64,000 nt of DNA, taken from contig NZ_JBBMXV010000003.1 in NCBI RefSeq assembly GCF_037996645.1, positions 186,001-250,000 of the forward strand. The letters are read 5' to 3'. Both the position numbers and the translations under genes were made by a program. Of this stretch, positions 1-64,000 are shown piece after piece. Source of the stretch: Halalkalicoccus tibetensis (lineage in GTDB: Archaea > Halobacteriota > Halobacteria > Halobacteriales > Halalkalicoccaceae). The first letter of the stretch is position 1. Each line of letters starts with the position of its first letter. Below the pieces are notes generated by a model. That model made no database searches. It was not told where the DNA came from and saw only the letters and a list, made by a program, of their open reading frames with translations.

Positions 1-339
1 GTCCTCGGCCTCGCCGCTCTGCTGGATCGAGAGCATCGGCGCGACGTGCTCGACGGTCTCGAGCTCGTCCAGCGGCTCGCCGCCGACCCGCCGGGTGGGG
101 CTGTCTACGGTCTGTAGCCCGAAGCTCTCCTCGACGTCGACCAGTCGCTGGAAGAGCCGGTCGTACGTGCGGTCCGCGATGACGGGGTCGTTCTCGGCGT
201 AGTAGCGCCGGTCGTGGTGGCGGATCGCCTCGCGCAACAGCTCGGCCTCGCGCTCGGCCTCGCTCTCCGAGAGCTCGTCGACGGGGGTGAGCTCCTCGGG
301 TGGGTCCCTCAGGTAGGGGTTTTCCTCCTGCTCGCTCAT
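1..339 (-). CDS. ligA: NAD-dependent DNA ligase, N-terminal part (cut by window edge)
   Basis: This is the first 113 codons of an NAD+-dependent DNA ligase, which seals 5'-phosphate/3'-hydroxyl nicks using NAD+. The start is the ATG at 339. Residues about 39-60 (HHDRRYYAENDPVIADRTYD) match the Ia domain that binds the NMN half of NAD+. A DSPTRRVGG stretch followed by VEHVAPMLSI leads into the adenylation domain, as in bacterial LigA. The catalytic lysine, zinc finger and BRCT domain lie outside the window. Archaea normally use ATP ligases; haloarchaea are known to carry an additional bacterial-type enzyme (LigN in Haloferax), so this fits ancient transfer from bacteria. Confidence 0.93.
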   Translation of the reverse strand, partial: MSEQEENPYLRDPPEELTPVDELSESEAEREAELLREAIRHHDRRYYAENDPVIADRTYDRLFQRLVDVEESFGLQTVDSPTRRVGGEPLDELETVEHVAPMLSIQQSGEAED

Positions 340-374
340 TGTCGGCCCTTTCGTCCGGGCGGGCAAAAACGCCC

Positions 375-1223
375 CTATCCGTCGAGGAACTCCCGGAGAT
401 GCTCGCGGTAGGCCTCGGGGCGGTCCTCGACCACCCAGTGATAGGCCTCATCGAGCGCGACGAGCTCGCTTTCGTCGACGTCCTCCGCGAGGCGCTCTGC
501 GTACTCGATCGGCTGGAACTCGTCCTCCGCGCCCCACAGAAGCAGCGTCCCGGCCTCGATCGTCGAGGGATCGATCTCGGTCGTATGGTTGGTGTTGGTC
601 GCGCTTGCCGCCCGCGACAAAGAGACGGCTCCCTCCTCGCTGGCCCACGGCTCGACCATCCCCTCGACGAAGGCGTCGTCGGCCTCGCCGTAGACACCTT
701 GCCTGAAGGTCTCACCGAGCGTTTCGCGCACCTCCTCGGGCTCGTTCTCGCGGGGGAACGACGGCAGCCCCATGTCGGTGACGAACTGGACCGGCCAGGA
801 GTCGTAGGCCACCGCATTGGAAAGCACCAGCTCCTCGACCAGGTCGGGCCGGTGGGCCGCGAGCCGGAGGCCGACCCCGCCACCCAGGTCGTGGCCGACG
901 AACGTACACGAGTCGATCCCCAGCCCGGAAAGCAGGTCCTCGACCGCGATCTCCTGGGCGCGGATCGAGCGGTCGAAGCCGTCGTGCATGTCCGAGCTCC
1001 CGTAGCCGACCATGTCCGGGACGATCACGCGACGCTCGTCCTCGAAGGCGGGCGCGACCTCGCGCCACAGATAGGAGTTCGTCGGGATCCCGTGTAGGAA
1101 GACCAGGGGCCCGCCCCCTTCGCCCCCGGAACCCTCGTCGCGGTAGGCCATCTCGAGCCCGTGGCCGTCGACGCTCACCGTTTCGGACTCCTGGGCCGCG
1201 GTCCACTCCTCGTAGGACTCCAT
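375..1223 (-). CDS. alpha/beta-hydrolase, haloalkane dehalogenase / epoxide hydrolase-like
   Basis: A 282-aa cytoplasmic alpha/beta-hydrolase. The oxyanion-hole motif HGIP is at 44-47 and the nucleophile elbow GHDLGG places Asp112 as nucleophile. Asp234 (WGAED) and His262 (AYHW) complete the triad. An aspartate nucleophile indicates haloalkane/haloacetate dehalogenases or epoxide hydrolases rather than serine esterases. It lies 65 nt downstream of the FAD monooxygenase on the same strand, so the two may form a catabolic pair that hydroxylates and then hydrolyses a substrate. The substrate cannot be read from the sequence. Confidence 0.85.
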   Translation of the reverse strand: MESYEEWTAAQESETVSVDGHGLEMAYRDEGSGGEGGGPLVFLHGIPTNSYLWREVAPAFEDERRVIVPDMVGYGSSDMHDGFDRSIRAQEIAVEDLLSGLGIDSCTFVGHDLGGGVGLRLAAHRPDLVEELVLSNAVAYDSWPVQFVTDMGLPSFPRENEPEEVRETLGETFRQGVYGEADDAFVEGMVEPWASEEGAVSLSRAASATNTNHTTEIDPSTIEAGTLLLWGAEDEFQPIEYAERLAEDVDESELVALDEAYHWVVEDRPEAYREHLREFLDG

Positions 1224-1288
1224 GGGAACGCTGAGGGCCGCCAGTCACTAACCGTTTGGCCGGTCGTGTGTCGATCCCGGACGACCGC

Positions 1289-2434
1289 TCACCCCATGTA
1301 GCCCTCGCCCATCCGGATTCCCTCCCGGACCAGCCGTCGACCGGCCGCCAAGCGCTCTCGTTCCCAGTCGCCGAGCGCCGTCACGGGATCGCTCCCGTCC
1401 AGCGCCGCACCGAGCCCGATCGCGTCGGCCGCGGCCTTCGCGGTACCCGCGGCGGTGTGCGGCCGGGCGACGAACGCCGCGTCGCCCAACAGACAGACCC
1501 TCCCGAAGGCCATCTCAGGTGCGGAAAGGTCGTAGATCGTCTGGACGAACGGTTCCCGAGTTTCCCCGACCAGCCGGGAGAACGGGTCGGGAAACTCCTC
1601 CTCAGCGGCCCTCCGGAGATCGCGTTCGACCTCCCCTCGGAGGTCGCCGGGCGCGACCGAGAAGTCGCGTTCGGTCCCCTGGGAGTCGGTCAGAAGCTCG
1701 TCCAGTCGCTCCCGGTCGCGCACGTCGTCGTACCAGACCCAGTTGAGCCGGCGTTCGCCCCTCCCCGTTTCGCCGTCGGGGCCGGGGATCAGGTAGCCCA
1801 GGATCAGCTGGCGCTCGCCCTCGAAGAAGACGAACGTGTCCTCGAAGCGCTCGATCAGATCCGATGGAACGTCACGCTCGCCGATCAACCCCCGCCAGGC
1901 GACGTAGCCGGCGTACTCCGGCGAAACGTCCGGGAGGAGCGCTTCGCGGGTCTCCGAGCGCCCGCCCTCGGCGATGACCAGCAGGTCCGCCCGGCGTTCG
2001 GACCCGTCCGCGAACCGAACCACGACTTCCTCGCCGTCGCGTTCGAACCCGACCACGTGTCCCTCGTGGTAGCGACCCTCTACGACCGCGTCCCGAAGCC
2101 GGCGGTAGAGCGTATCCCAGCCGGTGAACGTCATCGAGTCGCTCCGTGCCTCGCGAAGGCTCCCGTCGCGGTTCAGGTACTCCCGCCGGTGGGTCGTGAG
2201 GGTGTACCCCCCGCGGCACGCGATTCCCCGCCTCTCGAGATAGTCGAGCATGGACGGCTGGGCGACGATGCCCGCCCCGCGGCCCTCCAGCTCGCCGGCC
2301 GCACGCTCGAAGACGTCGACCGAGTGGCCGGCCTCGCCGAGCGCGAGCGCGGCGAACAGCCCGCCCATCGACCCGCCCGAGACGATCACCGAGAGCCCGT
2401 CGACCATCGCTCGCCTTTCGGACGCGGCGCTCAT
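1289..2434 (-). CDS. FAD-dependent monooxygenase (2,6-dihydroxypyridine 3-monooxygenase-like)
   Basis: A 381-aa class A flavin monooxygenase. The N-terminus carries the dinucleotide-binding SGGSMGGL turn (residues 19-26), with Glu43 at the end of the second strand. The second FAD motif is LLGDAAFVARPHTAAGT (about 315-331). The usual A-D-G-x-x-S motif reads AEGGRS here (155-160). The C-terminal GDA(A)-x-x-x-R-P-H pattern is typical of the branch containing 6-hydroxynicotinate and 2,6-dihydroxypyridine hydroxylases. A second in-frame ATG (2407) begins just before the FAD fold and may be the true start. Probable role: NAD(P)H-dependent aromatic hydroxylation, substrate unknown. Confidence 0.85.
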   Translation of the reverse strand: MSAASERRAMVDGLSVIVSGGSMGGLFAALALGEAGHSVDVFERAAGELEGRGAGIVAQPSMLDYLERRGIACRGGYTLTTHRREYLNRDGSLREARSDSMTFTGWDTLYRRLRDAVVEGRYHEGHVVGFERDGEEVVVRFADGSERRADLLVIAEGGRSETREALLPDVSPEYAGYVAWRGLIGERDVPSDLIERFEDTFVFFEGERQLILGYLIPGPDGETGRGERRLNWVWYDDVRDRERLDELLTDSQGTERDFSVAPGDLRGEVERDLRRAAEEEFPDPFSRLVGETREPFVQTIYDLSAPEMAFGRVCLLGDAAFVARPHTAAGTAKAAADAIGLGAALDGSDPVTALGDWERERLAAGRRLVREGIRMGEGYMG

Positions 2435-2485
2435 AGGCCTGTGGACGGCGAAAAAAGCGCGTGAGACGATGTGCGTGCGGTCGCG

Positions 2486-3316
2486 TCAGTCGGTCGGCTC
2501 GGTGTACGCCCGCGGGTCGGGCGAGGGCAGCTGGGGCTCGCCGCCGCCGGGCTGGCGGCCGAAGGAGAACTGGCCCTTGCTGTCGACGGCGTCGCCCGTC
2601 GTCCAGGGCTTTTCGGGGTCGTCGACTGGCTCGTTGGTCGTCGACATGAACTCGTAGTTGAACTCTTGGTTCTCCTCCTCCTGGGGGAAGCTGTCGGGCA
2701 CGGGCAGGTGATCGAACGCGTCGTCCGGGTCGCCGAGGTCCTGCAGCGCCGCGAGCCACTGGTTCTGGTGCATCGTGTCCCGGGCGATCAGGTACGACAG
2801 CATGTCCTTCATCCCGGGGTCGTCGGTCATCTCCCAGAGCCGGGTCGCGAGCGTTCTTCCGGTGGCCTCGGCGGTCACGTTGGCGTAGAGGTCGCCCGCG
2901 AGGTTGCCGCTCGCGTAGACGTGATCCGTGCTGAAGGGGTTGCCCTGGCTGTCCTCGGGCATCGCGCCGAAGCCCGCCGAGAGGAACTGCCGGGGCAGGT
3001 AGCCGTGCATCGCGGCGTTGACGGCACTGTCCTGGGCGAACTCCTCGCGCATGCCGACCGGGGCCCCCTCGAGGTTCTTCGCGACCGCCGTCGCGAGCAT
3101 CTCAACGTGGCCGAGCTCCTCCATGGCCGTCTCGTAGAGCATCATCCGCATCTGGTCGTGCTCCGGCGGGAGGTTCATCCCCTGGAACAGGTACTGCATG
3201 AACACCCGGATCTCGCCCTCGACGCCCCCGATCGCCTGCTGGAGCATCCGCGCGAACGCCGGGTCCGGTTCCTCTACCTCGACTGGGTACTGTAGTTCGT
3301 CGTCGTGAAAGAACAT
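2486..3316 (-). CDS. Manganese catalase (non-heme)
   Basis: A 276-aa dimanganese catalase that disproportionates H2O2. All expected metal ligands are visible: Glu35 (GGVEGEIRV), Glu67 and His70 (METAMEELGH-like helix), Glu150 (NVTAEATGR) and His183 (DTMHQNQW). Length and ferritin-like four-helix layout match the family, and the C-terminal tail is Pro/Gly rich. It is transcribed alone, with an AT-rich promoter upstream. Probable role: oxidative stress defence in the cytoplasm. Confidence 0.95.
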   Translation of the reverse strand: MFFHDDELQYPVEVEEPDPAFARMLQQAIGGVEGEIRVFMQYLFQGMNLPPEHDQMRMMLYETAMEELGHVEMLATAVAKNLEGAPVGMREEFAQDSAVNAAMHGYLPRQFLSAGFGAMPEDSQGNPFSTDHVYASGNLAGDLYANVTAEATGRTLATRLWEMTDDPGMKDMLSYLIARDTMHQNQWLAALQDLGDPDDAFDHLPVPDSFPQEEENQEFNYEFMSTTNEPVDDPEKPWTTGDAVDSKGQFSFGRQPGGGEPQLPSPDPRAYTEPTD

Positions 3317-3330
3317 GGTTGGCTTCGATA

Positions 3331-3362
3331 GGACGAACGTCCGCGATACTAATAAAGGATAT
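3331..3362 (-). promoter_or_regulatory. Mn-catalase promoter region with small inverted repeat
   Basis: On the minus strand a TATA-like TCCTTTATTAG lies at about 3349-3359, 33-43 nt before the ATG at 3316. Between it and the start sits GGACG-aa-CGTCC (3331-3342), a 5-bp inverted repeat. It is placed where a repressor or a short 5'-UTR hairpin could act. The position is suggestive only. Confidence 0.4.
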
Positions 3363-3441
3363 TCACGAAATAACTATATAAAGGATAAAAGTAGACAAAC
3401 ATCTAAAGACATGCGGGCAAACGGCGAATCTGGCGGTTCGA

Positions 3442-4152
3442 TCAGTTGGCGGGCGGGACGGGCTCGACGTCGCTCGCGGCGTCGTCCTGAGCGTCGAGCA
3501 GTCCCCTGACGGTCTCACGATCGAGGGCGTCGCTCGCGACGTAGGCGAACCCGAGACGCACGACCGGAGTTCCCTCCGAACCGTCGACCACGTCGAACTC
3601 CGACGGGTCGGCCTGGTGGTAGCCGACCCCGCCGTGGCCGATCGCGTACTGCCCGGCGCGGGTCCCGCGCACGAGGACGTCGCCCCCCGCCTCGGGGAGG
3701 TCGGCCCCGGGCTCGTCGCCATCGTCCGAGGCGATCTCGCTCCAGGTCTCGACGCCCGTAGCGAACTCCTCACGGTCCTCCTCGGAGAGACAGCGACACC
3801 ACCCGTCGCCCGACTCCAGGGCCGCGACCCCGCCGACGGGGAGCTCCCGTTCCTCGAACCCGATCCCGTTCGCCGCCGCACGCTCGCGTTCCCCGGCGCT
3901 CATCGGGCGGGTCGCGTGCTGGACGTCGACCTTGCCGGCGAGAAAGGCCCCGAACCCGCCGGTCTCGACGGTCTCGACCCCGACGTCGGGATGCTCGCGT
4001 CCGAACGCCGCGGTGGCCTCCGCGAGCGCGGGCACCCCCTCCGCGACCGTGATCCGTTCTCCCGATGCCCCGGCAACCGCGCCGGGATACGCGCCCAACC
4101 CGCCCGCGACCGCCCCGGCCGCGACCAGGAACCCGCGGCGCGATCCGTTCAC
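3442..4152 (-). CDS. Tat-exported PstS-like substrate-binding protein (short, orphan)
   Basis: A 236-aa protein with a twin-arginine signal (SRRGFLVAAG) ending near residue 30. The mature part follows the PstS/PBP-like order: an ITVAEG opening, HATRPMSAGERERA, which aligns with the phosphate-site 'SRP' segment of PstS, then ENGIxFEE-like and CLSEEDREEF segments. It is shorter than typical PstS (above 300 aa) and has no pstC/A/B genes beside it. It may be a stand-alone anion sensor or scavenger rather than a transporter subunit. The family assignment rests on motif order only. Confidence 0.65.
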   Translation of the reverse strand: MNGSRRGFLVAAGAVAGGLGAYPGAVAGASGERITVAEGVPALAEATAAFGREHPDVGVETVETGGFGAFLAGKVDVQHATRPMSAGERERAAANGIGFEERELPVGGVAALESGDGWCRCLSEEDREEFATGVETWSEIASDDGDEPGADLPEAGGDVLVRGTRAGQYAIGHGGVGYHQADPSEFDVVDGSEGTPVVRLGFAYVASDALDRETVRGLLDAQDDAASDVEPVPPAN

Positions 4153-4403
4153 CGTTCTCCCCTCCAGCTCCGCCCTCGGCCCTCGTACATGGTGTCATCG
4201 TCTAGAACGATGGAGAGCGGGTAAGTCGTAGTGCTTGCGTGAGACGGGGACATCGCCTCGGCGGAGCCTCGGTGGATCCACGGGGCTTATCCCCTCGCGC
4301 GTGAACCGCGAGACATGGACGGGTCGATCGTCCCTCCCGGTCGTTCCCGAGGCGCTCGGCGGACACACGCGGGGGACATCGACCGCGTCGAACGGTGATC
4401 CAC

Positions 4404-5516
4404 GTGACCGAGAAACGCGAGTACACGGACGACTACACGGACGAGACGCTGTACATCCCCGGCCCGACGGAGGTCCGCGAGGACGTCATCGAGGCGATGG
4501 CCCAGCCGATGTTCGGCCACCGGATGGACCGGATGACCGACCTCTACACTACGATCGTCGAGGACACCAGGGAGTTCCTCGGTACCGACAACGACGCGAT
4601 AATCCTCACCGCCTCCGGCACGGAGTTCTGGGAGGCCTCGACGCTCAACCTCGTCGACGAGAACATCCTCGTCGCGACCTGCGGGAGCTTCAGCGAGCGC
4701 CACGCCAACGTGGCCGAACGACTGGGCAAGGACGTCGACCGACTCGAGTACGAGTGGGGACGGGCAGTCAAGCCCGAGGACGTTCGCGAGGCCTTGGAGG
4801 GCAGCGAGAAGGAGTACGACGTCGTCGCCTGCGTGATGAACGAGTCCTCGACCGGGGTTCGCAACCCGATCGAGGAGATCGGCGACGTCGTCGCCGAGTT
4901 CCCCGATACGTACTTCGTCGTCGACGCGGTCTCGGCGCTGGGCGGCGACTACGTCGACATCGACGAACACGAGATCGACGTGCTGTTCGCCTCCTCGCAG
5001 AAGGCCTTCGCCATGCCGCCGGGGCTGGCGATCTGCACCGTCAGCGAGGGCGCCTACGAGCGCGAACTGGAGACGGATTCGGCCTCCTGGTACGGCGGCT
5101 TCCAGCGCACGCTCGACTACTACGACCGGAAGGGCCAGACCCACTCGACGCCCGCGATCCCGATCATGCTCGCCTACCGAAAACAGATGAAACACATGCT
5201 CGAGGAGGGCCACGAGGCGCGAGACGAACGCCACCGCGAGATGGCCGAGTACACCCGCGAGTGGGCCGACGAGCACTTCGGAACCTTCCCCGAGGAGGGC
5301 TACGAGTCCCAAACCGTGAGCTGTATCGAGAACACCCAGGGGATCGACGTCGCCGAAACGATCGAGACCGTCCGCGAGGAGTACGACATGGTCTTCTCGA
5401 ACGGTTACGGCTCGCAGCTCGGCGAGGAGACGTTCCGCATCGGACACATGGGCGAACACGACGTCGAGAGCATTCGCGCGCTCACGGACGCCATCGAGGA
5501 TGTCGCCGGGCTGTAG
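4404..5516 (+). CDS. Class V PLP aminotransferase (alanine-glyoxylate / serine-pyruvate type)
   Basis: A 370-aa pyridoxal-phosphate enzyme when started at GTG 4404 (MTEKREYTDD). A GTG nine bases upstream is also in frame, but its extra three residues look non-native. The family signature LYIPGPTEVREDV opens the protein. Asp174 in FVVDAVSALGG contacts the PLP ring nitrogen, and Lys200 in SSQKAFAMPPGL is the Schiff-base lysine. Likely reaction: amino transfer between alanine or serine and glyoxylate or a related 2-oxo acid. It stands alone upstream of the nucleoside hydrolase. Confidence 0.9.
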   Translation: MTEKREYTDDYTDETLYIPGPTEVREDVIEAMAQPMFGHRMDRMTDLYTTIVEDTREFLGTDNDAIILTASGTEFWEASTLNLVDENILVATCGSFSERHANVAERLGKDVDRLEYEWGRAVKPEDVREALEGSEKEYDVVACVMNESSTGVRNPIEEIGDVVAEFPDTYFVVDAVSALGGDYVDIDEHEIDVLFASSQKAFAMPPGLAICTVSEGAYERELETDSASWYGGFQRTLDYYDRKGQTHSTPAIPIMLAYRKQMKHMLEEGHEARDERHREMAEYTREWADEHFGTFPEEGYESQTVSCIENTQGIDVAETIETVREEYDMVFSNGYGSQLGEETFRIGHMGEHDVESIRALTDAIEDVAGL

Positions 5517-5566
5517 CCTCGCGAACTCGACCGAACCTTTACCCTTCGGCCCTCGTAGGCGGGGCC

Positions 5567-6466
5567 ATGTCCCTTCTCATCGACACGGACCCCGGCTGCG
5601 ACGACGCGCTCGCCCTCCTGCTCGCGCTGGAAAGCGATCTCGACGTCGCCGGCCTGACGACCGTCGCCGGCAACGCTCCGATCGAGGACACCACTCGAAA
5701 CACGCTGGCGCTGCTCGAGTTCCTCGATCGCGACCGTCCCGTCGCCCGCGGAGCCGAGCGCCCGCTCGTGAAACGCCAGGACACCGCCGAATTCATCCAC
5801 GGCGAGAACGGGCTGAAGGGCGAACTGCCCGACCCTACCTGCGAACCGATCGACATCTCAGGAGCGGAGTTCATCGTCGAGAAGGCCCGCGAGGACGGAA
5901 ATCTGACTATCGCCGCGATCGGCCCGCTGACCAATCTCGCGCTGGCACTGGGGATCGAACCCGACTTGCCCGAATTTCTTGACGAGGTGCTCGTCATGGG
6001 CGGGGCGGTCTACGCGCCGGGCAACCGCACGCCCGCGGCGGAGGCGAACCTCCACGCCGACCCCGACGCCGCGAGCCGCGTCCTCCAGTCGCTCGACCCC
6101 ACGTTCGTCGGGCTGGGCGTCACCGCGCGGGCGACGATCGACCCCGCCACGCTGGACCTCCCGGGTCGGCGCGGCGAGACGGTGGAGTCGTGGCTCACCT
6201 ACTACCCCGAGGACGTCCGCGAGCGCTACGGACTCGAGCACTCGCCGATCCACGACGCGGCGGTGATCGCGCATCTCACCGACGGCATCCTTACGACCGA
6301 GGAGCGCGCGCTGGAGGTCGACACCGGAGAGGGTCCCTGCCGGGGCGCGCTGGTCGCCGACGAGTACGGCGTCACCGACGAGCCCGAGAACGGCCGCGTC
6401 GCGACCGACATCGACGTCGAGCGGTTCCGCGAGGCGCTGGGCCGGGCGATCGAGTCGGCGGTCTGA
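5567..6466 (+). CDS. Inosine/uridine-preferring nucleoside hydrolase
   Basis: A 299-aa nucleoside N-ribohydrolase. The ATG at 5567 opens directly into the calcium-binding DTDPGCDDALAL motif. VLVMGGAVYAPGNRTPAAEANLHADPDAA is the second conserved block (its N-x-x-x-D contacts ribose), and HDAAVIAHL supplies the C-terminal His-Asp pair. Expected role: cleaving ribonucleosides to base plus ribose for salvage. It ends exactly where the opposite-strand dehydratase gene ends (6466/6467), so the two are convergent without a spacer. Confidence 0.93.
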   Translation: MSLLIDTDPGCDDALALLLALESDLDVAGLTTVAGNAPIEDTTRNTLALLEFLDRDRPVARGAERPLVKRQDTAEFIHGENGLKGELPDPTCEPIDISGAEFIVEKAREDGNLTIAAIGPLTNLALALGIEPDLPEFLDEVLVMGGAVYAPGNRTPAAEANLHADPDAASRVLQSLDPTFVGLGVTARATIDPATLDLPGRRGETVESWLTYYPEDVRERYGLEHSPIHDAAVIAHLTDGILTTEERALEVDTGEGPCRGALVADEYGVTDEPENGRVATDIDVERFREALGRAIESAV

Positions 6467-7639
6467 TCACTCGTACTCCCGTCCACCGAGTGCCCGCGAC
6501 TCGATGTACTCCCAGTCGTACTCGACCCCCAGCCCGGGGCCGTCCGGGACGGGGACCGTCCCCGCGTCGTCGATCGCGTCGAGCTGGTCGGTGTAGTCGC
6601 CCTCGTAGACCGGCGGCTGGGTGTTCTGACACTTGGGGTGGACCAGCGCGAGCTCGTAGTAGTTCGCGTTGCGCGTCGCCGCGATGCAGTGGCGCTGGGC
6701 TGGCCCGGGCGCGTGGAACTCCACGTCGAGGCCGAACCCCTCGGCGACCCTCGCGCGCTTCATCGCGCCGGTGATCCCGCCGTCGTACTCGGGGTCCGCG
6801 CGCACGAAGTCGGTCGCCCCGCTGGCGGCGAAGTCGGTGAACGGCTCGAGCCCCCGGACGTGCTCGGTCTGCAGGATGGGGGTCGCGAGGTGCTCGCCCA
6901 GCTTGCGGTGGGCGTGCTGGCTGATCCCGCCGTCGCGGTAGGGGTCCTCGTACCAGAAGAACTCCTGTTCGTCACAGGCCTTGCCGACCTTCAGCGCGTC
7001 GCCGAACGTCTCGTACTCGCAGGCCGGATCCAGCATCAGGTCCATCTCGTCGCCGACGCGGTCGCCGACGGCGTGGACGGTGGCGATCTCCCTGTCTATC
7101 TGGCGGGCCTCCTCGCCCCCGCCCCAGCCGTGGATCTTGAACCCCGGAAAGCCCCGGTCGCGACACTCCTCGGCGAAGTCGGCGTAGGCCTCCGGCGAGT
7201 TGAGCCCGCCGCTGTCGTCGGCGTGATACGTCGAGGCGTACGTGGGCAGACGCTCGCGGTAGGTGCCGAGCAGCTCGTGAATCGGCGCGTCGTGGTACTT
7301 GCCCGCGAAGTCCCACAGCGCGACGTCGAGCGGGCCGATCCCCATGCGGTCGTACTTCCTGAGCGCGCGCTTGAGCTCGCTCCAGTGGCGCTCCCTGTGC
7401 AGGGGGTTCTTGCCGATCAGGTAGTTCGCGACGGTGTTGATCTGGGCGAAGGCGGGGGAGTTGCCGCCGACGTACTCGCCGGCGATCCCCGTATCGGTCT
7501 CGATCCGGAGGGCGAACAGCTTGCGCTCGGTGGTCGCGCCGGGCTCGTAGGTCAGGTTGAAGCCGTGGGTGTCGGTGCCGACGTCCTCGATCGGATAGGA
7601 GAACTCCGTCGACTGGATCCGCGTGATCCGGGGTGCCAT
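6467..7639 (-). CDS. Enolase-superfamily (mandelate racemase/muconate lactonizing) enzyme
   Basis: A 390-aa member of the MR/MLE branch. The K-x-H base motif is FKIHGWG (Lys168, His170). Metal ligands are read as Asp204 (MLDPACEY), Glu231 (YEDPYRDGG) and Glu259 (QTEHVRG). A possible His309/Asp282 dyad (EFHAPG and RADPEYDGG) suggests acid-sugar dehydration. It probably acts on a sugar acid or related hydroxy acid; the substrate cannot be assigned. It lies 36 nt downstream of the gene ending at 7676 on the same strand's upstream side, with no sugar transporter adjacent. Confidence 0.88.
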   Translation of the reverse strand: MAPRITRIQSTEFSYPIEDVGTDTHGFNLTYEPGATTERKLFALRIETDTGIAGEYVGGNSPAFAQINTVANYLIGKNPLHRERHWSELKRALRKYDRMGIGPLDVALWDFAGKYHDAPIHELLGTYRERLPTYASTYHADDSGGLNSPEAYADFAEECRDRGFPGFKIHGWGGGEEARQIDREIATVHAVGDRVGDEMDLMLDPACEYETFGDALKVGKACDEQEFFWYEDPYRDGGISQHAHRKLGEHLATPILQTEHVRGLEPFTDFAASGATDFVRADPEYDGGITGAMKRARVAEGFGLDVEFHAPGPAQRHCIAATRNANYYELALVHPKCQNTQPPVYEGDYTDQLDAIDDAGTVPVPDGPGLGVEYDWEYIESRALGGREYE

Positions 7640-7675
7640 ACCGGGAAGTCGCCGCCGAAGGGAAAAAGGTTGGGG

Positions 7676-8182
7676 CTATTCGTCGTCCGCGTCCTCGCCG
7701 TCCTCGTCGAACCCCGCCTCGTCGTCGAGCCCGTCCAGGCCGTCGCCGCCAAGCTCGTCGAACTCGTCGATGTCGTCCGCACCGTCGTCGCCGAGGTCGT
7801 GGATGTCGTCGTCCTCCTCGACCCGGTCCTCGTCGAGCACCTCGATCTCGACCTCGACGGCCTCGCCGCGCTGGTCCTCGACCATCTGAAGGACGAGCCG
7901 ACCGCCCTCGCGGCCGATGACGCCGCCGACCGCGTAGCCGACGGTCTGTTCGGCGAACTGGCCCGGCGTGTAGCGCCCGACCGTCTGTTTGACGACGAGC
8001 CGTCCGGTCATCTGGCCGACGAGCTCGCCCATGCGCTCGAAGTCCATCGCGTCGGGATCCCCCCGTTCGAGCGCCTCCAGATCGACCGCGTCGACGAGCT
8101 GTGTCAGCGAGTCCGCGGTGAACGCCGCCTCCAACCCCCGATCGAATCCCCGCCCGAGCAGGTCCGGTAGGTTCGGTGCCAT
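7676..8182 (-). CDS. Conserved haloarchaeal protein of unknown function, acidic C-terminus
   Basis: A 168-aa protein; the ATG at 8182 (MAPNLPDLLGRGFDRG) is preferred because the upstream in-frame residues are basic and cysteine-rich, unlike the rest. The first two thirds carry a globular domain with VVKQTVGRYTPGQFAEQTVGYAVGGVIGREGGRLVLQM. The last 45 residues are almost all Asp/Glu/Gly. No catalytic motif, signal or membrane segment is seen. I do not recognise the family. The tail may serve solubility or protein contacts. Confidence 0.7.
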   Translation of the reverse strand: MAPNLPDLLGRGFDRGLEAAFTADSLTQLVDAVDLEALERGDPDAMDFERMGELVGQMTGRLVVKQTVGRYTPGQFAEQTVGYAVGGVIGREGGRLVLQMVEDQRGEAVEVEIEVLDEDRVEEDDDIHDLGDDGADDIDEFDELGGDGLDGLDDEAGFDEDGEDADDE

Positions 8183-8284
8183 ACCCGATTCTGACGCCCC
8201 AGAGGGACAAAATGCCTCCCTGCGCCTGCAGGTCGAGGTCAGCCCGCATTCCCCCTCACGGTAGCGGTGCTGCCACCACACTGT

Positions 8285-9481
8285 TCACTCCGGGCGGAAC
8301 GAGCCCTCGACGGGGATGTCGATCCGCAGGAACAGCGGGAGACAGACCGCGGCGATCAGCACCTCGAGGCCGCCGACGACGAGGAACGCCGCGAGGTAGC
8401 CGTAGGTGTCGGCGACGGTCCCGCCCACCAGGAAGCCCGCCAGGAAGCCGAGGCTGCCGGCGATGTTGAACCCGGCCATCGAGGCGCCGCGCTCGTCGTC
8501 GCCCGCCAGGTCGGTCACCAGCGCCATCGTCGCGGGCGAGACCATCGCGCCGAGCACACCGACGAGGACCATCCCGGCCTGTGCGAGCGTCAGCGTCGGG
8601 ACGACCCCGACGAGGATTATCGCGCCGCCGAAACACGCCGAGCCGATCACGATGGGGATCGTCCGGCCGATCCGATCGGAGAGCACGCCCATCGGGTACT
8701 GCAGCAGGGCAAAGGGGGCGAAGAACATCCCGAGGACGATCCCGGTCTCGGCGGGGCCGATCCCGAACGTCTCCTGGAAGTAGAAGGTGCCAACGAGCGC
8801 GAAGAAGCCGGCGGTCATGCGGTCGACGAACCCGAAGGCGAAGGGCAGCCCGAGCGCGGGCGTCCGCGAGAGCCCGCGGACGATCTCGCCCATCGAACCC
8901 CGGCTGCCCTCGGGGGCCCGATCCGGGACGAAGTACAACAGGGGGACGGCCGAGAGCAGGAGGAAACCGGCGGCCCACAGCGGGGCCAGCGGGTCGAGCC
9001 CGGCGAGCTGGCCGCCGAGCGGCGCGCCGCTGGCGGTGCCGCCGCCGATGGCCAGGCCCGCCGCGCCCATGTTCTTCCCGTGGCCGCCCGGCAGGTCCAT
9101 CAGCATCGTCATCGCGAGCGAGAAGGCCGCGACAGTCGTCGCGCCCTGGAGCATGCGGATCAACAGGACGTGGCTGAAGGAGATCTCGACGAGCCCCGGC
9201 AGGGCCGCCAGGCCGAGATAGCCCGCGGCGCCCCCCGCGGCCCCGACGGCGATGAAGGGCACTCGCTTACCCGCCCGGTCGCTCGCGGCCCCCCAGAGGC
9301 TCGCACAGACGACGAACGCGGAGAACTCCGCGACGAGGAACCACATGCTCGCGTCGAGATCGGTGCTCGCGCCGAGCGCGGCGACCAGCTCCGCGATCCC
9401 CGGGTACAGCAACACCTGCGCCAGCATCACCACGAAGATAACGCTCGCCAGGGCGACGCGGTCGCGTCTCGGGGAGCTCAC
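8285..9481 (-). CDS. MFS permease, 12 transmembrane segments
   Basis: A 398-aa major facilitator when started at the GTG at 9481 (VSSPRRDRVALAS). The upstream ATG at 9517 would add an unlikely basic leader. About twelve hydrophobic helices are visible. The loop 2-3 signature is WGAASDRAGKRVPF and its repeat after helix 8 is GVLSDRIGRTIPI, both with the D-R-x-G-R/K pattern. It resembles drug/efflux-type permeases. The substrate is unknown and no regulator is adjacent. Confidence 0.88.
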   Translation of the reverse strand: MSSPRRDRVALASVIFVVMLAQVLLYPGIAELVAALGASTDLDASMWFLVAEFSAFVVCASLWGAASDRAGKRVPFIAVGAAGGAAGYLGLAALPGLVEISFSHVLLIRMLQGATTVAAFSLAMTMLMDLPGGHGKNMGAAGLAIGGGTASGAPLGGQLAGLDPLAPLWAAGFLLLSAVPLLYFVPDRAPEGSRGSMGEIVRGLSRTPALGLPFAFGFVDRMTAGFFALVGTFYFQETFGIGPAETGIVLGMFFAPFALLQYPMGVLSDRIGRTIPIVIGSACFGGAIILVGVVPTLTLAQAGMVLVGVLGAMVSPATMALVTDLAGDDERGASMAGFNIAGSLGFLAGFLVGGTVADTYGYLAAFLVVGGLEVLIAAVCLPLFLRIDIPVEGSFRPE

Positions 9482-9547
9482 TGCCGGGCGTTGGCGCCGG
9501 ATCCACCTAACACACACGGTCGGCCGACAGCCGTCCCGTCGTCCGGT

Positions 9548-10801
9548 TTACGGGTCGACCTCGACGACGGCGACGCCGGCGGGGATCGCGGGGAGCTCGC
9601 CCTCGGTCCCCGCGGGAACGGCGATGACGGCCGCGTCGGCGTCCGAGCCACGTGCACGTTCGGCCGCCCAGCCGGGGTCCTCGCCGGGCACCACGAGCAG
9701 GTCGAGCGGCCACGCCCCCACGCGGAACGCGCCCTCCTCCTCGCGAACGTCGCCGTACTCCGCCTCTAAGCGCTCGCGGAGCCCTCCCTCGAAGCCTCCC
9801 GTCGGGTCGTCGGGCCCGCCCGGCGCGCCGGGTTCGTCGCCCTCGTCACCGTCTTCGTCCCCTCCGGTACCCCCGTCGCCGTCGATCACCGACAGCTCGC
9901 CGTGTTCGGCCTCGACGGCCTCGATCGGGATCCCGATCGTGGCGTCGGGGCTGCCCGCGAACAGCAGGTTCGTCGCGCGGAACTCCCCGTCGTCGACCCC
10001 GATCAGACTGCCCGAGTCGCCGCCGTCGCCCATCGAGGTGAACAGGTCCACGCCCTCGAAGACGGCGACGCCGCCGCCGAACCCGCCGACCTCGATGCGG
10101 GCGTCCCGCCCGCGGAGCTCGCCGGTCGTGACGCCCGTGGTCCGGCCGCTCTTGGTGTAGGTCTCGTCGCTCTCCATGTCGGGCTCCGAGAAGCCGGCAA
10201 GCGGGCCGACCCCGAGGACCTCGTCGTCGACGTCGTCGGGGTCGACCGCGATCAGCGCCGAGTCGGTCGTGTTCGGTTCCGCTGAACTGATCTCGCTCCA
10301 CTCGCGCAGCCGGCCGATCTCGTCGCCCTCCGTTCCCCCGTCCTCGGGGCCCGGCTGGAGGACGGGATCGCCCTCGGACGCCTGCGGCTCGGGCGCGGCG
10401 ACGTGGGCGTTGCTCAACACAACGGGCTCGCCGTCCTCGGCCTCCAGGGCGGTCGAGCCCATCGTCCCGGCGCTCAGGGAGGGATGGGCCATCGAGACGC
10501 CGGCCGGCGCGGGCCGGACCCGCTCGGTCCGTTCCGCCTCCTGGGCCGGCTCGACCGAGAGCGCGGTGACGTCGCCGACCTCCTGGACGTCGGTCGCGAG
10601 CTCCTCGCCGTCGCAGTCGACCGTCTCGGGGACGATCTCCTCGTCGGCGAGCTGGGTCTCGGCGACCTTCCGGTCGACGAAGACGACGACGCAGGTCTCG
10701 TCGGTCTTCTCGCCGTCGACGCGCCGCTTGCCGACGGCGGTGCCCACGACGTGGGGCAGCGATTCGAGCCGGTCGCGAACCGACTGTGGTATGTCGACCA
10801 T
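9548..10801 (-). CDS. Trypsin-fold serine protease without export signal
   Basis: A 417-aa protein with a chymotrypsin-like triad: His133 (LSNAHVAA), Asp180 (NTTDSALIAV) and Ser263 (GDGGDSGSLIG). TKSGRTTGVTTGEL (216-229) is the conserved strand before the serine. An N-terminal domain (1-100) of mixed alpha/beta character precedes the protease, and a Gly/Asp/Glu linker (about 317-345) leads to a C-terminal domain of about 75 residues. No Sec or Tat signal is present, so it should act in the cytoplasm. Substrate and partners are unknown. Confidence 0.8.
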   Translation of the reverse strand: MVDIPQSVRDRLESLPHVVGTAVGKRRVDGEKTDETCVVVFVDRKVAETQLADEEIVPETVDCDGEELATDVQEVGDVTALSVEPAQEAERTERVRPAPAGVSMAHPSLSAGTMGSTALEAEDGEPVVLSNAHVAAPEPQASEGDPVLQPGPEDGGTEGDEIGRLREWSEISSAEPNTTDSALIAVDPDDVDDEVLGVGPLAGFSEPDMESDETYTKSGRTTGVTTGELRGRDARIEVGGFGGGVAVFEGVDLFTSMGDGGDSGSLIGVDDGEFRATNLLFAGSPDATIGIPIEAVEAEHGELSVIDGDGGTGGDEDGDEGDEPGAPGGPDDPTGGFEGGLRERLEAEYGDVREEEGAFRVGAWPLDLLVVPGEDPGWAAERARGSDADAAVIAVPAGTEGELPAIPAGVAVVEVDP

Positions 10802-10854
10802 ACACCCGATGTGGGCGTCCGGCCCTTAGTTCACCGCGATAAAAAGTTGATATT

Positions 10855-12612
10855 TCAGTCGATGTGAACGGTGTTGCCGTCGAAGTCCGTGAACGTCCAG
10901 CCGTCGAAGTCGAGCTCGTCGTGGAAGCGCATCGCGGCGTCCTCCAGGTACTGGATCGCGAGCTCCTGGCCCAGCGCCATTCCGGCGTCGTGGTCCGAGC
11001 GGAAGTGGACGCCCGCGAACTGCCGGCCGCCGTAGTTGACGTTCGACGCGAGCTTGTTCAGCTCGCTGCGGATCGTCAGCTCCTCGCCCTCGTAGGGCTC
11101 GAGCTCCTCGCCGTCCGCGGTCGGCTGGACGGGGTCCTCGATGACGTAGTCCTCGTTGAAGACGGCCTTCAGCACGGTCGAACACGCCGCCGAGACCGTC
11201 GAGTGCCCGCCGGGGTAGGCGGGGTGCAGCGGCGCGCCCTCGGGATACGCCTGCGTGAGGACGTGCGAGCCGTTCTCCTCGTAGATCCGGTCGAAGACCT
11301 CGTACTCCTCGAACTTCTCGACCGGTACCGGGTGGTCGGCGTCGATGTCGTCGTTGACGGTCGCCTCGACGAGCCCGCCGTACTCCTCGGGGCGCGCGCG
11401 CCGGTGAACCAGCCACTTCTGGACCCACGAGGCGACGTGGGCGGGCTGGCCGATGCCGCTGACGAGATCCATGATGCCCTCGCGACCGAAGTCGAGGAAG
11501 CCGACCTGGGTGTCGCTGTCGGCGTACGGGTGGTAGTCGCCGAAGAGCTCCTCGGGGTCGCTGACGACGCCGTCGACGGGCCGGCCCATCAGCACCATCA
11601 CGGCGATCATGTACGGCTGGAACACCATGTCCCGCTCGACGCAGGCCGCCAGATCGCGCCCCGAGCTCATGTACTTGCGGTGGTCGGTGAGCGAGTCGGC
11701 GATCTCGCCGTCGTGGTGGCCCGACTCGTCCTCGGGGCCCGGCGTCTGGCCGCGCATGTTCGCGAGCCACTCGTCGTAGTCGGTGACGTAGTCGCGTTCC
11801 TTCAGCGTGATGATGTCCTGGCTGATCTCGTGGACGCTCAGGGGGGCGTCCTTCAGCAGGAACTGCGAGAGATACGGCCCCTTCTCGACGCCGTCGAGAT
11901 CGGCATGAAAGAGGTATTTCGGGTCGGTCGGCCCGTTGTAGCCGGGGGTGTCCTCGAGCTCGTCGGCGGCCGCCTGGATCAGCTCGCTGTCCTCGTACTC
12001 CCGGAACGGGACGTCACGGGCGAGCGACTGCCAGTAGAGCTCGATCATCTCGCCAACCTGCTGGTCGGAGTCGAAGGCCGGCGGCGCGTCCTTGATGGTG
12101 AGCGAGTGCGGGTCGGGCCCCATCAGCTCGACGCTGTAGGCGCCCTGGGGCTCGATGAACTCGCGGTGGCCGCCCTGCGGGATGGTCTCGAAGAGCTCCG
12201 GGTCGCCGGTATCGAGGGCCTCGGTCAAGTGGTCGTAGGCCCCCCGGTCGGGGGTGCCGTCGTCGGCGTGGGGCAGGCCCTTCGTGAACATCGCGATCTT
12301 CGAGGGGTAGGCGTCCTCGTCGTCGGCCTTCTCCCGCTCCTCCATCGAGGGCATCCCCCGCTCCTGGAGCTTCTCGACGAGCTCCATGCGCTTCTCGTAG
12401 GCCGTCTCCAGTCGGTCGGTCCCGTCCATCATCCCGTCGCTTCCCCCACCGTCGCTCGTGGCGGCGGCCCCCGTCGAGCCGGCCCCGATCCCGAAGATGC
12501 TCGCGAGCCCGGCCGCCCCGATCCCGCCAAGCACCCGCCTCCGCTTCGATGAGATATCCGCTTTCGCACCGTCCTTCGTCTCCTCTTCGGTTCGATCCTG
12601 TTCTGCGCTCAT
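10855..12612 (-). CDS. Vanadium-dependent haloperoxidase, Tat-exported
   Basis: A 585-aa enzyme of the vanadium haloperoxidase/PAP2 superfamily that oxidises halides with H2O2. All three vanadate-binding motifs are present: Lys399...Arg407-Pro (KWLVHRRARPE), the PGGHST turn with the acid-base His470, and Arg530...His536...Asp540 (GGRQFAGVHFRSDHD), where His536 would bind vanadate. The N-terminus has SSKRRRVLGGIGAAGLA, a twin-arginine signal followed by a hydrophobic stretch. The ATG at 12612 is chosen because a TATA-like box lies 29-34 nt upstream. It is not known which halide is used. Confidence 0.9.
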   Translation of the reverse strand: MSAEQDRTEEETKDGAKADISSKRRRVLGGIGAAGLASIFGIGAGSTGAAATSDGGGSDGMMDGTDRLETAYEKRMELVEKLQERGMPSMEEREKADDEDAYPSKIAMFTKGLPHADDGTPDRGAYDHLTEALDTGDPELFETIPQGGHREFIEPQGAYSVELMGPDPHSLTIKDAPPAFDSDQQVGEMIELYWQSLARDVPFREYEDSELIQAAADELEDTPGYNGPTDPKYLFHADLDGVEKGPYLSQFLLKDAPLSVHEISQDIITLKERDYVTDYDEWLANMRGQTPGPEDESGHHDGEIADSLTDHRKYMSSGRDLAACVERDMVFQPYMIAVMVLMGRPVDGVVSDPEELFGDYHPYADSDTQVGFLDFGREGIMDLVSGIGQPAHVASWVQKWLVHRRARPEEYGGLVEATVNDDIDADHPVPVEKFEEYEVFDRIYEENGSHVLTQAYPEGAPLHPAYPGGHSTVSAACSTVLKAVFNEDYVIEDPVQPTADGEELEPYEGEELTIRSELNKLASNVNYGGRQFAGVHFRSDHDAGMALGQELAIQYLEDAAMRFHDELDFDGWTFTDFDGNTVHID

Positions 12613-12646
12613 GGTCGGTCTAACCGACCTTACGATGGGCTTAAAA
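12613..12646 (-). promoter_or_regulatory. Haloperoxidase promoter with perfect 7-bp palindrome abutting the ATG
   Basis: TTTTAA (12641-12646, minus strand) lies 29-34 nt upstream of the ATG. GGTCGGT-tag-ACCGACC (12613-12629) is a perfect inverted repeat with a 3-nt loop that ends at the start codon. It would form either an operator over the transcription start or a hairpin at the 5' end of the mRNA. Confidence 0.55.
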
Positions 12647-12979
12647 CGTTGTGAAAAATAATTCCGGGATAGGTAATATATGAAATATTCTTCTTTCGGA
12701 ACTGCTATGGAATACGTTCGGTTCGTGGAACCTTCGGATCGGTGAACTGTTCGGGGACGGTCCTGGACGAACCGAACCCTACCCGCTAACGGATGTGGGA
12801 CCTGCAACGCGCCGTTCCTTCCGTTCGCCTCTCGACCTTCAAGATACGAGATAATACATGCGAATCAGAGTTATCGGTATTCCTAGTAGTACGACTACTC
12901 TGCCCGACGTGTTCCCTCCGAACGGCGGCGTGAATGCCGTGTGCCTACACGGCGTTGCGAATCTTGCCGTTATTGCTGG

Positions 12980-12985
12980 TTATAA
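12980..12985 (+). promoter_or_regulatory. TATA box of metY
   Basis: TTATAA lies 28-33 nt before the ATG at 13013. This is the normal distance for a leaderless haloarchaeal transcript and favours 13013 over the in-frame ATG at 12992. Confidence 0.6.
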
Positions 12986-13012
12986 CTATCTATGGATATA
13001 TGCACCACATAC

Positions 13013-14296
13013 ATGAATCGATGGGGCCCCACGACGCGGAGCGTCCACGCCGGCGGGCACGCGGACCCGGCGACCGGCGCGCGCGCACCGCCCATATATC
13101 AGACCACCTCCTACGCGTTCGAGAGCGCCGACCACGCCGCGGAGCTCTACGCCCTCTCCGCGGAGGGCGACATCTACTCGCGGATGAGCAACCCGACGAC
13201 CCGGGAGCTGGAGGAGCGCCTCGCCTCGCTGGAGGGCGGGACGGGTGCGGTCGCCACTTCTTCGGGAATGGCCGCCCTCGACGCCGCGACCTTCCTGCTT
13301 GCCGCGCCGGGCGACACGGTCGTCTCCTCCTCCGCGATCTACGGCGGCACGACGGCCTACCTCAACCACGTCGCCGGCCGCCGCGGGATCGACGCGCGGT
13401 TCGTCGATCCCCTCGACTACGACGGGTACGAGGAAGCGATCGACGACGACACCGCCTACGTCCACTGCGAGACCATCGGCAACCCGTCGCTGGTGACGCC
13501 GGACATCGAGCGGGTGGGGGAGATCGCTCACGCGAACGACGTTCCGCTGTTCGTCGACAACACCTTCGCCACCCCGGCGCTGTGTCGCCCCCTCGAACGT
13601 GGCGCGGACCTGGTCTGGGAGTCGACCACGAAGTGGCTCCACGGGGCGGGCACCACCGTCGGGGGCGCGCTGATCGACGGCGGCAGCTTCGACTGGGAGG
13701 CGGGCGACTACGAGGAGCTCTCGGGGGAGAACCCCGCCTACGACGGGATCGACTTCAGCCGGGACTTCCCCGAGGCCCCCTTCGCCGCCGCCGCGCGCTT
13801 CCGCTCGCTGCGGGCGCTCGGCGCCCAGCAGGCGCCCTTCGACGCCTGGCAGACCCTCCAGGGCCTGGAGTCGTTCCCCCTCCGGATGGAACGCCACTGC
13901 GAGAACGCACGGATCGTCGCCGACTACCTCGCGGACCACGAGGACGTCGCCTGGGTCACCTACCCGGGACTCGAGGACCACGAGACCCACGAGAACGCCC
14001 GCGAGTACCTGGAGGGAGGCTTCGGCGGAATGATCGCCTTCGGTCTGGAGAACGGTTATGCAGGGGGTAAACGCGTCTGTGAGGCGGTCGATCTGATCAG
14101 CTTCGTCGCCAACATCGGCGATGCCAAGTCGCTGATCATCCATCCCGCCTCGACCACCCACGGCCAGCTCACGCCCGAGGAGCGCGCCGCGAGCGGCGTC
14201 ACCGAGGACCTCGTGCGCCTCTCGGTCGGAATCGAGGACCCCGAAGATATCCTCGCCGATCTCGAGGGAGCGATCGAGGCGGCGGTCGCACCATGA
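13013..14296 (+). CDS. metY: O-acetylhomoserine sulfhydrylase (aminocarboxypropyltransferase)
   Basis: A 427-aa PLP enzyme of the Cys/Met metabolism family that makes homocysteine from O-acetylhomoserine and sulfide. Visible features are the [10 protein letters not shown] opening, the YSRMSNPTT substrate/PLP contact segment, [13 protein letters not shown], and the Schiff-base lysine near residue 207 in [10 protein letters not shown]. It overlaps metX by four bases (ATGA), so the two are translationally coupled and supply consecutive steps of methionine synthesis. The start is supported by the TATA spacing. Confidence 0.95.
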
Positions 14297-15495
14297 GCGC
14301 CAACCGGGAGATCGCCTCGCTCGGGGAGTTCCGCTTCGAGTGTGGCGAGTCGATCCCCGAGCTCGATGTCGCCTACGAGACCTACGGCGAGTTCGACGGC
14401 GACAACTGCGTGCTGGTCTGTCACGCCCTCACAGGGAGCGCCCACGTCGCCGGCTCCTTCCGCGAGGGCTCGTCGGATCAGGCCTCGGCGTGGTGGGAGG
14501 ACATCGTCGGGCCGGGCAAGGCGATCGACACCGCCGAGTACTACGTCGTCTGTGCGAACGTCCCCGGCTCGTGTTACGGCTCCTCGGGCCCCGCCAGCGA
14601 GAACCCCGAGACGGGCGAGCCCTACGGTCCCGACTTCCCGCCCGTGACCGTCGGCGACTGGACGCGCGCCCAGCGCGCGCTGCTCGACCATCTGGGCGTC
14701 GGCCGCCTGCACGCCGTCGTCGGCGGCTCGGTGGGCGGGATGAACGCGCTGGACTGGGCCGCCCGGTACCCCGACGACGTGCGCCGGGTCGCGCCCGTCG
14801 CGGCCGCCGGCCGGCTCGACGCCCAGTGTCTCGGGCTCGACGCCATCGCGCGACGGGCGATCACCACCGACCCTCACTGGCAGGGCGGCGAGTACTACGG
14901 CGGGCCCGAGCCCGACGACGGGCTGGCGCTCGCGCGCCAGCTGGGTCACATGATGTACCTCTCGAAGGCCTCGATGGAGCGGAAGTTCGGCCGCCGCTCG
15001 GCGGGCCGGGACGCCCACCGCGAGGCGTTCCCCGCCGACCCCGCCGCGGACTTCTTCCCGTATCGCGACGTCGAGTCGTACCTCGACTACCAGGCCCGGA
15101 AGTTCGTCGACCGCTTCGACGCCAACAGCTACCTCTATCTGACGCGGGCGATGGACGACTACGACCTCGCGGCGGGCTACGAGTCCGACGCCGACGCGCT
15201 CGCGGCCTTTGCCGGTGAGGCCTTACTGATGAGCTTCACCGGCGACTGGCACTTCACCGTCGCCCAGTCCGAGCGCCTGGCGGAAGCGTTCCGCGCTACC
15301 GGCGAGATCGCCCACCACGTCGTCGAATCCGACCACGGCCACGACGCCTTCCTCGTCGAGCCGGGAAAGGTAGGGCCGCCGCTCGCGGACTTCCTCGAGG
15401 ACGGCCTCGCCGGAAAATCGATCACGGACACGGAGGAGGACGCCGAGGACCACGGCGACTTCGCGCCCGTCCACGCGAGCCTCTTCCCGCGCTGA
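14293..15495 (+). CDS. metX: Homoserine O-acetyltransferase
   Basis: A 400-aa alpha/beta-hydrolase-fold acyltransferase transferring acetyl from acetyl-CoA to homoserine. HALTGSAHV forms the oxyanion region, GGSVGGM is the nucleophile elbow with the catalytic serine, FTGDWHFT supplies the acid and SDHGHDAFL the histidine. It is immediately downstream of metY with a 4-nt overlap, giving a two-gene methionine operon. The C-terminus has a short acidic extension (about 25 residues) beyond the catalytic fold. Confidence 0.95.
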
Positions 15496-15498
15496 ACC

Positions 15499-15651
15499 TC
15501 AGTTCTCGGCGGTCTCGCCGAGGGCGTTCGCGACCTTCCCGCGCAGCGCCGCGTACGCGCCCAGCCCGGTGCCGGCGGCGAAGGAGAGGATGCCTGTCAG
15601 TACGAGCAGCGTCAGATCGGGGTGGCCGATCCCGGCGTGAAGCGGATCCAT
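15499..15651 (-). CDS. Small single-span membrane protein
   Basis: A 50-aa protein, MDPLHAGIGHPDLTLL followed by a hydrophobic helix (residues about 13-37, including GILSFAAGTGLGAYAAL) and a short charged C-tail. It sits between convergent metX and the serB group. Haloarchaeal genomes contain many such one-helix proteins. Function unknown. Confidence 0.6.
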   Translation of the reverse strand: MDPLHAGIGHPDLTLLVLTGILSFAAGTGLGAYAALRGKVANALGETAEN

Positions 15652-15706
15652 GGGAGGGGGAATTCGCGGGAGCAGTATCAACGTGGCGGTTCTGCCAAAC
15701 GTTACA

Positions 15707-16342
15707 TCAGAGAACGCCTCGGTTTTCGAACGACCGGCGAAGCGCCGCCATCTCGGCGACCAGTTCATCGCAGTGCGGTTCGACCGCGGGCTTCGGGTCG
15801 AACCCGACCGCGAGCCCCGCGACCCGCAGCATCGGCAGGTCGTTGGCGCCGTCGCCGACCGCGACGGTGTCCTCGGGGTCGACACCCTGTGCGCTCGCCA
15901 GCCGACGCAGGGCGTCGTCCTTCGTTCCCTCGATCAGCGGGCCCTCGACCTCGCCGGTGAGTTCCCCGTCTTCCATCGGCAGGCGATTGGCGACGATCGA
16001 GTCCACCGTGACCCCCTCGCGCTCGAGCGCGCGTTCGACGCCGCGCTCGAACCCGCCGGTGAGCACCGCGGTGTGGACGCCCGCCGCGTTGAGCGCCTCG
16101 ATGAGGTCGGCCGCGCCCGGGCGGAGCCGGACCTCGTCGTAGGCCGCCTCGGCCTCCTTCCGGGCGAGCCCTTCCAACAACCCGGCACGCTCGCGGAGGC
16201 TCTCGGCGTAGCCGATCTCGTCGTTCATCGCCCGTTCGGTGATCTCGGCCATCTCGCTCGCGACGCCCAGCCGCTCGCCCAGCAGCACGGTCATCTCCGA
16301 GTCCGAGAGCGTCCCGTCGAAGTCGAACGCCACCAGTGTCAT
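15707..16342 (-). CDS. serB: Phosphoserine phosphatase
   Basis: A 211-aa HAD hydrolase catalysing the last step of serine synthesis. FDFDGTLSDSE contains the nucleophile Asp7 and acid Asp9; VLTGGF is motif II with Thr; and VAVGDGANDLPML gives the metal-binding motif IV. The gap to the methyltransferase gene upstream is 36 nt, so the two may be cotranscribed. serA, the first enzyme of the same pathway, lies 0.9 kb away on the other strand. Confidence 0.93.
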   Translation of the reverse strand: MTLVAFDFDGTLSDSEMTVLLGERLGVASEMAEITERAMNDEIGYAESLRERAGLLEGLARKEAEAAYDEVRLRPGAADLIEALNAAGVHTAVLTGGFERGVERALEREGVTVDSIVANRLPMEDGELTGEVEGPLIEGTKDDALRRLASAQGVDPEDTVAVGDGANDLPMLRVAGLAVGFDPKPAVEPHCDELVAEMAALRRSFENRGVL

Positions 16343-16378
16343 CCCGTGGAGGTTCGTCCGGCGCGGGTTTCAAGCCTG

Positions 16379-17092
16379 CTATCCCCGCCGGACGAGCACG
16401 ACGCCGTACGCCGAGCCGCCCTCGTCGAGGATCTCGTCGAGCACCCAGGGCGCCCCCGCGACGACCCCCTCGAACGCCGCGGGACTCGCCATCAGCAGGT
16501 CGGTCCACGGGCCCGCGAGCCCGCCGTACTCGACGCGAAACCGTCGGGAGGCCAGGCCGTCCCCGAGGCCGTGATCCGCCGGATACTCCGACTCGGCCCG
16601 CGCGTCGGGGTGGGTCGGGTCGTTCAGGTCGGCGACCAGCTTCCCGCCCGGCGCCGCGAGGCGGGCGAGCTCCGAAAGGGTGTTTTCGAGGGTCGCCCGC
16701 GAGCGCCCGAGCCCGAGCTGCTTGCCGACGACGAGCAGGGTTCCGAACTCGCCGTCGAGGGGCGGCTCGGTCAGATCCCCGACTACCGCCCGTTCGACGC
16801 CCCGCTCGCGGGCGACCCGGATCGCGCCGGGGCTGCGGTCGACCCCGAGGACCTCGTGGCCCCGATCCTGGGCCCACAGTGCGGTCCGGCCGGCGCCACA
16901 ACCCAGGTCGAGGACCGACCCCGCCGCCGCTTCGACCATCCGCTTCTCCAGATCGCTCCACTCGCCGTAGTCCGCGAAATACCCCTCGAGATGCGCCTCG
17001 CTGACCTGTCCCTCGTCCCGACGGTAGACCGGCCGCTCGACCAGCCGCTCGTGATGGAAGTCCTCGACCATGCGTCCGAAGGCGTCGGCCAT
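16379..17092 (-). CDS. Class I SAM-dependent methyltransferase
   Basis: A 237-aa Rossmann methyltransferase. SVLDLGCGAGRTALW is SAM motif I, and EVLGVDRSPGAI gives the acidic residue at the end of the second strand. The N-terminal about 40 residues (FHHERLVERPVYRRDEG) and the C-terminal lid are family-specific. The substrate cannot be deduced. It is upstream of serB on the same strand and divergent from serA across 117 bases. Confidence 0.82.
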   Translation of the reverse strand: MADAFGRMVEDFHHERLVERPVYRRDEGQVSEAHLEGYFADYGEWSDLEKRMVEAAAGSVLDLGCGAGRTALWAQDRGHEVLGVDRSPGAIRVARERGVERAVVGDLTEPPLDGEFGTLLVVGKQLGLGRSRATLENTLSELARLAAPGGKLVADLNDPTHPDARAESEYPADHGLGDGLASRRFRVEYGGLAGPWTDLLMASPAAFEGVVAGAPWVLDEILDEGGSAYGVVLVRRG

Positions 17093-17178
17093 ACCCCGAG
17101 CTATCGGGCCGACCGTATAGCGTTATCTCGGCACACGGTACCGAACCGCCCGAAAGGTCAGCGCTGCCGATGACACAA

Positions 17179-17188
17179 GGGTTAACCC
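17179..17188 (+). promoter_or_regulatory. Palindromic TATA-region element of serA
   Basis: GGGTTAACCC is a perfect 10-bp palindrome centred about 27 nt before the serA ATG (17210), overlapping the expected TATA position. It could be the promoter core alone or also an operator. Confidence 0.4.
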
Positions 17189-17209
17189 CGACGCGCGGAA
17201 GTCCCAGGC

Positions 17210-18823
17210 ATGAGGATTCTCGTTACGGACCCCATCGACGACGCGGGGTTGGAGACGCTGCGCGAGGCCGGCCACGAGGTCGAGATCGCCTACGGGATCG
17301 ACGGCGGGGCCGACCTCGTGGACGCTCTCGAAGGGGTTCACGGGCTGATCGTCCGCTCGGGCACCGAGGTCACCCGGCAGGTACTCGATAGCGCCGACGA
17401 GCTGATGATCGTCGGCCGGGCTGGGATCGGCGTCGACAACATCGACATCGACGCGGCGACCGAACACGGCGTGATCGTCGCCAACGCCCCGCAAGGCAAC
17501 GTCCGCGCGGCGGCCGAACATACCGTCGCGATGACGTTCGCCGCCGCCCGGTCGATCCCGCAGGCCCACACCAGACTGAAGGCCGGCGACTGGGCGAAAA
17601 GCGACTTTCTGGGGACCGAGGTCAACAACAAGACTCTGGGGATCGTCGGTCTCGGCCGGGTCGGCCAGGAGGTCGCGAAACGCCTGAACAACCTCGGGAT
17701 GGAGCTGGTCGCCTACGACCCCTACATCTCGGAGGACCGCGCCGAACAGATCGGCGCCGACCTCGTCGAGTTCGAGGCGTGCATCGAACGGGCGGACTTC
17801 GTGACCGTCCACACCCCGCTGACCCCCGAGACCGAGGACCTCATCAGCCACGAGGAGCTCGCGCTGCTCGAGGGCGGCTACCTGATCAACTGTGCGCGCG
17901 GCGGCGTCGTCGACGAGGCCGCGCTGGCCGAGGCCGTCGCCGAGGGCACGCTGAAGGGCGCGGCGATCGACGTCTTCGCCGAGGAGCCGATCTCGCCGGA
18001 CAACCCGCTTCTCGACGTCGAGGACGTGATCGTCACGCCCCATCTCGGCGCATCGACGGAGGCCGCCCAGGAGAACGTCGCGACCAGCACCGCCGAACAG
18101 GTGCTCGCCGCGTTCAACGAGGAGCCGGTCCTCAACGCGCTGAACGCCCCCTCGATCGACAAGAGCGCGTTCCCCCGGGTGCGCCCCTACATCGAGCTCG
18201 CCGAGACCGCAGGACGGATCGCCGCCCAACTGATGGACGAACGCGTCGAGAGCGTCGACGTCACGTACGCCGGCGAGATCGCCGAGGAGGAGGTCGACCT
18301 CGTCACCGCGAGCGCGCTCAAGGGCGTCTTCTCGCCGCTCGAATGGCAGGTCAACGCCGTCAACGCCCCGCAGGTCGCGGAGGACCGCGGCGTCGACGTC
18401 ACCGAGACCAAGTCCCACCAGGCCGAGAACTTCCGCAGCGTGGTCACCGTCACGGTCGGCAACGGCGACGGCGAGACCCAGCTCGGGGTTTCCGGCACCC
18501 TCTTCGCCGACGACGACCCCCGGATCGTCAGGATCGACGACTACCGAGTGGACGCCATTCCCCACGGGCACATGCTGGTCGCGCGCAACTACGACGAGCC
18601 CGGTACCATCGGCTTCATCGGCACCGTGCTCGGCGAGAACGGCATCAACATCGCGGGGATGTTCAACGCCCGTGAGGCGATCGGCGGCGAGGCGATCACC
18701 GTCTACGACCTCGACGACGAGGTCCCCGATGAACTGTTGGCGGACCTCGAAAACGACGAGCGGATCATCGAGGCCCGCTACATCACGCTCGACGGCGCGA
18801 ACACGGTGCGGACCTCGTTGTAA
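17210..18823 (+). CDS. serA: D-3-phosphoglycerate dehydrogenase, long form with ACT domain
   Basis: A 537-aa NAD-dependent enzyme opening serine biosynthesis. It has a catalytic domain with GIGVDNIDIDAATEHG, a Rossmann NAD site GIVGLGRVGQEVAKR, INCARGGVVDE (catalytic Arg) and TPHLGASTEAAQ (catalytic His). An intervening substrate-binding domain follows, and a C-terminal ACT domain spans about residues 460-535 (MLVARNYDEPGTIGFIG). The long form with an ACT domain suggests serine feedback control, as known for the family. It is monocistronic, followed by the convergent thrC. Confidence 0.96.
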   Translation: MRILVTDPIDDAGLETLREAGHEVEIAYGIDGGADLVDALEGVHGLIVRSGTEVTRQVLDSADELMIVGRAGIGVDNIDIDAATEHGVIVANAPQGNVRAAAEHTVAMTFAAARSIPQAHTRLKAGDWAKSDFLGTEVNNKTLGIVGLGRVGQEVAKRLNNLGMELVAYDPYISEDRAEQIGADLVEFEACIERADFVTVHTPLTPETEDLISHEELALLEGGYLINCARGGVVDEAALAEAVAEGTLKGAAIDVFAEEPISPDNPLLDVEDVIVTPHLGASTEAAQENVATSTAEQVLAAFNEEPVLNALNAPSIDKSAFPRVRPYIELAETAGRIAAQLMDERVESVDVTYAGEIAEEEVDLVTASALKGVFSPLEWQVNAVNAPQVAEDRGVDVTETKSHQAENFRSVVTVTVGNGDGETQLGVSGTLFADDDPRIVRIDDYRVDAIPHGHMLVARNYDEPGTIGFIGTVLGENGINIAGMFNAREAIGGEAITVYDLDDEVPDELLADLENDERIIEARYITLDGANTVRTSL

Positions 18824-18891
18824 TCACCCCCCTCCACCCTGGAATACGAGCCGAACCGATCGACTTACTGGTCGAATTTTGCCCCGTTCTC

Positions 18892-20145
18892 CTACTCGGC
18901 GAGATGCTCTAACACACCTTCCGTATCGCCGGGCACCGACTCGGGCTCCACGCCCGCCTCGGCCGCCGCGTCGGGGTCCTTCAGCAGGTGGCCGGTCGTC
19001 AGACAGACCACGCGCTCGTCGCTTCCCACCACTCCGTCCTCCCGGAGCTTCCGCAGGCCCGCGACGCTCGCCGCGGAGGCGGGCTCGACGCCGACGCCCT
19101 CGCCCGCCAAGGCCCGCTGGGCGTCGGTGATCTCCTCGTCCGAGACCGCGACCGCGGTGCCGTCCGTCGCACGGATCCCCGGCAGCGCCTTCGGCGCGTT
19201 CACCGGGTTGCCGATCCGGATCGCGGTCGCGCGGGTCTCGACCTCCTCCCAGCGCTCGACCTCGTCCCTTCCCTCCTCGACGGCCTCGACCATCGGCGCG
19301 GCGCCCTCGGCCTGCACGCCCGTGAGCTTGGGGACCTCCCTCTCGTCGAGCGCGCCGCTCGCGACGAGCTCGCGGAAGGCCTTATAGAGCGCCGCGGTGT
19401 TGCCCGCGTTGCCCACGGGAAGGACGATCCGGTCTGGAAACTCGCCGTAGTCCTCGCGGTGGCGCTCGAGGATCTCGAAGCCGATCGTCTTCTGCCCTTC
19501 TAACCTGAACGGGTTCAGCGAGTTGAGCAGGTAGGCCTCGCCCCGGCTCGCCAGCTCCTGGACGATGTCGAGGCAGGTGTCGAAGTTGTCCTCGACCTCG
19601 AGGATGCGCGCGCCGTGGAGGCTCGCCTGGGCGATCTTGCCCGCCGCGACCTTTCCCGCCGGGAGGAGGACGAGCACCTCCATGCCCGCCCGGCCGCCGT
19701 AGGCCGCGAGCGCGGCGCTGGTGTTTCCGGTGGAGGCACACGCCAGACGCTCGACGCCGAGTCGCCGGGCGACCCCGACGCCGACGGTCATCCCGCGGTC
19801 CTTGAAGCTCCCGGTGGGGTTCATCCCCTCGTGTTTCACCCTGAGGGATTCGACGCCGATCTCGTCCTCGAGTCGGGGCACCTCGTACAGCGGCGTTGCG
19901 CCCTCGTCGATCGTGACCTCCCGGTCGACGGGCAGCGCCGCGTCGTAGCGCCAGACGCCCTCGCCTGAGAACTCCTCGAACGTCGGATGGTCGGCGTAAC
20001 GGACCTCCAGCAGCGCGCCCGCGTCGCTTCGATACCTGACTCCCTCGAAGGGGGCGTACTGCTCGCCGGTCTCGATGCACTCGAGCCACACCCCGTCCTC
20101 GGCGACGGCCGGCACCTCGGCCGCCGGTTCCAGTTCGAAACTCAT
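18892..20145 (-). CDS. thrC: Threonine synthase
   Basis: A 417-aa PLP enzyme converting O-phosphohomoserine to threonine. The start at ATG 20145 (MSFELEPAAEV) is preferred over 20235, whose extra 30 residues are basic and hydrophobic, unlike the rest. An N-terminal segment with LECIETGEQYAPFEGVRY precedes the PLP lysine in GMNPTGSFKDRGMT. ACASTGNTSAALAAY binds phosphate/substrate and LPVGNAGNTAALYK is the second PLP-phosphate loop. It converges with serA across a 68-nt gap. Confidence 0.95.
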   Translation of the reverse strand: MSFELEPAAEVPAVAEDGVWLECIETGEQYAPFEGVRYRSDAGALLEVRYADHPTFEEFSGEGVWRYDAALPVDREVTIDEGATPLYEVPRLEDEIGVESLRVKHEGMNPTGSFKDRGMTVGVGVARRLGVERLACASTGNTSAALAAYGGRAGMEVLVLLPAGKVAAGKIAQASLHGARILEVEDNFDTCLDIVQELASRGEAYLLNSLNPFRLEGQKTIGFEILERHREDYGEFPDRIVLPVGNAGNTAALYKAFRELVASGALDEREVPKLTGVQAEGAAPMVEAVEEGRDEVERWEEVETRATAIRIGNPVNAPKALPGIRATDGTAVAVSDEEITDAQRALAGEGVGVEPASAASVAGLRKLREDGVVGSDERVVCLTTGHLLKDPDAAAEAGVEPESVPGDTEGVLEHLAE

Positions 20146-20320
20146 TGTCGGGAACAGACGCCGAACGGGGAAAAGTGAGCGGGTTCGCCTCACGAGCAGC
20201 CAGGACAACAGCCCATTTCGGGCGTACTTCCCCACCGTTTTCGCCTCGGATGCTACGCACCGCTCGCCGAAAACCCTGGACGAAAAACCCGCTCGCTCGG
20301 CGACCGCCTCGTTCGCGGCG

Positions 20321-21226
20321 CTACTCGAGCAGGAACGACAGCAGCCCCTTCTGGGCGTGCATCCGGTTCTCGGCCTGCTCGAAGACCATCGAGCGATCGC
20401 TTTCGAGGACCGCGTCGGTGATCTCCTCGCCGCGGTGGGCCGGCAGGCAGTGCATCACGCGGGCCTCGGGGCTGTGTTCGAGCAGCCCCTCGTTCACCTG
20501 GAAGTCCTCGAACGCCGCGAGGCGCTCGTCGCGTTCTTCCTCCTGACCCATGCTGATCCAGACGTCCGTGTAGACGACGTCGGCGCCCGCGACCGCCTCG
20601 GCGGGGTCGTGGGTCGTCTCGGGCGTCGGTCCGAGCTCGCCGGCGCGCTCGATATGAGCGTCGTCGAGCGCGTACCCTTCGGGCGTCGCCACCGTGAGGT
20701 CGATCCCACAGAGCGCACAGCCGAGCGCGAACGACCGGGCGACGTTGTTGGCGTCGCCGACCCACGTCACCGACAGCCCCTCGAACCCGCCGAACGCCTC
20801 GCGGATCGTCAGCAGGTCCGCGAGCGTCTGGCAGGGATGTGCGTCGTCGGTCAGCCCGTTCACCACCGGGACGGTGGCGTTCGCGGCCAGCGTCTCCAGG
20901 TCGCCGTGGTCGAACAGCCGGACCATCGCGGCGTCGACGTAGCCCGAGAGGACCCGCGCGGTGTCCGAAAGCGGCTCGCGATCGCCCAGCCCGATGTCCT
21001 CCGGCCCGAGGAAGATCGCGTGCCCGCCGAGCTGGGTCATTCCGGTCTCGAAGGAGATCCGCGTCCGGGACGAGGGCTTCTCGAAGACCATCCCCAGCGT
21101 CCGCCGTTCGAGGTCCGGATGGGGAATCCCCTCCCGACGCTGTCGCTTGTACTCGGCGGCCCGGTCGAGCACCGTCCCCAACTCCTCGCGGTTCAGGTCG
21201 TCGACGTCGATGAAGTGTCGTGTCAT
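20321..21226 (-). CDS. argF: Ornithine carbamoyltransferase
   Basis: A 301-aa transcarbamoylase making citrulline from ornithine and carbamoyl phosphate. FEKPSSRTRISFE binds carbamoyl phosphate, DDAHPCQTLADL follows, and MHCLPAHRGEE is the ornithine-specific loop. It is the last gene of the seven-gene unit; its ATG overlaps the lysK stop by four bases. Start 21226 gives the canonical MTRHFIDVDDL opening. Confidence 0.96.
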   Translation of the reverse strand: MTRHFIDVDDLNREELGTVLDRAAEYKRQRREGIPHPDLERRTLGMVFEKPSSRTRISFETGMTQLGGHAIFLGPEDIGLGDREPLSDTARVLSGYVDAAMVRLFDHGDLETLAANATVPVVNGLTDDAHPCQTLADLLTIREAFGGFEGLSVTWVGDANNVARSFALGCALCGIDLTVATPEGYALDDAHIERAGELGPTPETTHDPAEAVAGADVVYTDVWISMGQEEERDERLAAFEDFQVNEGLLEHSPEARVMHCLPAHRGEEITDAVLESDRSMVFEQAENRMHAQKGLLSFLLE

Positions 21227-22269
21227 AGGCGGTTGGCCACCTCCTCGAGCACGGTAATGGAACGGTCGTACTCGTCGAGGTCGAGCCGCTCGTCGGGTGC
21301 GTGGTCCAGGTCCGAGTCGCCGGGCCCGTAGGTCACCATCGGGCAGTCCCACGCGGAGGCGTAGATGTTCATGTCGCTCGTTCCCGTTTTGCGCAGCAGG
21401 CGCGGATCGCCGCCCTCGCCGCGGATCGCGACCCGGAAGGCCCGCGCCAGTTCCGTCCGCGGGCTCTCCATCACCGGCGGGATCGGCTTGCCCCAGTTGA
21501 CGCTGCCGGCGGCGTCGGTGTCGGTCCGGAGCTGCCCCTCGGCGATCTCACGGACCTCCTCGGTCGTCATCGAGGGCGGGACGCGGAACTGGCCGTCCAG
21601 CGTCGCCGAGACCGAGAGGCCGTCGGGGTCGGTGCCGCCCTCGATCTCGACGGGCTTGGTGGTCACGCGCTCGAAGACGGGCTCCCACTCCTCGTCCTCG
21701 TTCGGGGAGAAGCGCTCCTCGACGCTGCTCCACCAGCCGATGGCGTGCTGGATCGCGTTCGGGCCCGGGCGGGAGGTATGGCCCGACTCGCTGGTCGCGA
21801 CGTAGGTGCCCGCGAGCATGCCCCGATACCCCAGTGTAACGCCGTCCCAGCCGCTGGGCTCGCCGTTGATCAGGGCGTCGGGGCTCTCCCTGTCTTCGAT
21901 CAGGTGCCAGGCGCCCCGCGAGTCGGTCTCCTCGCCGACGACGCCGACGAAGCTCGTTCCCGTCTCGACCGCCGCGACTGCCATCGCACATAGCGGGCCG
22001 GTCGCGTCGACGCTGCCCCGCCCCCAGAGGGTGCCGTCCTCGGTGCGAACGGGGATGTCGCCCGGAACGGTGTCGATGTGGGAGGTCAGCAGCACGCGAT
22101 CGTCGGCGGGCGCGCGGACGTTGCCGACCTCGTCGATCCGGACCTCGCGGTCGTGGCTCTCGAAGAACTCGACCAGTAGCTCCGCGGCCTCGCGCTCCTC
22201 GCCCGACGGGGAGGAGAGCGAAACCAGATCGATCAACAGCTCCCGGCCGGTCTGGCGGTGGATGCTCAT
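21223..22269 (-). CDS. lysK: [LysW]-lysine / [LysW]-ornithine hydrolase (M20 peptidase family)
   Basis: A 348-aa zinc peptidase of the ArgE/DapE family that frees ornithine or lysine from the LysW carrier. LLTSHIDTVPGD contains the first metal histidine and aspartate, GVVGEETDSRGAW the catalytic/metal glutamates, and KTGTSDMN a conserved C-terminal motif. A lid domain lies between about residues 140 and 260. It is encoded within the lysW unit and overlaps both argD and argF, so its substrate is almost certainly LysW-bound. Confidence 0.93.
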   Translation of the reverse strand: MSIHRQTGRELLIDLVSLSSPSGEEREAAELLVEFFESHDREVRIDEVGNVRAPADDRVLLTSHIDTVPGDIPVRTEDGTLWGRGSVDATGPLCAMAVAAVETGTSFVGVVGEETDSRGAWHLIEDRESPDALINGEPSGWDGVTLGYRGMLAGTYVATSESGHTSRPGPNAIQHAIGWWSSVEERFSPNEDEEWEPVFERVTTKPVEIEGGTDPDGLSVSATLDGQFRVPPSMTTEEVREIAEGQLRTDTDAAGSVNWGKPIPPVMESPRTELARAFRVAIRGEGGDPRLLRKTGTSDMNIYASAWDCPMVTYGPGDSDLDHAPDERLDLDEYDRSITVLEEVANRL

Positions 22270-23405
22270 GACTCCGTGGTCGCCCCCATCGTCTCCGAGA
22301 GCGCCCCGACGACGCGGTCGACGTGCTCCTCATCGATCACCAGCGGCGGCAGCAGCCTGAGGACGGACCGACCGGCGGGCAGCGCGAGCAGCCGGTGGTT
22401 CAGCGCGAGCTCCTTCAGCAGCCGGTTGGATCCGCGCTTGACCTCGATGCCGGTCATCAGCCCCCATCCTCGGACGTCGCGGATCGGCAGCTCCGCCGCC
22501 TCGAGCTCCTCGTGGAGGTACTCGCCCGTCTCGGCGGCGTGGGCGGGTAGGTCGTCCTCGACGAGGACGTCGAGGGTCGCCGAGGCGGCCGCACAGACCA
22601 CCGGGTTGCCGCTGAACGTCGAGCCGTGCGGGCCGGCGTCCTCGGCGATCCAGTCCCGACAGAGGGTCGCCCCGAGCGGCAGGCCGCTCGCGAGTCCCTT
22701 CGCGCTGGTCAGGATATCCGGGGTCACGCCCTCGTGCTCGCAGGCCCAGAACTCGCCCGTGCGGCCCAAGCCGGTTTGGATCTCGTCGAAGACCAGCGCC
22801 GCACCGGTTTCGTCGCAGGCCTCGCGGGCGGCTTCGAGATAGCCCGCGGGCGCGGGATTGATCCCGCCCTCGCCCTGGATGGGTTCGAGGATCACCGCGG
22901 CGGTCTCCTCGTCGACGGCCTCCGCGAGCGCCTCGCCGTCGCCGTAGGGAACCGTCTCGAAGGCCCCTGCGAGGGGTTCGAACGGCTTCTTGTACTTGTC
23001 CTTCCAGGTGGCGGCGAGCGAGCCCATCGTCCGGCCGTGAAACGCGCGCTGGGTGGCGACGATCTTCTGGCGCCCGGTCGCCGACCGCGCGAACTTCAGC
23101 GCCGCCTCGTTGGCCTCGGTGCCCGAGTTACAGAGCCAGACGTTCCCGATGTCGCCGGGCGCCACGCTCGCCAGCTTCGAGTAGCAGGCGTCCCGCGCGT
23201 CATTGGGATACGAGGCCTGAACGAACATCAGCTCCTCGAGCTGGTCCTTCGCCGCGGAGACCACGTCGGGATGGCAGTGGCCGACCGGCGTGACCGCGTA
23301 GCTCGCGCCGAAGTCGAGGTACTCGGTGCCGGAGTCGTCGTACAGATACGGTCCCTCGCCGCGCTCGATCCTGATGGGCTTCTCCGAGAAGACGAATCCA
23401 CTCAC
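22266..23405 (-). CDS. argD: [LysW]-aminoadipate/glutamate semialdehyde transaminase (acetylornithine aminotransferase family)
   Basis: A 379-aa class III aminotransferase. The start is a GTG at 23405 (MSGFVFSEKPIRIE), supported by GGAGGTG six nucleotides upstream; the longer frame to 23624 lacks this support. LVFDEIQTGLGRTGEFWA contains the PLP aspartate, and the lysine in TSAKGLASGLPLGA is the Schiff-base residue. It works on the LysW-bound semialdehyde made by ArgC. Its stop overlaps the lysK start (ATGA). Confidence 0.94.
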   Translation of the reverse strand: MSGFVFSEKPIRIERGEGPYLYDDSGTEYLDFGASYAVTPVGHCHPDVVSAAKDQLEELMFVQASYPNDARDACYSKLASVAPGDIGNVWLCNSGTEANEAALKFARSATGRQKIVATQRAFHGRTMGSLAATWKDKYKKPFEPLAGAFETVPYGDGEALAEAVDEETAAVILEPIQGEGGINPAPAGYLEAAREACDETGAALVFDEIQTGLGRTGEFWACEHEGVTPDILTSAKGLASGLPLGATLCRDWIAEDAGPHGSTFSGNPVVCAAASATLDVLVEDDLPAHAAETGEYLHEELEAAELPIRDVRGWGLMTGIEVKRGSNRLLKELALNHRLLALPAGRSVLRLLPPLVIDEEHVDRVVGALSETMGATTES

Positions 23406-23411
23406 GGCTGG

Positions 23412-23418
23412 ACACCTC
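23412..23418 (-). promoter_or_regulatory. Strong Shine-Dalgarno site of argD
   Basis: GGAGGTG ends six bases before the GTG start at 23405. Together with the same motif before argB it fixes both GTG starts. Confidence 0.7.
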
Positions 23419-23466
23419 CATCGGACTCCGTCCGATGAGATCGAGATCCGACCGGATCTCGATCTC
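23419..23466 (-). repeat. Two adjacent perfect hairpins in the argB-argD spacer
   Basis: CATCGGAC-tcc-GTCCGATG (23419-23437) and GAGATCGAGATCC-gacc-GGATCTCGATCTC (23437-23466) are perfect inverted repeats of 8 and 13 bp. They sit in the 106-nt gap between argB and argD, directly 5' of the argD ribosome-binding site on the transcript. They may be RNA processing, stabilising or attenuation structures. Confidence 0.75.
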
Positions 23467-23511
23467 CAGTGGAAGCCGTGAGGCTGTCGCGCGCGAAACG
23501 TGCGACTGAAT

Positions 23512-24345
23512 TCATTCGTCCTCATCTCCGAGCGCGCCGGGACTAAAGCGTGTGCCATGTCCGTCGAGCGCCGCCAGGATCGGGTCGTTGAGGTTCGCGT
23601 CGGAGACGACCACCTCGCTGGCACCGCCCTCGAGCGCCTCCTTCGCGGCCATCACCTTCTTGGTCATGAACCCTTCCGCGCTCTCCTCGATGCGCTCCAG
23701 TTCGGCGGGCGTCTCGGCGCTCCCGATGAGGCTCTCGGGGTCGTCGGGGTCCTCGTAGACGCCCGCGACGTCCGTCAGTACCACGAGCGACGCGCCGAGC
23801 GCGCCAGCCACCGCTGCGGCCGAGCGGTCGGCGTCGGCGTTGACGGGCACGCCGTCGTCGGCGAGCATCGGCACGCTCACGACGGGCGTGTAGCCCGACT
23901 CGAGCAGGGTCTCGAGGAGGTCGCTGTTGACCGATTCGATCTTCCCCGAGTGATCGCCGCGCTTGATCCTCTTCTTCCCGTCCTCGACGACCCTGACCGC
24001 CGACTTCCGGGGCCCGGTCAACAGGCCGCCGTCCACGCCCGAGAGGCCGAGCGCGTCGACGCCCTCGTTGCGAAGCGCCGCCGTCAGGTCGGTGTTGACC
24101 CGGCCGGCCATCGCCATCGTGAACGCCTCCATCGTCCCCTCGTCGGTGAAGCGCCCGCTGACGCCGCCCGGCGTGGTGACGTACTCGGGTTCCTTCCCGA
24201 GGTCCGCCAGCAGCTCGTCGACCGCCGTCGAGCCGCCGTGGACGACGACGACCCGCTCGCCGTTGGCCGTCAGGTGCGCGATGTCCGCGAGCGCGCCCTC
24301 GGGCTCGACGGCGCGCGCGCCGCCGATCTTGACGACGACGGTCAC
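23512..24345 (-). CDS. argB: [LysW]-aminoadipate/glutamate kinase (acetylglutamate kinase family)
   Basis: A 277-aa amino-acid kinase phosphorylating the gamma- or delta-carboxyl of the LysW-bound amino acid. The start is GTG 24345, giving MTVVVKIGGARAV; GGAGGTG lies six nucleotides upstream, whereas the upstream GTG at 24354 and ATG at 24369 lack spacing support. VVVVHGGSTAVDELL binds the substrate, GLSGVDGGLL and NADADRSAAAVAGAL line the active site, and TDVAGVYEDPDD is the ATP loop. It lies between argC and argD. Confidence 0.94.
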   Translation of the reverse strand: MTVVVKIGGARAVEPEGALADIAHLTANGERVVVVHGGSTAVDELLADLGKEPEYVTTPGGVSGRFTDEGTMEAFTMAMAGRVNTDLTAALRNEGVDALGLSGVDGGLLTGPRKSAVRVVEDGKKRIKRGDHSGKIESVNSDLLETLLESGYTPVVSVPMLADDGVPVNADADRSAAAVAGALGASLVVLTDVAGVYEDPDDPESLIGSAETPAELERIEESAEGFMTKKVMAAKEALEGGASEVVVSDANLNDPILAALDGHGTRFSPGALGDEDE

Positions 24346-24351
24346 TTCGGA

Positions 24352-24358
24352 CACCTCC
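24352..24358 (-). promoter_or_regulatory. Strong Shine-Dalgarno site of argB
   Basis: GGAGGTG, six bases before the GTG at 24345. It is identical in sequence and spacing to the argD site. Confidence 0.7.
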
Positions 24359-24361
24359 GGT

Positions 24362-24397
24362 CCCTGCACACGGTCGCAGGGGGTTCGGTGAACACCG
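24362..24397 (-). repeat. Two hairpins in the argC-argB spacer
   Basis: CCCTGC (24362-24367) pairs with GCAGGG (24376-24381), and CGGTG-aa-CACCG occupies 24386-24397. Both lie in the 56-nt gap just 5' of the argB ribosome-binding site on the transcript, the same arrangement as before argD. Confidence 0.55.
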
Positions 24398-24401
24398 TCA
24401 T

Positions 24402-25478
24402 CTACGGAGCCCCCACGGGATGCAGACCCTGGAACTCGAGCCCGGCCGTCTCCTCCAGCCCGAGCGCGACGTTCGCGGCGTGGACCGCCTGACCCGCCGA
24501 TCCCTTCATCATGTTGTCGATCGCCGAGAAGACGACGATCCGCTTGTTGGCTGGATCGAGCTCGAAGCCCACGTCGCCGTAGTTCGTCCCGGCGACGGCC
24601 TTAGGCTCGGGGTAGCGATAGACGCCGCCACCACCGGAAGCGATCCGCATGAACGGCTCCTCGGCGTAGCTGTCGCGATACGCCCCCCAGAGATCCTTCT
24701 TCGAGACCGGCCCGTTCGGGAAGACGTGGCAGGTCGCGCTCGCCCCGCGGATCATGTCGACCGCGTGGACGGTGAACGACACGGAGATCCCGAACTCCTG
24801 CTCGATCTCGGCCTCGTGGCGGTGGCTCGTCGGCGCGTAGGGTCGGACGATCCCCGAGCGCTCGGGGTGCGAGGAGGCCGCGCCGCCGCCCGCTCCCCCT
24901 TCGGAGGAGCCGACCTTCACGTCGACGACGACCTGCTCATCGCCCGAGAACAGCTCCGAATCGAACAGCGGCCCGAGCCCGAGCATCGTCGCGGTGGCGT
25001 TACAGCCGCCCGACGCGATCAGCTCCGCACCCGGGAGCTCCTCGCGGTTCCGCTCGGGCAGCGCGTAGACGCTCTTTTCGAGGTATTCAGGGGAACTATG
25101 CCCGTCGTACCACTCCTCGTACTGTTCCTCACTGTTCAGCCGGAAGTCCGCCGAGAGGTCGACGACGGTGTCCGCCGCGTCCTCGAAGGCGTCGATGCGT
25201 TCCATCGACACCCCGTGCGGCGTCGCCGCGAACAGCACGTCCACCGACTCGAGATCCGCGGGATCCGAGAACCGAAGCGTGCGACCCCGCAGGTTCGGGT
25301 GGACCGATCCCACGGTCTTGTTCTCGGAGGAGCGGCTCGTCGCCTGGGCGATCTCGAAGTCCGGGTGGCCGTCGAGCAGCCTGAGCAGCTCGCCGCCCGT
25401 GAAGCCGCTTCCCCCGACGACGCTCGCGGTGAGCGTCTCCGCCGAGCCGTCGTCCGCTTCCGCCTCCCCGACCGCCAT
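24402..25478 (-). CDS. argC: [LysW]-aminoadipyl/glutamyl-phosphate reductase
   Basis: A 358-aa NADP-dependent semialdehyde dehydrogenase. After a charged lead of 15 residues the Rossmann loop SVVGGSGFTGGELLRLL appears. ASGGCNATATML contains the catalytic cysteine, and VDVKVGSSEGGAGG and PYAPTSHRHEAEIEQE supply the catalytic histidine. The ATG at 25478 overlaps the lysX stop by one base, so the two are coupled. The product is the LysW-bound semialdehyde used by ArgD. Confidence 0.95.
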   Translation of the reverse strand: MAVGEAEADDGSAETLTASVVGGSGFTGGELLRLLDGHPDFEIAQATSRSSENKTVGSVHPNLRGRTLRFSDPADLESVDVLFAATPHGVSMERIDAFEDAADTVVDLSADFRLNSEEQYEEWYDGHSSPEYLEKSVYALPERNREELPGAELIASGGCNATATMLGLGPLFDSELFSGDEQVVVDVKVGSSEGGAGGGAASSHPERSGIVRPYAPTSHRHEAEIEQEFGISVSFTVHAVDMIRGASATCHVFPNGPVSKKDLWGAYRDSYAEEPFMRIASGGGGVYRYPEPKAVAGTNYGDVGFELDPANKRIVVFSAIDNMMKGSAGQAVHAANVALGLEETAGLEFQGLHPVGAP

Positions 25479-26338
25479 CAGGCGGTCACCTCGGCGGCCG
25501 CCTGCGTCTCGAGCCAGTCGGCGACGGCCGCGGGAACGTCGACGTCGACGACCTCGTTGAGCGCCTTGAACTCGACGGTATGGTTGACCTCGTGGACGGT
25601 GTAGCCCTCCTCGGTCTCCATCAGGTCGATCCCGAGCAGCCCGCCGCCGACGGCGTCGCTCGCGCGTTCGACCAGCTCCAACGCCTCCTCGTCGGGCTCG
25701 AAGACCTGCGTTTCCGCGCCCTTCGCGGCGTTGGTCAGCCAGTGCTCGGAGGCGCGGGCCATCGCGGCGATGGGCTCGCCGTCGACGGCCACGACCCGGA
25801 TGTCGCGGTCGGGCTTGGCGACGAACTCCTGGATGTAGAACACCTTGTGCTCGTAGTGGCCGAGCGTCTCCTTGTGCTCGAGGATGGCCTCCGCGGCCGA
25901 GCGCGATTCGAGCTTCGCCATCAGCCGGCCCCACGAGCCCATGACGGGCTTGAGTACGCAGGGGTAGCCGAAGTTCTCGATGCTCTCGAGGGCGGCCTCG
26001 GTGGTGAAGGCGACGTCGGTGTTCGGCGTCGGCACGCCCGCGCTCGCGAGCGCGAGGCTGTTTTTCACCTTGTCCGCGCAGGTCTCGGCGGTCTCGGGGC
26101 CGTTCACGACCGGGATCCCGTAGGCCTCACAGAACCGCGTGACGTAGAGGCTCCGGCTCGTCGAGAGACACCGGTCCAGCACGACGTCCACGTCGTCGAA
26201 GACCGCCGGCGGGTCGTGGACGTTGAACTGGTGTTTTCGCACGTCGATCTTCGTGATCTCGTGGTCGCGCTCGCGAAGCTCGTTCAGCAGGAGCTTCTCG
26301 TCTCTACGGATCCGGGAGTAAAGGATGCCTACGTTCAT
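25478..26338 (-). CDS. lysX: LysW-glutamate/aminoadipate ligase (ATP-grasp)
   Basis: A 286-aa ATP-grasp ligase that joins the amino group of glutamate or 2-aminoadipate to the C-terminal glutamate of LysW. VLKPVMGSWGRLMAK is the ATP-grasp glycine loop, FYIQEFVAKPDRDIRVV the central strand, and LLGIDLMETEEGYTVHEVNHTVEFK carries the metal ligands. Whether it serves arginine, lysine or both cannot be told from sequence, although the adjacent argF favours arginine. Confidence 0.94.
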   Translation of the reverse strand: MNVGILYSRIRRDEKLLLNELRERDHEITKIDVRKHQFNVHDPPAVFDDVDVVLDRCLSTSRSLYVTRFCEAYGIPVVNGPETAETCADKVKNSLALASAGVPTPNTDVAFTTEAALESIENFGYPCVLKPVMGSWGRLMAKLESRSAAEAILEHKETLGHYEHKVFYIQEFVAKPDRDIRVVAVDGEPIAAMARASEHWLTNAAKGAETQVFEPDEEALELVERASDAVGGGLLGIDLMETEEGYTVHEVNHTVEFKALNEVVDVDVPAAVADWLETQAAAEVTA

Positions 26339-26434
26339 TCGTATCGGCGCCGCCTTCGGCGGGCCAGAAAGCGGGTCGCTGTCTGTGTGTTCATTGCTGT
26401 TCGGTCGCGTTCGCGCTGTGGCCGGCCGTCGCCA

Positions 26435-26620
26435 TCACTCGCCCCAGTCCTCCTCGAGCTCGGGCGCCTCCTCGAGCTCGACGGGGTCCGTCGAGACGAC
26501 CTCGAGCTCCGCGCCGCTCACGGGGCTGTCGATGATCTCGCCGACCTCGACGTCGGCCGGTACCTCGATCTCGTCGCCGGTCAGGGGGTCCTCCGCCGTG
26601 ATGGTGCTGTCGTTCGCCAT
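26435..26620 (-). CDS. lysW: LysW amino-group carrier protein lacking all zinc cysteines
   Basis: A 61-aa acidic protein ending in the carrier signature EEDWGE, whose terminal glutamate is the attachment site. In standard LysW two C-P-x-C-G knuckles hold zinc; here they read D11-P-L-T-G15 and S32-P-V-S-G36, so the fold positions are kept but no cysteine remains. The rest (EIEVPADVEVGEI, GAELEVVSTDPVELE) aligns well with LysW. It heads the unit and is followed by lysX after 96 nt. In hypersaline cytoplasm the fold may be stabilised without zinc. Confidence 0.92.
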   Translation of the reverse strand: MANDSTITAEDPLTGDEIEVPADVEVGEIIDSPVSGAELEVVSTDPVELEEAPELEEDWGE

Positions 26621-26623
26621 TGT

Positions 26624-26654
26624 ACCTCCACGTATCGCACGACTCACCTTAAAC
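26624..26654 (-). promoter_or_regulatory. lysW promoter and ribosome-binding site
   Basis: GTTTAA (26649-26654, minus strand) is 29-34 nt before the ATG at 26620. GGAGGT (26624-26629) lies three bases before it. A second AT-rich box (26661-26678) lies upstream. This marks the start of the lysW-to-argF unit, separate from argG-argH. Confidence 0.5.
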
Positions 26655-26764
26655 CCGTCGAATTTATCGTTTAATTAACATGACTGTACTACCCTCTAAG
26701 CGTGCGGAGAAGCCGTCGGACCGCGAACCGCGCCGCGAGTATCAGCGTCGGAGTGTGAATGTGT

Positions 26765-26778
26765 GCCCCGGACGGGGC
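26765..26778 (-). terminator. Possible stem-loop after argH
   Basis: GCCCCG-ga-CGGGGC follows the argH stop by six bases on the minus strand. There is no long T-run after it, so it may stabilise or process the RNA rather than terminate. Confidence 0.3.
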
Positions 26779-26784
26779 GGTCGA

Positions 26785-28293
26785 TCAATCATACCGACTC
26801 ACCTCCTCGTCCAGGTCGGCGGCGGCCGTCTCGAGCGCAGCCGCGAGCCCGTCGACCGTCGCCCCGTCGACGTCGATCGATTCCCGGGCCATCGAAAGCG
26901 CCTCCCCGACCGCCTCGGGCGCGGGCCCGCCCCGCGAGTCCCGGCTCGCGACGCTCGCCTCGGGGTCGAGCGCCGACTCGACCGCCTCGCGGGGGACGTG
27001 CTTCGCGAGGGGGTCGCCGAGGACCTCCTCGCTGGCGGCGTCGAGCGCCGCGTAGTCGCTGCCGTCTCGCGAGTCGCCTTGCTCCCCGCTCGATCGTTCC
27101 GCGGAACTCCGTTCCGCGTGCTCCGAGGCGAGCGCGACGAGTTCGTGGGCCGTCCGGAACGGCAGCCCGGCCATGGCGAGCGCGTCGGCGACCCCGGTCG
27201 CGGTCGAGAAGCCCTCGCCCGCGGCCGCTTCCAGTGCCCCTTCGTCCCAGTCGGCCGTCGCGACCGCGCCCGCGGCGACGTCGGTCGCCTCGCGCACGGC
27301 GTCGACGGTTTCCCAGGCGTAGGGCGTCGCGCGCTGGAGATCGCGGTTGTACGCCCTGGGAAGTCCCTTGAGCGTCGTCAACAGGCCGTTCACCCCCGAC
27401 GAAGCGTCGCCCGCCGTCGCCCGAACCAGCTCCATGGTATCGGGGTTCTTCTTCTGGGGCATGATCGAGGAGGTCGAGGCGTAGTCGTCCGAGAGCTCGA
27501 CGTACCCCTTGTTCGAGAAGAGGATCAGGTCCTCGGCGGCCCCGGAGAGCGTCGTCGCCAGCGCCGCGAGCGCGCCCACCGTCTCGAGCAGGAAGTCCCG
27601 CGTCGAGGAGGCGTCCATCGAGTTCTCCACGACCGACTCGAAGCCCAGCAGCTCCGCGGTCCGCTCGCGATCGATGTCGAACGGGGTGCCCGCGAAGGCC
27701 GCCGCCCCCAGCGGACAGCGGTTCACCCGACTATAGGCGTCGAGCAGGCGCTCGGTGTCCCGGGCCACCGCCTGCTCGTAGGACAGCAGCCAGTGAGCCA
27801 CCGTCGTCGGCTGGGCCGGCTGGAGGTGGGTGTAGCCGGGCATCAACGTTTCAGCGTGTCCGTCGGCGGCCTCGACGAGCGCCTCGCGAAAGACGAGGGT
27901 CGCTTCGAGGACTTCGAGGAGGTCCTCGCGAAGCCGATACCGGATGCAGGTCGCGACCTCGTCGTTGCGCGAGCGGGCGGTGTGCATCTTCCCGCCGACG
28001 GATCCTACAGAATCGATCACCGCCGTCTCGATCGCGGCGTGGACGTCCTCGCCGTCGGGTAAGGCGTCGTGGCCCGCCGCCTCGACGTCGTCGAGCGCCG
28101 CGAGGATCTCGCCGGCCTCGTCGTTCTCGACGACGCCTTGTTCGGCGAGCATCACGACGTGTGCGCGATCGACCGCGAGGTCCGCCTCGAAGATCCGTTC
28201 GTCCGCGCTCATCGAGGAGAGGAACCCGCGAGCGGGGCCGCCGCCGAAGCGCTCGCGGCGCACCACGTCCCCGTCCCCGGATCCCTCGCTCAT
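26785..28293 (-). CDS. argH: Argininosuccinate lyase
   Basis: A 502-aa fumarase/aspartase-superfamily enzyme splitting argininosuccinate to arginine and fumarate. GKMHTARSRNDEVAT is the first conserved block, PGYTHLQPAQPTTVAHW the second with the catalytic histidine, and TSSIMPQKKNPD the family signature with the catalytic serine. It is about 40 residues longer than usual because of a Ser/Arg/Glu/Gly-rich insertion (around residues 390-415) near the C-terminal domain. It abuts argG directly (28293/28294), forming one unit. Confidence 0.96.
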   Translation of the reverse strand: MSEGSGDGDVVRRERFGGGPARGFLSSMSADERIFEADLAVDRAHVVMLAEQGVVENDEAGEILAALDDVEAAGHDALPDGEDVHAAIETAVIDSVGSVGGKMHTARSRNDEVATCIRYRLREDLLEVLEATLVFREALVEAADGHAETLMPGYTHLQPAQPTTVAHWLLSYEQAVARDTERLLDAYSRVNRCPLGAAAFAGTPFDIDRERTAELLGFESVVENSMDASSTRDFLLETVGALAALATTLSGAAEDLILFSNKGYVELSDDYASTSSIMPQKKNPDTMELVRATAGDASSGVNGLLTTLKGLPRAYNRDLQRATPYAWETVDAVREATDVAAGAVATADWDEGALEAAAGEGFSTATGVADALAMAGLPFRTAHELVALASEHAERSSAERSSGEQGDSRDGSDYAALDAASEEVLGDPLAKHVPREAVESALDPEASVASRDSRGGPAPEAVGEALSMARESIDVDGATVDGLAAALETAAADLDEEVSRYD

Positions 28294-29526
28294 CTACTCG
28301 TCCCCCTCGTCCGCGCTCCCGCCGTCCGTGACGGCAGGGGTTTTCTCGGTCAGGTCGGCCTTGACGGAGTTCGCGAGGCGCTCCTGGAGGCCGTGGTACT
28401 TCGCGACGCCGGTGGCGTCCTCCTGTTCGATCCCGGCGACGGTCTCGGTGTTGAACGACGCCATCTCCTCGGAGTAGACCGCGAACTCCGAGTCGCGCGC
28501 GACGACGCGGCAGTTCCCGCCCGAGACCTTCACCGTCGCGCTGCCGGTCACGACGTCCTGGGTCTCGTCGACGAAGGCGTCGAGCGCGTCGACCAGCGGC
28601 GCGAAGACGAGCCCCTGGTAGGCTTTCTCGGCCCACTCGTGTTCGATCCCCTTCTTGAACGAGCGCTCGCCCTTCGTCAGCACGAGGTCCTCCAGGGCCT
28701 GGTGGGCGGTCAGCAGCACCGTCGCCGCGGGATGCTCGTAGTTTTCCCTCACTTTGAGCCCGAGCATGCGGTCCTCCATCACGTCCGTGCGACCGACGCC
28801 ATAGGAGCCGGCGTACTCGTTGAGGTGGCGGATGAGTTCGACGGGGTTCATCGCCTCGCCGTCGACGGAGACGGGGACGCCCTCCTCGAAGCCGATCTCG
28901 ATGGTCGTCTCGCCCTCGGGCTCGGCGGTCCAGTCGTAGATCTCCTCGGGCGGCTCGTAATCGGGGTTCTCGAGCTCGCCGCCCTCGACCGCGCGCGACC
29001 AGATGTTGGTGTCGATCGACCAGACGCCCTCGTTGCCCGCCTCGACTGGCAGGTCCTTCTCGTCGGCGTACTCGATCTCCCACTCGCGGGTGAGCCCGAG
29101 CTCGCGGACGGGCGCGATGACCTCCATGTCCGAGCCGCGCCAGACGGCCTCGAAGCGCAGTTGGTCGTTGCCCTTGCCCGTACAGCCGTGGGCCAGCGCC
29201 GAGCAGCCCTGCTCCTCGGCGACCTCCATGATCGCCTTCGCGATCACCGGACGCGCGAGCGCCGTACCGAGCGGGTAGCCCTGGTAGGTCGCGTTCGCCT
29301 TCACCGCGTCGAAGCAGGTCTCGGCGAACTCCTCCTTGGCGTCGACGACGTAGTTGTCGAGGCCCAGCGCCTCGGCGGTCTCCTCTGCCTCCTCGAACTC
29401 CTCCTCGGGCTGGCCGACGTCGACGGTGACGCCGATCACTTCGTCGTAGCCGTACTCCTCCTCGAGCAGCGGTACGCAGACGGTCGTGTCCAGTCCCCCT
29501 GAGAATGCGAGTGCAACGCGTTCCAT
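28294..29526 (-). CDS. argG: Argininosuccinate synthase
   Basis: A 410-aa ATP-dependent ligase joining citrulline and aspartate. It starts MERVALAFSGGLDTTV, the PP-loop. YPLGTALARPVIAK, ALAHGCTGKGNDQLRFE and GSYGVGRTDVMEDR are conserved substrate and nucleotide segments. It is the first gene of the argG-argH unit, with a TATA-like box about 30 nt upstream. Together with the lysW unit downstream the window encodes every step from glutamate to arginine except carbamoyl phosphate synthesis. Confidence 0.97.
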   Translation of the reverse strand: MERVALAFSGGLDTTVCVPLLEEEYGYDEVIGVTVDVGQPEEEFEEAEETAEALGLDNYVVDAKEEFAETCFDAVKANATYQGYPLGTALARPVIAKAIMEVAEEQGCSALAHGCTGKGNDQLRFEAVWRGSDMEVIAPVRELGLTREWEIEYADEKDLPVEAGNEGVWSIDTNIWSRAVEGGELENPDYEPPEEIYDWTAEPEGETTIEIGFEEGVPVSVDGEAMNPVELIRHLNEYAGSYGVGRTDVMEDRMLGLKVRENYEHPAATVLLTAHQALEDLVLTKGERSFKKGIEHEWAEKAYQGLVFAPLVDALDAFVDETQDVVTGSATVKVSGGNCRVVARDSEFAVYSEEMASFNTETVAGIEQEDATGVAKYHGLQERLANSVKADLTEKTPAVTDGGSADEGDE

Positions 29527-29555
29527 CGTTGCTCGAACGGAGCGCCTACGGGGAC

Positions 29556-29562
29556 ATAAATT
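29556..29562 (-). promoter_or_regulatory. TATA-like box of argG
   Basis: AATTTAT on the minus strand, 30-36 nt upstream of the argG ATG, in a locally AT-rich segment (29550-29590). Confidence 0.5.
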
Positions 29563-29889
29563 CTTCCTTTTAGATTATGAAAAATAATCGCAGAGGCGTC
29601 GCTGGCCGGGAAAACGGGCGAATCGACGACTAGTCGAAATTTGGGAACATCGGGGGATGGGGATAATGGTGGGCCTAGCGGGGGCCCGGTCGCGGTCGTC
29701 GGGCGCGTGGCGCAACGGGCCACGAGCGCGGGGCTCCGGCCCGCGTGCGCGGCGCTACGGGCCACGCATGCGGCGCGGCGGCGGCGCTCACGGTATCGTT
29801 CGAACCCGTGATGGCCGACTCGCTCATTACCCGAACGGACACGGGCGACCCTATTAAACCCTTTCGGGGCGGCAGTCCTTGACGACGAA

Positions 29890-29896
29890 TTTTTAA
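29890..29896 (+). promoter_or_regulatory. TATA box of the small membrane protein gene
   Basis: TTTTTAA lies 23-29 nt before the ATG at 29919, consistent with a leaderless transcript covering this gene and the overlapping 2H phosphoesterase. Confidence 0.55.
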
Positions 29897-29918
29897 CGAA
29901 TCGAGTCAGTGTGAATAT

Positions 29919-30101
29919 ATGAGTTCCCGCGCCAAGCTCGACGTCGAGACGCTGTTGACGGTGATCCTCGGGCTGGTGGTCGTCCTGCTGGTCCTCGAAC
30001 TGGTCGACGCCGTCGCCGGCTTCTTCCCCGTCTTCAGTCGGTCGCTGATCGCCCTGCTGATCACCGTGCTTATCCTGCTGTGGTACGTCCGACGGCGGTA
30101 G
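29919..30101 (+). CDS. Small two-helix membrane protein
   Basis: A 60-aa protein with two hydrophobic helices (about 10-30, LLTVILGLVVVLLVLELV, and 38-56, SRSLIALLITVLILLWY) and a basic C-terminus RRR. Its stop codon overlaps the GTG start of the next gene by one base. No known function. Confidence 0.7.
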   Translation: MSSRAKLDVETLLTVILGLVVVLLVLELVDAVAGFFPVFSRSLIALLITVLILLWYVRRR

Positions 30102-30610
30102 TGCCGATCAGCCTGAACGTCCCCGTCCCGGGGCAAGTAAAGCGCCTCGCGGGCGAGCTCGAACCGGACCTCTACACGTTCGAGCGCGTCCGCAGGACCC
30201 ACACACTGGGGGTCAAGCGCCTCGGCGAGCGCACCCCGACGGAGTATGCACGGCTCGTCCCGCAGGTCCGCGAGGCGATCGCCGGCACCCCGCCGTTCGA
30301 GGCCCGCGTCGCGGGGATCGACGCCTTCGAGGAGCCGGCCCGGGGCGATTCACCGGTCGTCTACCTCGCCGTCGAGAGCCCCGTGCTCCGCGAGCTCAAC
30401 GGGCGGCTCTCGGAGACTTTCGAGCCGATCGAGGGGATCGACGGCGAGGACTACGTCCCACATGTCACGCTCGCACGCGGAGGAACCCCGGAGGAGCGCG
30501 AGCGGCTGGCCGACCGCGGGATCGAACCGGTCACCTGGACGGTAAACGAGCTCGTGCTGTGGGATGCGACCCACGAGGAGGTCGCCACCCGCCTCTCACT
30601 TCCCGTCTAG
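30101..30610 (+). CDS. 2'-5' RNA ligase / 2H phosphoesterase family protein
   Basis: A 169-aa LigT-like protein. The GTG at 30101 (MPISLNVPVPGQ) is preferred because it overlaps the upstream TAG by one base and gives the family's usual opening. The second histidine motif PHVTLARGG (His121) is intact. The first reads T-H34-T-L-G, lacking the threonine two residues after His, so it departs from the classic H-x-T. Likely activity: cyclic phosphodiester hydrolysis or 2'-5' ligation on RNA; partner unknown. The 3' end overlaps the convergent helicase gene by 15 bases. Confidence 0.82.
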   Translation: MPISLNVPVPGQVKRLAGELEPDLYTFERVRRTHTLGVKRLGERTPTEYARLVPQVREAIAGTPPFEARVAGIDAFEEPARGDSPVVYLAVESPVLRELNGRLSETFEPIEGIDGEDYVPHVTLARGGTPEERERLADRGIEPVTWTVNELVLWDATHEEVATRLSLPV

Positions 30611-32776
30611 GCGTGGTTCGGGCGCGTCGTCGTAGGCGCCGTGGTCGCCGTAGAAGTTCAGCATCGAGAACTGCAGCTTCCCGGGGGCGATGTCGATCAG
30701 CTCGGAGCGTTCCTCGGGCGGGAACGCGCTCCGGACGCTGTACTTCCCCATCTCGCGTTCGGCGGTCTGCGTGTACCGTTCGTCGACGAGCGCGCGCACC
30801 CCGAACTCCTCGGGCGAGCGAAGCACTCGTCCGAGCGCCTGCCTGGTTTTCCTGATCGTGGGGATCTCGACGGCGTACTCCCAGCCCGCGTCGCCGTTCT
30901 CGTCGCCGTAGATCGACTGGTAGGCCTCCTGGACCGCGTCCATGCGCTCGTCGAGATGCGGGTAGGGGACGCCGACCACGAGCACGGTGTGGGCGTCGTC
31001 GGCGTCGAAGCTCACCCCCTCGGTGAGGGTGCCCCACAGCGAGGTGAACAGCGCGCCGTTCTCGCTCTCGACGAACTCCCGGCGGAGCTCCTCGGCGCGT
31101 ACCCCAGGCCGGTCGAGGTAGGGTTCCCCGCCGGTCTCGACGCGCCCGTAGTAGCGTTCTGCCTCGTAGTAGCTCGGGAAGAAGACGAGCGTGTTGCCGG
31201 GCGTCATCCGGATCGCGTCCTCGATCACCCGGGTGATCGTCGCCTGCGTGTCGGGGTCGTCGCGCTCGCTCGCGAACAGCGCGGGCGTCTCGACCGCGAA
31301 CGTCCGCCGGTTCTGTTCGGGGAACTCGAGCCCGTAGGCCATCTCGATGGGCTCCTCGAGACCCAACACGTCCCCGAGCACGTCGAACGGGCGGAGCGTC
31401 GCGCTCATCAGCACGCTCGCGTGGACGGAAGAGAAGAGGCTTTCCGCGACCTCGCGGGGGATGCAGGTGTAGAGCTCCGCCCGCCCGTAGACCTCGTCGC
31501 TTCCCTCGTCGCGGCGCACCCCGAGGACGGGGTACTGGCCGAGCGCGGCCCCGTCGTCGAGCCAGCCCTCGACGAAGGCGGCGGCCTGCAGGGTCTGACA
31601 CTCCGCGCGCGTCTGTGCCTGTCCGTTCCGGTAGGCCTCCTCGTACTGCTCGTCGAGTTCCTCGCCGAACTCCAGCGCGCTCTCGAGGTCGCGGTCGATC
31701 CCCTGACCGGTGTACTCCTCCAGAAAGGCGAGGGTGAGATCGTCACGCCCCGACTCGTTGGCGATGACGACGTCCTCCCAGTTCTCGCCGACCGCCTCGC
31801 GCTCGCCGAAGCCGAAGGAGTCCTCGTAGCCCGCGACGAGCGCCCGGCGAAACGCCGCGAGCACCGCGAAGGCGTCCTCGCTCCGGGGGTCGTCGCTGTC
31901 CTCGCACTCGTCGAGCGCGCTGTCGAGGGTGTTCTCCGTCAGCGTGCGGGTCGCGTGGTCCCGCGCCGCGTCCTCGATGTTGTGGGCCTCGTCGAAGACG
32001 CAGATCACGTCCTCGGGGTCGCGATCCAGCCAGCGGAAGAACTGCTCGCGGATCATCGGGTCGAGCAGGTGGTGGTAGTTACAGACCACCAGGTCGACCC
32101 CCTCCATCCCCTCCTTCAGGAGCTCGTAGCCACAGAACCCCTCGCGTTCGGCGTATTCGTAGACCTCGTCGGGGGTGCGCACGTCCGAGAAAAGCCACTG
32201 ATAGAACGCGTCGGTGTCCCCCATGAGGTTGTTGTAGTAGTGCTCGCAGGTCGGCTCCTCCTCGAGCTCCGAGACCTCCTCCTGGACGGATTCGAGCTCG
32301 TCCATCACCGCGCCGCGGGCCTCCGCGGCCCCCTGATCGCCCGCCTGGCTCTCCTCGAGGAGCTCGTCCTGTTTGCGTTCGAGCTGGGCCCTATCGACCT
32401 CGGACTCGGCGAGATCGCGGGTCGTATCGCGGAGCACCTGACATTCCTCGAAGCCCACGTCGATGTGACACATCGAGGCCTTCCCCTTGAACACGACCGC
32501 GCGGATCGACTCCTCGCGCGTGATCGCGCGGGCCTCCTCGACGAACTGGCGCATCTGCTGGTGGACGTTCGTCGTGATCACGACGGTTTTGTCGGTTTCG
32601 CGGGCGTGCGAGAGCGCGGGCACGAGCGCCGAGAGCGTCTTTCCGGTCCCGCAGGCCCCCTCGAAGAGCACGTCCTGGCCGCGCGCGAGGCCGTTCTCGA
32701 TGCGCTCCATCGCCTCGCGCTGGTTCTCGTAGGGTGTCTCGTAGGGGAAGAACTGCGCGGGATCGGTCGTCGACAC
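30596..32776 (-). CDS. XPD/DinG-type superfamily 2 DNA helicase with Fe-S cysteines
   Basis: A 726-aa ATP-dependent helicase. Walker A is GACGTGKT (40-47), the DEAH box is CVFDEAHN (262-265), motif IV-VI segments include NTLVFFPSYYEAERYY, LWGTLTEGVSFD and RQALGRVLRSPEEFG. Four cysteines between motifs I and II (103, 112, 177, 215) fit the 4Fe-4S domain of Rad3/XPD helicases. A long acidic helical insert (about 120-175) separates the second and third cysteines. Probable role: 5'-3' unwinding in DNA repair. Confidence 0.92.
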   Translation of the reverse strand: MSTTDPAQFFPYETPYENQREAMERIENGLARGQDVLFEGACGTGKTLSALVPALSHARETDKTVVITTNVHQQMRQFVEEARAITREESIRAVVFKGKASMCHIDVGFEECQVLRDTTRDLAESEVDRAQLERKQDELLEESQAGDQGAAEARGAVMDELESVQEEVSELEEEPTCEHYYNNLMGDTDAFYQWLFSDVRTPDEVYEYAEREGFCGYELLKEGMEGVDLVVCNYHHLLDPMIREQFFRWLDRDPEDVICVFDEAHNIEDAARDHATRTLTENTLDSALDECEDSDDPRSEDAFAVLAAFRRALVAGYEDSFGFGEREAVGENWEDVVIANESGRDDLTLAFLEEYTGQGIDRDLESALEFGEELDEQYEEAYRNGQAQTRAECQTLQAAAFVEGWLDDGAALGQYPVLGVRRDEGSDEVYGRAELYTCIPREVAESLFSSVHASVLMSATLRPFDVLGDVLGLEEPIEMAYGLEFPEQNRRTFAVETPALFASERDDPDTQATITRVIEDAIRMTPGNTLVFFPSYYEAERYYGRVETGGEPYLDRPGVRAEELRREFVESENGALFTSLWGTLTEGVSFDADDAHTVLVVGVPYPHLDERMDAVQEAYQSIYGDENGDAGWEYAVEIPTIRKTRQALGRVLRSPEEFGVRALVDERYTQTAEREMGKYSVRSAFPPEERSELIDIAPGKLQFSMLNFYGDHGAYDDAPEPRLDGK

Positions 32777-32825
32777 ACCGGTTCTGGGTTCCGATCGGAT
32801 AAAAACGCTCGGACCGCAGGACGTC

Positions 32826-34865
32826 CTACCGCCCGATCGCGGCGGCCAGCGAGGCGTCCTCGGAGACGGTCGCGTACTGGCGCGCCGCGACTACACCCAG
32901 CAGCGTGATGCCGGCCGCGTCGGACATGAGCCCCGGGACGAGCAGCGCGAGCGCGCCCGCGAACAGCGCGAGGCGCTCGGGGATCGAGGCGTCGGTGAGC
33001 AGGTAGCCCTGCGTCGACGCCGAGAGCGCGATTACGCCGACGATCGCCGTCAGCGTGCTCAGCGCGATCGCGACCGGGGTCCCCTGGAGGATGAGCTCGG
33101 GCCCGTAGATGAAGAGGAACGGGACGATGAAGCCGACGATCGCCAGGCCGAGCGCCGTCGCGCCGGTTTTCCAGGGGTCGGATTCGGCGATCCCGCTGGC
33201 GGTGAACACCGCGAGCATGATCGGCGGGGTGATCGCGCTGATGATCGCGAAGTAGAAGATGAACAGGTGGGCCGCGAGCGTCGGCACGCCGAGGTTCGTC
33301 AGCGCGGGCGCGCCCAGCGCGGCGACGACGACGTACGCCGCCGTCGTCGGCAGCCCCATCCCCATCACGATCGAGGCGACCATCGTCAGCAGGAGGGCGA
33401 CGATCAACACGCCCCCCGAGAGGTTCGCGACCAGCGAGCTGAACACCAGCCCGAGGCCCGTGAGGGTGACGACGCCGACGACGATCCCCGCCGTCGCACA
33501 GGCCGCGGCGACGATCAGCGTCATCCGGATCCCGCGGTCGAACGCCCGGACGGCCGTCTCGCCGGCCGCCCACAGCATCCCCCGAACCGTCGCGACGTCG
33601 CCGTTCCCGAGCGCGCCCGCGAACCGTTTCGCCTCCGCGAGCGGGATCGCGACGATCACGGTCAGGACGATCGCCGCGAAGCCCGCGAGCATCGGCGTGT
33701 AGCCCGCCACCAGCAGGTAGACGAGGACGACGATCGGGATCGTGAAGTGAAAGCCCTCGCGCAGCAGCCGTCCCGAGTCGGGCAGCTCGCTCTTATCGAG
33801 CCCCTCGAGGCCCTGTTTCTTCGCGCGGAAGTGGACGGCCATCCCGACACAGAGGAAGTACAGCAGCGCGGGGATCGTCGCCGCGGCGATGATCTCGACG
33901 TACGGGATGCCCGTCCAGACGGCCATGATGAACGCGCCGGCGCCCATCACCGGCGGCATGATCTGCCCGCCCGAGGAGGCCGAGGACTCCACGGCCGCGG
34001 AGTAATGGTCGTCGAAGCCGGTGCGCTTCATCAGCGGGATCGTGAACGCGCCGGTCGTCGCGGTGTTGGCGACCGCGCTGCCGTTGAGGCTGGCCATGAA
34101 ACCGCTCGCCAGCACTGACGTTTTGGCGGGTCCGCCCGCCATCCGTCCCGTGTAGCCATAGGCGAGGTCGATGAACCAGTCGCCGATTCCCGTCACCTCG
34201 AGGAACGCCCCGAAGATGATGAACAGCACGACGAACGTCGCGCTCACCCCCAGCGGGATGCCGAACAGCCCCTCGGTGCCGAGGTAGACGTGGGCGACGA
34301 TCCGCTGGGCCGAGTAGCCCCGATGGGCGAGCAGGCCGGGCATGATCGGGCCCAGATAGGCGTAGGCGAGGAAGGAGCCGCCGATGAGCGGCAGGATGAT
34401 CCCCGTCGTCCGGCGGGTCATCTCGAGCACCATCAGGATCGCCACCGCGCCGAACACCAGATCGATCGTCATCGGGGTGCCCGCGCGGGCGGCCAGGTCG
34501 TCGTAGTAGATCGCGTACGTGAGGTACAGCACGCTCACCGCCGCGAGGCCGGCGAGGAGCCAGTCGTACCACGGTACCCGGTCGCCGCCCTCGCCGGTGT
34601 GGGCCTCGTACCAGATGAACACCAGCGCGGCCAGGAAGGCCAGGTGGAGCGGCCGGTTGATGAACGCGCCCGGTACGCCGATGCCCGCCGCCACGGTGTG
34701 GTAGGCGCCGATGACCACCGCGAGCACGACCGCGAGCAGTTTCGTTCGCCCCGACAGCGTCCGGCGCGCGGTTCCGCTGAGGTGGCTTCCCTCCTCGATC
34801 GCCGGCTCGTCGGCCTCGGCGAGGTCGACCTCGAAGCTCTCCTCGTCCGTTCTCGTATCACTCAT
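32826..34865 (-). CDS. TRAP transporter fused DctQM permease (TAXI type)
   Basis: A 679-aa integral membrane protein. A soluble acidic N-tail of about 45 residues is followed by a four- to five-helix DctQ-like part and the large DctM part. SGFMASLNGSAVANTATTGAFTIPLMKR and GGQIMPPVMGAGAFIM are the conserved half-site loops, and VMGMGLPTTAAYVVVAALGAPAL the mirrored C-terminal one. It imports a small acid or other solute with Na+ symport, delivered by the TAXI binding protein encoded two genes upstream. It starts three bases after DUF1850. Confidence 0.94.
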   Translation of the reverse strand: MSDTRTDEESFEVDLAEADEPAIEEGSHLSGTARRTLSGRTKLLAVVLAVVIGAYHTVAAGIGVPGAFINRPLHLAFLAALVFIWYEAHTGEGGDRVPWYDWLLAGLAAVSVLYLTYAIYYDDLAARAGTPMTIDLVFGAVAILMVLEMTRRTTGIILPLIGGSFLAYAYLGPIMPGLLAHRGYSAQRIVAHVYLGTEGLFGIPLGVSATFVVLFIIFGAFLEVTGIGDWFIDLAYGYTGRMAGGPAKTSVLASGFMASLNGSAVANTATTGAFTIPLMKRTGFDDHYSAAVESSASSGGQIMPPVMGAGAFIMAVWTGIPYVEIIAAATIPALLYFLCVGMAVHFRAKKQGLEGLDKSELPDSGRLLREGFHFTIPIVVLVYLLVAGYTPMLAGFAAIVLTVIVAIPLAEAKRFAGALGNGDVATVRGMLWAAGETAVRAFDRGIRMTLIVAAACATAGIVVGVVTLTGLGLVFSSLVANLSGGVLIVALLLTMVASIVMGMGLPTTAAYVVVAALGAPALTNLGVPTLAAHLFIFYFAIISAITPPIMLAVFTASGIAESDPWKTGATALGLAIVGFIVPFLFIYGPELILQGTPVAIALSTLTAIVGVIALSASTQGYLLTDASIPERLALFAGALALLVPGLMSDAAGITLLGVVAARQYATVSEDASLAAAIGR

Positions 34866-34868
34866 GTT

Positions 34869-35366
34869 CTATCTCGTCCTCGTGTTTGTAGCGTGGTGTT
34901 CGGCCCTGCTCGTCCGCTCGATCGACAGCTCGATCCCCGTCCCCGGCTCGGCGTACGCCTCGAGCGAGCGCTCGGTCCCGCCGACGACCAACGACTGCTC
35001 GGTCGAGCCCGCGACGCGGACCGTAAAGCAGCCGAGCTCGCGCTCGACGTCGCTCACGATCCAGCCGTCCTCGCGGTAGGTCTCGCGGGTGAACTCGAGG
35101 CCGGCGGCGTGGTACTCGTAGGCCTCACGGACCTGGACGATCCCCTCGTCCTCGGCCGTGTACGTCTCGCGGATCTCCGTCCCCTCGAAGGAGTGGACGT
35201 AGCGGACCTCGAAGCGCTCACCCTCCCCGATCGCGTGGGAGCCGAGACGCTCGCCGGTCTCGGCGTCCTCCAGCTGGAGGACCAGCAGCGACGGGTTCAC
35301 CGCGGCCGCCGTGATCCCGACGATACAGAGCGCGATCGCCGATACGACGCCGTCTCGCGGGTCCAT
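34869..35366 (-). CDS. DUF1850 protein of the TRAP operon
   Basis: A 165-aa protein with one N-terminal hydrophobic segment (AIALCIVGITAAAVNPSLL) and an extracellular beta-rich domain (RYVHSFEGTEIRETYTA is the conserved block). DUF1850 proteins commonly sit between TAXI and DctQM genes, and here spacers are one and three bases. Probable role: accessory membrane-anchored component of the uptake system, mechanism unknown. Confidence 0.88.
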   Translation of the reverse strand: MDPRDGVVSAIALCIVGITAAAVNPSLLVLQLEDAETGERLGSHAIGEGERFEVRYVHSFEGTEIRETYTAEDEGIVQVREAYEYHAAGLEFTRETYREDGWIVSDVERELGCFTVRVAGSTEQSLVVGGTERSLEAYAEPGTGIELSIERTSRAEHHATNTRTR

Positions 35367-35367
35367 C

Positions 35368-36360
35368 CTACAGGCCCGCGTCGTCGAGGTACGCCTCCCC
35401 GCCGGGGTGGTAGTCGATCGGCGCGTCCCGCGCCGTCTCCTCGAAGTCGCCCGCGACCTGGTGGACGTTCTCGAGCTGGTCGAGGTTCTCGAAGATCACC
35501 GCCATCACGTCGTTGAGAAACTCCTCGTCCATCTCCTCGTGGACGGCCATCACGTTGGTCACCGCGGGGTTCAGCACGTCTTCGTCCTGATCGGGGTAGG
35601 TCCCCGCCTCGATCGTCCCTTCCTCGTAGTAGGGGAACTCCTCGTCGATCTCCGCGAGATCGTCCTCGGGGAAGCTCAGCAGGCGCACGTCGCGCTGTGA
35701 GAAGACCTCCTCGATCGAGGAGGCCGGCGGGCCGACGCTCCAGAAGCCGGCGTCGATCTGGCCGTCGATCAGCGCGTCGGCGGTCTCGTCGAACGCGAGG
35801 CGCTCCTCGCTGATGTCGTCGTATGAGAGGCCGTACCACTCGAGTAATTCCTGGGCGATCACCTCGGTGCCGCTGCCGGGCGCACCGACGCTGACGCTCG
35901 CGCCCTCCAGATCGGCGAGCGTCTCGACCTCCGAGTCCTCCGGTATGAGGACCTGCGTGTGGTTCTGGTAGGCCCCGAAGGCGGCCTGGATCGGCACCGG
36001 CTCGTCGAAGTCGCCCTCGCCCTCGACGGCCAGCAGCGCCGAGTTGCCGAGGATCAGCGCCATATCGATCTCCTCCTGGCCGAGCAGCTGGGCGTTCTCG
36101 ACGCTCGCGCCGGTCGCCTCGGCCGAGGCGTCGACGTCGAGCTCCTCGTCCTCGTTCAGCAGATCGGCGATGCCGCCCCCGAGGACGTAGTACACGCCCC
36201 CCGTGCCGCCCGTGCCGATCGTGACGAAGTCCTCGCCCCCGCCGCCGCCGACCTCGTCGAGGCTGTCCAGACAGCCCGCCGTCCCGACGATTGCCCCGCC
36301 ACCGGCCGCCTGAAGAAACCTCCGTCTCGCGATTCCCCTCCGTCCGTCACTATCTGCCAT
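35368..36360 (-). CDS. TAXI-family TRAP solute-binding lipoprotein
   Basis: A 330-aa extracytoplasmic binding protein. The signal combines twin arginines (ARRRFLQAAGG) with a lipobox-like TAGC near residue 30, so it should be Tat-exported and lipid-anchored. VTIGTGGTGGVYYVLGGGIADLLN is the TAXI signature. It leads the three-gene TRAP operon. An AT-rich promoter (ATAATAAATATT around 36383-36394) lies just upstream. Confidence 0.94.
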   Translation of the reverse strand: MADSDGRRGIARRRFLQAAGGGAIVGTAGCLDSLDEVGGGGGEDFVTIGTGGTGGVYYVLGGGIADLLNEDEELDVDASAEATGASVENAQLLGQEEIDMALILGNSALLAVEGEGDFDEPVPIQAAFGAYQNHTQVLIPEDSEVETLADLEGASVSVGAPGSGTEVIAQELLEWYGLSYDDISEERLAFDETADALIDGQIDAGFWSVGPPASSIEEVFSQRDVRLLSFPEDDLAEIDEEFPYYEEGTIEAGTYPDQDEDVLNPAVTNVMAVHEEMDEEFLNDVMAVIFENLDQLENVHQVAGDFEETARDAPIDYHPGGEAYLDDAGL

Positions 36361-36470
36361 ACGCTGGCGGTCTCGGCGGGCGATAATAAATATTCCTTAA
36401 GGAGTTCTATCTATCGATCGAATCACAGGACGACCGAAACCTACACCCTCGTCGCCCGCACAGTTCGGAC

Positions 36471-36974
36471 ATGCTCGTCGTCGTCTCCGATACCCATAGC
36501 AACGGGGGGCACGCCCTCTCGGGGCGAACCCTCGAGGCCGTCCGCGAGGCCGAGCGCGTGGTCCACGCGGGCGACTTCACGACCGCCTCCGCGCTCGACG
36601 CCTTCCACGGGGAGGCCGCCCGGCTCGACGCGGTCCACGGCAACGCCGACGACGCCGCGGTCCGCGACCGGCTGCCTGACGCCCGTTCCCTCGAGTGGGC
36701 GGGTCTGCGGGTCGCGGTCACCCACAAGCGAGACGGCGGCCCGACCGGGCTGGCGATGTTCGGGCGCGAACGCGGCGCCGACCTCGTGATCTCGGGCCAC
36801 AGCCATCAGCCGGGGGTCACCCGAACCGACGACGTGGTCCTGCTGAACCCGGGGAGCCACGCACAACCGCGGGGCAACCGGCCGGGCCACGCGGAACTCG
36901 AAGAAACCGAAGAGGGGGTTCGCGGGCGGCTCTATCAGCCCGACGGGGACGCCTTCGAGGAGTTCTCCCTCTAA
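36471..36974 (+). CDS. YfcE/MJ0936-type metallophosphoesterase
   Basis: A 167-aa phosphodiesterase with the full dimetal set: SDTHSN (D-x-H), VVHAGDF (GD), VHGNADD (GN-x-D), THK, and VISGHSHQPG (GH-x-H). It is a cytoplasmic enzyme of the family acting on phosphodiesters in vitro; the physiological substrate is unknown. It runs divergently from the TRAP operon and overlaps the convergent DUF2267 gene by four bases. Confidence 0.9.
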   Translation: MLVVVSDTHSNGGHALSGRTLEAVREAERVVHAGDFTTASALDAFHGEAARLDAVHGNADDAAVRDRLPDARSLEWAGLRVAVTHKRDGGPTGLAMFGRERGADLVISGHSHQPGVTRTDDVVLLNPGSHAQPRGNRPGHAELEETEEGVRGRLYQPDGDAFEEFSL

Positions 36975-37399
36975 CTCTGGCCGGGGTGCTGTTCGGCCTC
37001 GGCGAGCTCGAACAGCTCGTCGTACTCGTCGGGTAGCTGGCTGTGGACGTCCTCGAGCTGTCCCTCGGTGATCGCCTCCTCGAGCACGTCGGTCACGACG
37101 CGGGCGTGGAGCGCGGCCGCCGAGCGGGCGTCGTCCTCGTCGCCGTCCGCGAGGTTCTCGTCGCGCTCTGCGACCCGCGAGACGAACTCCTGGAAGTCGA
37201 ACGAGTCGGTGGTGTCGGCGTCCTCCTCGAGATAACGCGCGAGCTCGTCGGGCAGCTGGGCCGCCAGGTTCGTCGCCTGTCCCTCCTCGATGCGCTCGGC
37301 GAGCGTCTGGAGCGTCGCCCGTGTCGCGCTCAACGCCTCGCCGCGGGAGGCCAGCTCGGCACGGTTCTGTACCTCGCCGATGAAAGTGTCGTGGTCCAT
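36971..37399 (-). CDS. DUF2267 protein
   Basis: A 142-aa all-helical acidic protein made of two similar halves. Each half has a tract ending LPDEL or LPDEY (QLPDELARYLEED and QLPDEYDELFELA), the DUF2267 hallmark. No catalytic residues or membrane segment. Function unknown; related proteins are often linked with stress responses. Confidence 0.85.
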   Translation of the reverse strand: MDHDTFIGEVQNRAELASRGEALSATRATLQTLAERIEEGQATNLAAQLPDELARYLEEDADTTDSFDFQEFVSRVAERDENLADGDEDDARSAAALHARVVTDVLEEAITEGQLEDVHSQLPDEYDELFELAEAEQHPGQS

Positions 37400-37513
37400 A
37401 GCGTCCGTGATTGGACCGGGCGGCCAGTAAGTGATTTCGTCGGCAATCGCAGGCGCACTAAGTCCCGCGTGGCCGGCCGAAACCCTCTTTGGCCCGCCAC
37501 GAGATGTGCGCGT

Positions 37514-37645
37514 ATGTTCCTCGAGTTCGACATCGTCTATCTCGTCTCGATAGCGATGTTGATCTTCTTCGTCGGCGGCTCGTACCTGTTCGTCCGGAAG
37601 GTGCTCTTTGGCTTCCGCGACGGCTTCGAGAGCGGCCGACGGTAG
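37514..37645 (+). CDS. Small single-span membrane protein
   Basis: A 43-aa protein, MFLEFDIVYLVSIAMLIFF, with one transmembrane helix (about 7-27) and a basic, aromatic C-tail (VRKVLFGFRDGFESGRR). Composition and context are typical of haloarchaeal mini-membrane proteins. It ends three bases before the convergent ltaE stop. Confidence 0.6.
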   Translation: MFLEFDIVYLVSIAMLIFFVGGSYLFVRKVLFGFRDGFESGRR

Positions 37646-37648
37646 CCC

Positions 37649-38665
37649 CTACAGCGCCCGTTCGACCGCCGCGATCGCCTCCTCGACCTCCTCCTCCCCG
37701 ACGTCCCAGTGGGTACAGAACCGGGCGACGTGCTCGCCGAAGGCGACCCCCAGAACGCCCTCCCCCTCGCAGGCCCCCAGGAACTCCTCGGCGGTGTGGT
37801 CGGTCCCCGAACAGTCCACGAGGGTGATGTTCGTCTCGGGTTCGGCGGCCGACAGCCCCTCGATATCGTCGAGTCCCGCCGCGAGCGCACGGGCGTTCTC
37901 GTGGTCCTCGTCGAGGCGGTGGCGGTTCTCCAGCGCCGCGAGCGCGGGCGCGGCGATGATCCCGGCCTGGCGCATCCCGCCGCCGAACAGCTTGCGCCCC
38001 CGCCGCGCGCGCTCGATGAACGCCTCGCCGCCCGCGAGCATCGAACCCACGGGCGCGCCCAGCCCCTTCGAGAGCGAGAACATGGCCGAGTCGACCGGCT
38101 CGACGATCTCGCTCGCCTCGACGCCGAGCGCCGCCGCGGCGTTGAACAGCCGCGCGCCGTCGAGGTGGACCGGCACGCCGAGATCGTGGGCCGCCGCCGC
38201 GGTCTCAGCGATCCTCTCGACCTCGATCGCCGCCCCACCCTTGCTGTTGTGGGTGTTTTCCAGCGTGAGCAGGCCCGTTCCGGGCCGGTGGAGGTCCTCC
38301 GCGACGTAGCCCTCCCGGACCTGCTCGGCCGAGACCACCCCGCGGTCGTCGCCCTCGATCGCTCTCACTTGAAGGCCCGAGAGCTGGGCCATCCCGCCCA
38401 GCTCCCACTTCACGACGTGGCTCTCGCGCTCGCAGAGCACCTCCTGGCCGTGCTCGGTGTGGGTGTGGACCGCCACCTGGTTGCCCATCGTCCCCGTCGG
38501 GACGTACAGCGCCGCCTCCGTCCCCACGACCTCGGCCGCCCGCTTTTCGAGCTCGTTGACCGTCGGGTCCTCGCGGTAGACGTCGTCGCCCACCTCGGCG
38601 TCCCGGGCTGCCTCGCGCATCCGGTCGTCGGGGCGGGTCACCGTGTCGCTTCGCAGATCGATCAT
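37649..38665 (-). CDS. ltaE: Low-specificity L-threonine aldolase
   Basis: A 338-aa PLP enzyme cleaving threonine/allo-threonine to glycine and acetaldehyde. It starts MIDLRSDTVTRPDDRMR; GTMGNQVAVHTH, LENTHNSKGG and VHLDGARLFNAA are conserved active-site segments. The PLP lysine is in FSLSKGLGAPVGSML. Length and order match the family. It is a single gene divergent from the DASS transporter. Confidence 0.93.
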   Translation of the reverse strand: MIDLRSDTVTRPDDRMREAARDAEVGDDVYREDPTVNELEKRAAEVVGTEAALYVPTGTMGNQVAVHTHTEHGQEVLCERESHVVKWELGGMAQLSGLQVRAIEGDDRGVVSAEQVREGYVAEDLHRPGTGLLTLENTHNSKGGAAIEVERIAETAAAAHDLGVPVHLDGARLFNAAAALGVEASEIVEPVDSAMFSLSKGLGAPVGSMLAGGEAFIERARRGRKLFGGGMRQAGIIAAPALAALENRHRLDEDHENARALAAGLDDIEGLSAAEPETNITLVDCSGTDHTAEEFLGACEGEGVLGVAFGEHVARFCTHWDVGEEEVEEAIAAVERAL

Positions 38666-38765
38666 ACCGGGCGTGAGCGGCCGACCGGCAAAACCCTCCC
38701 GCCTCGGCGCGCGGGAGCTGCCAGTACCCGTCCCCTTTTAGCCGTGATCCGAGAAGTCCCGGTGA

Positions 38766-40160
38766 ATGTCGGCCATCGAACGGGCCGGGGCGCTTCGCTC
38801 GCCGGCTCCCGCGCTTCTGATCGCGCTCGCGGCCGCCGCCATCGCGTTCGTCGGCTCGCCCCTTCCGGGCGGGTCGGCCGTGATGCTCGCGATCACGCTG
38901 TTCTGCGTCGTGCTCTGGATCCTCAACCCCGTCCCGCCCGCCTACACGGGCGTCGTCTGTATCGGTCTGGTCGGGGTGGCCTTCTCCGCGGACCTCGCGC
39001 TGGTGGGCTTCCAGTCGCCCGCGACGTGGCTGATCGGCTTCGGGCTGTTGATCGGCGTCGCGACCCGCGAGAGCGGGCTGGCGGCGTGGGCCGGCCGCTG
39101 GATCGTCGCCCGGGCGGTCCCCGAGCGCTGGCGCGACGACCCGCTTCGAGCCTACGGCGCCCTGCTGGTCGCGCTCTGTCTGGGTGCGCTCGCGTTCGCA
39201 CTGCTGGTCCCCTCGACGCTCGTGCGCGTGCTCGTGCTCGCGCCGGTGCTCTACGAGGCGGGCGAGCTCTTCGAGGACCGCGATGCTCGAATCGGGGTCT
39301 TCCTCGGCCCGCTCTTCGCCACCTTCTATGGCGCCTCGGGCATCTACACCGCCGCGCTCCCGAACGTCATCATCTCGGGGATCGCCGAGTCGCTCGGCGA
39401 CGTCGCGATCGGCTGGGCCGAGTGGGCGCTCGTCCTCTTCCCGGTCATGGGACTGGCCCGCGCGTTGCTTGTCGCGGGCGTCGTCTTCGCGCTGTATCGC
39501 CCCGCCCGCGACTCGGCCGTCGAGATCCCCGCGACCGGCCCCGGGGCGGCCGGCGCGGGCGAGCGGCGCATGGCGCTGTTCCTGCTCGCGGGCACCCTCT
39601 TCTGGACCACCGACTTCCTCCACGGGCTGCACCCCGTCTTCGGCGCGATCCTCGTCGTCGCGCTCGTCTTCCTCCCCTCGCGGGGCGTCATCGACTTCTC
39701 GGCCGCGGGCGACCCCGACTACTCGATCCTCTTCTTCCTCGGGGGCGTCTTCGCCATCGGCGAGGGGCTCTCGGAGACCGGCTTCGCCGACCTCGCCGCC
39801 GAGGAGCTCCTCGGGGCGATCCCCACCGACGGGTCGCTCGCCGTCGCGCTGGCGTTCGTCTTCGGGGCAACCATCCTGCTGAATCTCCTGATGGAGGGGC
39901 TCGCGGTCGCGAGCGTCCTGACCCCTGTGCTCGTCTCCTATGCCTCGGCGGCGGGCCTGCCGCTCACGCCGGTGGTGATGACCGAGGCGCTCGCCCTCGG
40001 TACCTACTTCTTCCCCTACCAGTCGGCCGTGCTGGTGGCGATCCTCGCACAGGAGGGCGTCGAAGCCCGCGACCTGATCCGGGTGACCGTCGCCTGCTCG
40101 CTGGCGACGATCCTAATCCTCCTGCCGGTCCAGTTCGGGCTCTTCACGCTCCTGTACTGA
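38766..40160 (+). CDS. DASS/SLC13-family anion symporter
   Basis: A 464-aa membrane protein with about eleven hydrophobic helices. VLWILNPVPPAYTGVVCIGLVGV, ASGIYTAALPNVIISGIAE and FLGGVFAIGEGLSETGFA correspond to inner helices and reentrant loops of sodium:dicarboxylate/sulfate carriers. A TTTTAG box 26-31 nt before the ATG suggests a leaderless transcript. The substrate (sulfate, dicarboxylate or other anion) cannot be specified. Confidence 0.82.
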   Translation: MSAIERAGALRSPAPALLIALAAAAIAFVGSPLPGGSAVMLAITLFCVVLWILNPVPPAYTGVVCIGLVGVAFSADLALVGFQSPATWLIGFGLLIGVATRESGLAAWAGRWIVARAVPERWRDDPLRAYGALLVALCLGALAFALLVPSTLVRVLVLAPVLYEAGELFEDRDARIGVFLGPLFATFYGASGIYTAALPNVIISGIAESLGDVAIGWAEWALVLFPVMGLARALLVAGVVFALYRPARDSAVEIPATGPGAAGAGERRMALFLLAGTLFWTTDFLHGLHPVFGAILVVALVFLPSRGVIDFSAAGDPDYSILFFLGGVFAIGEGLSETGFADLAAEELLGAIPTDGSLAVALAFVFGATILLNLLMEGLAVASVLTPVLVSYASAAGLPLTPVVMTEALALGTYFFPYQSAVLVAILAQEGVEARDLIRVTVACSLATILILLPVQFGLFTLLY

Positions 40161-40198
40161 ACCCAAACCGGTTTGGTCGGGCGCGCTTCAGGTCCGAT

Positions 40199-41299
40199 AT
40201 GGATCCACGCATCCGCGAACACGCGGAGGTCATCGTCGACCACTCGACCGACATCGCCGAGGGCGACGACGTGATCGTCAGCGCGCCCGCCGTCGCAAGC
40301 GATCTGGTGGTCGCGCTCCACGAGGTGCTCGGCGATCGCGGGGCGAACCCGATCTCGCTCAACGCCAACGAGCGCGCGAAACGCGCCTTCCTTCGCGCGG
40401 CCGACGACGAGGAATTCGAGACCCCGGATCACGAGCAAGCGTTGATGGAGGAGACGGACGCGTTCATCCACCTCCGCGCGAACGAGAACGCCACCGAGAC
40501 CAGCGACGTCGACCCCGAGACGACGGCGGCCTACTCGGTCGCCCAGCAGCCCATCCGGGAGGAACGCCTCTCGAAGCGCTGGTGTCTCACGCAGTTCCCC
40601 GCGCCCGCGAACGCCCAGCTCGCTGGAATGAGCACCGAGGCCTACGAGAACTTCGTCTGGGACGCGATCAACAAGAACTGGGACGAACAGCGCGAGTTCC
40701 AGGCGGAGATGGTCGAGATCCTCGACCCCGCAGACGAGGTCCGGATCGTCTCGGGCGACCGAACGGACGTCACGATGAGCGTCGCGGGCAACACCACCCT
40801 CAACGACTACGGCGAGAAGAACCTCCCGGGAGGGGAGGTCTTCACCGCCCCCGTCCCCGACAGCGTCGAGGGCTCGGTCTTCTTCGACAAGCCGCTCTAT
40901 CACCAGGGCCGTGAGATCACCGAGGTCGCCCTCGAGTTCGAGGGCGGCGAGGTGGTCGAACATTCCGCAGGGCAGAACGAGGACCTTCTCACCGAGGTGC
41001 TGAACACCGACGACGGCGCGCGCCGGCTGGGCGAGCTGGGCATCGGGATGAACCGCGACATCGACCGGTTCACCTACAACATGCTGTTCGACGAGAAGAT
41101 GGGTGACACGGTTCACATGGCCGTCGGGATGGCCTACGGCGAGTGCGTCGGCGAGGGGGTCGAGGAGAACGAGAGTGCGGTCCACGTCGACATGATCGTC
41201 GACATGAGCGAGGACTCGAGGATCGAGGTAGACGGCGAGGTCGTCCAGCGAAACGGTACCTTCCGATTCGAGGACGGGTTCGAGGAACGCGAGGCCTGA
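40199..41299 (+). CDS. M29-family metalloaminopeptidase
   Basis: A 366-aa cytoplasmic aminopeptidase of the AmpS/PepS type. Metal ligands are visible in LPGGEVFTAPV (Glu), SAGQNEDLL with the following ELGIGMN helix, and DTVHMAVGMAYGE plus VHVDMIVD (His and Asp). Start ATG 40199 (MDPRIREHAEVIVDHS) matches the family's N-terminus; the long frame running in from 37709 is antisense to ltaE and spurious. Role: peptide turnover with broad N-terminal specificity. Confidence 0.92.
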   Translation: MDPRIREHAEVIVDHSTDIAEGDDVIVSAPAVASDLVVALHEVLGDRGANPISLNANERAKRAFLRAADDEEFETPDHEQALMEETDAFIHLRANENATETSDVDPETTAAYSVAQQPIREERLSKRWCLTQFPAPANAQLAGMSTEAYENFVWDAINKNWDEQREFQAEMVEILDPADEVRIVSGDRTDVTMSVAGNTTLNDYGEKNLPGGEVFTAPVPDSVEGSVFFDKPLYHQGREITEVALEFEGGEVVEHSAGQNEDLLTEVLNTDDGARRLGELGIGMNRDIDRFTYNMLFDEKMGDTVHMAVGMAYGECVGEGVEENESAVHVDMIVDMSEDSRIEVDGEVVQRNGTFRFEDGFEEREA

Positions 41300-41439
41300 G
41301 CGGCGCAACGGCCTCGAACACGAACGGCGAACAAAGCGAGCCGTAAGAAACACGAGGCCTGAACTCCTTCCCCCTTCCTCCGACCCCTCTCTCACCGCCG
41401 CGGCGATCCGTCGTCCGGGGTCGCCCCGATTAGTTAACA

Positions 41440-41488
41440 ACTCGACCCCGAATACGGGGGTAGTTTTACTAACGATCGGGGTTCGAGT
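41440..41488. repeat. Imperfect inverted repeat upstream of the Cys-rich peptide gene
   Basis: ACTCGA-CCCCGA (41440-41451) and TCGGGGTTCGAGT (41476-41488) are reverse complements apart from one extra base. They flank AT-rich sequence with TAGTT/ACTAAC and a CCCCG-aata-CGGGG hairpin (41446-41459). The element ends ten bases before the TATA box. This is a plausible two-site operator for a regulator, perhaps a metal sensor. Confidence 0.5.
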
Positions 41489-41497
41489 AGCAGCACG

Positions 41498-41506
41498 ATT
41501 TATTAA
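41498..41506 (+). promoter_or_regulatory. TATA box of the Cys-rich peptide gene
   Basis: ATTTATTAA ends 25 nt before the ATG at 41532, at the spacing of leaderless haloarchaeal promoters. It shows that the very short frame has its own transcription signal. Confidence 0.6.
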
Positions 41507-41531
41507 CTCGGCACTCTTCCCGTAGAACGCT

Positions 41532-41612
41532 ATGTCAGCCTGCTGCGAACCCGTCTGTACGTGTACCGGCACCTGTACCTGTGACAGCGACTGCACCTGC
41601 GACGACTGTTAG
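41532..41612 (+). CDS. 26-residue cysteine-rich peptide, metallothionein-like (new)
   Basis: A complete ATG-to-TAG frame of 26 codons encoding nine cysteines (positions 4, 5, 9, 11, 15, 17, 21, 23, 26), with Thr, Asp and Gly between them. Three Cys-Thr-Cys pairs are regularly spaced (9-11, 15-17, 21-23), the arrangement of thiolate-cluster metallothioneins. There are no histidines, aromatics or basic residues. Cysteine is otherwise rare in haloarchaeal proteins. A TATA box and an inverted repeat lie upstream. Likely role: binding Cu(I), Zn or Cd, or acting as a redox buffer. I recognise no family; function is inferred from composition only. Confidence 0.75.
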   Translation: MSACCEPVCTCTGTCTCDSDCTCDDC

Positions 41613-41660
41613 GACCGGCTTCGATTCGACGTATCGGAACGGTTACTGTTCTGCCATGTG

Positions 41661-41666
41661 TTTATA
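41661..41666 (+). promoter_or_regulatory. TATA box of the FkbM methyltransferase gene
   Basis: TTTATA lies 25-30 nt before the ATG at 41691. This supports that start over the in-frame ATG at 41658. Confidence 0.6.
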
Positions 41667-41690
41667 GTTCCCACGGTAGTAGCGACGGCC

Positions 41691-42524
41691 ATGAGCGTCC
41701 TCGACCGAGTACGGGGGGTCCGCCAGGGACGATCCGTTCCCGAGCTCGCCCGAACGGCGCTGCGGTCGGTTCGCGCCCGTGCGAGCGACGCCTACTGGGC
41801 GACCCGCGGGGAACGGACCGTCACCGTCGCCGGCGTTCCGGCTACGTTCCGGCTCGCCGACCGCGACGACGCTCGGTTCCTGCGGCGCTTCCTCGCCATC
41901 GAGGGGACGATGATCGCGGACCTGCTTCGCGAGCTCCGCCCCGACGACGTCTTCTGGGACGTCGGCGCGGCCGGCGGTTTCTACACCTGCTTCGCGGGCA
42001 GGCTCCTCGACGACGAGCGCGTGGTCGCCTTCGAGCCCGACCCCGACGTGCGGGTGACCCTCCATCGGCGCCTCGCGGGCCGCGACGCCGACCCGCGGGT
42101 GTTCGACTGTGCCCTCGCGGACTCGACCGGAACGGGGACGCTCGGCAACCCGGGCCGCGAGCGCGAAAACTGGCAGGGGACCCCCTCGCTGGCGACCGAG
42201 CCCGGAACCGACGGCCTCGGGGTCGAGACGCGGGCCGGCGACGACCTCGTCGCCGCGGGGGAGGCCCCCCCACCGACCGTCGTGAAGATCGACGTCGAGG
42301 GCGCCGAATCACTGGTGATCGAGGGGCTTGCCGACTCGCTGGCCCGCGAGGACTGCCGGCTGGTCTACTGCGAGATCCACCGCGAGAGTGAGCGACGGCG
42401 CTCGACCGCCGACTACGGCTCCAGCCCGGAGGCAGTCGAGCGATCGCTCGCGGAGCTCGGGTTCAGCGTCGAGCGCCTCGAGGACCGGGGCGGCGAGTAC
42501 CTAATCAAGGCCGAGAAGCGCTGA
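41691..42524 (+). CDS. FkbM-family methyltransferase
   Basis: A 277-aa SAM-dependent methyltransferase. VFWDVGAAGGFYTCFAGR is motif I, VVAFEPDPDVRVTL motif II and PTVVKIDVEGAESLVIEGL the FkbM signature. Members O-methylate sugars or polyketides and often act with surface glycan genes; none are adjacent here. Its stop abuts the convergent membrane protein gene at 42525. Confidence 0.9.
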   Translation: MSVLDRVRGVRQGRSVPELARTALRSVRARASDAYWATRGERTVTVAGVPATFRLADRDDARFLRRFLAIEGTMIADLLRELRPDDVFWDVGAAGGFYTCFAGRLLDDERVVAFEPDPDVRVTLHRRLAGRDADPRVFDCALADSTGTGTLGNPGRERENWQGTPSLATEPGTDGLGVETRAGDDLVAAGEAPPPTVVKIDVEGAESLVIEGLADSLAREDCRLVYCEIHRESERRRSTADYGSSPEAVERSLAELGFSVERLEDRGGEYLIKAEKR

Positions 42525-42929
42525 TCAGGCGAGCCCGAACTCCCGGAGCACGTCCGCGAGCACGTGCGCCGCGAGCACGACCGCGCTGAACGCCGCGAGC
42601 GTCCGATCCACGGGCCGCAGCAGGGCGACGAGCGCGCCGCCGATCAGCAGGTGGGTCGCGATCCGCTCGCCGTGAATCGCCAGGTCGGGGAACACCAATT
42701 CCTGGTCGGTGAAGGCCCGGACGGGGTCCGAGACCGCCTTCGTGAAGTGTGACCAATCGCCGGCCTTCACCCGAGCGATGAGGAAGTGATCGAGATCGAC
42801 GAACACGCTGAGGAGCAGGCCGTAGATCCAGAGGGCGATCTTCGCGGACAGCGACCGTTCGCGGGCGAGGAGGGCGGCGGCGAGCGCGCCGACGACCCCG
42901 CCGATCGCCGCGTGTTCGTGCGAGTACAT
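42525..42929 (-). CDS. Membrane protein with conserved His/Asp (metal-dependent hydrolase-like)
   Basis: A 134-aa protein with about three to four hydrophobic helices. It keeps the spaced acid/His pattern of small membrane-bound hydrolases of the YdjM type: HEHAAIGG at 4-11, SVFVDLDHFL, IHGERIATHLLIGG and AAHVLADVL. A TTATAA-like box (rc of 42953-42959) is about 25-30 nt upstream. Activity is inferred from the pattern only. Confidence 0.68.
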   Translation of the reverse strand: MYSHEHAAIGGVVGALAAALLARERSLSAKIALWIYGLLLSVFVDLDHFLIARVKAGDWSHFTKAVSDPVRAFTDQELVFPDLAIHGERIATHLLIGGALVALLRPVDRTLAAFSAVVLAAHVLADVLREFGLA

Positions 42930-43057
42930 ACCACCGATTCCGCAACTCCGGACTTATAATTCGGTGCTTACGCGGTAGCCAGCAGCGTAGTTCTATATTC
43001 AGTAAACTCGTGAAACTCACAGTAAATACGGAGAATAACTGCATCAGTCCTCTCCCT

Positions 43058-43501
43058 TCACTGAGTCGGATATGATTGGTCACGGGCAACGACGGTCTCC
43101 GGTTCAAACTTGATAAGTCGGTAATCATCCGTATCGAACTCGACAAACATCTCAGGCCACTCGCTCTTCTCTTCTCCCAAATATTTCTGAAACAGACGCT
43201 CCGCTCGGTCTTCGTCATATGGTTTGAGAACCGCCTGCCCGCGCATCCCGACATGTTCGACGCGTCCTGTACTTGAATCGAAATCAACGATAGCGATCGC
43301 AGTTTGAGGATACTGGCTTACCCGATCAGGATACGACCGTCCACTCAACCGCGCGACATTCCAGATGATCTCCTCCTCCCACAGGAACCACAGCGGCGAG
43401 AGGCGAGGACCGTCGTCGGATTGTTGAGCGAAAAAACAAAAGAGTGGCTGGTCAAGAAACGCATCCACTTTCACATCAAGGGTATTCTCAACGATTTCCA
43501 T
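43058..43501 (-). CDS. PNPOx-like split-barrel flavoprotein, possibly acquired
   Basis: A 147-aa protein with the pyridoxamine-phosphate-oxidase-like fold. Recognisable parts are FLDQPLFCFFAQQSDDGPRL, SPLWFLWEEEIIWNVARLSGRS (flavin or F420 loop), TAIAIVDFD and YRLIKFEPETVVARD. Codon use and base composition are clearly AT-richer than its neighbours. Cofactor (FMN, F420 or none) and substrate are unknown. The low-GC patch from about 42930 to 43560 is consistent with recent horizontal transfer. Confidence 0.8.
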   Translation of the reverse strand: MEIVENTLDVKVDAFLDQPLFCFFAQQSDDGPRLSPLWFLWEEEIIWNVARLSGRSYPDRVSQYPQTAIAIVDFDSSTGRVEHVGMRGQAVLKPYDEDRAERLFQKYLGEEKSEWPEMFVEFDTDDYRLIKFEPETVVARDQSYPTQ

Positions 43502-43576
43502 AGATCCTGTTCCTTTCGAATCTCGAAACGTTAGTGGCTCTGTACATCAATCTGGTCCGAAGGCAGGCCTTGGGGC

Positions 43577-44122
43577 CTACCAGGGCTCGTGTTTGAACCC
43601 GAAGAGGTAGGCGAGCACGTTCGTGACGACGTGGAGGATCGGCGTGACGATCAGGACGACCAGCAGCAGCGCGAGGGTGAACACCATGACGAACCACTCG
43701 AAGGCGACGATCGCGGTCAGCAGGAGGGCCATCACGGCGAAGTCGAGCTGGTCGACGCCCAGAAGCGGCGCGCCGCGGTTCCGGCCGGTGCGCCGTTTGA
43801 GGAAGGAGGCGGCCATGTCGCCGAGCATCGCGCCCAGCGGCAGGGCGACCATCGCGGCCAGCGGGAAGGTCGGCACGCCAACGCCGAGCACGTCGATGGC
43901 CGTCGGCTGGAGGACGTTGAGCAGGTAGGCCACCCCCACGCCGACGAGCGTGCCGACGATCGTCCCGCGCCAGGTCTTGCCGTCGCCGAGGATCCGGCGG
44001 CCGTTCCAGGTCCGGCCGCCGTCGATCGGCGCGCCCCCGCCCGCGAGGACGGCGGCGTTGTTCGGTACGTAGGCGGGCAACATCACCCAGAAGGCGACGA
44101 TCAGCAGTTCGAGCGGGCCCAT
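43577..44122 (-). CDS. carS: CDP-archaeol synthase
   Basis: A 181-aa integral membrane enzyme that activates unsaturated archaetidic acid with CTP in archaeal lipid synthesis. YVPNNAAVLAGGGAPIDGGRTWNGRRILGDGKTWRGTI is the conserved N-terminal cytoplasmic loop, and GDMAASFLKRRTGRNRGAPLLGVDQLDF the second catalytic block. Five hydrophobic segments are visible. The presence of this essential archaeal lipid gene confirms the domain of life. It is divergent from proline dehydrogenase. Confidence 0.94.
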   Translation of the reverse strand: MGPLELLIVAFWVMLPAYVPNNAAVLAGGGAPIDGGRTWNGRRILGDGKTWRGTIVGTLVGVGVAYLLNVLQPTAIDVLGVGVPTFPLAAMVALPLGAMLGDMAASFLKRRTGRNRGAPLLGVDQLDFAVMALLLTAIVAFEWFVMVFTLALLLVVLIVTPILHVVTNVLAYLFGFKHEPW

Positions 44123-44182
44123 ACCGGTCCCGAGCGCCCCGGGGAGTTAATGTCCCACGGTTCGCCGCCGGGCGGTCCATCA

Positions 44183-44188
44183 ATTAAA
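44183..44188 (+). promoter_or_regulatory. TATA box of proline dehydrogenase
   Basis: ATTAAA is 25-30 nt before the ATG at 44213. This supports that start over the upstream in-frame ATG at 44150. Confidence 0.55.
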
Positions 44189-44212
44189 GTCCCCGACGAC
44201 GAAGGGGTGGGT

Positions 44213-45049
44213 ATGCTCCCGCCGATCGCCCGCCGGTTCGTCGCCGGCGAGACCCCCGCGACCGCCATCGAACACGTCCGACAGTGCAACGAGCGCGACG
44301 TCGGCGTCATCCTCAACCTCCTGGGCGAGCACTACGACGACCCCACCGAGGCCGACGACGACGCGCGGGCCTACGCCGCGCTGCTCGACGATCTCGCGGG
44401 CACGGGGCTCGACGCCTGCATCTCGGTCAAACCCACCCAGATCGGCCTCGACGTCAGCGAGGCACGCTTTCGGGACAACCTGCGAGGGATCGTCGACGCC
44501 GCCGACGAGCACGATCGGTTCGTCTGGGTCGACATGGAGGACCACACCACCACCGACGCGACGCTCGACGCCTTCGAGGAGTTCGTCGAGGCCCGAGGAG
44601 GGGGGATGGGCGTCTGCCTGCAGGCGAACCTGAAACGCACCCGCGACGACCTCGAACGACTCGAGGAGGTACCCGGAAAAATCCGGCTGGTGAAGGGCGC
44701 CTACGACGAGCCGCCGGCGATCGCCTACAAGAGCCACGAGCGGATCAACGAGGTCTACGAGGAGTACCTCGAGTACATGTTCGGGAACTACGACGGCGGG
44801 ATCGCGGTCGGCAGCCACGACCCCGTGATGATCGACCGGGCGCGCGAACTGCACGACGCTCATGGAACGCCCTTCGAGATCCAGATGCTGATGGGCGTGC
44901 GCGAGGACGCCCAGACCGACCTCGCCCGCGAGTACGACGTCTACCAGTACGCCCCCTACGGCGACAAGTGGCTCTCGTATTTCTACCGCCGGATGATGGA
45001 GAGAAAGGAAAACGTAGGCTTCGCTCTGCGGGCGGTTCTGGGACGATGA
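44213..45049 (+). CDS. Proline dehydrogenase
   Basis: A 278-aa FAD-dependent TIM-barrel enzyme oxidising proline to pyrroline-5-carboxylate. MLPPIARRFVAGET opens the mature protein. ISVKPTQIGLD, VWVDMEDHTTTDATLDAF, GVCLQANLKRT and IRLVKGAYDEP are conserved strands, and YAPYGDKWLSYFYRRMMER is the C-terminal substrate helix with two arginines. It is close to the short PruM/PutB-like monofunctional form. The partner P5C dehydrogenase is not in the window. Confidence 0.94.
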   Translation: MLPPIARRFVAGETPATAIEHVRQCNERDVGVILNLLGEHYDDPTEADDDARAYAALLDDLAGTGLDACISVKPTQIGLDVSEARFRDNLRGIVDAADEHDRFVWVDMEDHTTTDATLDAFEEFVEARGGGMGVCLQANLKRTRDDLERLEEVPGKIRLVKGAYDEPPAIAYKSHERINEVYEEYLEYMFGNYDGGIAVGSHDPVMIDRARELHDAHGTPFEIQMLMGVREDAQTDLAREYDVYQYAPYGDKWLSYFYRRMMERKENVGFALRAVLGR

Positions 45050-45102
45050 CCGTTCTGGGCCGATGAACAACCCTTTTAGGTCGGCCGCGCAAGGAGGGAT
45101 CG

Positions 45103-45726
45103 ATGTCGACATGGAAGCGGGACATGGCGAGCGGCCTGATCGTCCTCGTCCCGATCATCGTCACCGTCTGGGTGGTCTACTGGCTCTTCCGGTTCATCGC
45201 GAACCTCCCGTTGACCGAGACCATCGCCAACCCCGCGCTTCGCGTGTTCATCACGCTCGTCGTGTTCGTCCTCCTGGTCTTCGCCGTCGGCTACCTGATG
45301 CGGACGGCCATCGGCTCGCTGGTCGAGTCGGCGATCGACGGCGTGATGAACCGCGTTCCCGGCCTCCGCGTGGTGTACAATGCCTCGAAGATGGCCGTCG
45401 AGACCGCGCTGACGGGAACGAGCGACCTCCAGACCCCGGTGAAGATCAAGACCTGGAAGAACATCCGTATGACCGCCTTCAAAACGGGGAGGGAAGCCCC
45501 CGACGGCCGGAAGCTCCTCTTTCTCCCGACCGCCCCCAACATCACCAGCGGCTTCGTCATCGAGGTCGAAGAGGAGGACGTCATCGAGACCGACGAGACC
45601 GTCGAGGAGGCCCTCACGAGGATCCTCAGCGCCGGCTTCGGCGAGCGAAACGACAACCCCGCGGGGATCCCGATCGACGTCGTCGAGGAGCGACGCGACG
45701 GCGAGGAGCGCCCGACGACCGACTGA
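45103..45726 (+). CDS. DUF502 membrane protein
   Basis: A 207-aa protein with two transmembrane helices (about 10-32, GLIVLVPIIVTVWVVYWLF, and 48-70) and a cytoplasmic domain with VPGLRVVYNASKMAVE and LFLPTAPNITSGFVIEV, the DUF502 hallmarks. A TTTTAG box (about 45074) lies roughly 30 nt before the ATG. Function unknown. Confidence 0.87.
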   Translation: MSTWKRDMASGLIVLVPIIVTVWVVYWLFRFIANLPLTETIANPALRVFITLVVFVLLVFAVGYLMRTAIGSLVESAIDGVMNRVPGLRVVYNASKMAVETALTGTSDLQTPVKIKTWKNIRMTAFKTGREAPDGRKLLFLPTAPNITSGFVIEVEEEDVIETDETVEEALTRILSAGFGERNDNPAGIPIDVVEERRDGEERPTTD

Positions 45727-46620
45727 TCAGTCGAGCGTCGGGTACTGCGCGTCGAGCAGCTCGCCCGCCCCCGCCGTCGCGTCCCTTTCGTCCTCGCTCC
45801 CGCTCCCGCTCTCCGCCCCCTCGGGGCTGACGCTGCCGGTCCGGTAGCCGTGCAGGTCGAGGGTGACGTGCTCGAAGCCCAGGTCCTCCATGTGCGCGCG
45901 GGTCGCCCGGACGAACTCCATCTCCAGGGCCTCCTCGAGCTCCTCGGGCGCGATCTCGATGCGCGCGAGCCCGTCGTGATCGCGCACCCGGAACTGCTCG
46001 AATCCCCATCCACGGAGGAGGGCTTCGGCCTTGTCGACGCGGGTCAGGCGTTCCTCCGTCACCTCGATCCCGGTCGGAATCCTCGACGAGAGGCAGGCCA
46101 TCGAGGGCTTGTCGGCGACCGACAGCCCGTAGACGTCGGCGATTTCTCGGACCTCCTCCTTGCTGATGTCGTGATCCAGAAGCGGGGAGCGGGCGTCGAG
46201 CTCCGCGACCGCCTGCAGGCCCGGGCGATGTCCCTCGCCGGGGTCGGAGGCGTTGGTGCCGTCACACACTACGGGGATCCCCAGCTCCTCGGCCTTCTCG
46301 AACATCTTGCCCAACCGCATCGACCGGCAGTGATAGCAGCGGTCGCCGTCGTTCTCGACGAAGTCGGGACTGTCGAGCTCCGAGAACTCCACGATCTCGT
46401 GGCGGATCCCGATCTCCCCGGCGACGCGTTTCGCGTCCTCGAGTTCGGCCTCGGGGAGCGTCTCGCTTTTGGCGGTGCAGGCGACGGCGTCCTCGCCAAG
46501 CGCGTCGTGGGCGATGGCGGCGACGGCGCTGGAGTCGACCCCGCCCGAGAAGGCGACGAGCACCCCCTCGTGCTCCGTGAGGTCCGCGCGGGCGGCGGCC
46601 AGTTTCTCCTCTGCGGACAT
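45727..46620 (-). CDS. larE: LarE-type sacrificial sulfur transferase with three cysteines
   Basis: A 297-aa PP-loop enzyme that thiolates the nicotinic-acid-derived precursor of the nickel-pincer cofactor. VAFSGGVDSS (24-31) is the PP-loop. Three cysteines sit as in the 3-Cys LarE group: CYHC (95 and 98) and Cys176 in SMACLSSRIP. That set is known to hold a 4Fe-4S cluster in some LarE proteins, instead of the single sacrificial cysteine. The C-terminal tail is Ser/Gly/Glu rich. larB lies 6 kb downstream on the plus strand; larA and larC are not in the window. Confidence 0.92.
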   Translation of the reverse strand: MSAEEKLAAARADLTEHEGVLVAFSGGVDSSAVAAIAHDALGEDAVACTAKSETLPEAELEDAKRVAGEIGIRHEIVEFSELDSPDFVENDGDRCYHCRSMRLGKMFEKAEELGIPVVCDGTNASDPGEGHRPGLQAVAELDARSPLLDHDISKEEVREIADVYGLSVADKPSMACLSSRIPTGIEVTEERLTRVDKAEALLRGWGFEQFRVRDHDGLARIEIAPEELEEALEMEFVRATRAHMEDLGFEHVTLDLHGYRTGSVSPEGAESGSGSEDERDATAGAGELLDAQYPTLD

Positions 46621-46717
46621 GCCCGCCCTTGCGCGCCCGCGGACAAAAGCCGTGCGGGTCCCGCTCCCGGCAGCCTCAGGCCAGCCGTTCATACTCCCGG
46701 CCGTCCATCCTCCCGAT

Positions 46718-47056
46718 ATGACCGACTACGCCGTCCACGAACCCGAGTACTCGGGTACGACCGACGACGAGTGGGACGACCCGCGGCTGAACGACTTCGA
46801 CACCGACGACCTCGGCGAGGTCGCCGAGCACTTCCTGCTGTCGGCCTCGGGCTTCCCGCCCGAGAACTTCTCGGACCTGAAGGCCCCGGTCGTCGACCCC
46901 GAGGGGAAGCTCAACCTGAACGCGCTGCAGACGGCCCACGGCGGCGCCCACAGCGTCGAGGCGATCGACGACATCGACGACGGGACCGTCGGGGAGACGA
47001 AGGACCTGCTCGAGGAGCTCGCGAGCGAGGAGTTCGACCACGATCTGGGCGAGTGA
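46718..47056 (+). CDS. Acidic protein of unknown function
   Basis: A 112-aa protein starting MTDYAVHEPEYSGTTDDEW, with a central segment HFLLSASGFPPENFSDLKAPVVDP and a mixed C-terminal helix. Very rich in Asp and Glu, no signal, no cysteine. It is divergent from larE with 97 bases between, and upstream of the HhH-MutS gene. No function can be assigned; it appears to be a haloarchaeal orphan family. Confidence 0.65.
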   Translation: MTDYAVHEPEYSGTTDDEWDDPRLNDFDTDDLGEVAEHFLLSASGFPPENFSDLKAPVVDPEGKLNLNALQTAHGGAHSVEAIDDIDDGTVGETKDLLEELASEEFDHDLGE

Positions 47057-47101
47057 CGCCGGCCGAGAGGTTTTTGCCGGTCGCCCGGTAGGTGTCGGTC
47101 G

Positions 47102-49078
47102 ATGGAGTTCGAGTCGATCCCCGGGGTGGGCGCGAAGACCGCGAGCGCCCTCGCCGAGGTCGAGGGTGCCGAGCGCGCGCTGCGCGAGGGCGACGTCGCC
47201 CACCTCGCGGGCGCGCCGGGGATCAGCCAGGGGCGGGCCGCCCGGATCGCCCGCGGCGCGATCCGCCGCGAACACGACGACTCCTCGCGGCTGTTGCGCA
47301 CCGACCGTGCCCGCGAGATCCACCGCGAGCTGCTCTCGCTGCTGCAGGAACGGGCGATCACCTCGTATGCGAAGCGCCGCCTCGAGACGTTCTACCCCTC
47401 GGCCTCGCCCTCCCGGATCGAGGAGGTTCGGGAGTTCGCCGAGCGGGCGATCGAGCGCGAACCGGACCCCGAGGCCCGCGAGGCGCTCGCGGGGGTCGAA
47501 CCGCTCGAGGCCGCCCGCGACGTGCGGGTCCGTGACCGCTGTCTGGTCACGAACGACGCCGAGACGCTGGCCGCAGCGCGCGAGGCGATCCCCGAGCTAC
47601 CAGTGGAAGTGGTCGAGGACGCTCGCGGGCTCGCGGAGCTCGCGCGGGGCTACTCGACGGTGATCGCGCTCGACGAGACGTTCACGGGCGTCGAGGTCGA
47701 CGGCGACGTGCAGGTCCGGCCCGACGCGCTCGCCGACCCGGTCGAGGTCGTCCCCGAGCGCGTCCTCTCGTTTTTCGCCGCCAACCGCGAGTCGATCCGG
47801 GCGGCGGTCGCGGTCCACCGCGCCGCCGACATGGAGCCGCCCTGCGACCTCAGGGCGCTCGACGACGCCCTCTCGCGATTGGGCCCCGACGGCGAGGTCC
47901 GCGACGACGAGGAGCTCGAACGCCTTTCGACGGCCGTCGACGACCTCGACGCGAGCGTCCACACCGCGGAAAGCGTCGCCAACGACCACCTCCGGACGGC
48001 GATCGAGGAGCGCGACGTGACCATCGAGGGCACCGACCTGCTCTCGCTTGCCGAGCGGGGTGCGGGGATCGACTCGCTGCTCTCGCGGGAGCTGGCCGAC
48101 GAGTACGACGCCGCCGTCGAGGCCGCCCGCGAGCATTTGATCGACGCGCTCGCGCTCGACTCCGGCGAGAGCGAGATCGCCCGGAACGCCTTCCCCGAGG
48201 AGCCGACGTTTCCGGTCGAACACGACGAGGATGTGGTGGGACGGCTGCGCGAGGAGCTGGTCGCGGCCAAGGAGCGTCGGGCGACTCGCGGCAAACGCGA
48301 GCTCGCCGACGCGCTCACGGAGCTGCGCGAGCCGGCGGCGGCGCTGGTGCGGGCAGCGCTCGAACTCGACGTCGAGCTGGCCGTCTCGCGCTTCGCCCGC
48401 GAGTTCGACTGCACGATGCCGGAGTTCGTGGAGGACGGAGTGACGATCGAGGGCGGGCGCTCGCCGCTGCTCGCCGAGCCCCTGGAGGTGATCGAGCCCG
48501 TCGACTACTCGGTCTCGGGCGTGACGCTGCTCTCGGGGGTCAACAGCGGCGGGAAGACCTCGACGCTGGACCTGGTCTGCGCGGTCGTGATCCTCGCGCA
48601 GATGGGGCTGCCGGTCCCTGCCGACCGCGTCCGACTCCGGCGCTTCTCGGAGCTGCACTACCACGCCAAGACGCAGGGAACGCTCGACGCGGGCGCCTTC
48701 GAGGGCACCGTGAAGGAGTTCGCGGACCTCGCCGCGGGCGGCGAGGGGCGGCTGGTGCTGGTCGACGAACTCGAGAGCATCACCGAGCCCGGTGCGAGCG
48801 CGAAGATCATCGCCGGCATCCTCGAGGCGCTCGGCGAGACCGACACCACGGCGGTGTTCGTCTCGCATCTCGCCCGGGAGATCCGGGCGGCCGCCGACTG
48901 CGAGCTCGCGGTCGACGGGATCGAGGCGGTCGGGCTGGAGGACGGCGAACTGGTGGTGAACCGCTCGCCGGTCAAGGACCACCTCGCGCGCTCGACGCCG
49001 GAGCTGATCGTCGAGAAGCTCGCCCGTGAGGAGGGGACGGCCATTTATGACCGCCTGCTGGAGAAGTTCGAGCCATGA
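47102..49078 (+). CDS. MutS-related ATPase with N-terminal helix-hairpin-helix
   Basis: A 658-aa protein. Residues 1-60 contain tandem helix-hairpin-helix turns (IPGVGAKTASALAEVEG and GAPGISQGRAARIARGA). A long helical lever region follows, and the C-terminal MutS ATPase has Walker A SGVNSGGKTST (about 476-486) and Walker B RLVLVDELESITEPGA (about 548-560). It lacks the MutS mismatch-recognition domain, so it resembles the archaeal MutS-V/MutS2-like group. Possible role: branched or recombination DNA intermediates. Its stop overlaps the small membrane protein start (ATGA). Confidence 0.88.
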   Translation: MEFESIPGVGAKTASALAEVEGAERALREGDVAHLAGAPGISQGRAARIARGAIRREHDDSSRLLRTDRAREIHRELLSLLQERAITSYAKRRLETFYPSASPSRIEEVREFAERAIEREPDPEAREALAGVEPLEAARDVRVRDRCLVTNDAETLAAAREAIPELPVEVVEDARGLAELARGYSTVIALDETFTGVEVDGDVQVRPDALADPVEVVPERVLSFFAANRESIRAAVAVHRAADMEPPCDLRALDDALSRLGPDGEVRDDEELERLSTAVDDLDASVHTAESVANDHLRTAIEERDVTIEGTDLLSLAERGAGIDSLLSRELADEYDAAVEAAREHLIDALALDSGESEIARNAFPEEPTFPVEHDEDVVGRLREELVAAKERRATRGKRELADALTELREPAAALVRAALELDVELAVSRFAREFDCTMPEFVEDGVTIEGGRSPLLAEPLEVIEPVDYSVSGVTLLSGVNSGGKTSTLDLVCAVVILAQMGLPVPADRVRLRRFSELHYHAKTQGTLDAGAFEGTVKEFADLAAGGEGRLVLVDELESITEPGASAKIIAGILEALGETDTTAVFVSHLAREIRAAADCELAVDGIEAVGLEDGELVVNRSPVKDHLARSTPELIVEKLAREEGTAIYDRLLEKFEP

Positions 49079-49275
49079 ACCGCGAGAGCACCCTCTACGA
49101 GGTCGCCCATTTCGCCGCCGTGGTCGGCCTCGCGTACGCCGCGCTGTTCGTCGCCGACGCCGCCGGCGTCACCGCCCTCTGGGCCGAGCTGCTGATCGCG
49201 CTGGCCGTCGGCGTGAGCTACGTCGTCGCCGTCCTCTCGCTCGGGCTCGCGCCGCCCTCGTGGCGCGGGGAGTAG
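49075..49275 (+). CDS. Small two-helix membrane protein
   Basis: A 66-aa protein with two hydrophobic helices (about 9-28 and 34-58). It overlaps the MutS-related gene by four bases and is followed by orc1 after 42 bases, so all three may be cotranscribed. No known function. Confidence 0.68.
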   Translation: MNRESTLYEVAHFAAVVGLAYAALFVADAAGVTALWAELLIALAVGVSYVVAVLSLGLAPPSWRGE

Positions 49276-49317
49276 CCGAGCGAACGATTGAATAGCCCGG
49301 CGAGCGTGGTGAAAGTG

Positions 49318-50445
49318 ATGGTCGACGACCCCGAGGAGGGGATGCTCTCGTGGGACGAGTCGGTCTTTCGGGACGAACGGGTCTTCGAGATCGACTACGT
49401 CCCCGAGACGTTCAAACACCGCGAGACGCAGTTACAAAGCCTCCAGTACGCGCTGCGGCCCGCCGTCCGGGGGTCGCGTCCGCTGAACGCGCTGGTCCAG
49501 GGCCCGCCCGGCACCGGCAAGACGACGGCGGTCCAGAAGCTCTTCGGCGAGCTCTCGGGCCGCTCGGGCGTTCGTACCGTCCGGGTCAACTGTCAGGTCG
49601 ACTCGACGCGCTACGCGGTGTTCTCGCGGCTGTTCGAGGGTATCTTCGAGTACGAACCACCCTCCAGCGGGGTGTCGTTCAAGAAGCTGTTCGGTCAGGT
49701 CGCCGATCGCCTGGTCGAGGAGGACGAAGTGCTCGTGGTCGCGCTCGACGACGTGAACTACCTCTTCTACGAGAACGAGGCGAGCGATACGTTGTACTCG
49801 CTGCTTCGCGCCCACGAGGCCCATCCCGGAACGCGCATCGGCGTGGTCGTGATCTCCTCGGACCTCGCGCTCGACACCATCGAGGAGCTCGACACCCGCG
49901 TCCAGAGCGTCTTCCGGCCCGAGGAGGTCTACTTCCCGGTCTATGACGCCGGCGAGATCGTCGACATCCTCGACGAGCGGGTTACCCGTGGCTTTCACGA
50001 CGGCGTCATCTCCACGACGGTCCTCGACCGGGTCGCCGAGCTCACCGCCGAGAGCGGCGACCTCCGGGTGGGGATCGACCTGCTCAGGCGCGCGGGGCTG
50101 AACGCCGAGATGCGCGCGAGCCGCACGGTCGCCGCCGAGGACGTCGAGGAGGCCTACGAGCAGTCCAAATACGTCCACCTCTCGCGCAGCCTCCGGGGGC
50201 TCTCCGAGAGCGAGGCCGCGCTCGTCCACGTGCTGATCGAGCACGACGGCGAGCAGGCCGGCGCCGTCTACGAGGCGTTCGCCGACGAGACCGACCTGGG
50301 TTACACCCGCTACTCGGAGATCGTCAACAAGCTCGACCAGCTCGGAGTCCTCGAGACGACCTACGAGGGCACCGAGGGACGCGGGCGCTCGCGCACCCTC
50401 TCGCTGGCCTACGACCACGAGGCCGTCGAGGCCCGGCTGGACTGA
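49318..50445 (+). CDS. orc1: Orc1/Cdc6-type initiator
   Basis: A 375-aa AAA+ protein. Walker A is QGPPGTGKTT (61-70), Walker B VVALDDVNYL, sensor 1 VVISSD, and the C-terminal part holds a winged helix (VLIEHDGEQAGAVYEAF...YTRYSEIVNKLDQLGVLE). ATG 49318 is used; a GTG just before it is possible. Orc1 paralogues in haloarchaea bind origins, but no origin-recognition-box-like repeats or AT-rich unwinding element were found near this copy. It may be an origin-unlinked paralogue. Confidence 0.92.
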   Translation: MVDDPEEGMLSWDESVFRDERVFEIDYVPETFKHRETQLQSLQYALRPAVRGSRPLNALVQGPPGTGKTTAVQKLFGELSGRSGVRTVRVNCQVDSTRYAVFSRLFEGIFEYEPPSSGVSFKKLFGQVADRLVEEDEVLVVALDDVNYLFYENEASDTLYSLLRAHEAHPGTRIGVVVISSDLALDTIEELDTRVQSVFRPEEVYFPVYDAGEIVDILDERVTRGFHDGVISTTVLDRVAELTAESGDLRVGIDLLRRAGLNAEMRASRTVAAEDVEEAYEQSKYVHLSRSLRGLSESEAALVHVLIEHDGEQAGAVYEAFADETDLGYTRYSEIVNKLDQLGVLETTYEGTEGRGRSRTLSLAYDHEAVEARLD

Positions 50446-50446
50446 C

Positions 50447-51394
50447 TCAGTTCCTGTCCTCGCTTCCGTCCCCGTCCCGCTTCTGGGACCCCGCTTTCGC
50501 GTCCTCCGAACCGGGGAGCCGATCGCTGCCGGCACCCGACCCCTTCTCGTCCATGGGTTCGGTCGTCTCCGAGCCGTGTGAGCCGGTGGCGTCGCGCGCC
50601 GCCTCGTCCCCGCGGTAGCGCCACGTCCCGCCCTCGCGCTCGACGCCGGGAAGCTCCGCGAGCAGCGCGCCGATGCGGTCGTACCACTCCTCGGCCGACC
50701 CGAACCCGGCGGGGTGGTCGTCGTGGAGGGCAGCGATCCGCTCCTCGTCGGCCTCGCCGTCGTCGGCGAGGAGGGCGAACGCGGCGTGGACCGCCGCGCG
50801 TTCATCCCTATCGAGGTCGAGCGACTCGAGGGCGTGTTTCGCGTCGCCGTAGGGCGCGTCGTCGTCGGGACCATGTCGGCCGTCGACGCTCGGCTCGTCG
50901 ACGCCCGGTCGGCCCGCGTAGTGCCACGCCCCGTCGTCCGCCGGCTCGATCTCCGGTAGGTCCGCGAGCCGGTCCCCGACGAGGTCGTCCCACCACGCCT
51001 CCGAGGAGTCGTAGCCCGCCGGCTGCTCGCTGTAGACGGCGTCGCGGATCTCGTGGGCGCTCGCCTCGCCCCAGTAGGAGAGGAAGGCGAACGCGCCCCG
51101 GAGCGCCGCGGCCCGGTCGGGCGCCAGGTCGGCGTCCTCGAGGGCGGCCTCGACCTCGTCGGGCGCGTCGATCCGGTCGTCCGCGCTCGCGTCGCCGGGG
51201 GCCTCGATCACCCGCCGGCCGCTGTCGGTGAGCTCGTAGCCGTCCTCGCCGTCGACGACCAGCCCGCTCTCGGCGAGCGCGTCGAGCCGCTCGGCGGGGT
51301 CGTCGAACCCGTCGAGCTCCGCGGCGGTTCGTGGCCCGTTCGCGAGTCGTTCGAGGACGGTCCTGTCGGCGTCGTCGAGCGTCGGGGTCTCCAT
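50447..51394 (-). CDS. Winged-helix protein with an internal tandem domain duplication
   Basis: A 315-aa acidic protein. Residues 1-65 form a winged helix-turn-helix (DDADRTVLERLANGPRTAAELDGF...VVDGEDGYELTDSGRRVIE). Two similar 75-residue domains follow: ALEDADLAPDRAAALRGAF...DGAWHYAG and ALESLDLDRDERAAVHAAF...GGTWRYRG, each with a PAGY/F-x-S-x-E-x-W-Y/W-D core. The C-terminal about 55 residues are low-complexity. Likely a DNA-binding regulator; its target is unknown. It converges tail to tail with orc1. Confidence 0.75.
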   Translation of the reverse strand: METPTLDDADRTVLERLANGPRTAAELDGFDDPAERLDALAESGLVVDGEDGYELTDSGRRVIEAPGDASADDRIDAPDEVEAALEDADLAPDRAAALRGAFAFLSYWGEASAHEIRDAVYSEQPAGYDSSEAWWDDLVGDRLADLPEIEPADDGAWHYAGRPGVDEPSVDGRHGPDDDAPYGDAKHALESLDLDRDERAAVHAAFALLADDGEADEERIAALHDDHPAGFGSAEEWYDRIGALLAELPGVEREGGTWRYRGDEAARDATGSHGSETTEPMDEKGSGAGSDRLPGSEDAKAGSQKRDGDGSEDRN

Positions 51395-51436
51395 ACTCGG
51401 CCCGAGAGCGCCGAGCCGGTTAGCTGTTGGTGGAGT

Positions 51437-51781
51437 TCAGGCCGCCATCTCCCGACACGTCTCGGCGCACTCGCGCAGCTTCTCCGCACAGAGCTGACAG
51501 TGGTCGTCGTCGTGTTGCTCGCACTCCTCGGCACATTCCTCGCAGGCCTCCGCGCAGGTCGCCGCGAGCTCGGCGTGGTAGCCCGAATCGCGCGCCATGA
51601 ACCGGGCGTGCAGCGTCGTCAGGTCCGCGACGTCGCGACAGAGCCGGATACAGCGGGCCATCTCCTCGCCCTCGCCCGCACAGGCGTCCGCACACCACTC
51701 GCAGGCCTGGGCGGCCTCCAAACAGTTGTCCATACACTCGCTCATCTCGTCGTCCAGGTGGTCGATCTCGGTAAGTGCCAT
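51437..51781 (-). CDS. DUF326 four-helix-bundle copper-binding protein
   Basis: A 114-aa cysteine-rich protein with 15 cysteines in C-x3-C and C-x2-C pairs on four helices (MSECMDNC, ACEWCADAC, ARCIRLCRD, TCAEACEECAEEC, HCQLCAEKLRECAETC). This is the pattern of cytosolic Csp3-like copper storage proteins, which fill the bundle core with Cu(I). The lack of a signal implies a cytoplasmic location. It probably sequesters copper, a common need in haloarchaea. It stands alone, upstream of rpiA. Confidence 0.9.
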   Translation of the reverse strand: MALTEIDHLDDEMSECMDNCLEAAQACEWCADACAGEGEEMARCIRLCRDVADLTTLHARFMARDSGYHAELAATCAEACEECAEECEQHDDDHCQLCAEKLRECAETCREMAA

Positions 51782-51987
51782 CGCGTTCGGACGGACGGCG
51801 GCATAGTTTACCGCGATTTCGCTTGCGATGGCACCCCGCCGGACGGTCGAACCCTTCGGAACCGAAACCCCGGCCGGGCCGAGAGAGGGCTCGCGAGGGG
51901 CTGATCCCGGTACGGGACGTCCCTTCGATCCCGAAGCGGAGTGCGACGACTGAAACGCTTTTTTCCCCGGGAAGCGACCGCCCGCGC

Positions 51988-52671
51988 ATGAAGACCACCG
52001 GCGGGAGCGAGGCGGCGAAGCGGGCGGCGGGCGAACGCGCCGCCGAACTCGTCGAGGACGGAGCGGTCGTCGGCCTCGGCACCGGCTCGACGGCGGCCCA
52101 CGCGATCCGCGCGCTCGGCGAGCGGGTCGGGCAGGGCCTCGACCTCCGGGGGATCCCCACTTCCTATGGATCGGCGGACCTCGCCCGCGAGGCCGGGATC
52201 GAGCTCGTGACGCTCGACGACGCGCTCCCCGACGTCACGATCGACGGGGCCGATCAGATCGCCGGCTTCGACCTGATCAAGGGCGGCGGGGCGGCCCACA
52301 CACGGGAAAAACTGGTCGACAGTGCCGCAAAGCGGTTCGTCGTCGTCGCCGATCCCTCGAAGGAGGTCGAGAGCCTCGATCACCCCGTCCCCCTGGAGGT
52401 GCTCCCGTCGGCCCGCGAGCCCGTCTCGCGGGCGGTCGCGGGGCTGGGCGGCGAGGCCGAGCTCCGGGGTGCCGAACGGAAGGACGGCCCCGTCGTCACC
52501 GACAACGGTAACCTCGTGCTGGACTGCGATTTCGGGCGAATCGAGTCGCCCGCCGAGCTCGGCGACGAGCTCTCGGCGATCCCGGGCGTCCTCGAGCACG
52601 GGCTGTTCGTCGGGCTGGCGGACGACGTGCTCGTCGGCACCGACGGGGGCGTCGAGGAGCGACGTCGCTAA
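51988..52671 (+). CDS. rpiA: Ribose-5-phosphate isomerase A
   Basis: A 227-aa enzyme interconverting ribose-5- and ribulose-5-phosphate. VVGLGTGSTAAHAI binds phosphate, TIDGADQIAGFDLIKGGGAAHTREK contains the catalytic Asp and Lys-rich loops, and VTDNGNLVLDCDF is the conserved C-terminal strand. Start ATG 51988 (MKTTGGSEAAKRAAG) is the normal family N-terminus. It needs a small TATA-like box (CTTTTTTC about 51958) at the right distance. Confidence 0.95.
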   Translation: MKTTGGSEAAKRAAGERAAELVEDGAVVGLGTGSTAAHAIRALGERVGQGLDLRGIPTSYGSADLAREAGIELVTLDDALPDVTIDGADQIAGFDLIKGGGAAHTREKLVDSAAKRFVVVADPSKEVESLDHPVPLEVLPSAREPVSRAVAGLGGEAELRGAERKDGPVVTDNGNLVLDCDFGRIESPAELGDELSAIPGVLEHGLFVGLADDVLVGTDGGVEERRR

Positions 52672-52727
52672 CGCCGAGGCTTACGCTGGTCGGCGCGAAT
52701 AAACTGAGAAGGGCGTGGTGGCAGCGG

Positions 52728-52895
52728 TTACAGGTCGCGGGGCTGCACCGTCTTCCGGTCGTTGTCCTCGGCACGACGGGCCGCGTCGTCGAGCAGCTCC
52801 TCGACTTCCTCGTCGAGCGCGTCGTAGAAGTCGGAGGAGACGTTGTGGTCGGACAGTGCTTCCTTTACGGCGGCTTTGACGATCAGGTCTGCCAT
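52728..52895 (-). CDS. Small histone-fold-type protein (DUF1931-like)
   Basis: A 55-aa protein (start ATG 52895) with helices MADLIVKAAVKEALSDHN and VSSDFYDALDEEVEELLDDAARRAEDNDR. It ends in KTVQPRDL, the last part resembling the RKTVxPxD end of archaeal histones. It is shorter than a canonical histone and strongly acidic, so it is unlikely to wrap DNA in the usual way. It may dimerise or act as a nucleic-acid or protein-binding accessory. It converges with rpiA. Confidence 0.82.
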   Translation of the reverse strand: MADLIVKAAVKEALSDHNVSSDFYDALDEEVEELLDDAARRAEDNDRKTVQPRDL

Positions 52896-52991
52896 ACAGT
52901 CGGGCCTTTTCCTGCCGCGTTTATAAGCTTTCGTAAATCGGCGCGTTCTGAAGGCGACGAATAGGAATAGCTGGGGGTCTACCCCCCGAAT

Positions 52992-53747
52992 ATGGGACTT
53001 CGAGACATTCTTGAACGAGTTTCGTCGGGCGAATTAAGCCCGGAGGAGGCTCAGGCACGCCTCGCGGGCTACGCGACCACCGACGCCGGCCGGTTCGACG
53101 CCGCACGCGAGCGCAGGCGCGGCATCCCCGAGGCGGTCTTCGCGCCCGGCAAGACCGTCGAGGAGGTCGCCGCGCTCGTCGGAACCGCCCTCGACACCAC
53201 GGGGCGGGCGATCGTCACCCGGCTGGGCAGCGAGGACGCCGCGGTCATCGAGGCGGGCGTCGAGGGGGAGGCGACCTACCACGAGCGGGCACGCTGTCTG
53301 GTCGTCCACGGCGGGGGGTTCGAGCCTCCCGAGATCAGTGCTACGGTGGGGATCGTCACCGGCGGCACGGCCGACCGCGAGCCCGCGGGCGAGGCGGCCG
53401 TGATCGCCCGGGAGATCGGCGCGTCGGTCGAGCGCGTCGAGGACGTCGGCGTCGCGAACCTCACGCGGGTCGTCGACCAGCTCGACCGGCTCCGGGAGGC
53501 CGACGTCCTGATCGTCGCCGCCGGCCGGGAGGGCGCCCTTCCCACGGTGGTCGCGGGCCTCGTCCCCGCCCCGGTGATCGCCCTGCCGGTCTCCAGCGGC
53601 TACGGCTTCGGGAGCGACGGCGAGGCGGCCCTGCTCGGAACCCTCCAGTCGTGTACCGTCCTCTCGACGGTGAACGTCGACGCGGGCTTCGTCGCGGGGG
53701 CACAGGCGGGCCTGATCGCCCGATCGATCGCGGCCGCACGGCCGTGA
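52992..53747 (+). CDS. larB: LarB, nickel-pincer cofactor biosynthesis (P2CMN-forming carboxylase/hydrolase)
   Basis: A 251-aa protein. The N-terminal half holds the lar-specific region (MGLRDILERVSSGELSPEEAQ...VVHGGG) and the C-terminal half is the PurE/AIR-carboxylase-like core: IVTGGTADREPAGEAA, VEDVGVANLTR, ADVLIVAAGREGALPTVVAGL and ALPVSSGYGFG. It carboxylates and hydrolyses nicotinic acid adenine dinucleotide to begin cofactor synthesis. larE is present at 45727-46620. Confidence 0.93.
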   Translation: MGLRDILERVSSGELSPEEAQARLAGYATTDAGRFDAARERRRGIPEAVFAPGKTVEEVAALVGTALDTTGRAIVTRLGSEDAAVIEAGVEGEATYHERARCLVVHGGGFEPPEISATVGIVTGGTADREPAGEAAVIAREIGASVERVEDVGVANLTRVVDQLDRLREADVLIVAAGREGALPTVVAGLVPAPVIALPVSSGYGFGSDGEAALLGTLQSCTVLSTVNVDAGFVAGAQAGLIARSIAAARP

Positions 53748-53931
53748 TTTCCTTCATCGAAAAGTTTCACGTCCTCTCCGCAGCATTTGCTTTCTGTATC
53801 TGATATATAGATCGCCTCATCACCAACTATCCTTCGCGAAACGCGGATACAGGACTAGTTATGGAAAGGGTATTTACCGAGTCCTCCCTTACTGCTAGCT
53901 GCCGGCATGGCGGACCTGCCGGTTGAACCCG

Positions 53932-54081
53932 ATGCCACACTGCAACCACTGCGAAGCGCACGTCTCCGAGCGGTTCGAGCGCGTGTTCGCCGACGAGAAC
54001 GGGCACATCCTCGCCTGTCCCAGCTGTTCGGCGAACGCGGGCATAGCGGAGGCCGCGAGGCTCCGTGCGCGAAAGGCATAA
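53932..54081 (+). CDS. Zinc-knuckle mini-protein
   Basis: A 49-aa protein with cysteine pairs C4-x2-C7 and C29-x2-C32 (MPHCNHC... and ACPSC) bridging a short beta hairpin (RFERVFADENGHIL) and a C-terminal helix. It matches the style of haloarchaeal zinc-finger mu-proteins. It lies upstream of the GIY-YIG gene with 51 bases between. Function unknown; probably RNA/protein binding or regulatory. Confidence 0.75.
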   Translation: MPHCNHCEAHVSERFERVFADENGHILACPSCSANAGIAEAARLRARKA

Positions 54082-54132
54082 CTGCCCCTGACGTCACCCG
54101 TACCGTACGGAAATCACCACGCGAAGCCTTCT

Positions 54133-54375
54133 ATGACACATCACGTCTACCTGCTGGAGTGTGCAGACGGCAGCCTCTATACCGGCTACACCACCGACGT
54201 CGAGCGACGCGTCGCCGAGCACGACGCCGGCGAGGGCGCCAAATACACCAGGGGTCGGACGCCCGTCTCGCTGGTCCACACCGAGTCCTTCGAGACGCGG
54301 TCGGCGGCGATGTCCCGCGAGTACGCGATCAAGCAGCTCTCGCGGAACGAAAAGGAGTCGTTGGTCGACTACTGA
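54133..54375 (+). CDS. GIY-YIG nuclease-superfamily protein (UPF0213/YhbQ type)
   Basis: An 80-aa single-domain protein. HHVYLLECADGSLYTGYT is the GIY-YIG strand pair, ERRVAEHDAG contains the catalytic arginine, and the FETRSAAMSREYAIKQLSR helix carries the conserved Glu. Length matches the stand-alone YhbQ-type proteins. It may be a structure-selective DNA endonuclease. It converges with the FMN reductase gene, overlapping by seven bases. Confidence 0.9.
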   Translation: MTHHVYLLECADGSLYTGYTTDVERRVAEHDAGEGAKYTRGRTPVSLVHTESFETRSAAMSREYAIKQLSRNEKESLVDY

Positions 54376-54938
54376 GCCGTCTCGGTGTGCTCGGTGATCG
54401 GCTCGGGGTCGATGAAGGCGTACTCGACGGCCTGGCGGCCGAGCTTCCGGACCCGCTTTTCGAGCGCGGGGTCGACGAACTCCTCCTCCGAATCGAACTG
54501 GTCGCTCGCGTTCCTGATCCCGACCTGGTGGGGTAGCGTCCAGCCGTGCATCGCGCGCACGCTCGCCCGGAGGTGTTCGAGGGTCGGCCCGAAGGTCCCC
54601 CCGCCCGCGACCGCGAGCAATCCCGTAGTGGTGTCCTCGAACTCGTCGAACCCGCAGTAGTCGAGCGCGTTCTTCAGTGCCGAGGAGATCGTGCCGTGGT
54701 AGACGGGCGTCCCGAGCAGGACCGCGTCGGCCTCGCGGATCTCGCGCATGAGCTCCTCGGCGTCGGCGGTGTTCTCGGCGTCGGGGTCGTAGACCGGCAG
54801 GTCGTACTCCCGGAGGTCGAGCAGCTCGACCGACGCGCCGGCCTCCCGGGCGGCGTCGAGGGCGTGTTCGAGCGCGAGGCGGGTGTAGCTGCCGTCCCGG
54901 AGGCTGCCGGCGACCGCGACGACGCGTGGCTCTTCCAT
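54369..54938 (-). CDS. NADPH-dependent FMN reductase
   Basis: A 189-aa flavodoxin-fold flavoprotein. VVAVAGSLRDGSYTRLAL binds the FMN phosphate, LLGTPVYHGTISSALKNALDY is the second flavin loop, and AVAGGGTFGPTLEHLR the third. Likely transfers electrons from NAD(P)H to flavin or quinone-like acceptors. It is divergent from the phosphohexomutase gene. Confidence 0.92.
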   Translation of the reverse strand: MEEPRVVAVAGSLRDGSYTRLALEHALDAAREAGASVELLDLREYDLPVYDPDAENTADAEELMREIREADAVLLGTPVYHGTISSALKNALDYCGFDEFEDTTTGLLAVAGGGTFGPTLEHLRASVRAMHGWTLPHQVGIRNASDQFDSEEEFVDPALEKRVRKLGRQAVEYAFIDPEPITEHTETAQ

Positions 54939-55018
54939 ACCGTCCCGTCGGGGACCGGGAAGGAAAACGACACCGGAGTACCCCGCCGATTTTTCTTCCC
55001 CGGCGATGAGGTCCGTAC

Positions 55019-56389
55019 ATGGACGAGATCAGCTTCGGGACCGACGGCTGGCGCGCGACCCTCGACACCTTCACCGCCCCGCGGGTCCGGATGGTCGGAC
55101 AGGCGGTCGCGACCCACCTCGAGGAGGAGGGGCTGGCCGGCCCCGTCGGCGTCTGTTACGACGCCCGCGAGTCCTCGCCGGGCTTCGCCGAGGAGCTCGC
55201 TCGGGTGCTCTGTGCGAACGGCTTCGACGTCGTGATGCCCGAGCGCGACCGGCCCACCCCGCTGCTCTCGTGGAACATCGTCGAGCGAGAGCTCGCCGGC
55301 GGGCTGATGCTCACCGCCTCGCACAACCCGCCCGAGTACAACGGCGTGAAGTTCATTCCCTCCGACGGCGCCCCTGCGCTCCCCGAGATCACCGGATCCA
55401 TCGAGGCGAACCTCGCGGAGCCCGAACCCCTGCCCGAGGAGGAGTGGGGCTCGGTCCGGCGGGTCGACTTCGTCACCCCACACGCCGATCAGGCCCTCGA
55501 TCTCGTGGGGGAGGACGTCGATCTGACCGTGGCCTACGACGCGATCCACGGCAGCGGCCGCGGGGTCACCGACAGCCTGCTCAAGCGCGCGGGCGTCGAC
55601 GTGATCCGCCTGCGCTGCGAGGACGACCCGACCTTCGGCGGGGTCTCGCCCGAACCCACCGAGGAGAACCTCGCGGAACTGATCGAGCGCGTCACGGAGG
55701 GCGAGGCCGAACTCGGAGTGGCCAACGACGGCGACGCCGATCGGATCGCGGTCGTCACGCCCGAGCGCGGCCTGCTGAACACGAACCTGCTGTATGCGGC
55801 GCTCTACGACTACCTGCTCGAGACCGATTCGGGGGCGGCCGTCCGGACGGTCTCGACGACGTTCCTCGTCGATCGGATCGCGGAAGCCCACGGCGAGCGG
55901 GCGATCGAGGTGCCGGTCGGGTTCAAATGGGTCGCCGACGCGATGGTCGCGGAGGACGCCCTGATGGGCGGCGAGGAGTCGGGGGGGTTCTCGATCCGCG
56001 GCCACGTCCCCGAGAAGGACGGCGTGCTGACGGCGCTGCTGGCGGCCGCGGCCCACGACGAGGACCCCCTCGACGACCGTGTCGACCGCCTGCTCGCCGA
56101 ACACGGCGAGATCCACCAGGGCCGCGTGAGCGTCGACTGTCCCGACGAGGAGAAGGCCCGAACGCTCGACGCCCTATCGGAGTCGATCCCCGAGGCCGTC
56201 GCCGGCGAGCGCGTCGAGGACGTCAACACCGCCGACGGGTTCAAGCTCCTGCTCGAGAGCGGCGCGTGGCTGCTGGTCCGGCCCAGCGGCACCGAGCCCA
56301 AACTGCGGGTCTACGCCGAGGCCGAGGAGGAGGGTCGCGTCGAGGCGCTGCTCGACGCCGGAAGCGAGCTCGTGCGCGAGGTCCGTTGA
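55019..56389 (+). CDS. Phosphoglucomutase / phosphomannomutase (alpha-D-phosphohexomutase)
   Basis: A 456-aa mutase. FGTDGWRATLDTF opens the protein, the phosphoserine Ser101 is in LTASHNPPEYNG, and the Mg site is VANDGDADRIAVV. GGEESGGFSI is the sugar-binding loop and VRPSGTEPKLRVY the phosphate-binding C-terminal loop. The exact hexose phosphate (glucose, mannose or glucosamine) is not determined. Confidence 0.94.
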   Translation: MDEISFGTDGWRATLDTFTAPRVRMVGQAVATHLEEEGLAGPVGVCYDARESSPGFAEELARVLCANGFDVVMPERDRPTPLLSWNIVERELAGGLMLTASHNPPEYNGVKFIPSDGAPALPEITGSIEANLAEPEPLPEEEWGSVRRVDFVTPHADQALDLVGEDVDLTVAYDAIHGSGRGVTDSLLKRAGVDVIRLRCEDDPTFGGVSPEPTEENLAELIERVTEGEAELGVANDGDADRIAVVTPERGLLNTNLLYAALYDYLLETDSGAAVRTVSTTFLVDRIAEAHGERAIEVPVGFKWVADAMVAEDALMGGEESGGFSIRGHVPEKDGVLTALLAAAAHDEDPLDDRVDRLLAEHGEIHQGRVSVDCPDEEKARTLDALSESIPEAVAGERVEDVNTADGFKLLLESGAWLLVRPSGTEPKLRVYAEAEEEGRVEALLDAGSELVREVR

Positions 56390-56440
56390 TAATCGACTGA
56401 TATCAACTAGTTATATCACCGACGGAGGCGAAGCCGGCCC

Positions 56441-57100
56441 ATGGCGTTCAGCGACGCGTTGCTCGAACTCGGCGAACCGATCTGGGCAGCCCAGAAGGAC
56501 CACCCCTTCGTGACGGAGCTGGCGGCCGGCACCTTAGAGGAGGAGGCGTTCCTCCACTGGGTGCGCCAGGACTACCGCTACCTGCTCGACTACGCCCGGA
56601 CCTTCTCGGTGGCGGGCGCGCGGGCCAGGGACGAGGAGACGATGACCCACCTGATGGGCGTCGCCCACACCGTGCTCGACTACGAGATGGACCTCCACCG
56701 GGAGTTCGCCGCCGAGTACGGGATCGACCCCGCCGAGCTCGAGACGGTCGAGAAAGCGCCGACCTGTCGGGCCTACGGGGACTTCCTGGTGCGGACGGCC
56801 CACGAGGGGAGCCTCGCGGAGATCGCCGCCGCGATCTACCCCTGCGGGCAGGGCTATCTGGACGTCGCGGCCCACATGGCCGAGCTGAGCGAGGAGGAAC
56901 ACCGCTATACGCCCTTCATCGAGAAGTACACCGACGAGGAGTTCGTCGAGGCCGTCGACTGGATGCGGGAGTTCGTCGACCGCTGTGGCGAGCGCTACCC
57001 CGGCGAACACGAGGCGATGGAGGAGGCGTTCCTCACGAGCGCCCGCCTTGAGGGCGAGTTCTGGGAGATGGCCTACACGCAGGAGGGGTGGGAGCTATGA
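56441..57100 (+). CDS. tenA: TenA-family aminopyrimidine aminohydrolase / thiaminase II (Cys type)
   Basis: A 219-aa TenA protein that salvages thiamin pyrimidines by hydrolysing the amino group. Residues known in Bacillus TenA are conserved at matching positions: Asp44 (VRQDYRYL), Tyr47, Cys135 (AIYPCGQGY) and Glu206 (RLEGEFWEMA). This is the cysteine (TenA_C) version. It overlaps the next tenA by four bases. Confidence 0.93.
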   Translation: MAFSDALLELGEPIWAAQKDHPFVTELAAGTLEEEAFLHWVRQDYRYLLDYARTFSVAGARARDEETMTHLMGVAHTVLDYEMDLHREFAAEYGIDPAELETVEKAPTCRAYGDFLVRTAHEGSLAEIAAAIYPCGQGYLDVAAHMAELSEEEHRYTPFIEKYTDEEFVEAVDWMREFVDRCGERYPGEHEAMEEAFLTSARLEGEFWEMAYTQEGWEL

Positions 57101-57780
57101 GCGACTCCGAAGCGTTCGACGGCGAGGGCCGGTTCAGCGACTGGCTCCGCGAGCGTTCCGAACCCGCCTGGGAGGAGGCGACCCGCCACCGCTTCGTCGA
57201 GGAGCTCGGCGACGACACCATCGACGACGCGGTCTTCGAGCGCTACCTCGTCCAGGACTACGCGTTCCTCGAACTCGGCGCGCGGACGACCGCACTCGCG
57301 GTCAGCCAGGCGCCGTCGATGGACGAGATGGCGCGGTTGAGCGAGCAGCTCTCAGTGCTCACCGGCAGCGAGAACGACTACTTCGAGCGGGCGTTCGCGG
57401 AGCTGGGGGTGCCCGAGAACGAGTGGCGCAAGCCCGAGCTCGAAGGGGTGACCCGCGCATTCACCGACTTCATGCTCCGGGCGGCCCACGAGGGGAGTTA
57501 TGCAGAGAGCCTCTCCACCACTCTCGCCGCCGAGTGGGTCTATCTCGAGTGGGCGCGCCACGTCGCCGACCGCGAGCCCGAGCGCTGGTATCTCGACGAA
57601 TGGATCGAGATCCACGTCGTAGACGAGTTCGAGGAGTACGTGGAATGGCTCCGCGGGGAGCTCGACGACCACGGGCCGGAGCTCTCCCCGCGCCGACAGC
57701 GACGGGTGGCCGAGCTCTTCGAGCGGACGGTCGACCTCGAGGTCGCGTTCTTCGACATGGCCTACGACATCGAGTCCTGA
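57097..57780 (+). CDS. Second TenA-family protein lacking the active-site cysteine
   Basis: A 227-aa paralogue (start ATG 57097 overlapping the tenA stop). VQDYAFLEL retains Asp54, but the Cys135 region reads TLAAEWVYLEW, the TenA_E type in which the active-site cysteine is absent. LEVAFFDMAY keeps the C-terminal glutamate. A Cys-type and a Glu-type enzyme side by side suggests two salvage substrates, such as free aminopyrimidine and a formylated or damaged form. Its 3' end overlaps the convergent GNAT gene by 19 bases. Confidence 0.9.
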   Translation: MSDSEAFDGEGRFSDWLRERSEPAWEEATRHRFVEELGDDTIDDAVFERYLVQDYAFLELGARTTALAVSQAPSMDEMARLSEQLSVLTGSENDYFERAFAELGVPENEWRKPELEGVTRAFTDFMLRAAHEGSYAESLSTTLAAEWVYLEWARHVADREPERWYLDEWIEIHVVDEFEEYVEWLRGELDDHGPELSPRRQRRVAELFERTVDLEVAFFDMAYDIES

Positions 57781-58172
57781 GCGGGCAGCCGGCCCCGACA
57801 CCGTTTCTCGCTATCCATCCCATCGCTTTCCTCGCCTGCTCCACTCTCCTCACACTCGACCGCAAACCCCAGCGACTCGTAGAAGGGACGGACGGCGGGG
57901 CGGAACTCCGTGGTGAGCGGGCCGCGCTCGGCGGCGCGTCTCACGAGGGCCGAACCGATTCCGTTCGCCCGGTGGCGTCGGACCACCGCGACCGCTGCGA
58001 CGTGGGTTCCCTCGAGGACGAGCGCGCCGCGGACGTGTCCATTCTCGCTCGCGACCAGCGCGTCGCCCCGCGCGATCGCCTGACGCACCTTCCCGGGCTC
58101 GATCTCCAGCAGTGCCCCTTCGAGTACTCGCATGACGTCGTCTACCTCCGTTTCGCGGGCCTCGCGGATCAT
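57762..58172 (-). CDS. GNAT-family N-acetyltransferase
   Basis: A 136-aa protein starting MIREARETEVDDVMRVL. VAAVAVVRRHRANGIGSALVRRA is the acetyl-CoA-binding motif A and RPFYESLGFAVECE the motif B. A short Glu/Ser/Gly tail follows. Its ATG overlaps the SAMP2 stop (ATGA), so the two are coupled. It may acetylate a protein or small molecule connected with the sampylation system, but the target is unknown. Confidence 0.86.
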   Translation of the reverse strand: MIREARETEVDDVMRVLEGALLEIEPGKVRQAIARGDALVASENGHVRGALVLEGTHVAAVAVVRRHRANGIGSALVRRAAERGPLTTEFRPAVRPFYESLGFAVECEESGAGEESDGMDSEKRCRGRLPAQDSMS

Positions 58173-58366
58173 CCGCCCTTGATCAGTCGCAGGACCTGCA
58201 CTTGCTGCGCGTCGGCGGGCTGGTCCTCGGGGACGGGCCGGCCGTCGACCATGACGCTCACCTCGTGGGGGCTCAGGTCGAGCTCGGAGAGGAGATCCGC
58301 GTAGGTGGGCTCCGGGAGGCTGAGGTCGTACGTGTCCTCGCCGACGACCTCGACGGTGACGTCCAT
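58169..58366 (-). CDS. samp2: Ubiquitin-like small archaeal modifier protein (SAMP2 type)
   Basis: A 65-aa beta-grasp protein ending in LIKGG, the diglycine used for thiocarboxylation and isopeptide linkage. MDVTVEVVGEDTYDLSL, SPHEVSVMVDGRPVPED and QVQVLRLIKGG closely follow SAMP2 of Haloferax volcanii, including the lysine two before the GG that allows chain formation. SAMP2 also supplies sulfur for tRNA thiolation. It precedes and overlaps the GNAT gene. Confidence 0.93.
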   Translation of the reverse strand: MDVTVEVVGEDTYDLSLPEPTYADLLSELDLSPHEVSVMVDGRPVPEDQPADAQQVQVLRLIKGG

Positions 58367-58391
58367 ACCTCGCCTACCCCCGCGAGGGGTT

Positions 58392-59438
58392 TCAGGCTGT
58401 CGCGGACGGCTCGCGGGCCCGTGCGTCGTCGTATCGGCCGTACAGCACGAGAACGAGCGCGCCGAGCCCGAGGAGGAGGACGAGGAGCTCGACGAGCCCG
58501 CCGAGGAACGGGATCGATCCTACCAGTGCGACGACGACCAGCCCGACGACCAGCGCGACCCAGCGGTTCTCGGCGTCCGCGAGCGAGAGCAGCCACGCCC
58601 CGAGCGCGAACCGGCCGTAGACCGACCCGACCCACAGCAGGACGAGGAAGAGGAGGAAGCCGGCCAACGAGAGCGGGATGCCGACGACGGTGACCGCGAC
58701 GAGCCCGAGCGCGATCGGGATCCCCACGAGCGCGAGGGCGCCGACGCCGCCGCTCTTGGGCGCCGCCTCCCGCGCGGTGCGCGCGAGGTCCCCCGAAAAC
58801 CAGGGGAAGGCCGCGAGCAGGATCGCGCCCAGCACGAGGTTGACCAGCAGCCAGTAGAGCGGCCCCAGCCACGTCGGCGGGGCGGGCAGCTCGCCGATCG
58901 GTCCCGGGACGGGCCCGGAGGTCGACTCCTCGCTCACGCTCCCGGCGACCTCCGCGTCGGGATGCTGGTTCAGCTCCCCACCGTAGCTCAGGTCGCCGCC
59001 GACCGCCGCCTCGGGGCCCAGGCTGACGCTGCCCGCCGCGGCCTCGACGTCGCCGACCACCTCGCCCTCGATCGCGACGTTGCCGCCCGCCGCCGAGAGC
59101 GCGCCGACGCTCGCGCCCTCCCCGATCGTGACGTTGCCGGCCGCGGCACCGACCTCGCCGCCCACGTCGCCGGCCACACGGACGTTGCCCGCGAACGCCT
59201 CGGCGTCGTCGGTCACCTCGCCTTCGATCAGCACGTCGCCCCCGAAGGCGGTCAGGTCGCCGTCGACCGTTCCCTGAACGACGACCGTGCCCCCGAAGGC
59301 CCTCAGGTCGCCGTCGACGGTCTCGTCTTCCCCGACGATGACGGCCTCGCCCGTTCGCGTCTCCTGGGCAGCGGCGACGCCGGAGAACAGCGAGAGCACG
59401 ACCACCACGACCGCCATCAGCGCGAGCACCCGTCTCAT
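58392..59438 (-). CDS. Polymer-forming (bactofilin-like) membrane protein
   Basis: A 348-aa protein with a Sec signal ([23 protein letters not shown]). Residues about 33-170 are built from repeats of the type [17 protein letters not shown], each adding a beta strand in a right-handed helix as in bactofilins. A second half follows with five to six hydrophobic helices (about 190-335). [17 protein letters not shown] and a closing [14 protein letters not shown] are paralogous in style to the protein at 60536-61183. It probably forms an extracellular scaffold tethered in the membrane. Confidence 0.82.
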
Positions 59439-59462
59439 GGGGAGTGCAGGCTTCGGCCGGGA

Positions 59463-59509
59463 ATATAGTTGTTGGGGAGCCTACACCCGACCGTCTCGGG
59501 GAGTTTATC
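59463..59509. promoter_or_regulatory. Divergent promoters of the bactofilin-like gene and rfcS
   Basis: On the minus strand CTATAT (59463-59468) lies 25-30 nt before the ATG at 59438. On the plus strand TTTATC (59504-59509) lies 25-30 nt before the rfcS ATG at 59534. Both spacings are leaderless-type. Confidence 0.6.
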
Positions 59510-59533
59510 ACGGCCGCAGCGCGTGGATCGGGT

Positions 59534-60523
59534 ATGAGCGAGAGCGAGGCTGGCGGCGCCGCGGGACCCGGCCGCGAGGAGATCTGGGTCGAGAAGTACC
59601 GGCCCGATACCCTGGAGGAGGTGATCGGCCAGGAGGAGATCACCGACCGGCTGAAGCGCTACGTCGAGCGCGACGACCTGCCCAACCTGCTGTTCTCGGG
59701 CTCCGCCGGCATCGGCAAGACCACGTGTGCGACCGCCATCGCCCGCGAGGTCTACGGCGACGACTGGCGGGACAACTTCCTCGAGTTGAACGCCTCCGAC
59801 GACCGCGGGATCGACGTCGTGCGGGGCCGGATCAAGGAGTTCGCGCGCGCGAGCTTCGGCGGCTACAACTACCGAATCATCTTCCTCGACGAGGCCGACT
59901 CGCTGACCTCTGACGCCCAGTCCGCTCTCAGGAGAACGATGGAACAGTTCTCCTCGAACACGCGGTTCATCCTCTCGTGTAACTACTCCTCGAAGATCAT
60001 CGACCCGATCCAGTCGCGCTGTGCCGTCTTCCGGTTCTCGCCGATCTCCGACGAGGCCGTCGGCGAGCGGATCCGCGAGATCGCCCACACCGAGCGGATC
60101 GAGCTCACCGACGGGGGCGTCGAGGCGCTGGTCTACGCCGCGGACGGCGACATGCGCCGGGCGGTGAACTCCCTGCAGGCCGCCGCGGTCATGGGCGAGA
60201 CCGTCGACGAGGACGCCGTCTACACGATCACCGCCACCGCCCGCCCCGCGGAGATCGAGGCGATGGTCACGAGCGCGCTGGAGGGCGACTTCACGGGCGC
60301 CCGCGCCACCCTCGACGACCTCGTCTCGAACAAGGGGCTCTCGGGCGGGGACATCATCGACCAACTGCATCGCTCGGTCTGGGACCTCGGGCTCAGCGAC
60401 CGCGAGGCGGTGCGCACCCTCGATCGGATCGGCGAGACCGACTATCGCATCACGGAGGGCGCGAACGAGAAGATCCAGCTGGAGGCGTTTCTGGCCTCGC
60501 TCGCGCTCGCCGACGAGAGCTGA
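59534..60523 (+). CDS. rfcS: Replication factor C small subunit
   Basis: A 329-aa AAA+ clamp-loader subunit. [18 protein letters not shown] is the family opening, Walker A is [10 protein letters not shown], the DEAD box is IFLDEADSL, sensor 1 LSCNY and the arginine finger QSRCAVFRF. The C-terminal collar domain completes it. It loads PCNA onto primed DNA with the large subunit, which is not in the window. The ATG at 59534 is chosen by TATA spacing. Confidence 0.97.
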
Positions 60524-60535
60524 GCACGCTCCTTT

Positions 60536-61183
60536 CTACCCGCCCGCCGGCTCACCCGGGCCCGAGGCCCCGCCGTTCCGACCGCTCCGCCAGTGGCCGA
60601 CCATCGCGCCGGCACCCAGCCCCACGACGACCGCCATCGCCGCGACGTTGACCAGCGGGATCAGATAGAGGACGCTGACGACGACCGAGCCGACGACGAG
60701 CGCGAGCCATCGGTTCGGCTCGCCGCTACCGAACCGCCGCAGCAAGGTGAATCCGGCCACGATCGACCCGATCACGTCCGCGAGCGTCACGAAGACCATC
60801 CCGCCGACCAAGAGGGCCACCAGCACGAGCATCCCGAGGAGGTCGACGACCGGCTCGCCGCCCCCGATCTCGCCGACCACCGCCACCACGAGCAGGGCGA
60901 CGATCGTGAGGACGAACCCGCCGATCAGCGTCGCGATCCCGACCGCGCCCGACCTGACCGGCGCGTCGTAGATCCGCCGCTCCAGGGCCTCGACGTACGG
61001 CGTCGAGACCGCGAGCACGACCGCCCCGACGACGATCGTGAAGGCGGCCATGACGCCGACGATCAGTGTGAGTCCGACGAGGAGCAACGCGCCGTCGGCT
61101 TCGGTCCCGGTCTGTGCGACGGCGGACCCGGGGAGTAGCGCCGGAAGCGTTACCAGCGAACCAAGCGTTCGACGGGAGGACAT
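60536..61183 (-). CDS. Membrane protein paralogous to the C-terminal half of the bactofilin-like protein
   Basis: A 215-aa protein with an N-terminal signal-like segment (MSSRRTLGSLVTLPALLPGSAVAQ) and about five hydrophobic helices. NRWLALVVGSVVVSVLYLIPLVN is close to [22 protein letters not shown] in the protein ending at 58392. rfcS is thus flanked by two related membrane proteins. No polymer-forming repeats are present here. Function unknown; possibly a membrane partner of the scaffold protein. Confidence 0.72.
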   Translation of the reverse strand: MSSRRTLGSLVTLPALLPGSAVAQTGTEADGALLLVGLTLIVGVMAAFTIVVGAVVLAVSTPYVEALERRIYDAPVRSGAVGIATLIGGFVLTIVALLVVAVVGEIGGGEPVVDLLGMLVLVALLVGGMVFVTLADVIGSIVAGFTLLRRFGSGEPNRWLALVVGSVVVSVLYLIPLVNVAAMAVVVGLGAGAMVGHWRSGRNGGASGPGEPAGG

Positions 61184-61240
61184 ATCGCTGTGTTTTCGCA
61201 ACTACTCAAAGCGTTTGTGGCCGTGCCCCTCGCTTGACCC

Positions 61241-61516
61241 TCAGCGTTTCTCGAAGTCCTCGAGGTCGCCCTGTGGGTTCCCGATCTCGACCTCGACGTC
61301 CTCGACCTCGGCCTTGATCGGGCCCGTCCGACACCACTCGAGCATCGCTTCGACGTCCTCCTCGCTGCCCTCGAAGACCCCCTCGACGCGGCCGTCGTCG
61401 AGGTTGCGGATCCAGCCGGTGAGGTCGTGGGCGCGGGCGGTCTCGTGGGCGTTGTCCCGGAAGTGGACGTCCTGGACGTTCCCCTCGATGAACACGTGGA
61501 CTCGGGATTCTGGCAT
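61241..61516 (-). CDS. Acylphosphatase
   Basis: A 91-aa alpha/beta sandwich enzyme hydrolysing carboxyl phosphates. EGNVQDVHFRDN carries the phosphate-binding arginine loop (G-x-V-Q-x-V-x-F-R). GWIRNLDDGRVEGVFEG carries the catalytic asparagine. The start is ATG 61516, because the upstream bases form the duplicated promoter repeat rather than coding sequence. Confidence 0.93.
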   Translation of the reverse strand: MPESRVHVFIEGNVQDVHFRDNAHETARAHDLTGWIRNLDDGRVEGVFEGSEEDVEAMLEWCRTGPIKAEVEDVEVEIGNPQGDLEDFEKR

Positions 61517-61572
61517 TCCCCGGACTTCCGGTTCCCCTTTCAAATTCCCCGGACTTCCGGTTCCCCTTTCAA
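61515..61572 (-). repeat. Perfect 29-bp tandem duplication over the acylphosphatase promoter
   Basis: Two exact copies of a 29-base unit occupy 61515-61543 and 61544-61572. Read on the minus strand each unit starts TTGAAAGGGG and ends in the sequence that, in the proximal copy, runs into the start codon. The TTTGAAA at the distal end of the proximal copy lies about 25 nt before the ATG and is the likely promoter core; the second copy repeats it 29 bases further up. Confidence 0.85.
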
Positions 61573-61691
61573 AACCCTTCGCCCGTCAGTCGCAACGTTT
61601 CCGACGATCGAATCGCCGGAATACGGCCCCCTCACATGTGCAAGCCAACCGTTTATTGAAATGCCCGGTGTCGTTCCAAGCGGAGATCACA

Positions 61692-62183
61692 ATGACTGTC
61701 GAGAACACCGAGGACCTGTTCGTCGAGGGGCTACAGCACATCTACTACACCGAGCAGCGGCTGCTCGACGCGCTCGAGGAGCTCGAGAGCACCTCCAGTA
61801 CGGAGGAGCTCCAGAGCGGCTTCTCGGAGCACCGCTCGGAGACCGAGGAGCAGATCGAGCGCCTCGAGCAGGTCTTCGAGGCCGTCGGCCAGGAGCCCGA
61901 GGCCGCCGAGGACCCCGTCATCGAGGGGATGATCGAGGCTCACGAGGAGTTCGTCGAGCAGGAGCCGAGCGACGGCGCGCTCGACCGGTTCAACATCGCC
62001 GCGGGCCAGAAGTCCGAGCACTACGAGATCGCCTGCTACGGCAACCTCACGCCGCTGGCCGACCAGCTCGGCCTGGACGAGGCCGCCGACCTCCTCGAGC
62101 AGAACATGCGCGAGGAGCAAGAGGAGCTCGACACCCTCGCGGAGATGGGCGAGGAGTTCGACTACGGCCGCATCGAGGCGTAG
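61692..62183 (+). CDS. DUF892 (YciF-like) ferritin-superfamily protein
   Basis: A 163-aa acidic four-helix protein. MTVENTEDLFVEGLQHIYYTEQRLLDALE is the family N-terminal helix. SEHRSETEEQIERLEQVF, QKSEHYEIACYGNL and MREEQEELDTLAEM carry the Glu/His/Tyr positions of a dinuclear iron-type site. It may bind metal or function in stress, as known for YciF. GGAG six to seven bases before the ATG is a likely ribosome-binding site. Confidence 0.9.
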   Translation: MTVENTEDLFVEGLQHIYYTEQRLLDALEELESTSSTEELQSGFSEHRSETEEQIERLEQVFEAVGQEPEAAEDPVIEGMIEAHEEFVEQEPSDGALDRFNIAAGQKSEHYEIACYGNLTPLADQLGLDEAADLLEQNMREEQEELDTLAEMGEEFDYGRIEA

Positions 62184-62195
62184 TCGCTCCGCTCC

Positions 62196-62217
62196 CCGAT
62201 CGGATCGCTCGTTTTTT
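62196..62217 (+). terminator. Probable T-rich terminator after the DUF892 gene
   Basis: CCGATCGG followed shortly by a run of six T (62212-62217), 13-34 bases after the stop at 62183. Archaeal terminators are mainly oligo-T, so the run is the main evidence. Confidence 0.45.
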
Positions 62218-62321
62218 GCAACCACGTTGAATACCGTAAGATCAGTCCCGTGATCCCGATTCGGCCGTTCTGATGGTGGGTGCGCAACAGTTTTACCGCC
62301 CGATTGGCCACTAGCGGTATC

Positions 62322-64000
62322 ATGAGTGCGCTCGAAGCCGAATACCGCCTCGAGTATTTCGAGGAGAACGACTTCGTCAGGCGGGAGTGTCCGGAGTGTG
62401 GGGCCCACTTCTGGACGCGCGATCACGAGCAGGAGCTCTGTGGGGAGCCGCCGTGTGTCGACTACTCCTTCATCGACAACCCGGGGTTCGAGGGGGAGTA
62501 CTCGCTGGAGGAGATGCGCGAGAACTTCCTCTCCTTTTTCGAGGAACAGGACCACGAGCGGGTCGAGCCCTACCCGGTCGCCGCGAACCGCTGGCGCGAC
62601 GACGTCCTGCTGACCCAGGCGTCGATCTACGACTTCCAGCCGCTGGTGACGAGCGGGAAGACGCCCCCGCCGGCCAATCCCCTCACCATCTCCCAGCCCT
62701 GCATCCGGATGCAGGACATCGACAACGTCGGGAAGACGGGCCGGCACACGATGGCCTTCGAGATGATGGCCCATCACGCCTTTAACACCCAGGAGGACGT
62801 CGATCCCGACGAGTACGCCTATTATGGGGAAGTCTACTGGAAGGACCGGACGGTGGAGTACTGCGACGAGTTCTTCACCTCCCTGGGTGCCGATCCCGAG
62901 GAGATCACCTACATCGAGGACCCGTGGGTCGGCGGCGGCAACGCCGGCCCCGCCATCGAGGTCATCTACCGCGGCGTCGAGCTCGCCACCCTCGTCTTCA
63001 TGTGCATGGAGCAGGACCCCGAGGGCGACTACGAGCTCAAGGACGGCAACCGCTACTCCTACATGGACACCTACATCGTTGACACGGGCTACGGGCTCGA
63101 ACGCTGGACCTGGGTGTCCCAGGGAACTCCTACTGTGTACGAGGCGATCTACCCCGAGATGATAGAGTTCCTGACCGACAACGCCGGGATCACCCACACC
63201 GAGGAGGAGGCCGCCCTGCTCCACGAGGCCTCGAAGCTCGCGGGCCACATGGACATCGACGAGGCGGAGGACATGGAGAGCGCCCGCGGGGAGATCGCGG
63301 CGGGCGTCGGCGTCGACGCCGACGAGCTCGAGGCGCTGATGGAGCCGATGGAGGCGGTCTACGCCATCGCCGACCACTGCCGAACCCTCGCATACATGCT
63401 CGGCGACGGGATCGTCCCCTCGAACGTCGCGACGGGCTATCTCGCGCGGATGGTCCTCCGTCGCACGAAACGCCTCTGTGATACTGTCGGAGTGGACGCC
63501 CCGCTCGACGAGCTCGTCGACATGCAGGCCGAACGGCTGGGCTACGAGAACCGCGACACCGTCCGCGACATCGTGCGCACGGAGGTCGAGAAATATAGGG
63601 AAACGCTCGAACGTGGCGGCCGGCGCGTCGAGGGGCTCGCCGAGGAGTACGCCGAGCGCGGCGAGCCGATTCCGACCGAGGAGCTGCTCGAACTGTACGA
63701 TTCGCACGGGATCCAGCCCGATATGGTCGAGGAGATCGCGACGGAGGCCGGCGCTCGCGTCGAGGTGCCCGACGACTTCTACAGCCTGGTCGCGGGCCGC
63801 CATGACGCGGGCGAGGCGATGCGCGACGTCGAGGAGCGCGACGAGCGCGCCGCCGACCTCCCCGACACGGAGAAGCTCTACTACGACGACTCGGTGGGTA
63901 CCGACTTCGAGGCGGTGATCCTCGACGTGATCGAGCGCGCGGAGGGCTACGACGTCGTCCTCGACCAGACGATGTTCTACCCCGAGGGCGGGGGCCAGCC
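62322..64000 (+). CDS. alaS: Alanyl-tRNA synthetase, 5' 559 codons (open at window end)
   Basis: The N-terminal part of the archaeal alanyl-tRNA synthetase charging tRNA-Ala. An archaea-specific zinc-type entry [12 protein letters not shown]...LCGEPPC opens it. [32 protein letters not shown] is the class II motif 2 region, [26 protein letters not shown] motif 3, and later [18 protein letters not shown] and [28 protein letters not shown] the tRNA-contact helices. The editing domain is entered at [18 protein letters not shown], where the window ends. The start is at 62322, with a TTTTAC box 27-32 nt upstream. Confidence 0.97.

Follow-up and report, generated by a model that had tools for sequence, protein, structure and literature searches.

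A probable exported vanadium haloperoxidase of the bromoperoxidase type in a haloarchaeon, with glycine at the vanadate serine position

Vanadium bromoperoxidases (VBPOs) and PAP2 phosphatases belong to one superfamily, and haloarchaeal proteins annotated as vanadium haloperoxidase are probably already present in databases. Among the open-access papers listed by literature searches, and judging by those listings, no biochemically characterised archaeal vanadium haloperoxidase was found. In the Curvularia enzyme, Lys353, Arg360, Ser402, His404 and Arg490 are described as hydrogen-bonding vanadate, and His496 as its ligand (excerpt of PMC10278073). Chlorination is influenced by residues three positions before the lysine (i-3): Ascophyllum has Trp, CpVHPO has Phe and Trp, and a variant of the Acaryochloris enzyme has Ser. 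In algal enzymes, chlorination is associated with Trp or Phe at i-3; halogen specificity, however, is described there as not traceable to the direct contact of one residue (excerpt of PMC11871015). Hypersaline lakes are named as natural sources of volatile organohalogens, with (micro)organisms as major contributors (excerpt of PMC7284496).

Here we analyse a gene within 64,000 nucleotides of the Halalkalicoccus tibetensis genome, the whole of which is referred to as the window. Its likely product is a haloperoxidase of the algal/cyanobacterial bromoperoxidase type that depends on vanadate, is exported by the Tat pathway and is most likely active. The protein is an additional member of an already known enzyme family; it is of interest for its archaeal host, for the repeated replacement of the vanadate serine and for its bearing on which organisms produce organohalogens in brines.

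The gene, its family and its export signal

The gene is an intact open reading frame on the minus strand, running from an ATG at position 12612 down to 10855 and encoding 585 aa followed by a stop codon; it is supported by the frame and its translation, the phmmer match described below and homologues within the class. The open frame reaches upstream to a TTG at 12807, but the ATG was preferred as the start: the DNA immediately above it is A+T-rich, and translation from it places the Tat signal close to the N-terminus. The GC3 of 0.945 compares with 0.90-0.94 for five genes nearby. When taken from residue 53, a boundary of our choosing, the mature protein has a pI of 4.3 and an Asp+Glu content of 21% (13% in the 1qi9 stretch), an acidic make-up that fits work in brine. 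The sequence-only reading had proposed a haloarchaeal host. Both this acidity and the neighbouring metZ-like gene agree with it: the best seven listed plasmid matches of the latter are haloarchaeal (64-68% identity), and the next listed is from a bacterium (51%). Comparison with a partial orthologue (L065, from genome G391 of the same genus) yields a dN of 0.19 and a dS of 1.03 (149 codons, NG86, with dS high), indicating constraint on the protein.

Homology to characterised algal/cyanobacterial-type VBPOs extends over most of the protein's length, both by phmmer and by profile search. With phmmer, the Ascophyllum VBPO (PDB 1qi9) is matched at E = 2.1e-64 over residues 106-575, and nine other VBPO sequences are matched at 1.4e-45 to 3.2e-38, which supports the vanadium haloperoxidase identity first proposed from the sequence alone. 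A profile of 12 relatives, searched against the PDB, retrieves ten VBPO sequences, engineered variants among them, at E = 5.6e-120 to 7.4e-103. The protein has no Pfam or NCBIfam match at 0.001, and an AlphaFold model built from three sequences has a mean pLDDT of 31, too low for use.

A twin-arginine signal region spans residues 21-51 (12460..12552, minus strand; SSKRRRVLGGIGAAGLASIFGIGAGSTGAAA) and was recognised from the sequence, a scan and hydropathy; the signal already claimed for the protein is therefore present. KRRRVLGG is followed by a hydrophobic stretch, giving the arrangement of an RR-x-hydrophobic motif and then a hydrophobic segment seen in Tat substrates (RRRVLGGIGAAGLASIFG). 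Since the region contains no cysteine, this Tat-type signal (KRRRVLGGIGAAGLASIFG) lacks a lipobox. The partial orthologue L065 has a similar twin-arginine motif. Of the 39 haloarchaeal rows examined, the scan assigns Tat-like signals to 18. This is an undercount: some of the 39 are fragments that lack the N-terminus, and the scan missed at least L007 and L010, in both of which RR motifs are visible. The haloperoxidase is probably secreted.

Locus, spread and role

The haloperoxidase gene is divergent from a metZ-like O-acetylhomoserine sulfhydrylase gene (12992..14296, plus strand; TIGR01326 above cut-off), which lies outside the haloperoxidase system and served as the fixed point for a synteny comparison. 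Downstream, after a gap of 53 bp, lies a protease-like gene (9548..10801, minus strand; NAL1_N; phrog_20754 'protease'), which is possibly co-transcribed with the haloperoxidase gene, and then an MFS gene. The comparison covered six other genomes of the genus, and in five of these the haloperoxidase gene is absent beside metZ: metZ is followed directly by the protease-like gene and then the MFS gene in G201 and G134, by the MFS gene in G216 and G060, and in G195 by genes found further along in the window. The sixth genome (G391, 71% complete) carries an orthologue beside metZ, with 66-71% identity over ~150 aa before it is cut by the contig end, as well as a second haloperoxidase copy (L064) with about 50% identity. 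The slot beside metZ (9548-12992) varies in the genus, holding nothing extra, the protease gene, the haloperoxidase and protease genes, or a haloperoxidase gene after which the contig ends. Gain in an ancestor of two genomes and loss in others both fit this pattern.

An operon search by ORF clustering drew on the window region, on 20 stretches surrounding relatives, on two loci of Pyxidicoccus and on L064 and L065. By this rough method there was no conserved neighbour, the largest non-haloperoxidase cluster coming from 4 loci and the others from <=3; ORFs were selected with a crude GC3 criterion, which overlooked the haloperoxidase itself at L046, L055 and L065, so that absence here is weak evidence. 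An aldehyde ferredoxin oxidoreductase-like gene, recognised by clustering and by Pfam on the L048 copy, lies just upstream of the haloperoxidase gene in three genomes of two genera (L048:4265-6193, L049:4978-6909 and L051:4781-6712), two of which carry tandem haloperoxidase copies.

Homologues are patchy in the class and present in several haloarchaeal genera. Of 391 genomes sampled from the class, 21 (about 5%, the window's own among them) match at E <= 1e-15; at E <= 1e-3 the number is 34, several of these matching through the signal region only. By family, the counts at 1e-15 are 14/170, 3/125 and 12/146 genomes (the archaeal sets overlap). A draw across the whole phylum gave matches in 3 of 392 genomes; these include the window's own, and all three belong to its order. 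Of 146 genomes from the phylum to which Pyxidicoccus belongs, 12 match, Pyxidicoccus among them. The idea of a mobile element was set aside: no phage record matches the haloperoxidase, and the five plasmid records that do are all bacterial. In the cyanobacterium Pseudanabaena PCC 7367, a haloperoxidase gene on a plasmid typed as conjugative (L041) is split by an IS630-family insertion. Six haloperoxidase ORFs lie on six contigs of Pyxidicoccus fallax (G394). The H. tibetensis genome itself encodes a second, distant haloperoxidase-like protein (L002; G000:C5, ~69912-70241) that matches Pfam VCPO_2nd and carries an RR motif close to the N-terminus; its motif 2 reads PSGL, with leucine at the position of the usual catalytic histidine.

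A quick tree, with a single alga as its root and several long branches, was made from 63 rows (38 haloarchaeal and 24 bacterial). The search had given 72 unique ORFs, and 10 fragments or frame-shifted ORFs were left out (L022, L023, L065, two L085 pieces, L080, L086, L095, L097 and L116). All 38 haloarchaeal rows fall on one side of a branch with an SH-aLRT of 90 (not starred), and a single entry of the enzyme into haloarchaea is possible. The row nearest to the window protein is L064 (support 99).

With regard to role, it is quite possible that the enzyme detoxifies H2O2 at the cell surface with bromide as the catalyst, instead of halogenating targets, a function that would be compatible with its identity as a VBPO. 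A protective role against reactive oxygen species is ascribed to bromoperoxidases (excerpt of PMC6299022), and the six window neighbours scanned include no peroxide source, partner or halogenation-like pathway; however, the patchy spread and variable locus fit an accessory trait better than a basic peroxide defence.

The active site and the vanadate serine

Active-site residues were read from the alignment to 1qi9 (34% identity over 447 columns). Motif 1 (11389..11427, minus strand) contains W396, K399, R407 and P408, aligned to W338, K341, R349 and P350 with the same K-x7-RP spacing. Motif 2 (11203..11226, minus strand) reads HPAYPGGH against HPSYPSGH in 1qi9; H463 and H470 are kept, and the serine position is Gly468. 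Motif 3 (RQFAGVH; 11005..11025, minus strand) contains R530 and the presumed vanadate ligand H536, aligned to R480 and H486. The full set in the window protein is W396, K399, R407, P408, H463, G468, G469, H470, R530 and H536. Eight of the nine named positions are the same as in 1qi9 (K341, R349, P350, H411, G417, H418, R480 and H486), and Trp338 is kept as well. In the alignment, therefore, the vanadate lysine (K399), the two arginines (R407 and R530), the axial histidine (H536) and the acid-base histidine (H470) are all present, as is the second motif-2 histidine, H411 of 1qi9 (H463). The exception is S416, which we take to be Ser402 of the Curvularia enzyme: 1qi9 has PSGH and the window protein PGGH. 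The sequence-only reading had considered all vanadate and catalytic motifs to be intact; this holds for Lys399, Arg407, His463, His470, Arg530 and His536 and fails for the vanadate serine. Identity at nine of the ten positions (the nine named and W338), against a background of 34%, gives a binomial p = 4e-4, a figure that is only indicative because the positions were chosen by the analyst; the E-values are the real evidence.

The serine position varies across the family. In the 63 tree rows it is Ser in 29, Ala in 25 and Gly in 9, and at least 6 changes between Ser and non-Ser are needed on the tree. Ala (20) or Gly (4) is present in 24 of the 38 haloarchaeal rows, the other 14 having Ser; the 24 bacterial rows have 14 Ser, 5 Ala and 5 Gly. 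The nearest full-length relative, L064, retains the serine. Among the ORFs left out of the tree, motif 2 has Ala in L086 and L095, Gly in one L085 piece, and Ser in L097 and L116; in the remainder it is out of frame or absent. Bacterial rows are more variable at the other positions, with Asp for H411 in four, H418 absent in two and Ala aligned at H486 in one. In a clade from the phylum of Pyxidicoccus (L102, L104, L105 and L106), motif 2 reads DPxHPGGH or DPxHPAGH, so that both the serine and the usual first histidine are altered.

If the pocket works as its residues suggest, the folded protein would leave the cell through the Tat pathway and could bind vanadate from the brine via His536, with Lys399, Arg407, Arg530 and His470 holding it in place. 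H2O2 would convert the bound vanadate to peroxo-vanadate, which would then be attacked by bromide and perhaps, where it is molar, by chloride. HOBr or HOCl would diffuse off; peroxide would be consumed in the process, and organic matter or cells in the vicinity could be halogenated or damaged.

That the VBPO fold has been kept while vanadate-dependent peroxidase activity was lost, or that the same pocket performs other chemistry, is improbable in our judgement. Such an outcome would accord with the change of Ser to Gly at a vanadate contact, and the superfamily does include a non-halogenating member, Streptomyces NapH3, which takes part in an alpha-hydroxyketone rearrangement (excerpt of PMC8407142). 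However, the serine is the only one of the nine named positions that varies among the haloarchaeal rows: K341, R349, P350, H411, G417 and H418 are kept in 38 of 38, and R480 and H486 in all 36 rows with letters there. In addition, the crystallised Acaryochloris bromoperoxidase (5lpc) has Ala at the serine position (HPSYGAGH), and its wild type brominates (excerpt of PMC11871015). Loss of the serine therefore need not abolish activity, and the PSGH serine is treated here as usual for VBPOs and not as defining them. No characterised enzyme with Gly at this position was found, and S402A does not occur in the one paper listed by a literature search on mutation of the vanadate serine. The serine loss probably changes the affinity for vanadate or the rate without abolishing activity.

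It is very unlikely that the protein is instead an exported PAP2-superfamily acid phosphatase, using the common vanadate/phosphate pocket, and phosphatase-only activity looks unlikely from the family matches. PAP2 (PF01569) is the best Pfam match of the protein (0.02, below the PAP2 cut-off), and all 12 members of alignment A2, the window protein included, match it at E <= 1 (lowest 5.5e-8), but this match does not alone separate the two enzyme types, since both are in one superfamily. The 12-relative profile, by contrast, matches VBPOs over most of the length at E-values no higher than 7.4e-103 and the best PAP2 phosphatase at 3.1 over a short stretch (some unrelated proteins lie between 0.26 and 1.7), and K-x7-RP is as in 1qi9, phosphatases having K-x6-RP.

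As a haloperoxidase, the protein has Trp396 three residues before Lys399, as in the chlorinating Ascophyllum enzyme, which makes chloride oxidation at molar salt plausible; the i-3 residue is Trp in 32 and Phe in 6 of the 38 haloarchaeal rows. A more speculative and rather doubtful extension is that these proteins represent a separate haloarchaeal clade of exported haloperoxidases, most of which lack the vanadate serine and have Trp as the i-3 residue; they would be tuned to oxidise molar chloride, release HOCl/HOBr into brines as a weapon or signal, and constitute an unrecognised biological source of volatile organohalogens in salt lakes. A putatively secreted haloperoxidase in several haloarchaeal genera offers a concrete gene for the organohalogen question in hypersaline lakes, and the family provides a natural set of Ser, Ala and Gly pockets in salt-adapted proteins for probing the vanadate contact.

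Comparison with known vanadium haloperoxidases

The fungal VCPO, the bacterial VIPO-type enzyme 4cit and NapH1 share the superfamily pocket, but their matches are short and C-terminal, and the 12-relative profile reaches them only weakly (4cit at 1.9e-5, NapH1 at 9e-4 and the Curvularia VCPO at 0.012; NapH3 is at 0.084). The Pyxidicoccus fallax homologues L033 and L034 are matched over most of the length with 36-38% identity; they keep the serine (ASGH/GSGH) and have a C-terminal extension, and the scan finds no Tat signal in them. The Acaryochloris marina enzyme (5lpc), reached by the same profile, is likewise prokaryotic with a non-Ser residue at the serine position (Ala in 5lpc), but its i-3 residue is Arg, whereas that of the window protein is Trp; its wild type acts mainly as a brominating enzyme, with 53% bromination versus 8% chlorination of monochlorodimedone (excerpt of PMC11871015). 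The best PDB match of the single sequence is Ascophyllum nodosum vanadium bromoperoxidase 1 (1qi9), which has in common with it K-x7-RP, the two motif-2 histidines, the motif-3 arginine and ligand histidine, and Trp at i-3. The haloarchaeal protein differs from 1qi9 in having Gly for Ser416, a Tat signal and a more acidic composition, at an identity of 34% over the 447 aligned columns.

Follow-up and report, generated by a model that had tools for sequence, protein, structure and literature searches.

To our knowledge, metallothionein-type proteins are barely documented in archaea, and a search of an open-access library returned nothing on an archaeal metallothionein. Among described systems, the copper metallothioneins of Neurospora crassa and Agaricus bisporus (family 8; PDB entry 1t2y) are proteins of 25-26 residues with seven cysteines, CxC motifs and the C-terminal spacing CxCx3CxCx2C. 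The beta-domain of animal metallothioneins concentrates nine cysteines within a few residues of one another, enough to bind three divalent ions (M3Cys9). Haloarchaea possess C(P)XCG zinc microproteins, which are small, easily missed and built as a folded domain with two knuckles comprising four cysteines (PMC11241148). Mycobacterial polycysteine attenuators are short, leaderless, Cys-dense open reading frames in which the Cys codons are contiguous; the operon that they precede is regulated. Finally, the copper-storage protein of the Csp/DUF326 type, of about 114 residues, carries many cysteines and has DUF326 repeats.

The gene described here lies in a window of 64,000 nucleotides, the whole stretch of DNA that was analyzed, from the haloarchaeon Halalkalicoccus tibetensis (genome G000). 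Gene positions are given in window coordinates and upstream offsets are counted from the ATG.

41532-41612, plus strand: gene of a Cys-rich microprotein of 26 aa, ATG to TAG, supported by its translation, seven homologues and a third-position and synonymous bias

The translation, MSACCEPVCTCTGTCTCDSDCTCDDC, has cysteines at positions 4, 5, 9, 11, 15, 17, 21, 23 and 26, a spacing of CC-x3-CxC-x3-CxC-x3-CxC-x2-C, and K, R, H, F, Y and W are all absent from it. Re-translation reproduced exactly the frame, the nine cysteine positions and the lack of basic and aromatic residues reported in the initial annotation. An in-frame stop is located 9 nt 5' of the ATG, which is therefore the only possible ATG start. 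Cysteine accounts for 35% of the residues, compared with 14% in the runner-up among 119 ATG frames of 20-60 aa within the window and with a maximum of 22% across 104,407 frames from 548 windows simulated with a 5th-order Markov model.

Searching whole genomes by protein and by profile recovered seven homologues. One belongs to a congener (G005, MACCDPVCTCTGTCTCDSDCTCDDC), three belong to the sister genus (G007, MSACCDPVCTCDDVCTCEDDCDCASC, with close variants in G008 and G009), and three belong to one genus of another family (G188, MSACCEPDCACEPVCTCGDDCSCDDC; G314, MIACCEPDCTCEPACTCGDDCSCDDC; G414, MFACCEPDCACDPVCTCADDCSCDDC). The nine cysteines are invariant and in register in 8/8 carriers and across both families; apart from them, only M1, A3, P7, T16 and D20 never vary. 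The initial annotation had asked whether the frame is conserved in related species, and the seven haloarchaeal homologues show that both the frame and its cysteine spacing are. At the nucleotide level, seven of the nine Cys codons alternate between TGT and TGC among carriers with the residue constant. G000 and G005 differ at 9 nt, all in third positions and 8 of them synonymous (dN/dS 0.02), and G188 and G314 are separated by 9 synonymous and 4 nonsynonymous changes (dN/dS 0.04). When three pairs were pooled, third positions accounted for 22 of 29 differences (p 3e-6). The TGT/TGC switching and the third-position bias argue for selection on the peptide and not on RNA or DNA; an Rfam search of the locus found nothing. 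Thus, the peptide frame is a real conserved coding gene and its cysteine spacing is under purifying selection.

The taxonomic distribution of the gene is patchy. Of about 410 genomes of the order, 8 carry it: 5 of 10 genomes in the window's family and 3 of 125 in the second family. No carrier was seen in the rest of 392 order genomes or among 393 genomes drawn from the phylum, counts in which very small genes can escape the initial scan and some genomes are incomplete MAGs. Mobile spread via phage or plasmid was considered and set aside, as searches of phages, plasmids and viral contigs gave no match. The scatter of carriers is compatible with an accessory gene subject to loss, probably together with a single inter-family transfer, a tentative history for a peptide of 26 residues. 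Weak order-wide matches (E 0.01 to 1), in those cases inspected, were fragments of other frames. A match in a Coriobacteriia MAG (L040:5632-6156, plus strand, JAUSBY010000015.1) was also rejected as a homologue and represents a different, signal-bearing Cys-repeat protein. Its N-terminus is Tat/lipobox-like, its CTC/CSC-type repeats number about ten and its C-terminal sequence is GGGGGHYWYPT; it looks like a Cys-repeat RiPP precursor or a secreted metal binder and is unrelated to the peptide.

The best-supported reading, to which we give a probability of about 0.7 from sequence features, is that the peptide is a minimal thiolate-cluster, metallothionein-like metal binder. Its composition (26 aa, 35% Cys, three CxC motifs and no aromatics) and its nine cysteines, invariant in eight carriers, are typical of metallothioneins. 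Searches of Pfam and NCBIfam with all eight members gave no family up to E 10, and the only match in a PDB profile search, also up to E 10, was 1t2y, the copper metallothionein of N. crassa; its E of 7.9 is not significant and is no evidence of homology. In that alignment, the C-terminal CxCx3CxCx2C spacing is identical to that of the peptide, and it is the spacing given for fungal family-8 metallothioneins (PMC4755600). However, only the CXC-X3-CXC-X2-C half of the family-8 pattern (X2-CXC-X5-CXC-X3-CXC-X2-C-X3) fits. The peptide has nine cysteines instead of seven, an N-terminal CC pair and X3 rather than X5 between the first CxC pair, and it is acidic, without basic residues, and archaeal. 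Because the profile libraries return no match and the full family-8 pattern does not fit, we do not assign the peptide to any named metallothionein family. In contrast with the animal beta-domain, it stands alone, is shorter, has no Lys and is spaced differently in its N-terminal half; homology with that domain is not shown. It also differs from the C(P)XCG proteins, having nine cysteines and no knuckle, with no CxxCG motif in any of the eight members. Note however that work on C(P)XCG proteins found that Cys-rich haloarchaeal microproteins can be metal-free, which counts against a metal-binding role, and that AlphaFold2 does not reliably predict Cys-metal sites (PMC11241148).

Under the metallothionein-like reading, a cytosolic microprotein of 26 residues would wrap its nine thiolates around a small metal cluster. 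By analogy, the cluster could hold about five to six Cu(I) or, as M3Cys9, the three divalent ions of a metallothionein beta-domain; nine cysteines is the ligand number of M3Cys9 clusters (PMC3447885). The peptide would buffer or detoxify a soft metal, with Cu(I), Zn and Cd all plausible, and its gene would form a transcription unit by itself, driven by a dedicated conserved promoter. The model predicts that the gene is transcribed and translated, that the peptide binds a particular metal in a cluster of defined stoichiometry, and that metal or thiol stress acts on the promoter. If the peptide does bind metal, archaea would have a minimal thiolate-cluster protein that lacks lysines and functions in multimolar salt. 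Its size allows chemical synthesis, so the metal question is directly testable. Furthermore, genes of this kind with only 26 codons are discoverable by comparative genomics, and this one is not recognized by the Pfam or NCBIfam profile libraries.

The region immediately upstream of the gene contains the following elements.

41432-41531, plus strand: putative conserved promoter or regulatory region, with a gap-free alignment across five genomes from two genera
41434-41441, plus strand: box 1, TTAACAAC, at -98, TTRNYAA-type in 5/5 carriers of the window's family
41466-41473, plus strand: box 2, TTACTAAC, at -66 in G000, G007, G008 and G009
41500-41507, plus strand: box 3, TATA-like, TTATTAAC, at -32 to -25; at -32 in G000, G005, G008 and G009
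41440-41449 and 41479-41488, plus strand: arms of an inverted repeat, ACTCGACCCC/GGGTTCGAGT, 90% complementary

When the five carriers in the window's family are compared in 20-nt blocks from -100 to -1, the two genera agree at 0.47-0.66 of positions per block, and identity falls to 0.28 further upstream and to 0.21-0.27 past the stop, the chance level downstream. Judged by this alignment, the peptide gene has its own conserved promoter-like region. Carriers of the family share three TTRNYAAC boxes at -98, -66 and -32, with exceptions: the end of box 1 deviates in G005 and G008, box 2 is degenerate in G005 (TTACTAGT) and box 3 is degenerate in G007 (TTATTACA). Box 3 doubles as a TATA-like element at the leaderless distance, where the initial annotation had placed a TATA box, and this fits a leaderless start. 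TTWT is the haloarchaeal TATA motif and 72% of Hfx. volcanii transcripts are leaderless (PMC4983044). The inverted repeat reported just upstream of the frame is indeed present but is not evident in register in relatives, and consequently we make no functional claim for it. A scan of the whole G000 and G007 genomes for the box pair returned matches at the peptide gene only. The reversed pattern, used as a control, gave a few matches too in these genomes; the weight therefore lies in both genomes having the pair at the same gene and not in the number of matches. We also tried GTTNNNAAC as the repeated site, but elsewhere it is just a chance-like palindrome and TTRNYAAC describes the sites better.

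In the second family, a perfect 15-nt palindrome, TGGTACAnTGTACCA, abuts the peptide start codon in G188 (C3:471637-471651) and G414 (C1:893140-893154). It has no second copy within one mismatch in the whole G188 or G414 genome, and it is missing from G314. A bolder extension of the metallothionein-like reading, for which we put the odds somewhat short of even, is that these peptides constitute an independent archaeal metallothionein family, with the size of the smallest fungal proteins but with nine cysteines, that arose or spread separately from the known ones. A dedicated regulator would bind the three TTRNYAAC boxes, spaced by about three helical turns, in one family, and a different control would act through the start-codon palindrome in the other.

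The genes surrounding the peptide in the window define its genomic context.

40199-41299, plus strand: M29 aminopeptidase, upstream neighbour (Pfam PF02073); same neighbour in G005, G007 and G008
41691-42524, plus strand: FkbM-type methyltransferase, downstream neighbour (Pfam PF05050)
42525-42929, minus strand: YdjM-like membrane protein (match below the cut-off of Pfam); G005, G188, G314 and G414 also have a homologue near the peptide
51437-51781, minus strand: 15-Cys DUF326 protein of the copper-storage type (Pfam PF03860), not linked to the peptide

The window's family displays the order M29, peptide and FkbM, except in G005, where a convergent YdjM gene lies downstream; G001 and G003 have M29 and FkbM in the same order and lack the peptide. 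In the second family (loci L042, L043 and L044 of G188, G314 and G414, respectively), the peptide is located between a NikR-type regulator (NikR_C match, E 2e-22) and a cupin, the latter directly downstream. In G188 and G414, a gene for a calcineurin-like phosphoesterase separates NikR from the peptide; it was either inserted there or lost in G314. The NikR-cupin region occurs in 10/10 genomes of this genus and the peptide in 3/10; the presence of the pair with or without the peptide counts against the metallothionein-like reading. The YdjM-like gene is found near the peptide in 5/8 carriers of the two families, with 33-40% identity between families, and in the second genus it is near the cupin in only 1/7 non-carriers (a second-family example is L042:6504-6974, minus strand). 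An association or a common transfer is possible, but the gene also occurs in some non-carriers and offers a lead only. The peptide is unlinked to any metal operon, and no metal gene neighbours it in the window's family.

The initial annotation had linked its minimal metallothionein candidate to the copper-storage-type protein encoded 10 kb away. Three congeners that lack the peptide (G001, G003 and G004) have the DUF326 gene in the same position, and in the carrier G007 a search of about 28 kb around the peptide did not find it. The contextual argument therefore fails. The proposal loses this functional link, while its conserved frame, its selected cysteine spacing and its standing as the best functional reading are retained. 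Both proteins have many cysteines, but they are unrelated in sequence, as had been noted, with no DUF326 repeat and no Pfam match in the peptide.

Changes in the downstream gene bear on an alternative in which the frame encodes a Cys-responsive leaderless leader peptide, with ribosomes stalling at Cys codons when cysteine is scarce and thereby controlling the gene that follows. The frame is short, Cys-dense and apparently leaderless, mycobacteria provide a precedent (Canestrari et al., as cited in PMC9031893), and the next gene is on the same strand in 7/8 carriers (the FkbM methyltransferase in 4 and the cupin in 3). In the mycobacterial frames, however, the Cys codons adjoin one another and a regulated operon follows, whereas the peptide has spaced CxC motifs, one CC pair only and no constant downstream gene, this being FkbM in the window's family, convergent YdjM in G005 and the cupin in the second family, none of them a sulfur gene. 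The FkbM gene moreover has its own TATA-like element, GTTTATAG (41660-41667), and GTTTATA precedes it also in the peptide-free G001 and G003. Attenuation would need neither the exact cysteine spacing nor the conserved A3, P7, T16 and D20. With a downstream gene that differs by lineage, a promoter of its own for FkbM and exactly spaced cysteines, this explanation is unlikely.

An equally unlikely alternative is a structural or regulatory microdomain of the Zn3Cys9 type that would bind a partner protein or DNA instead of buffering metal. Nine cysteines are the ligands of such clusters in CXC and pre-SET domains (PMC3447885), and small zinc proteins are numerous in haloarchaea (PMC11241148). CXC domains, however, distribute their nine cysteines across about 50 residues in a compact fold (PMC3447885), whereas the peptide has 17 non-Cys residues, none of them basic, and variable loops. 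Less probable still is that the peptide serves as a redox or thiol buffer, or as a sink for persulfide, arsenite or silver, and not as a metal-ion cluster protein. A free-thiol content of 35% of residues and carriers scattered as for an accessory gene would suit such a role, but it has no obvious need for an invariant spacing of nine cysteines, and it shades into the metallothionein-like reading. That the peptide is the precursor of a ribosomally made, post-translationally modified peptide is highly improbable; although the RiPP-like Coriobacteriia protein surfaced in the same scan, that protein bears a Tat-like signal and is built differently, the carrier loci have no maturase, protease or transporter in common, and the peptide has no leader/core split. 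A chance open frame or shadow coding within a repetitive stretch, suggested by the shortness of the frame and its short direct repeats, has a negligible probability and is refuted by conservation, given the homologues in three genera, the synonymous bias and the simulated windows, in agreement with the initial annotation.

The window contains another small Cys-containing frame at 53932-54081 on the plus strand, a 49-aa sequence (MPHCNHCEAHVSERFERVFADENGHILACPSCSANAGIAEAARLRARKA) with CxxC and CPxC knuckles that is a typical haloarchaeal zinc-ribbon microprotein.
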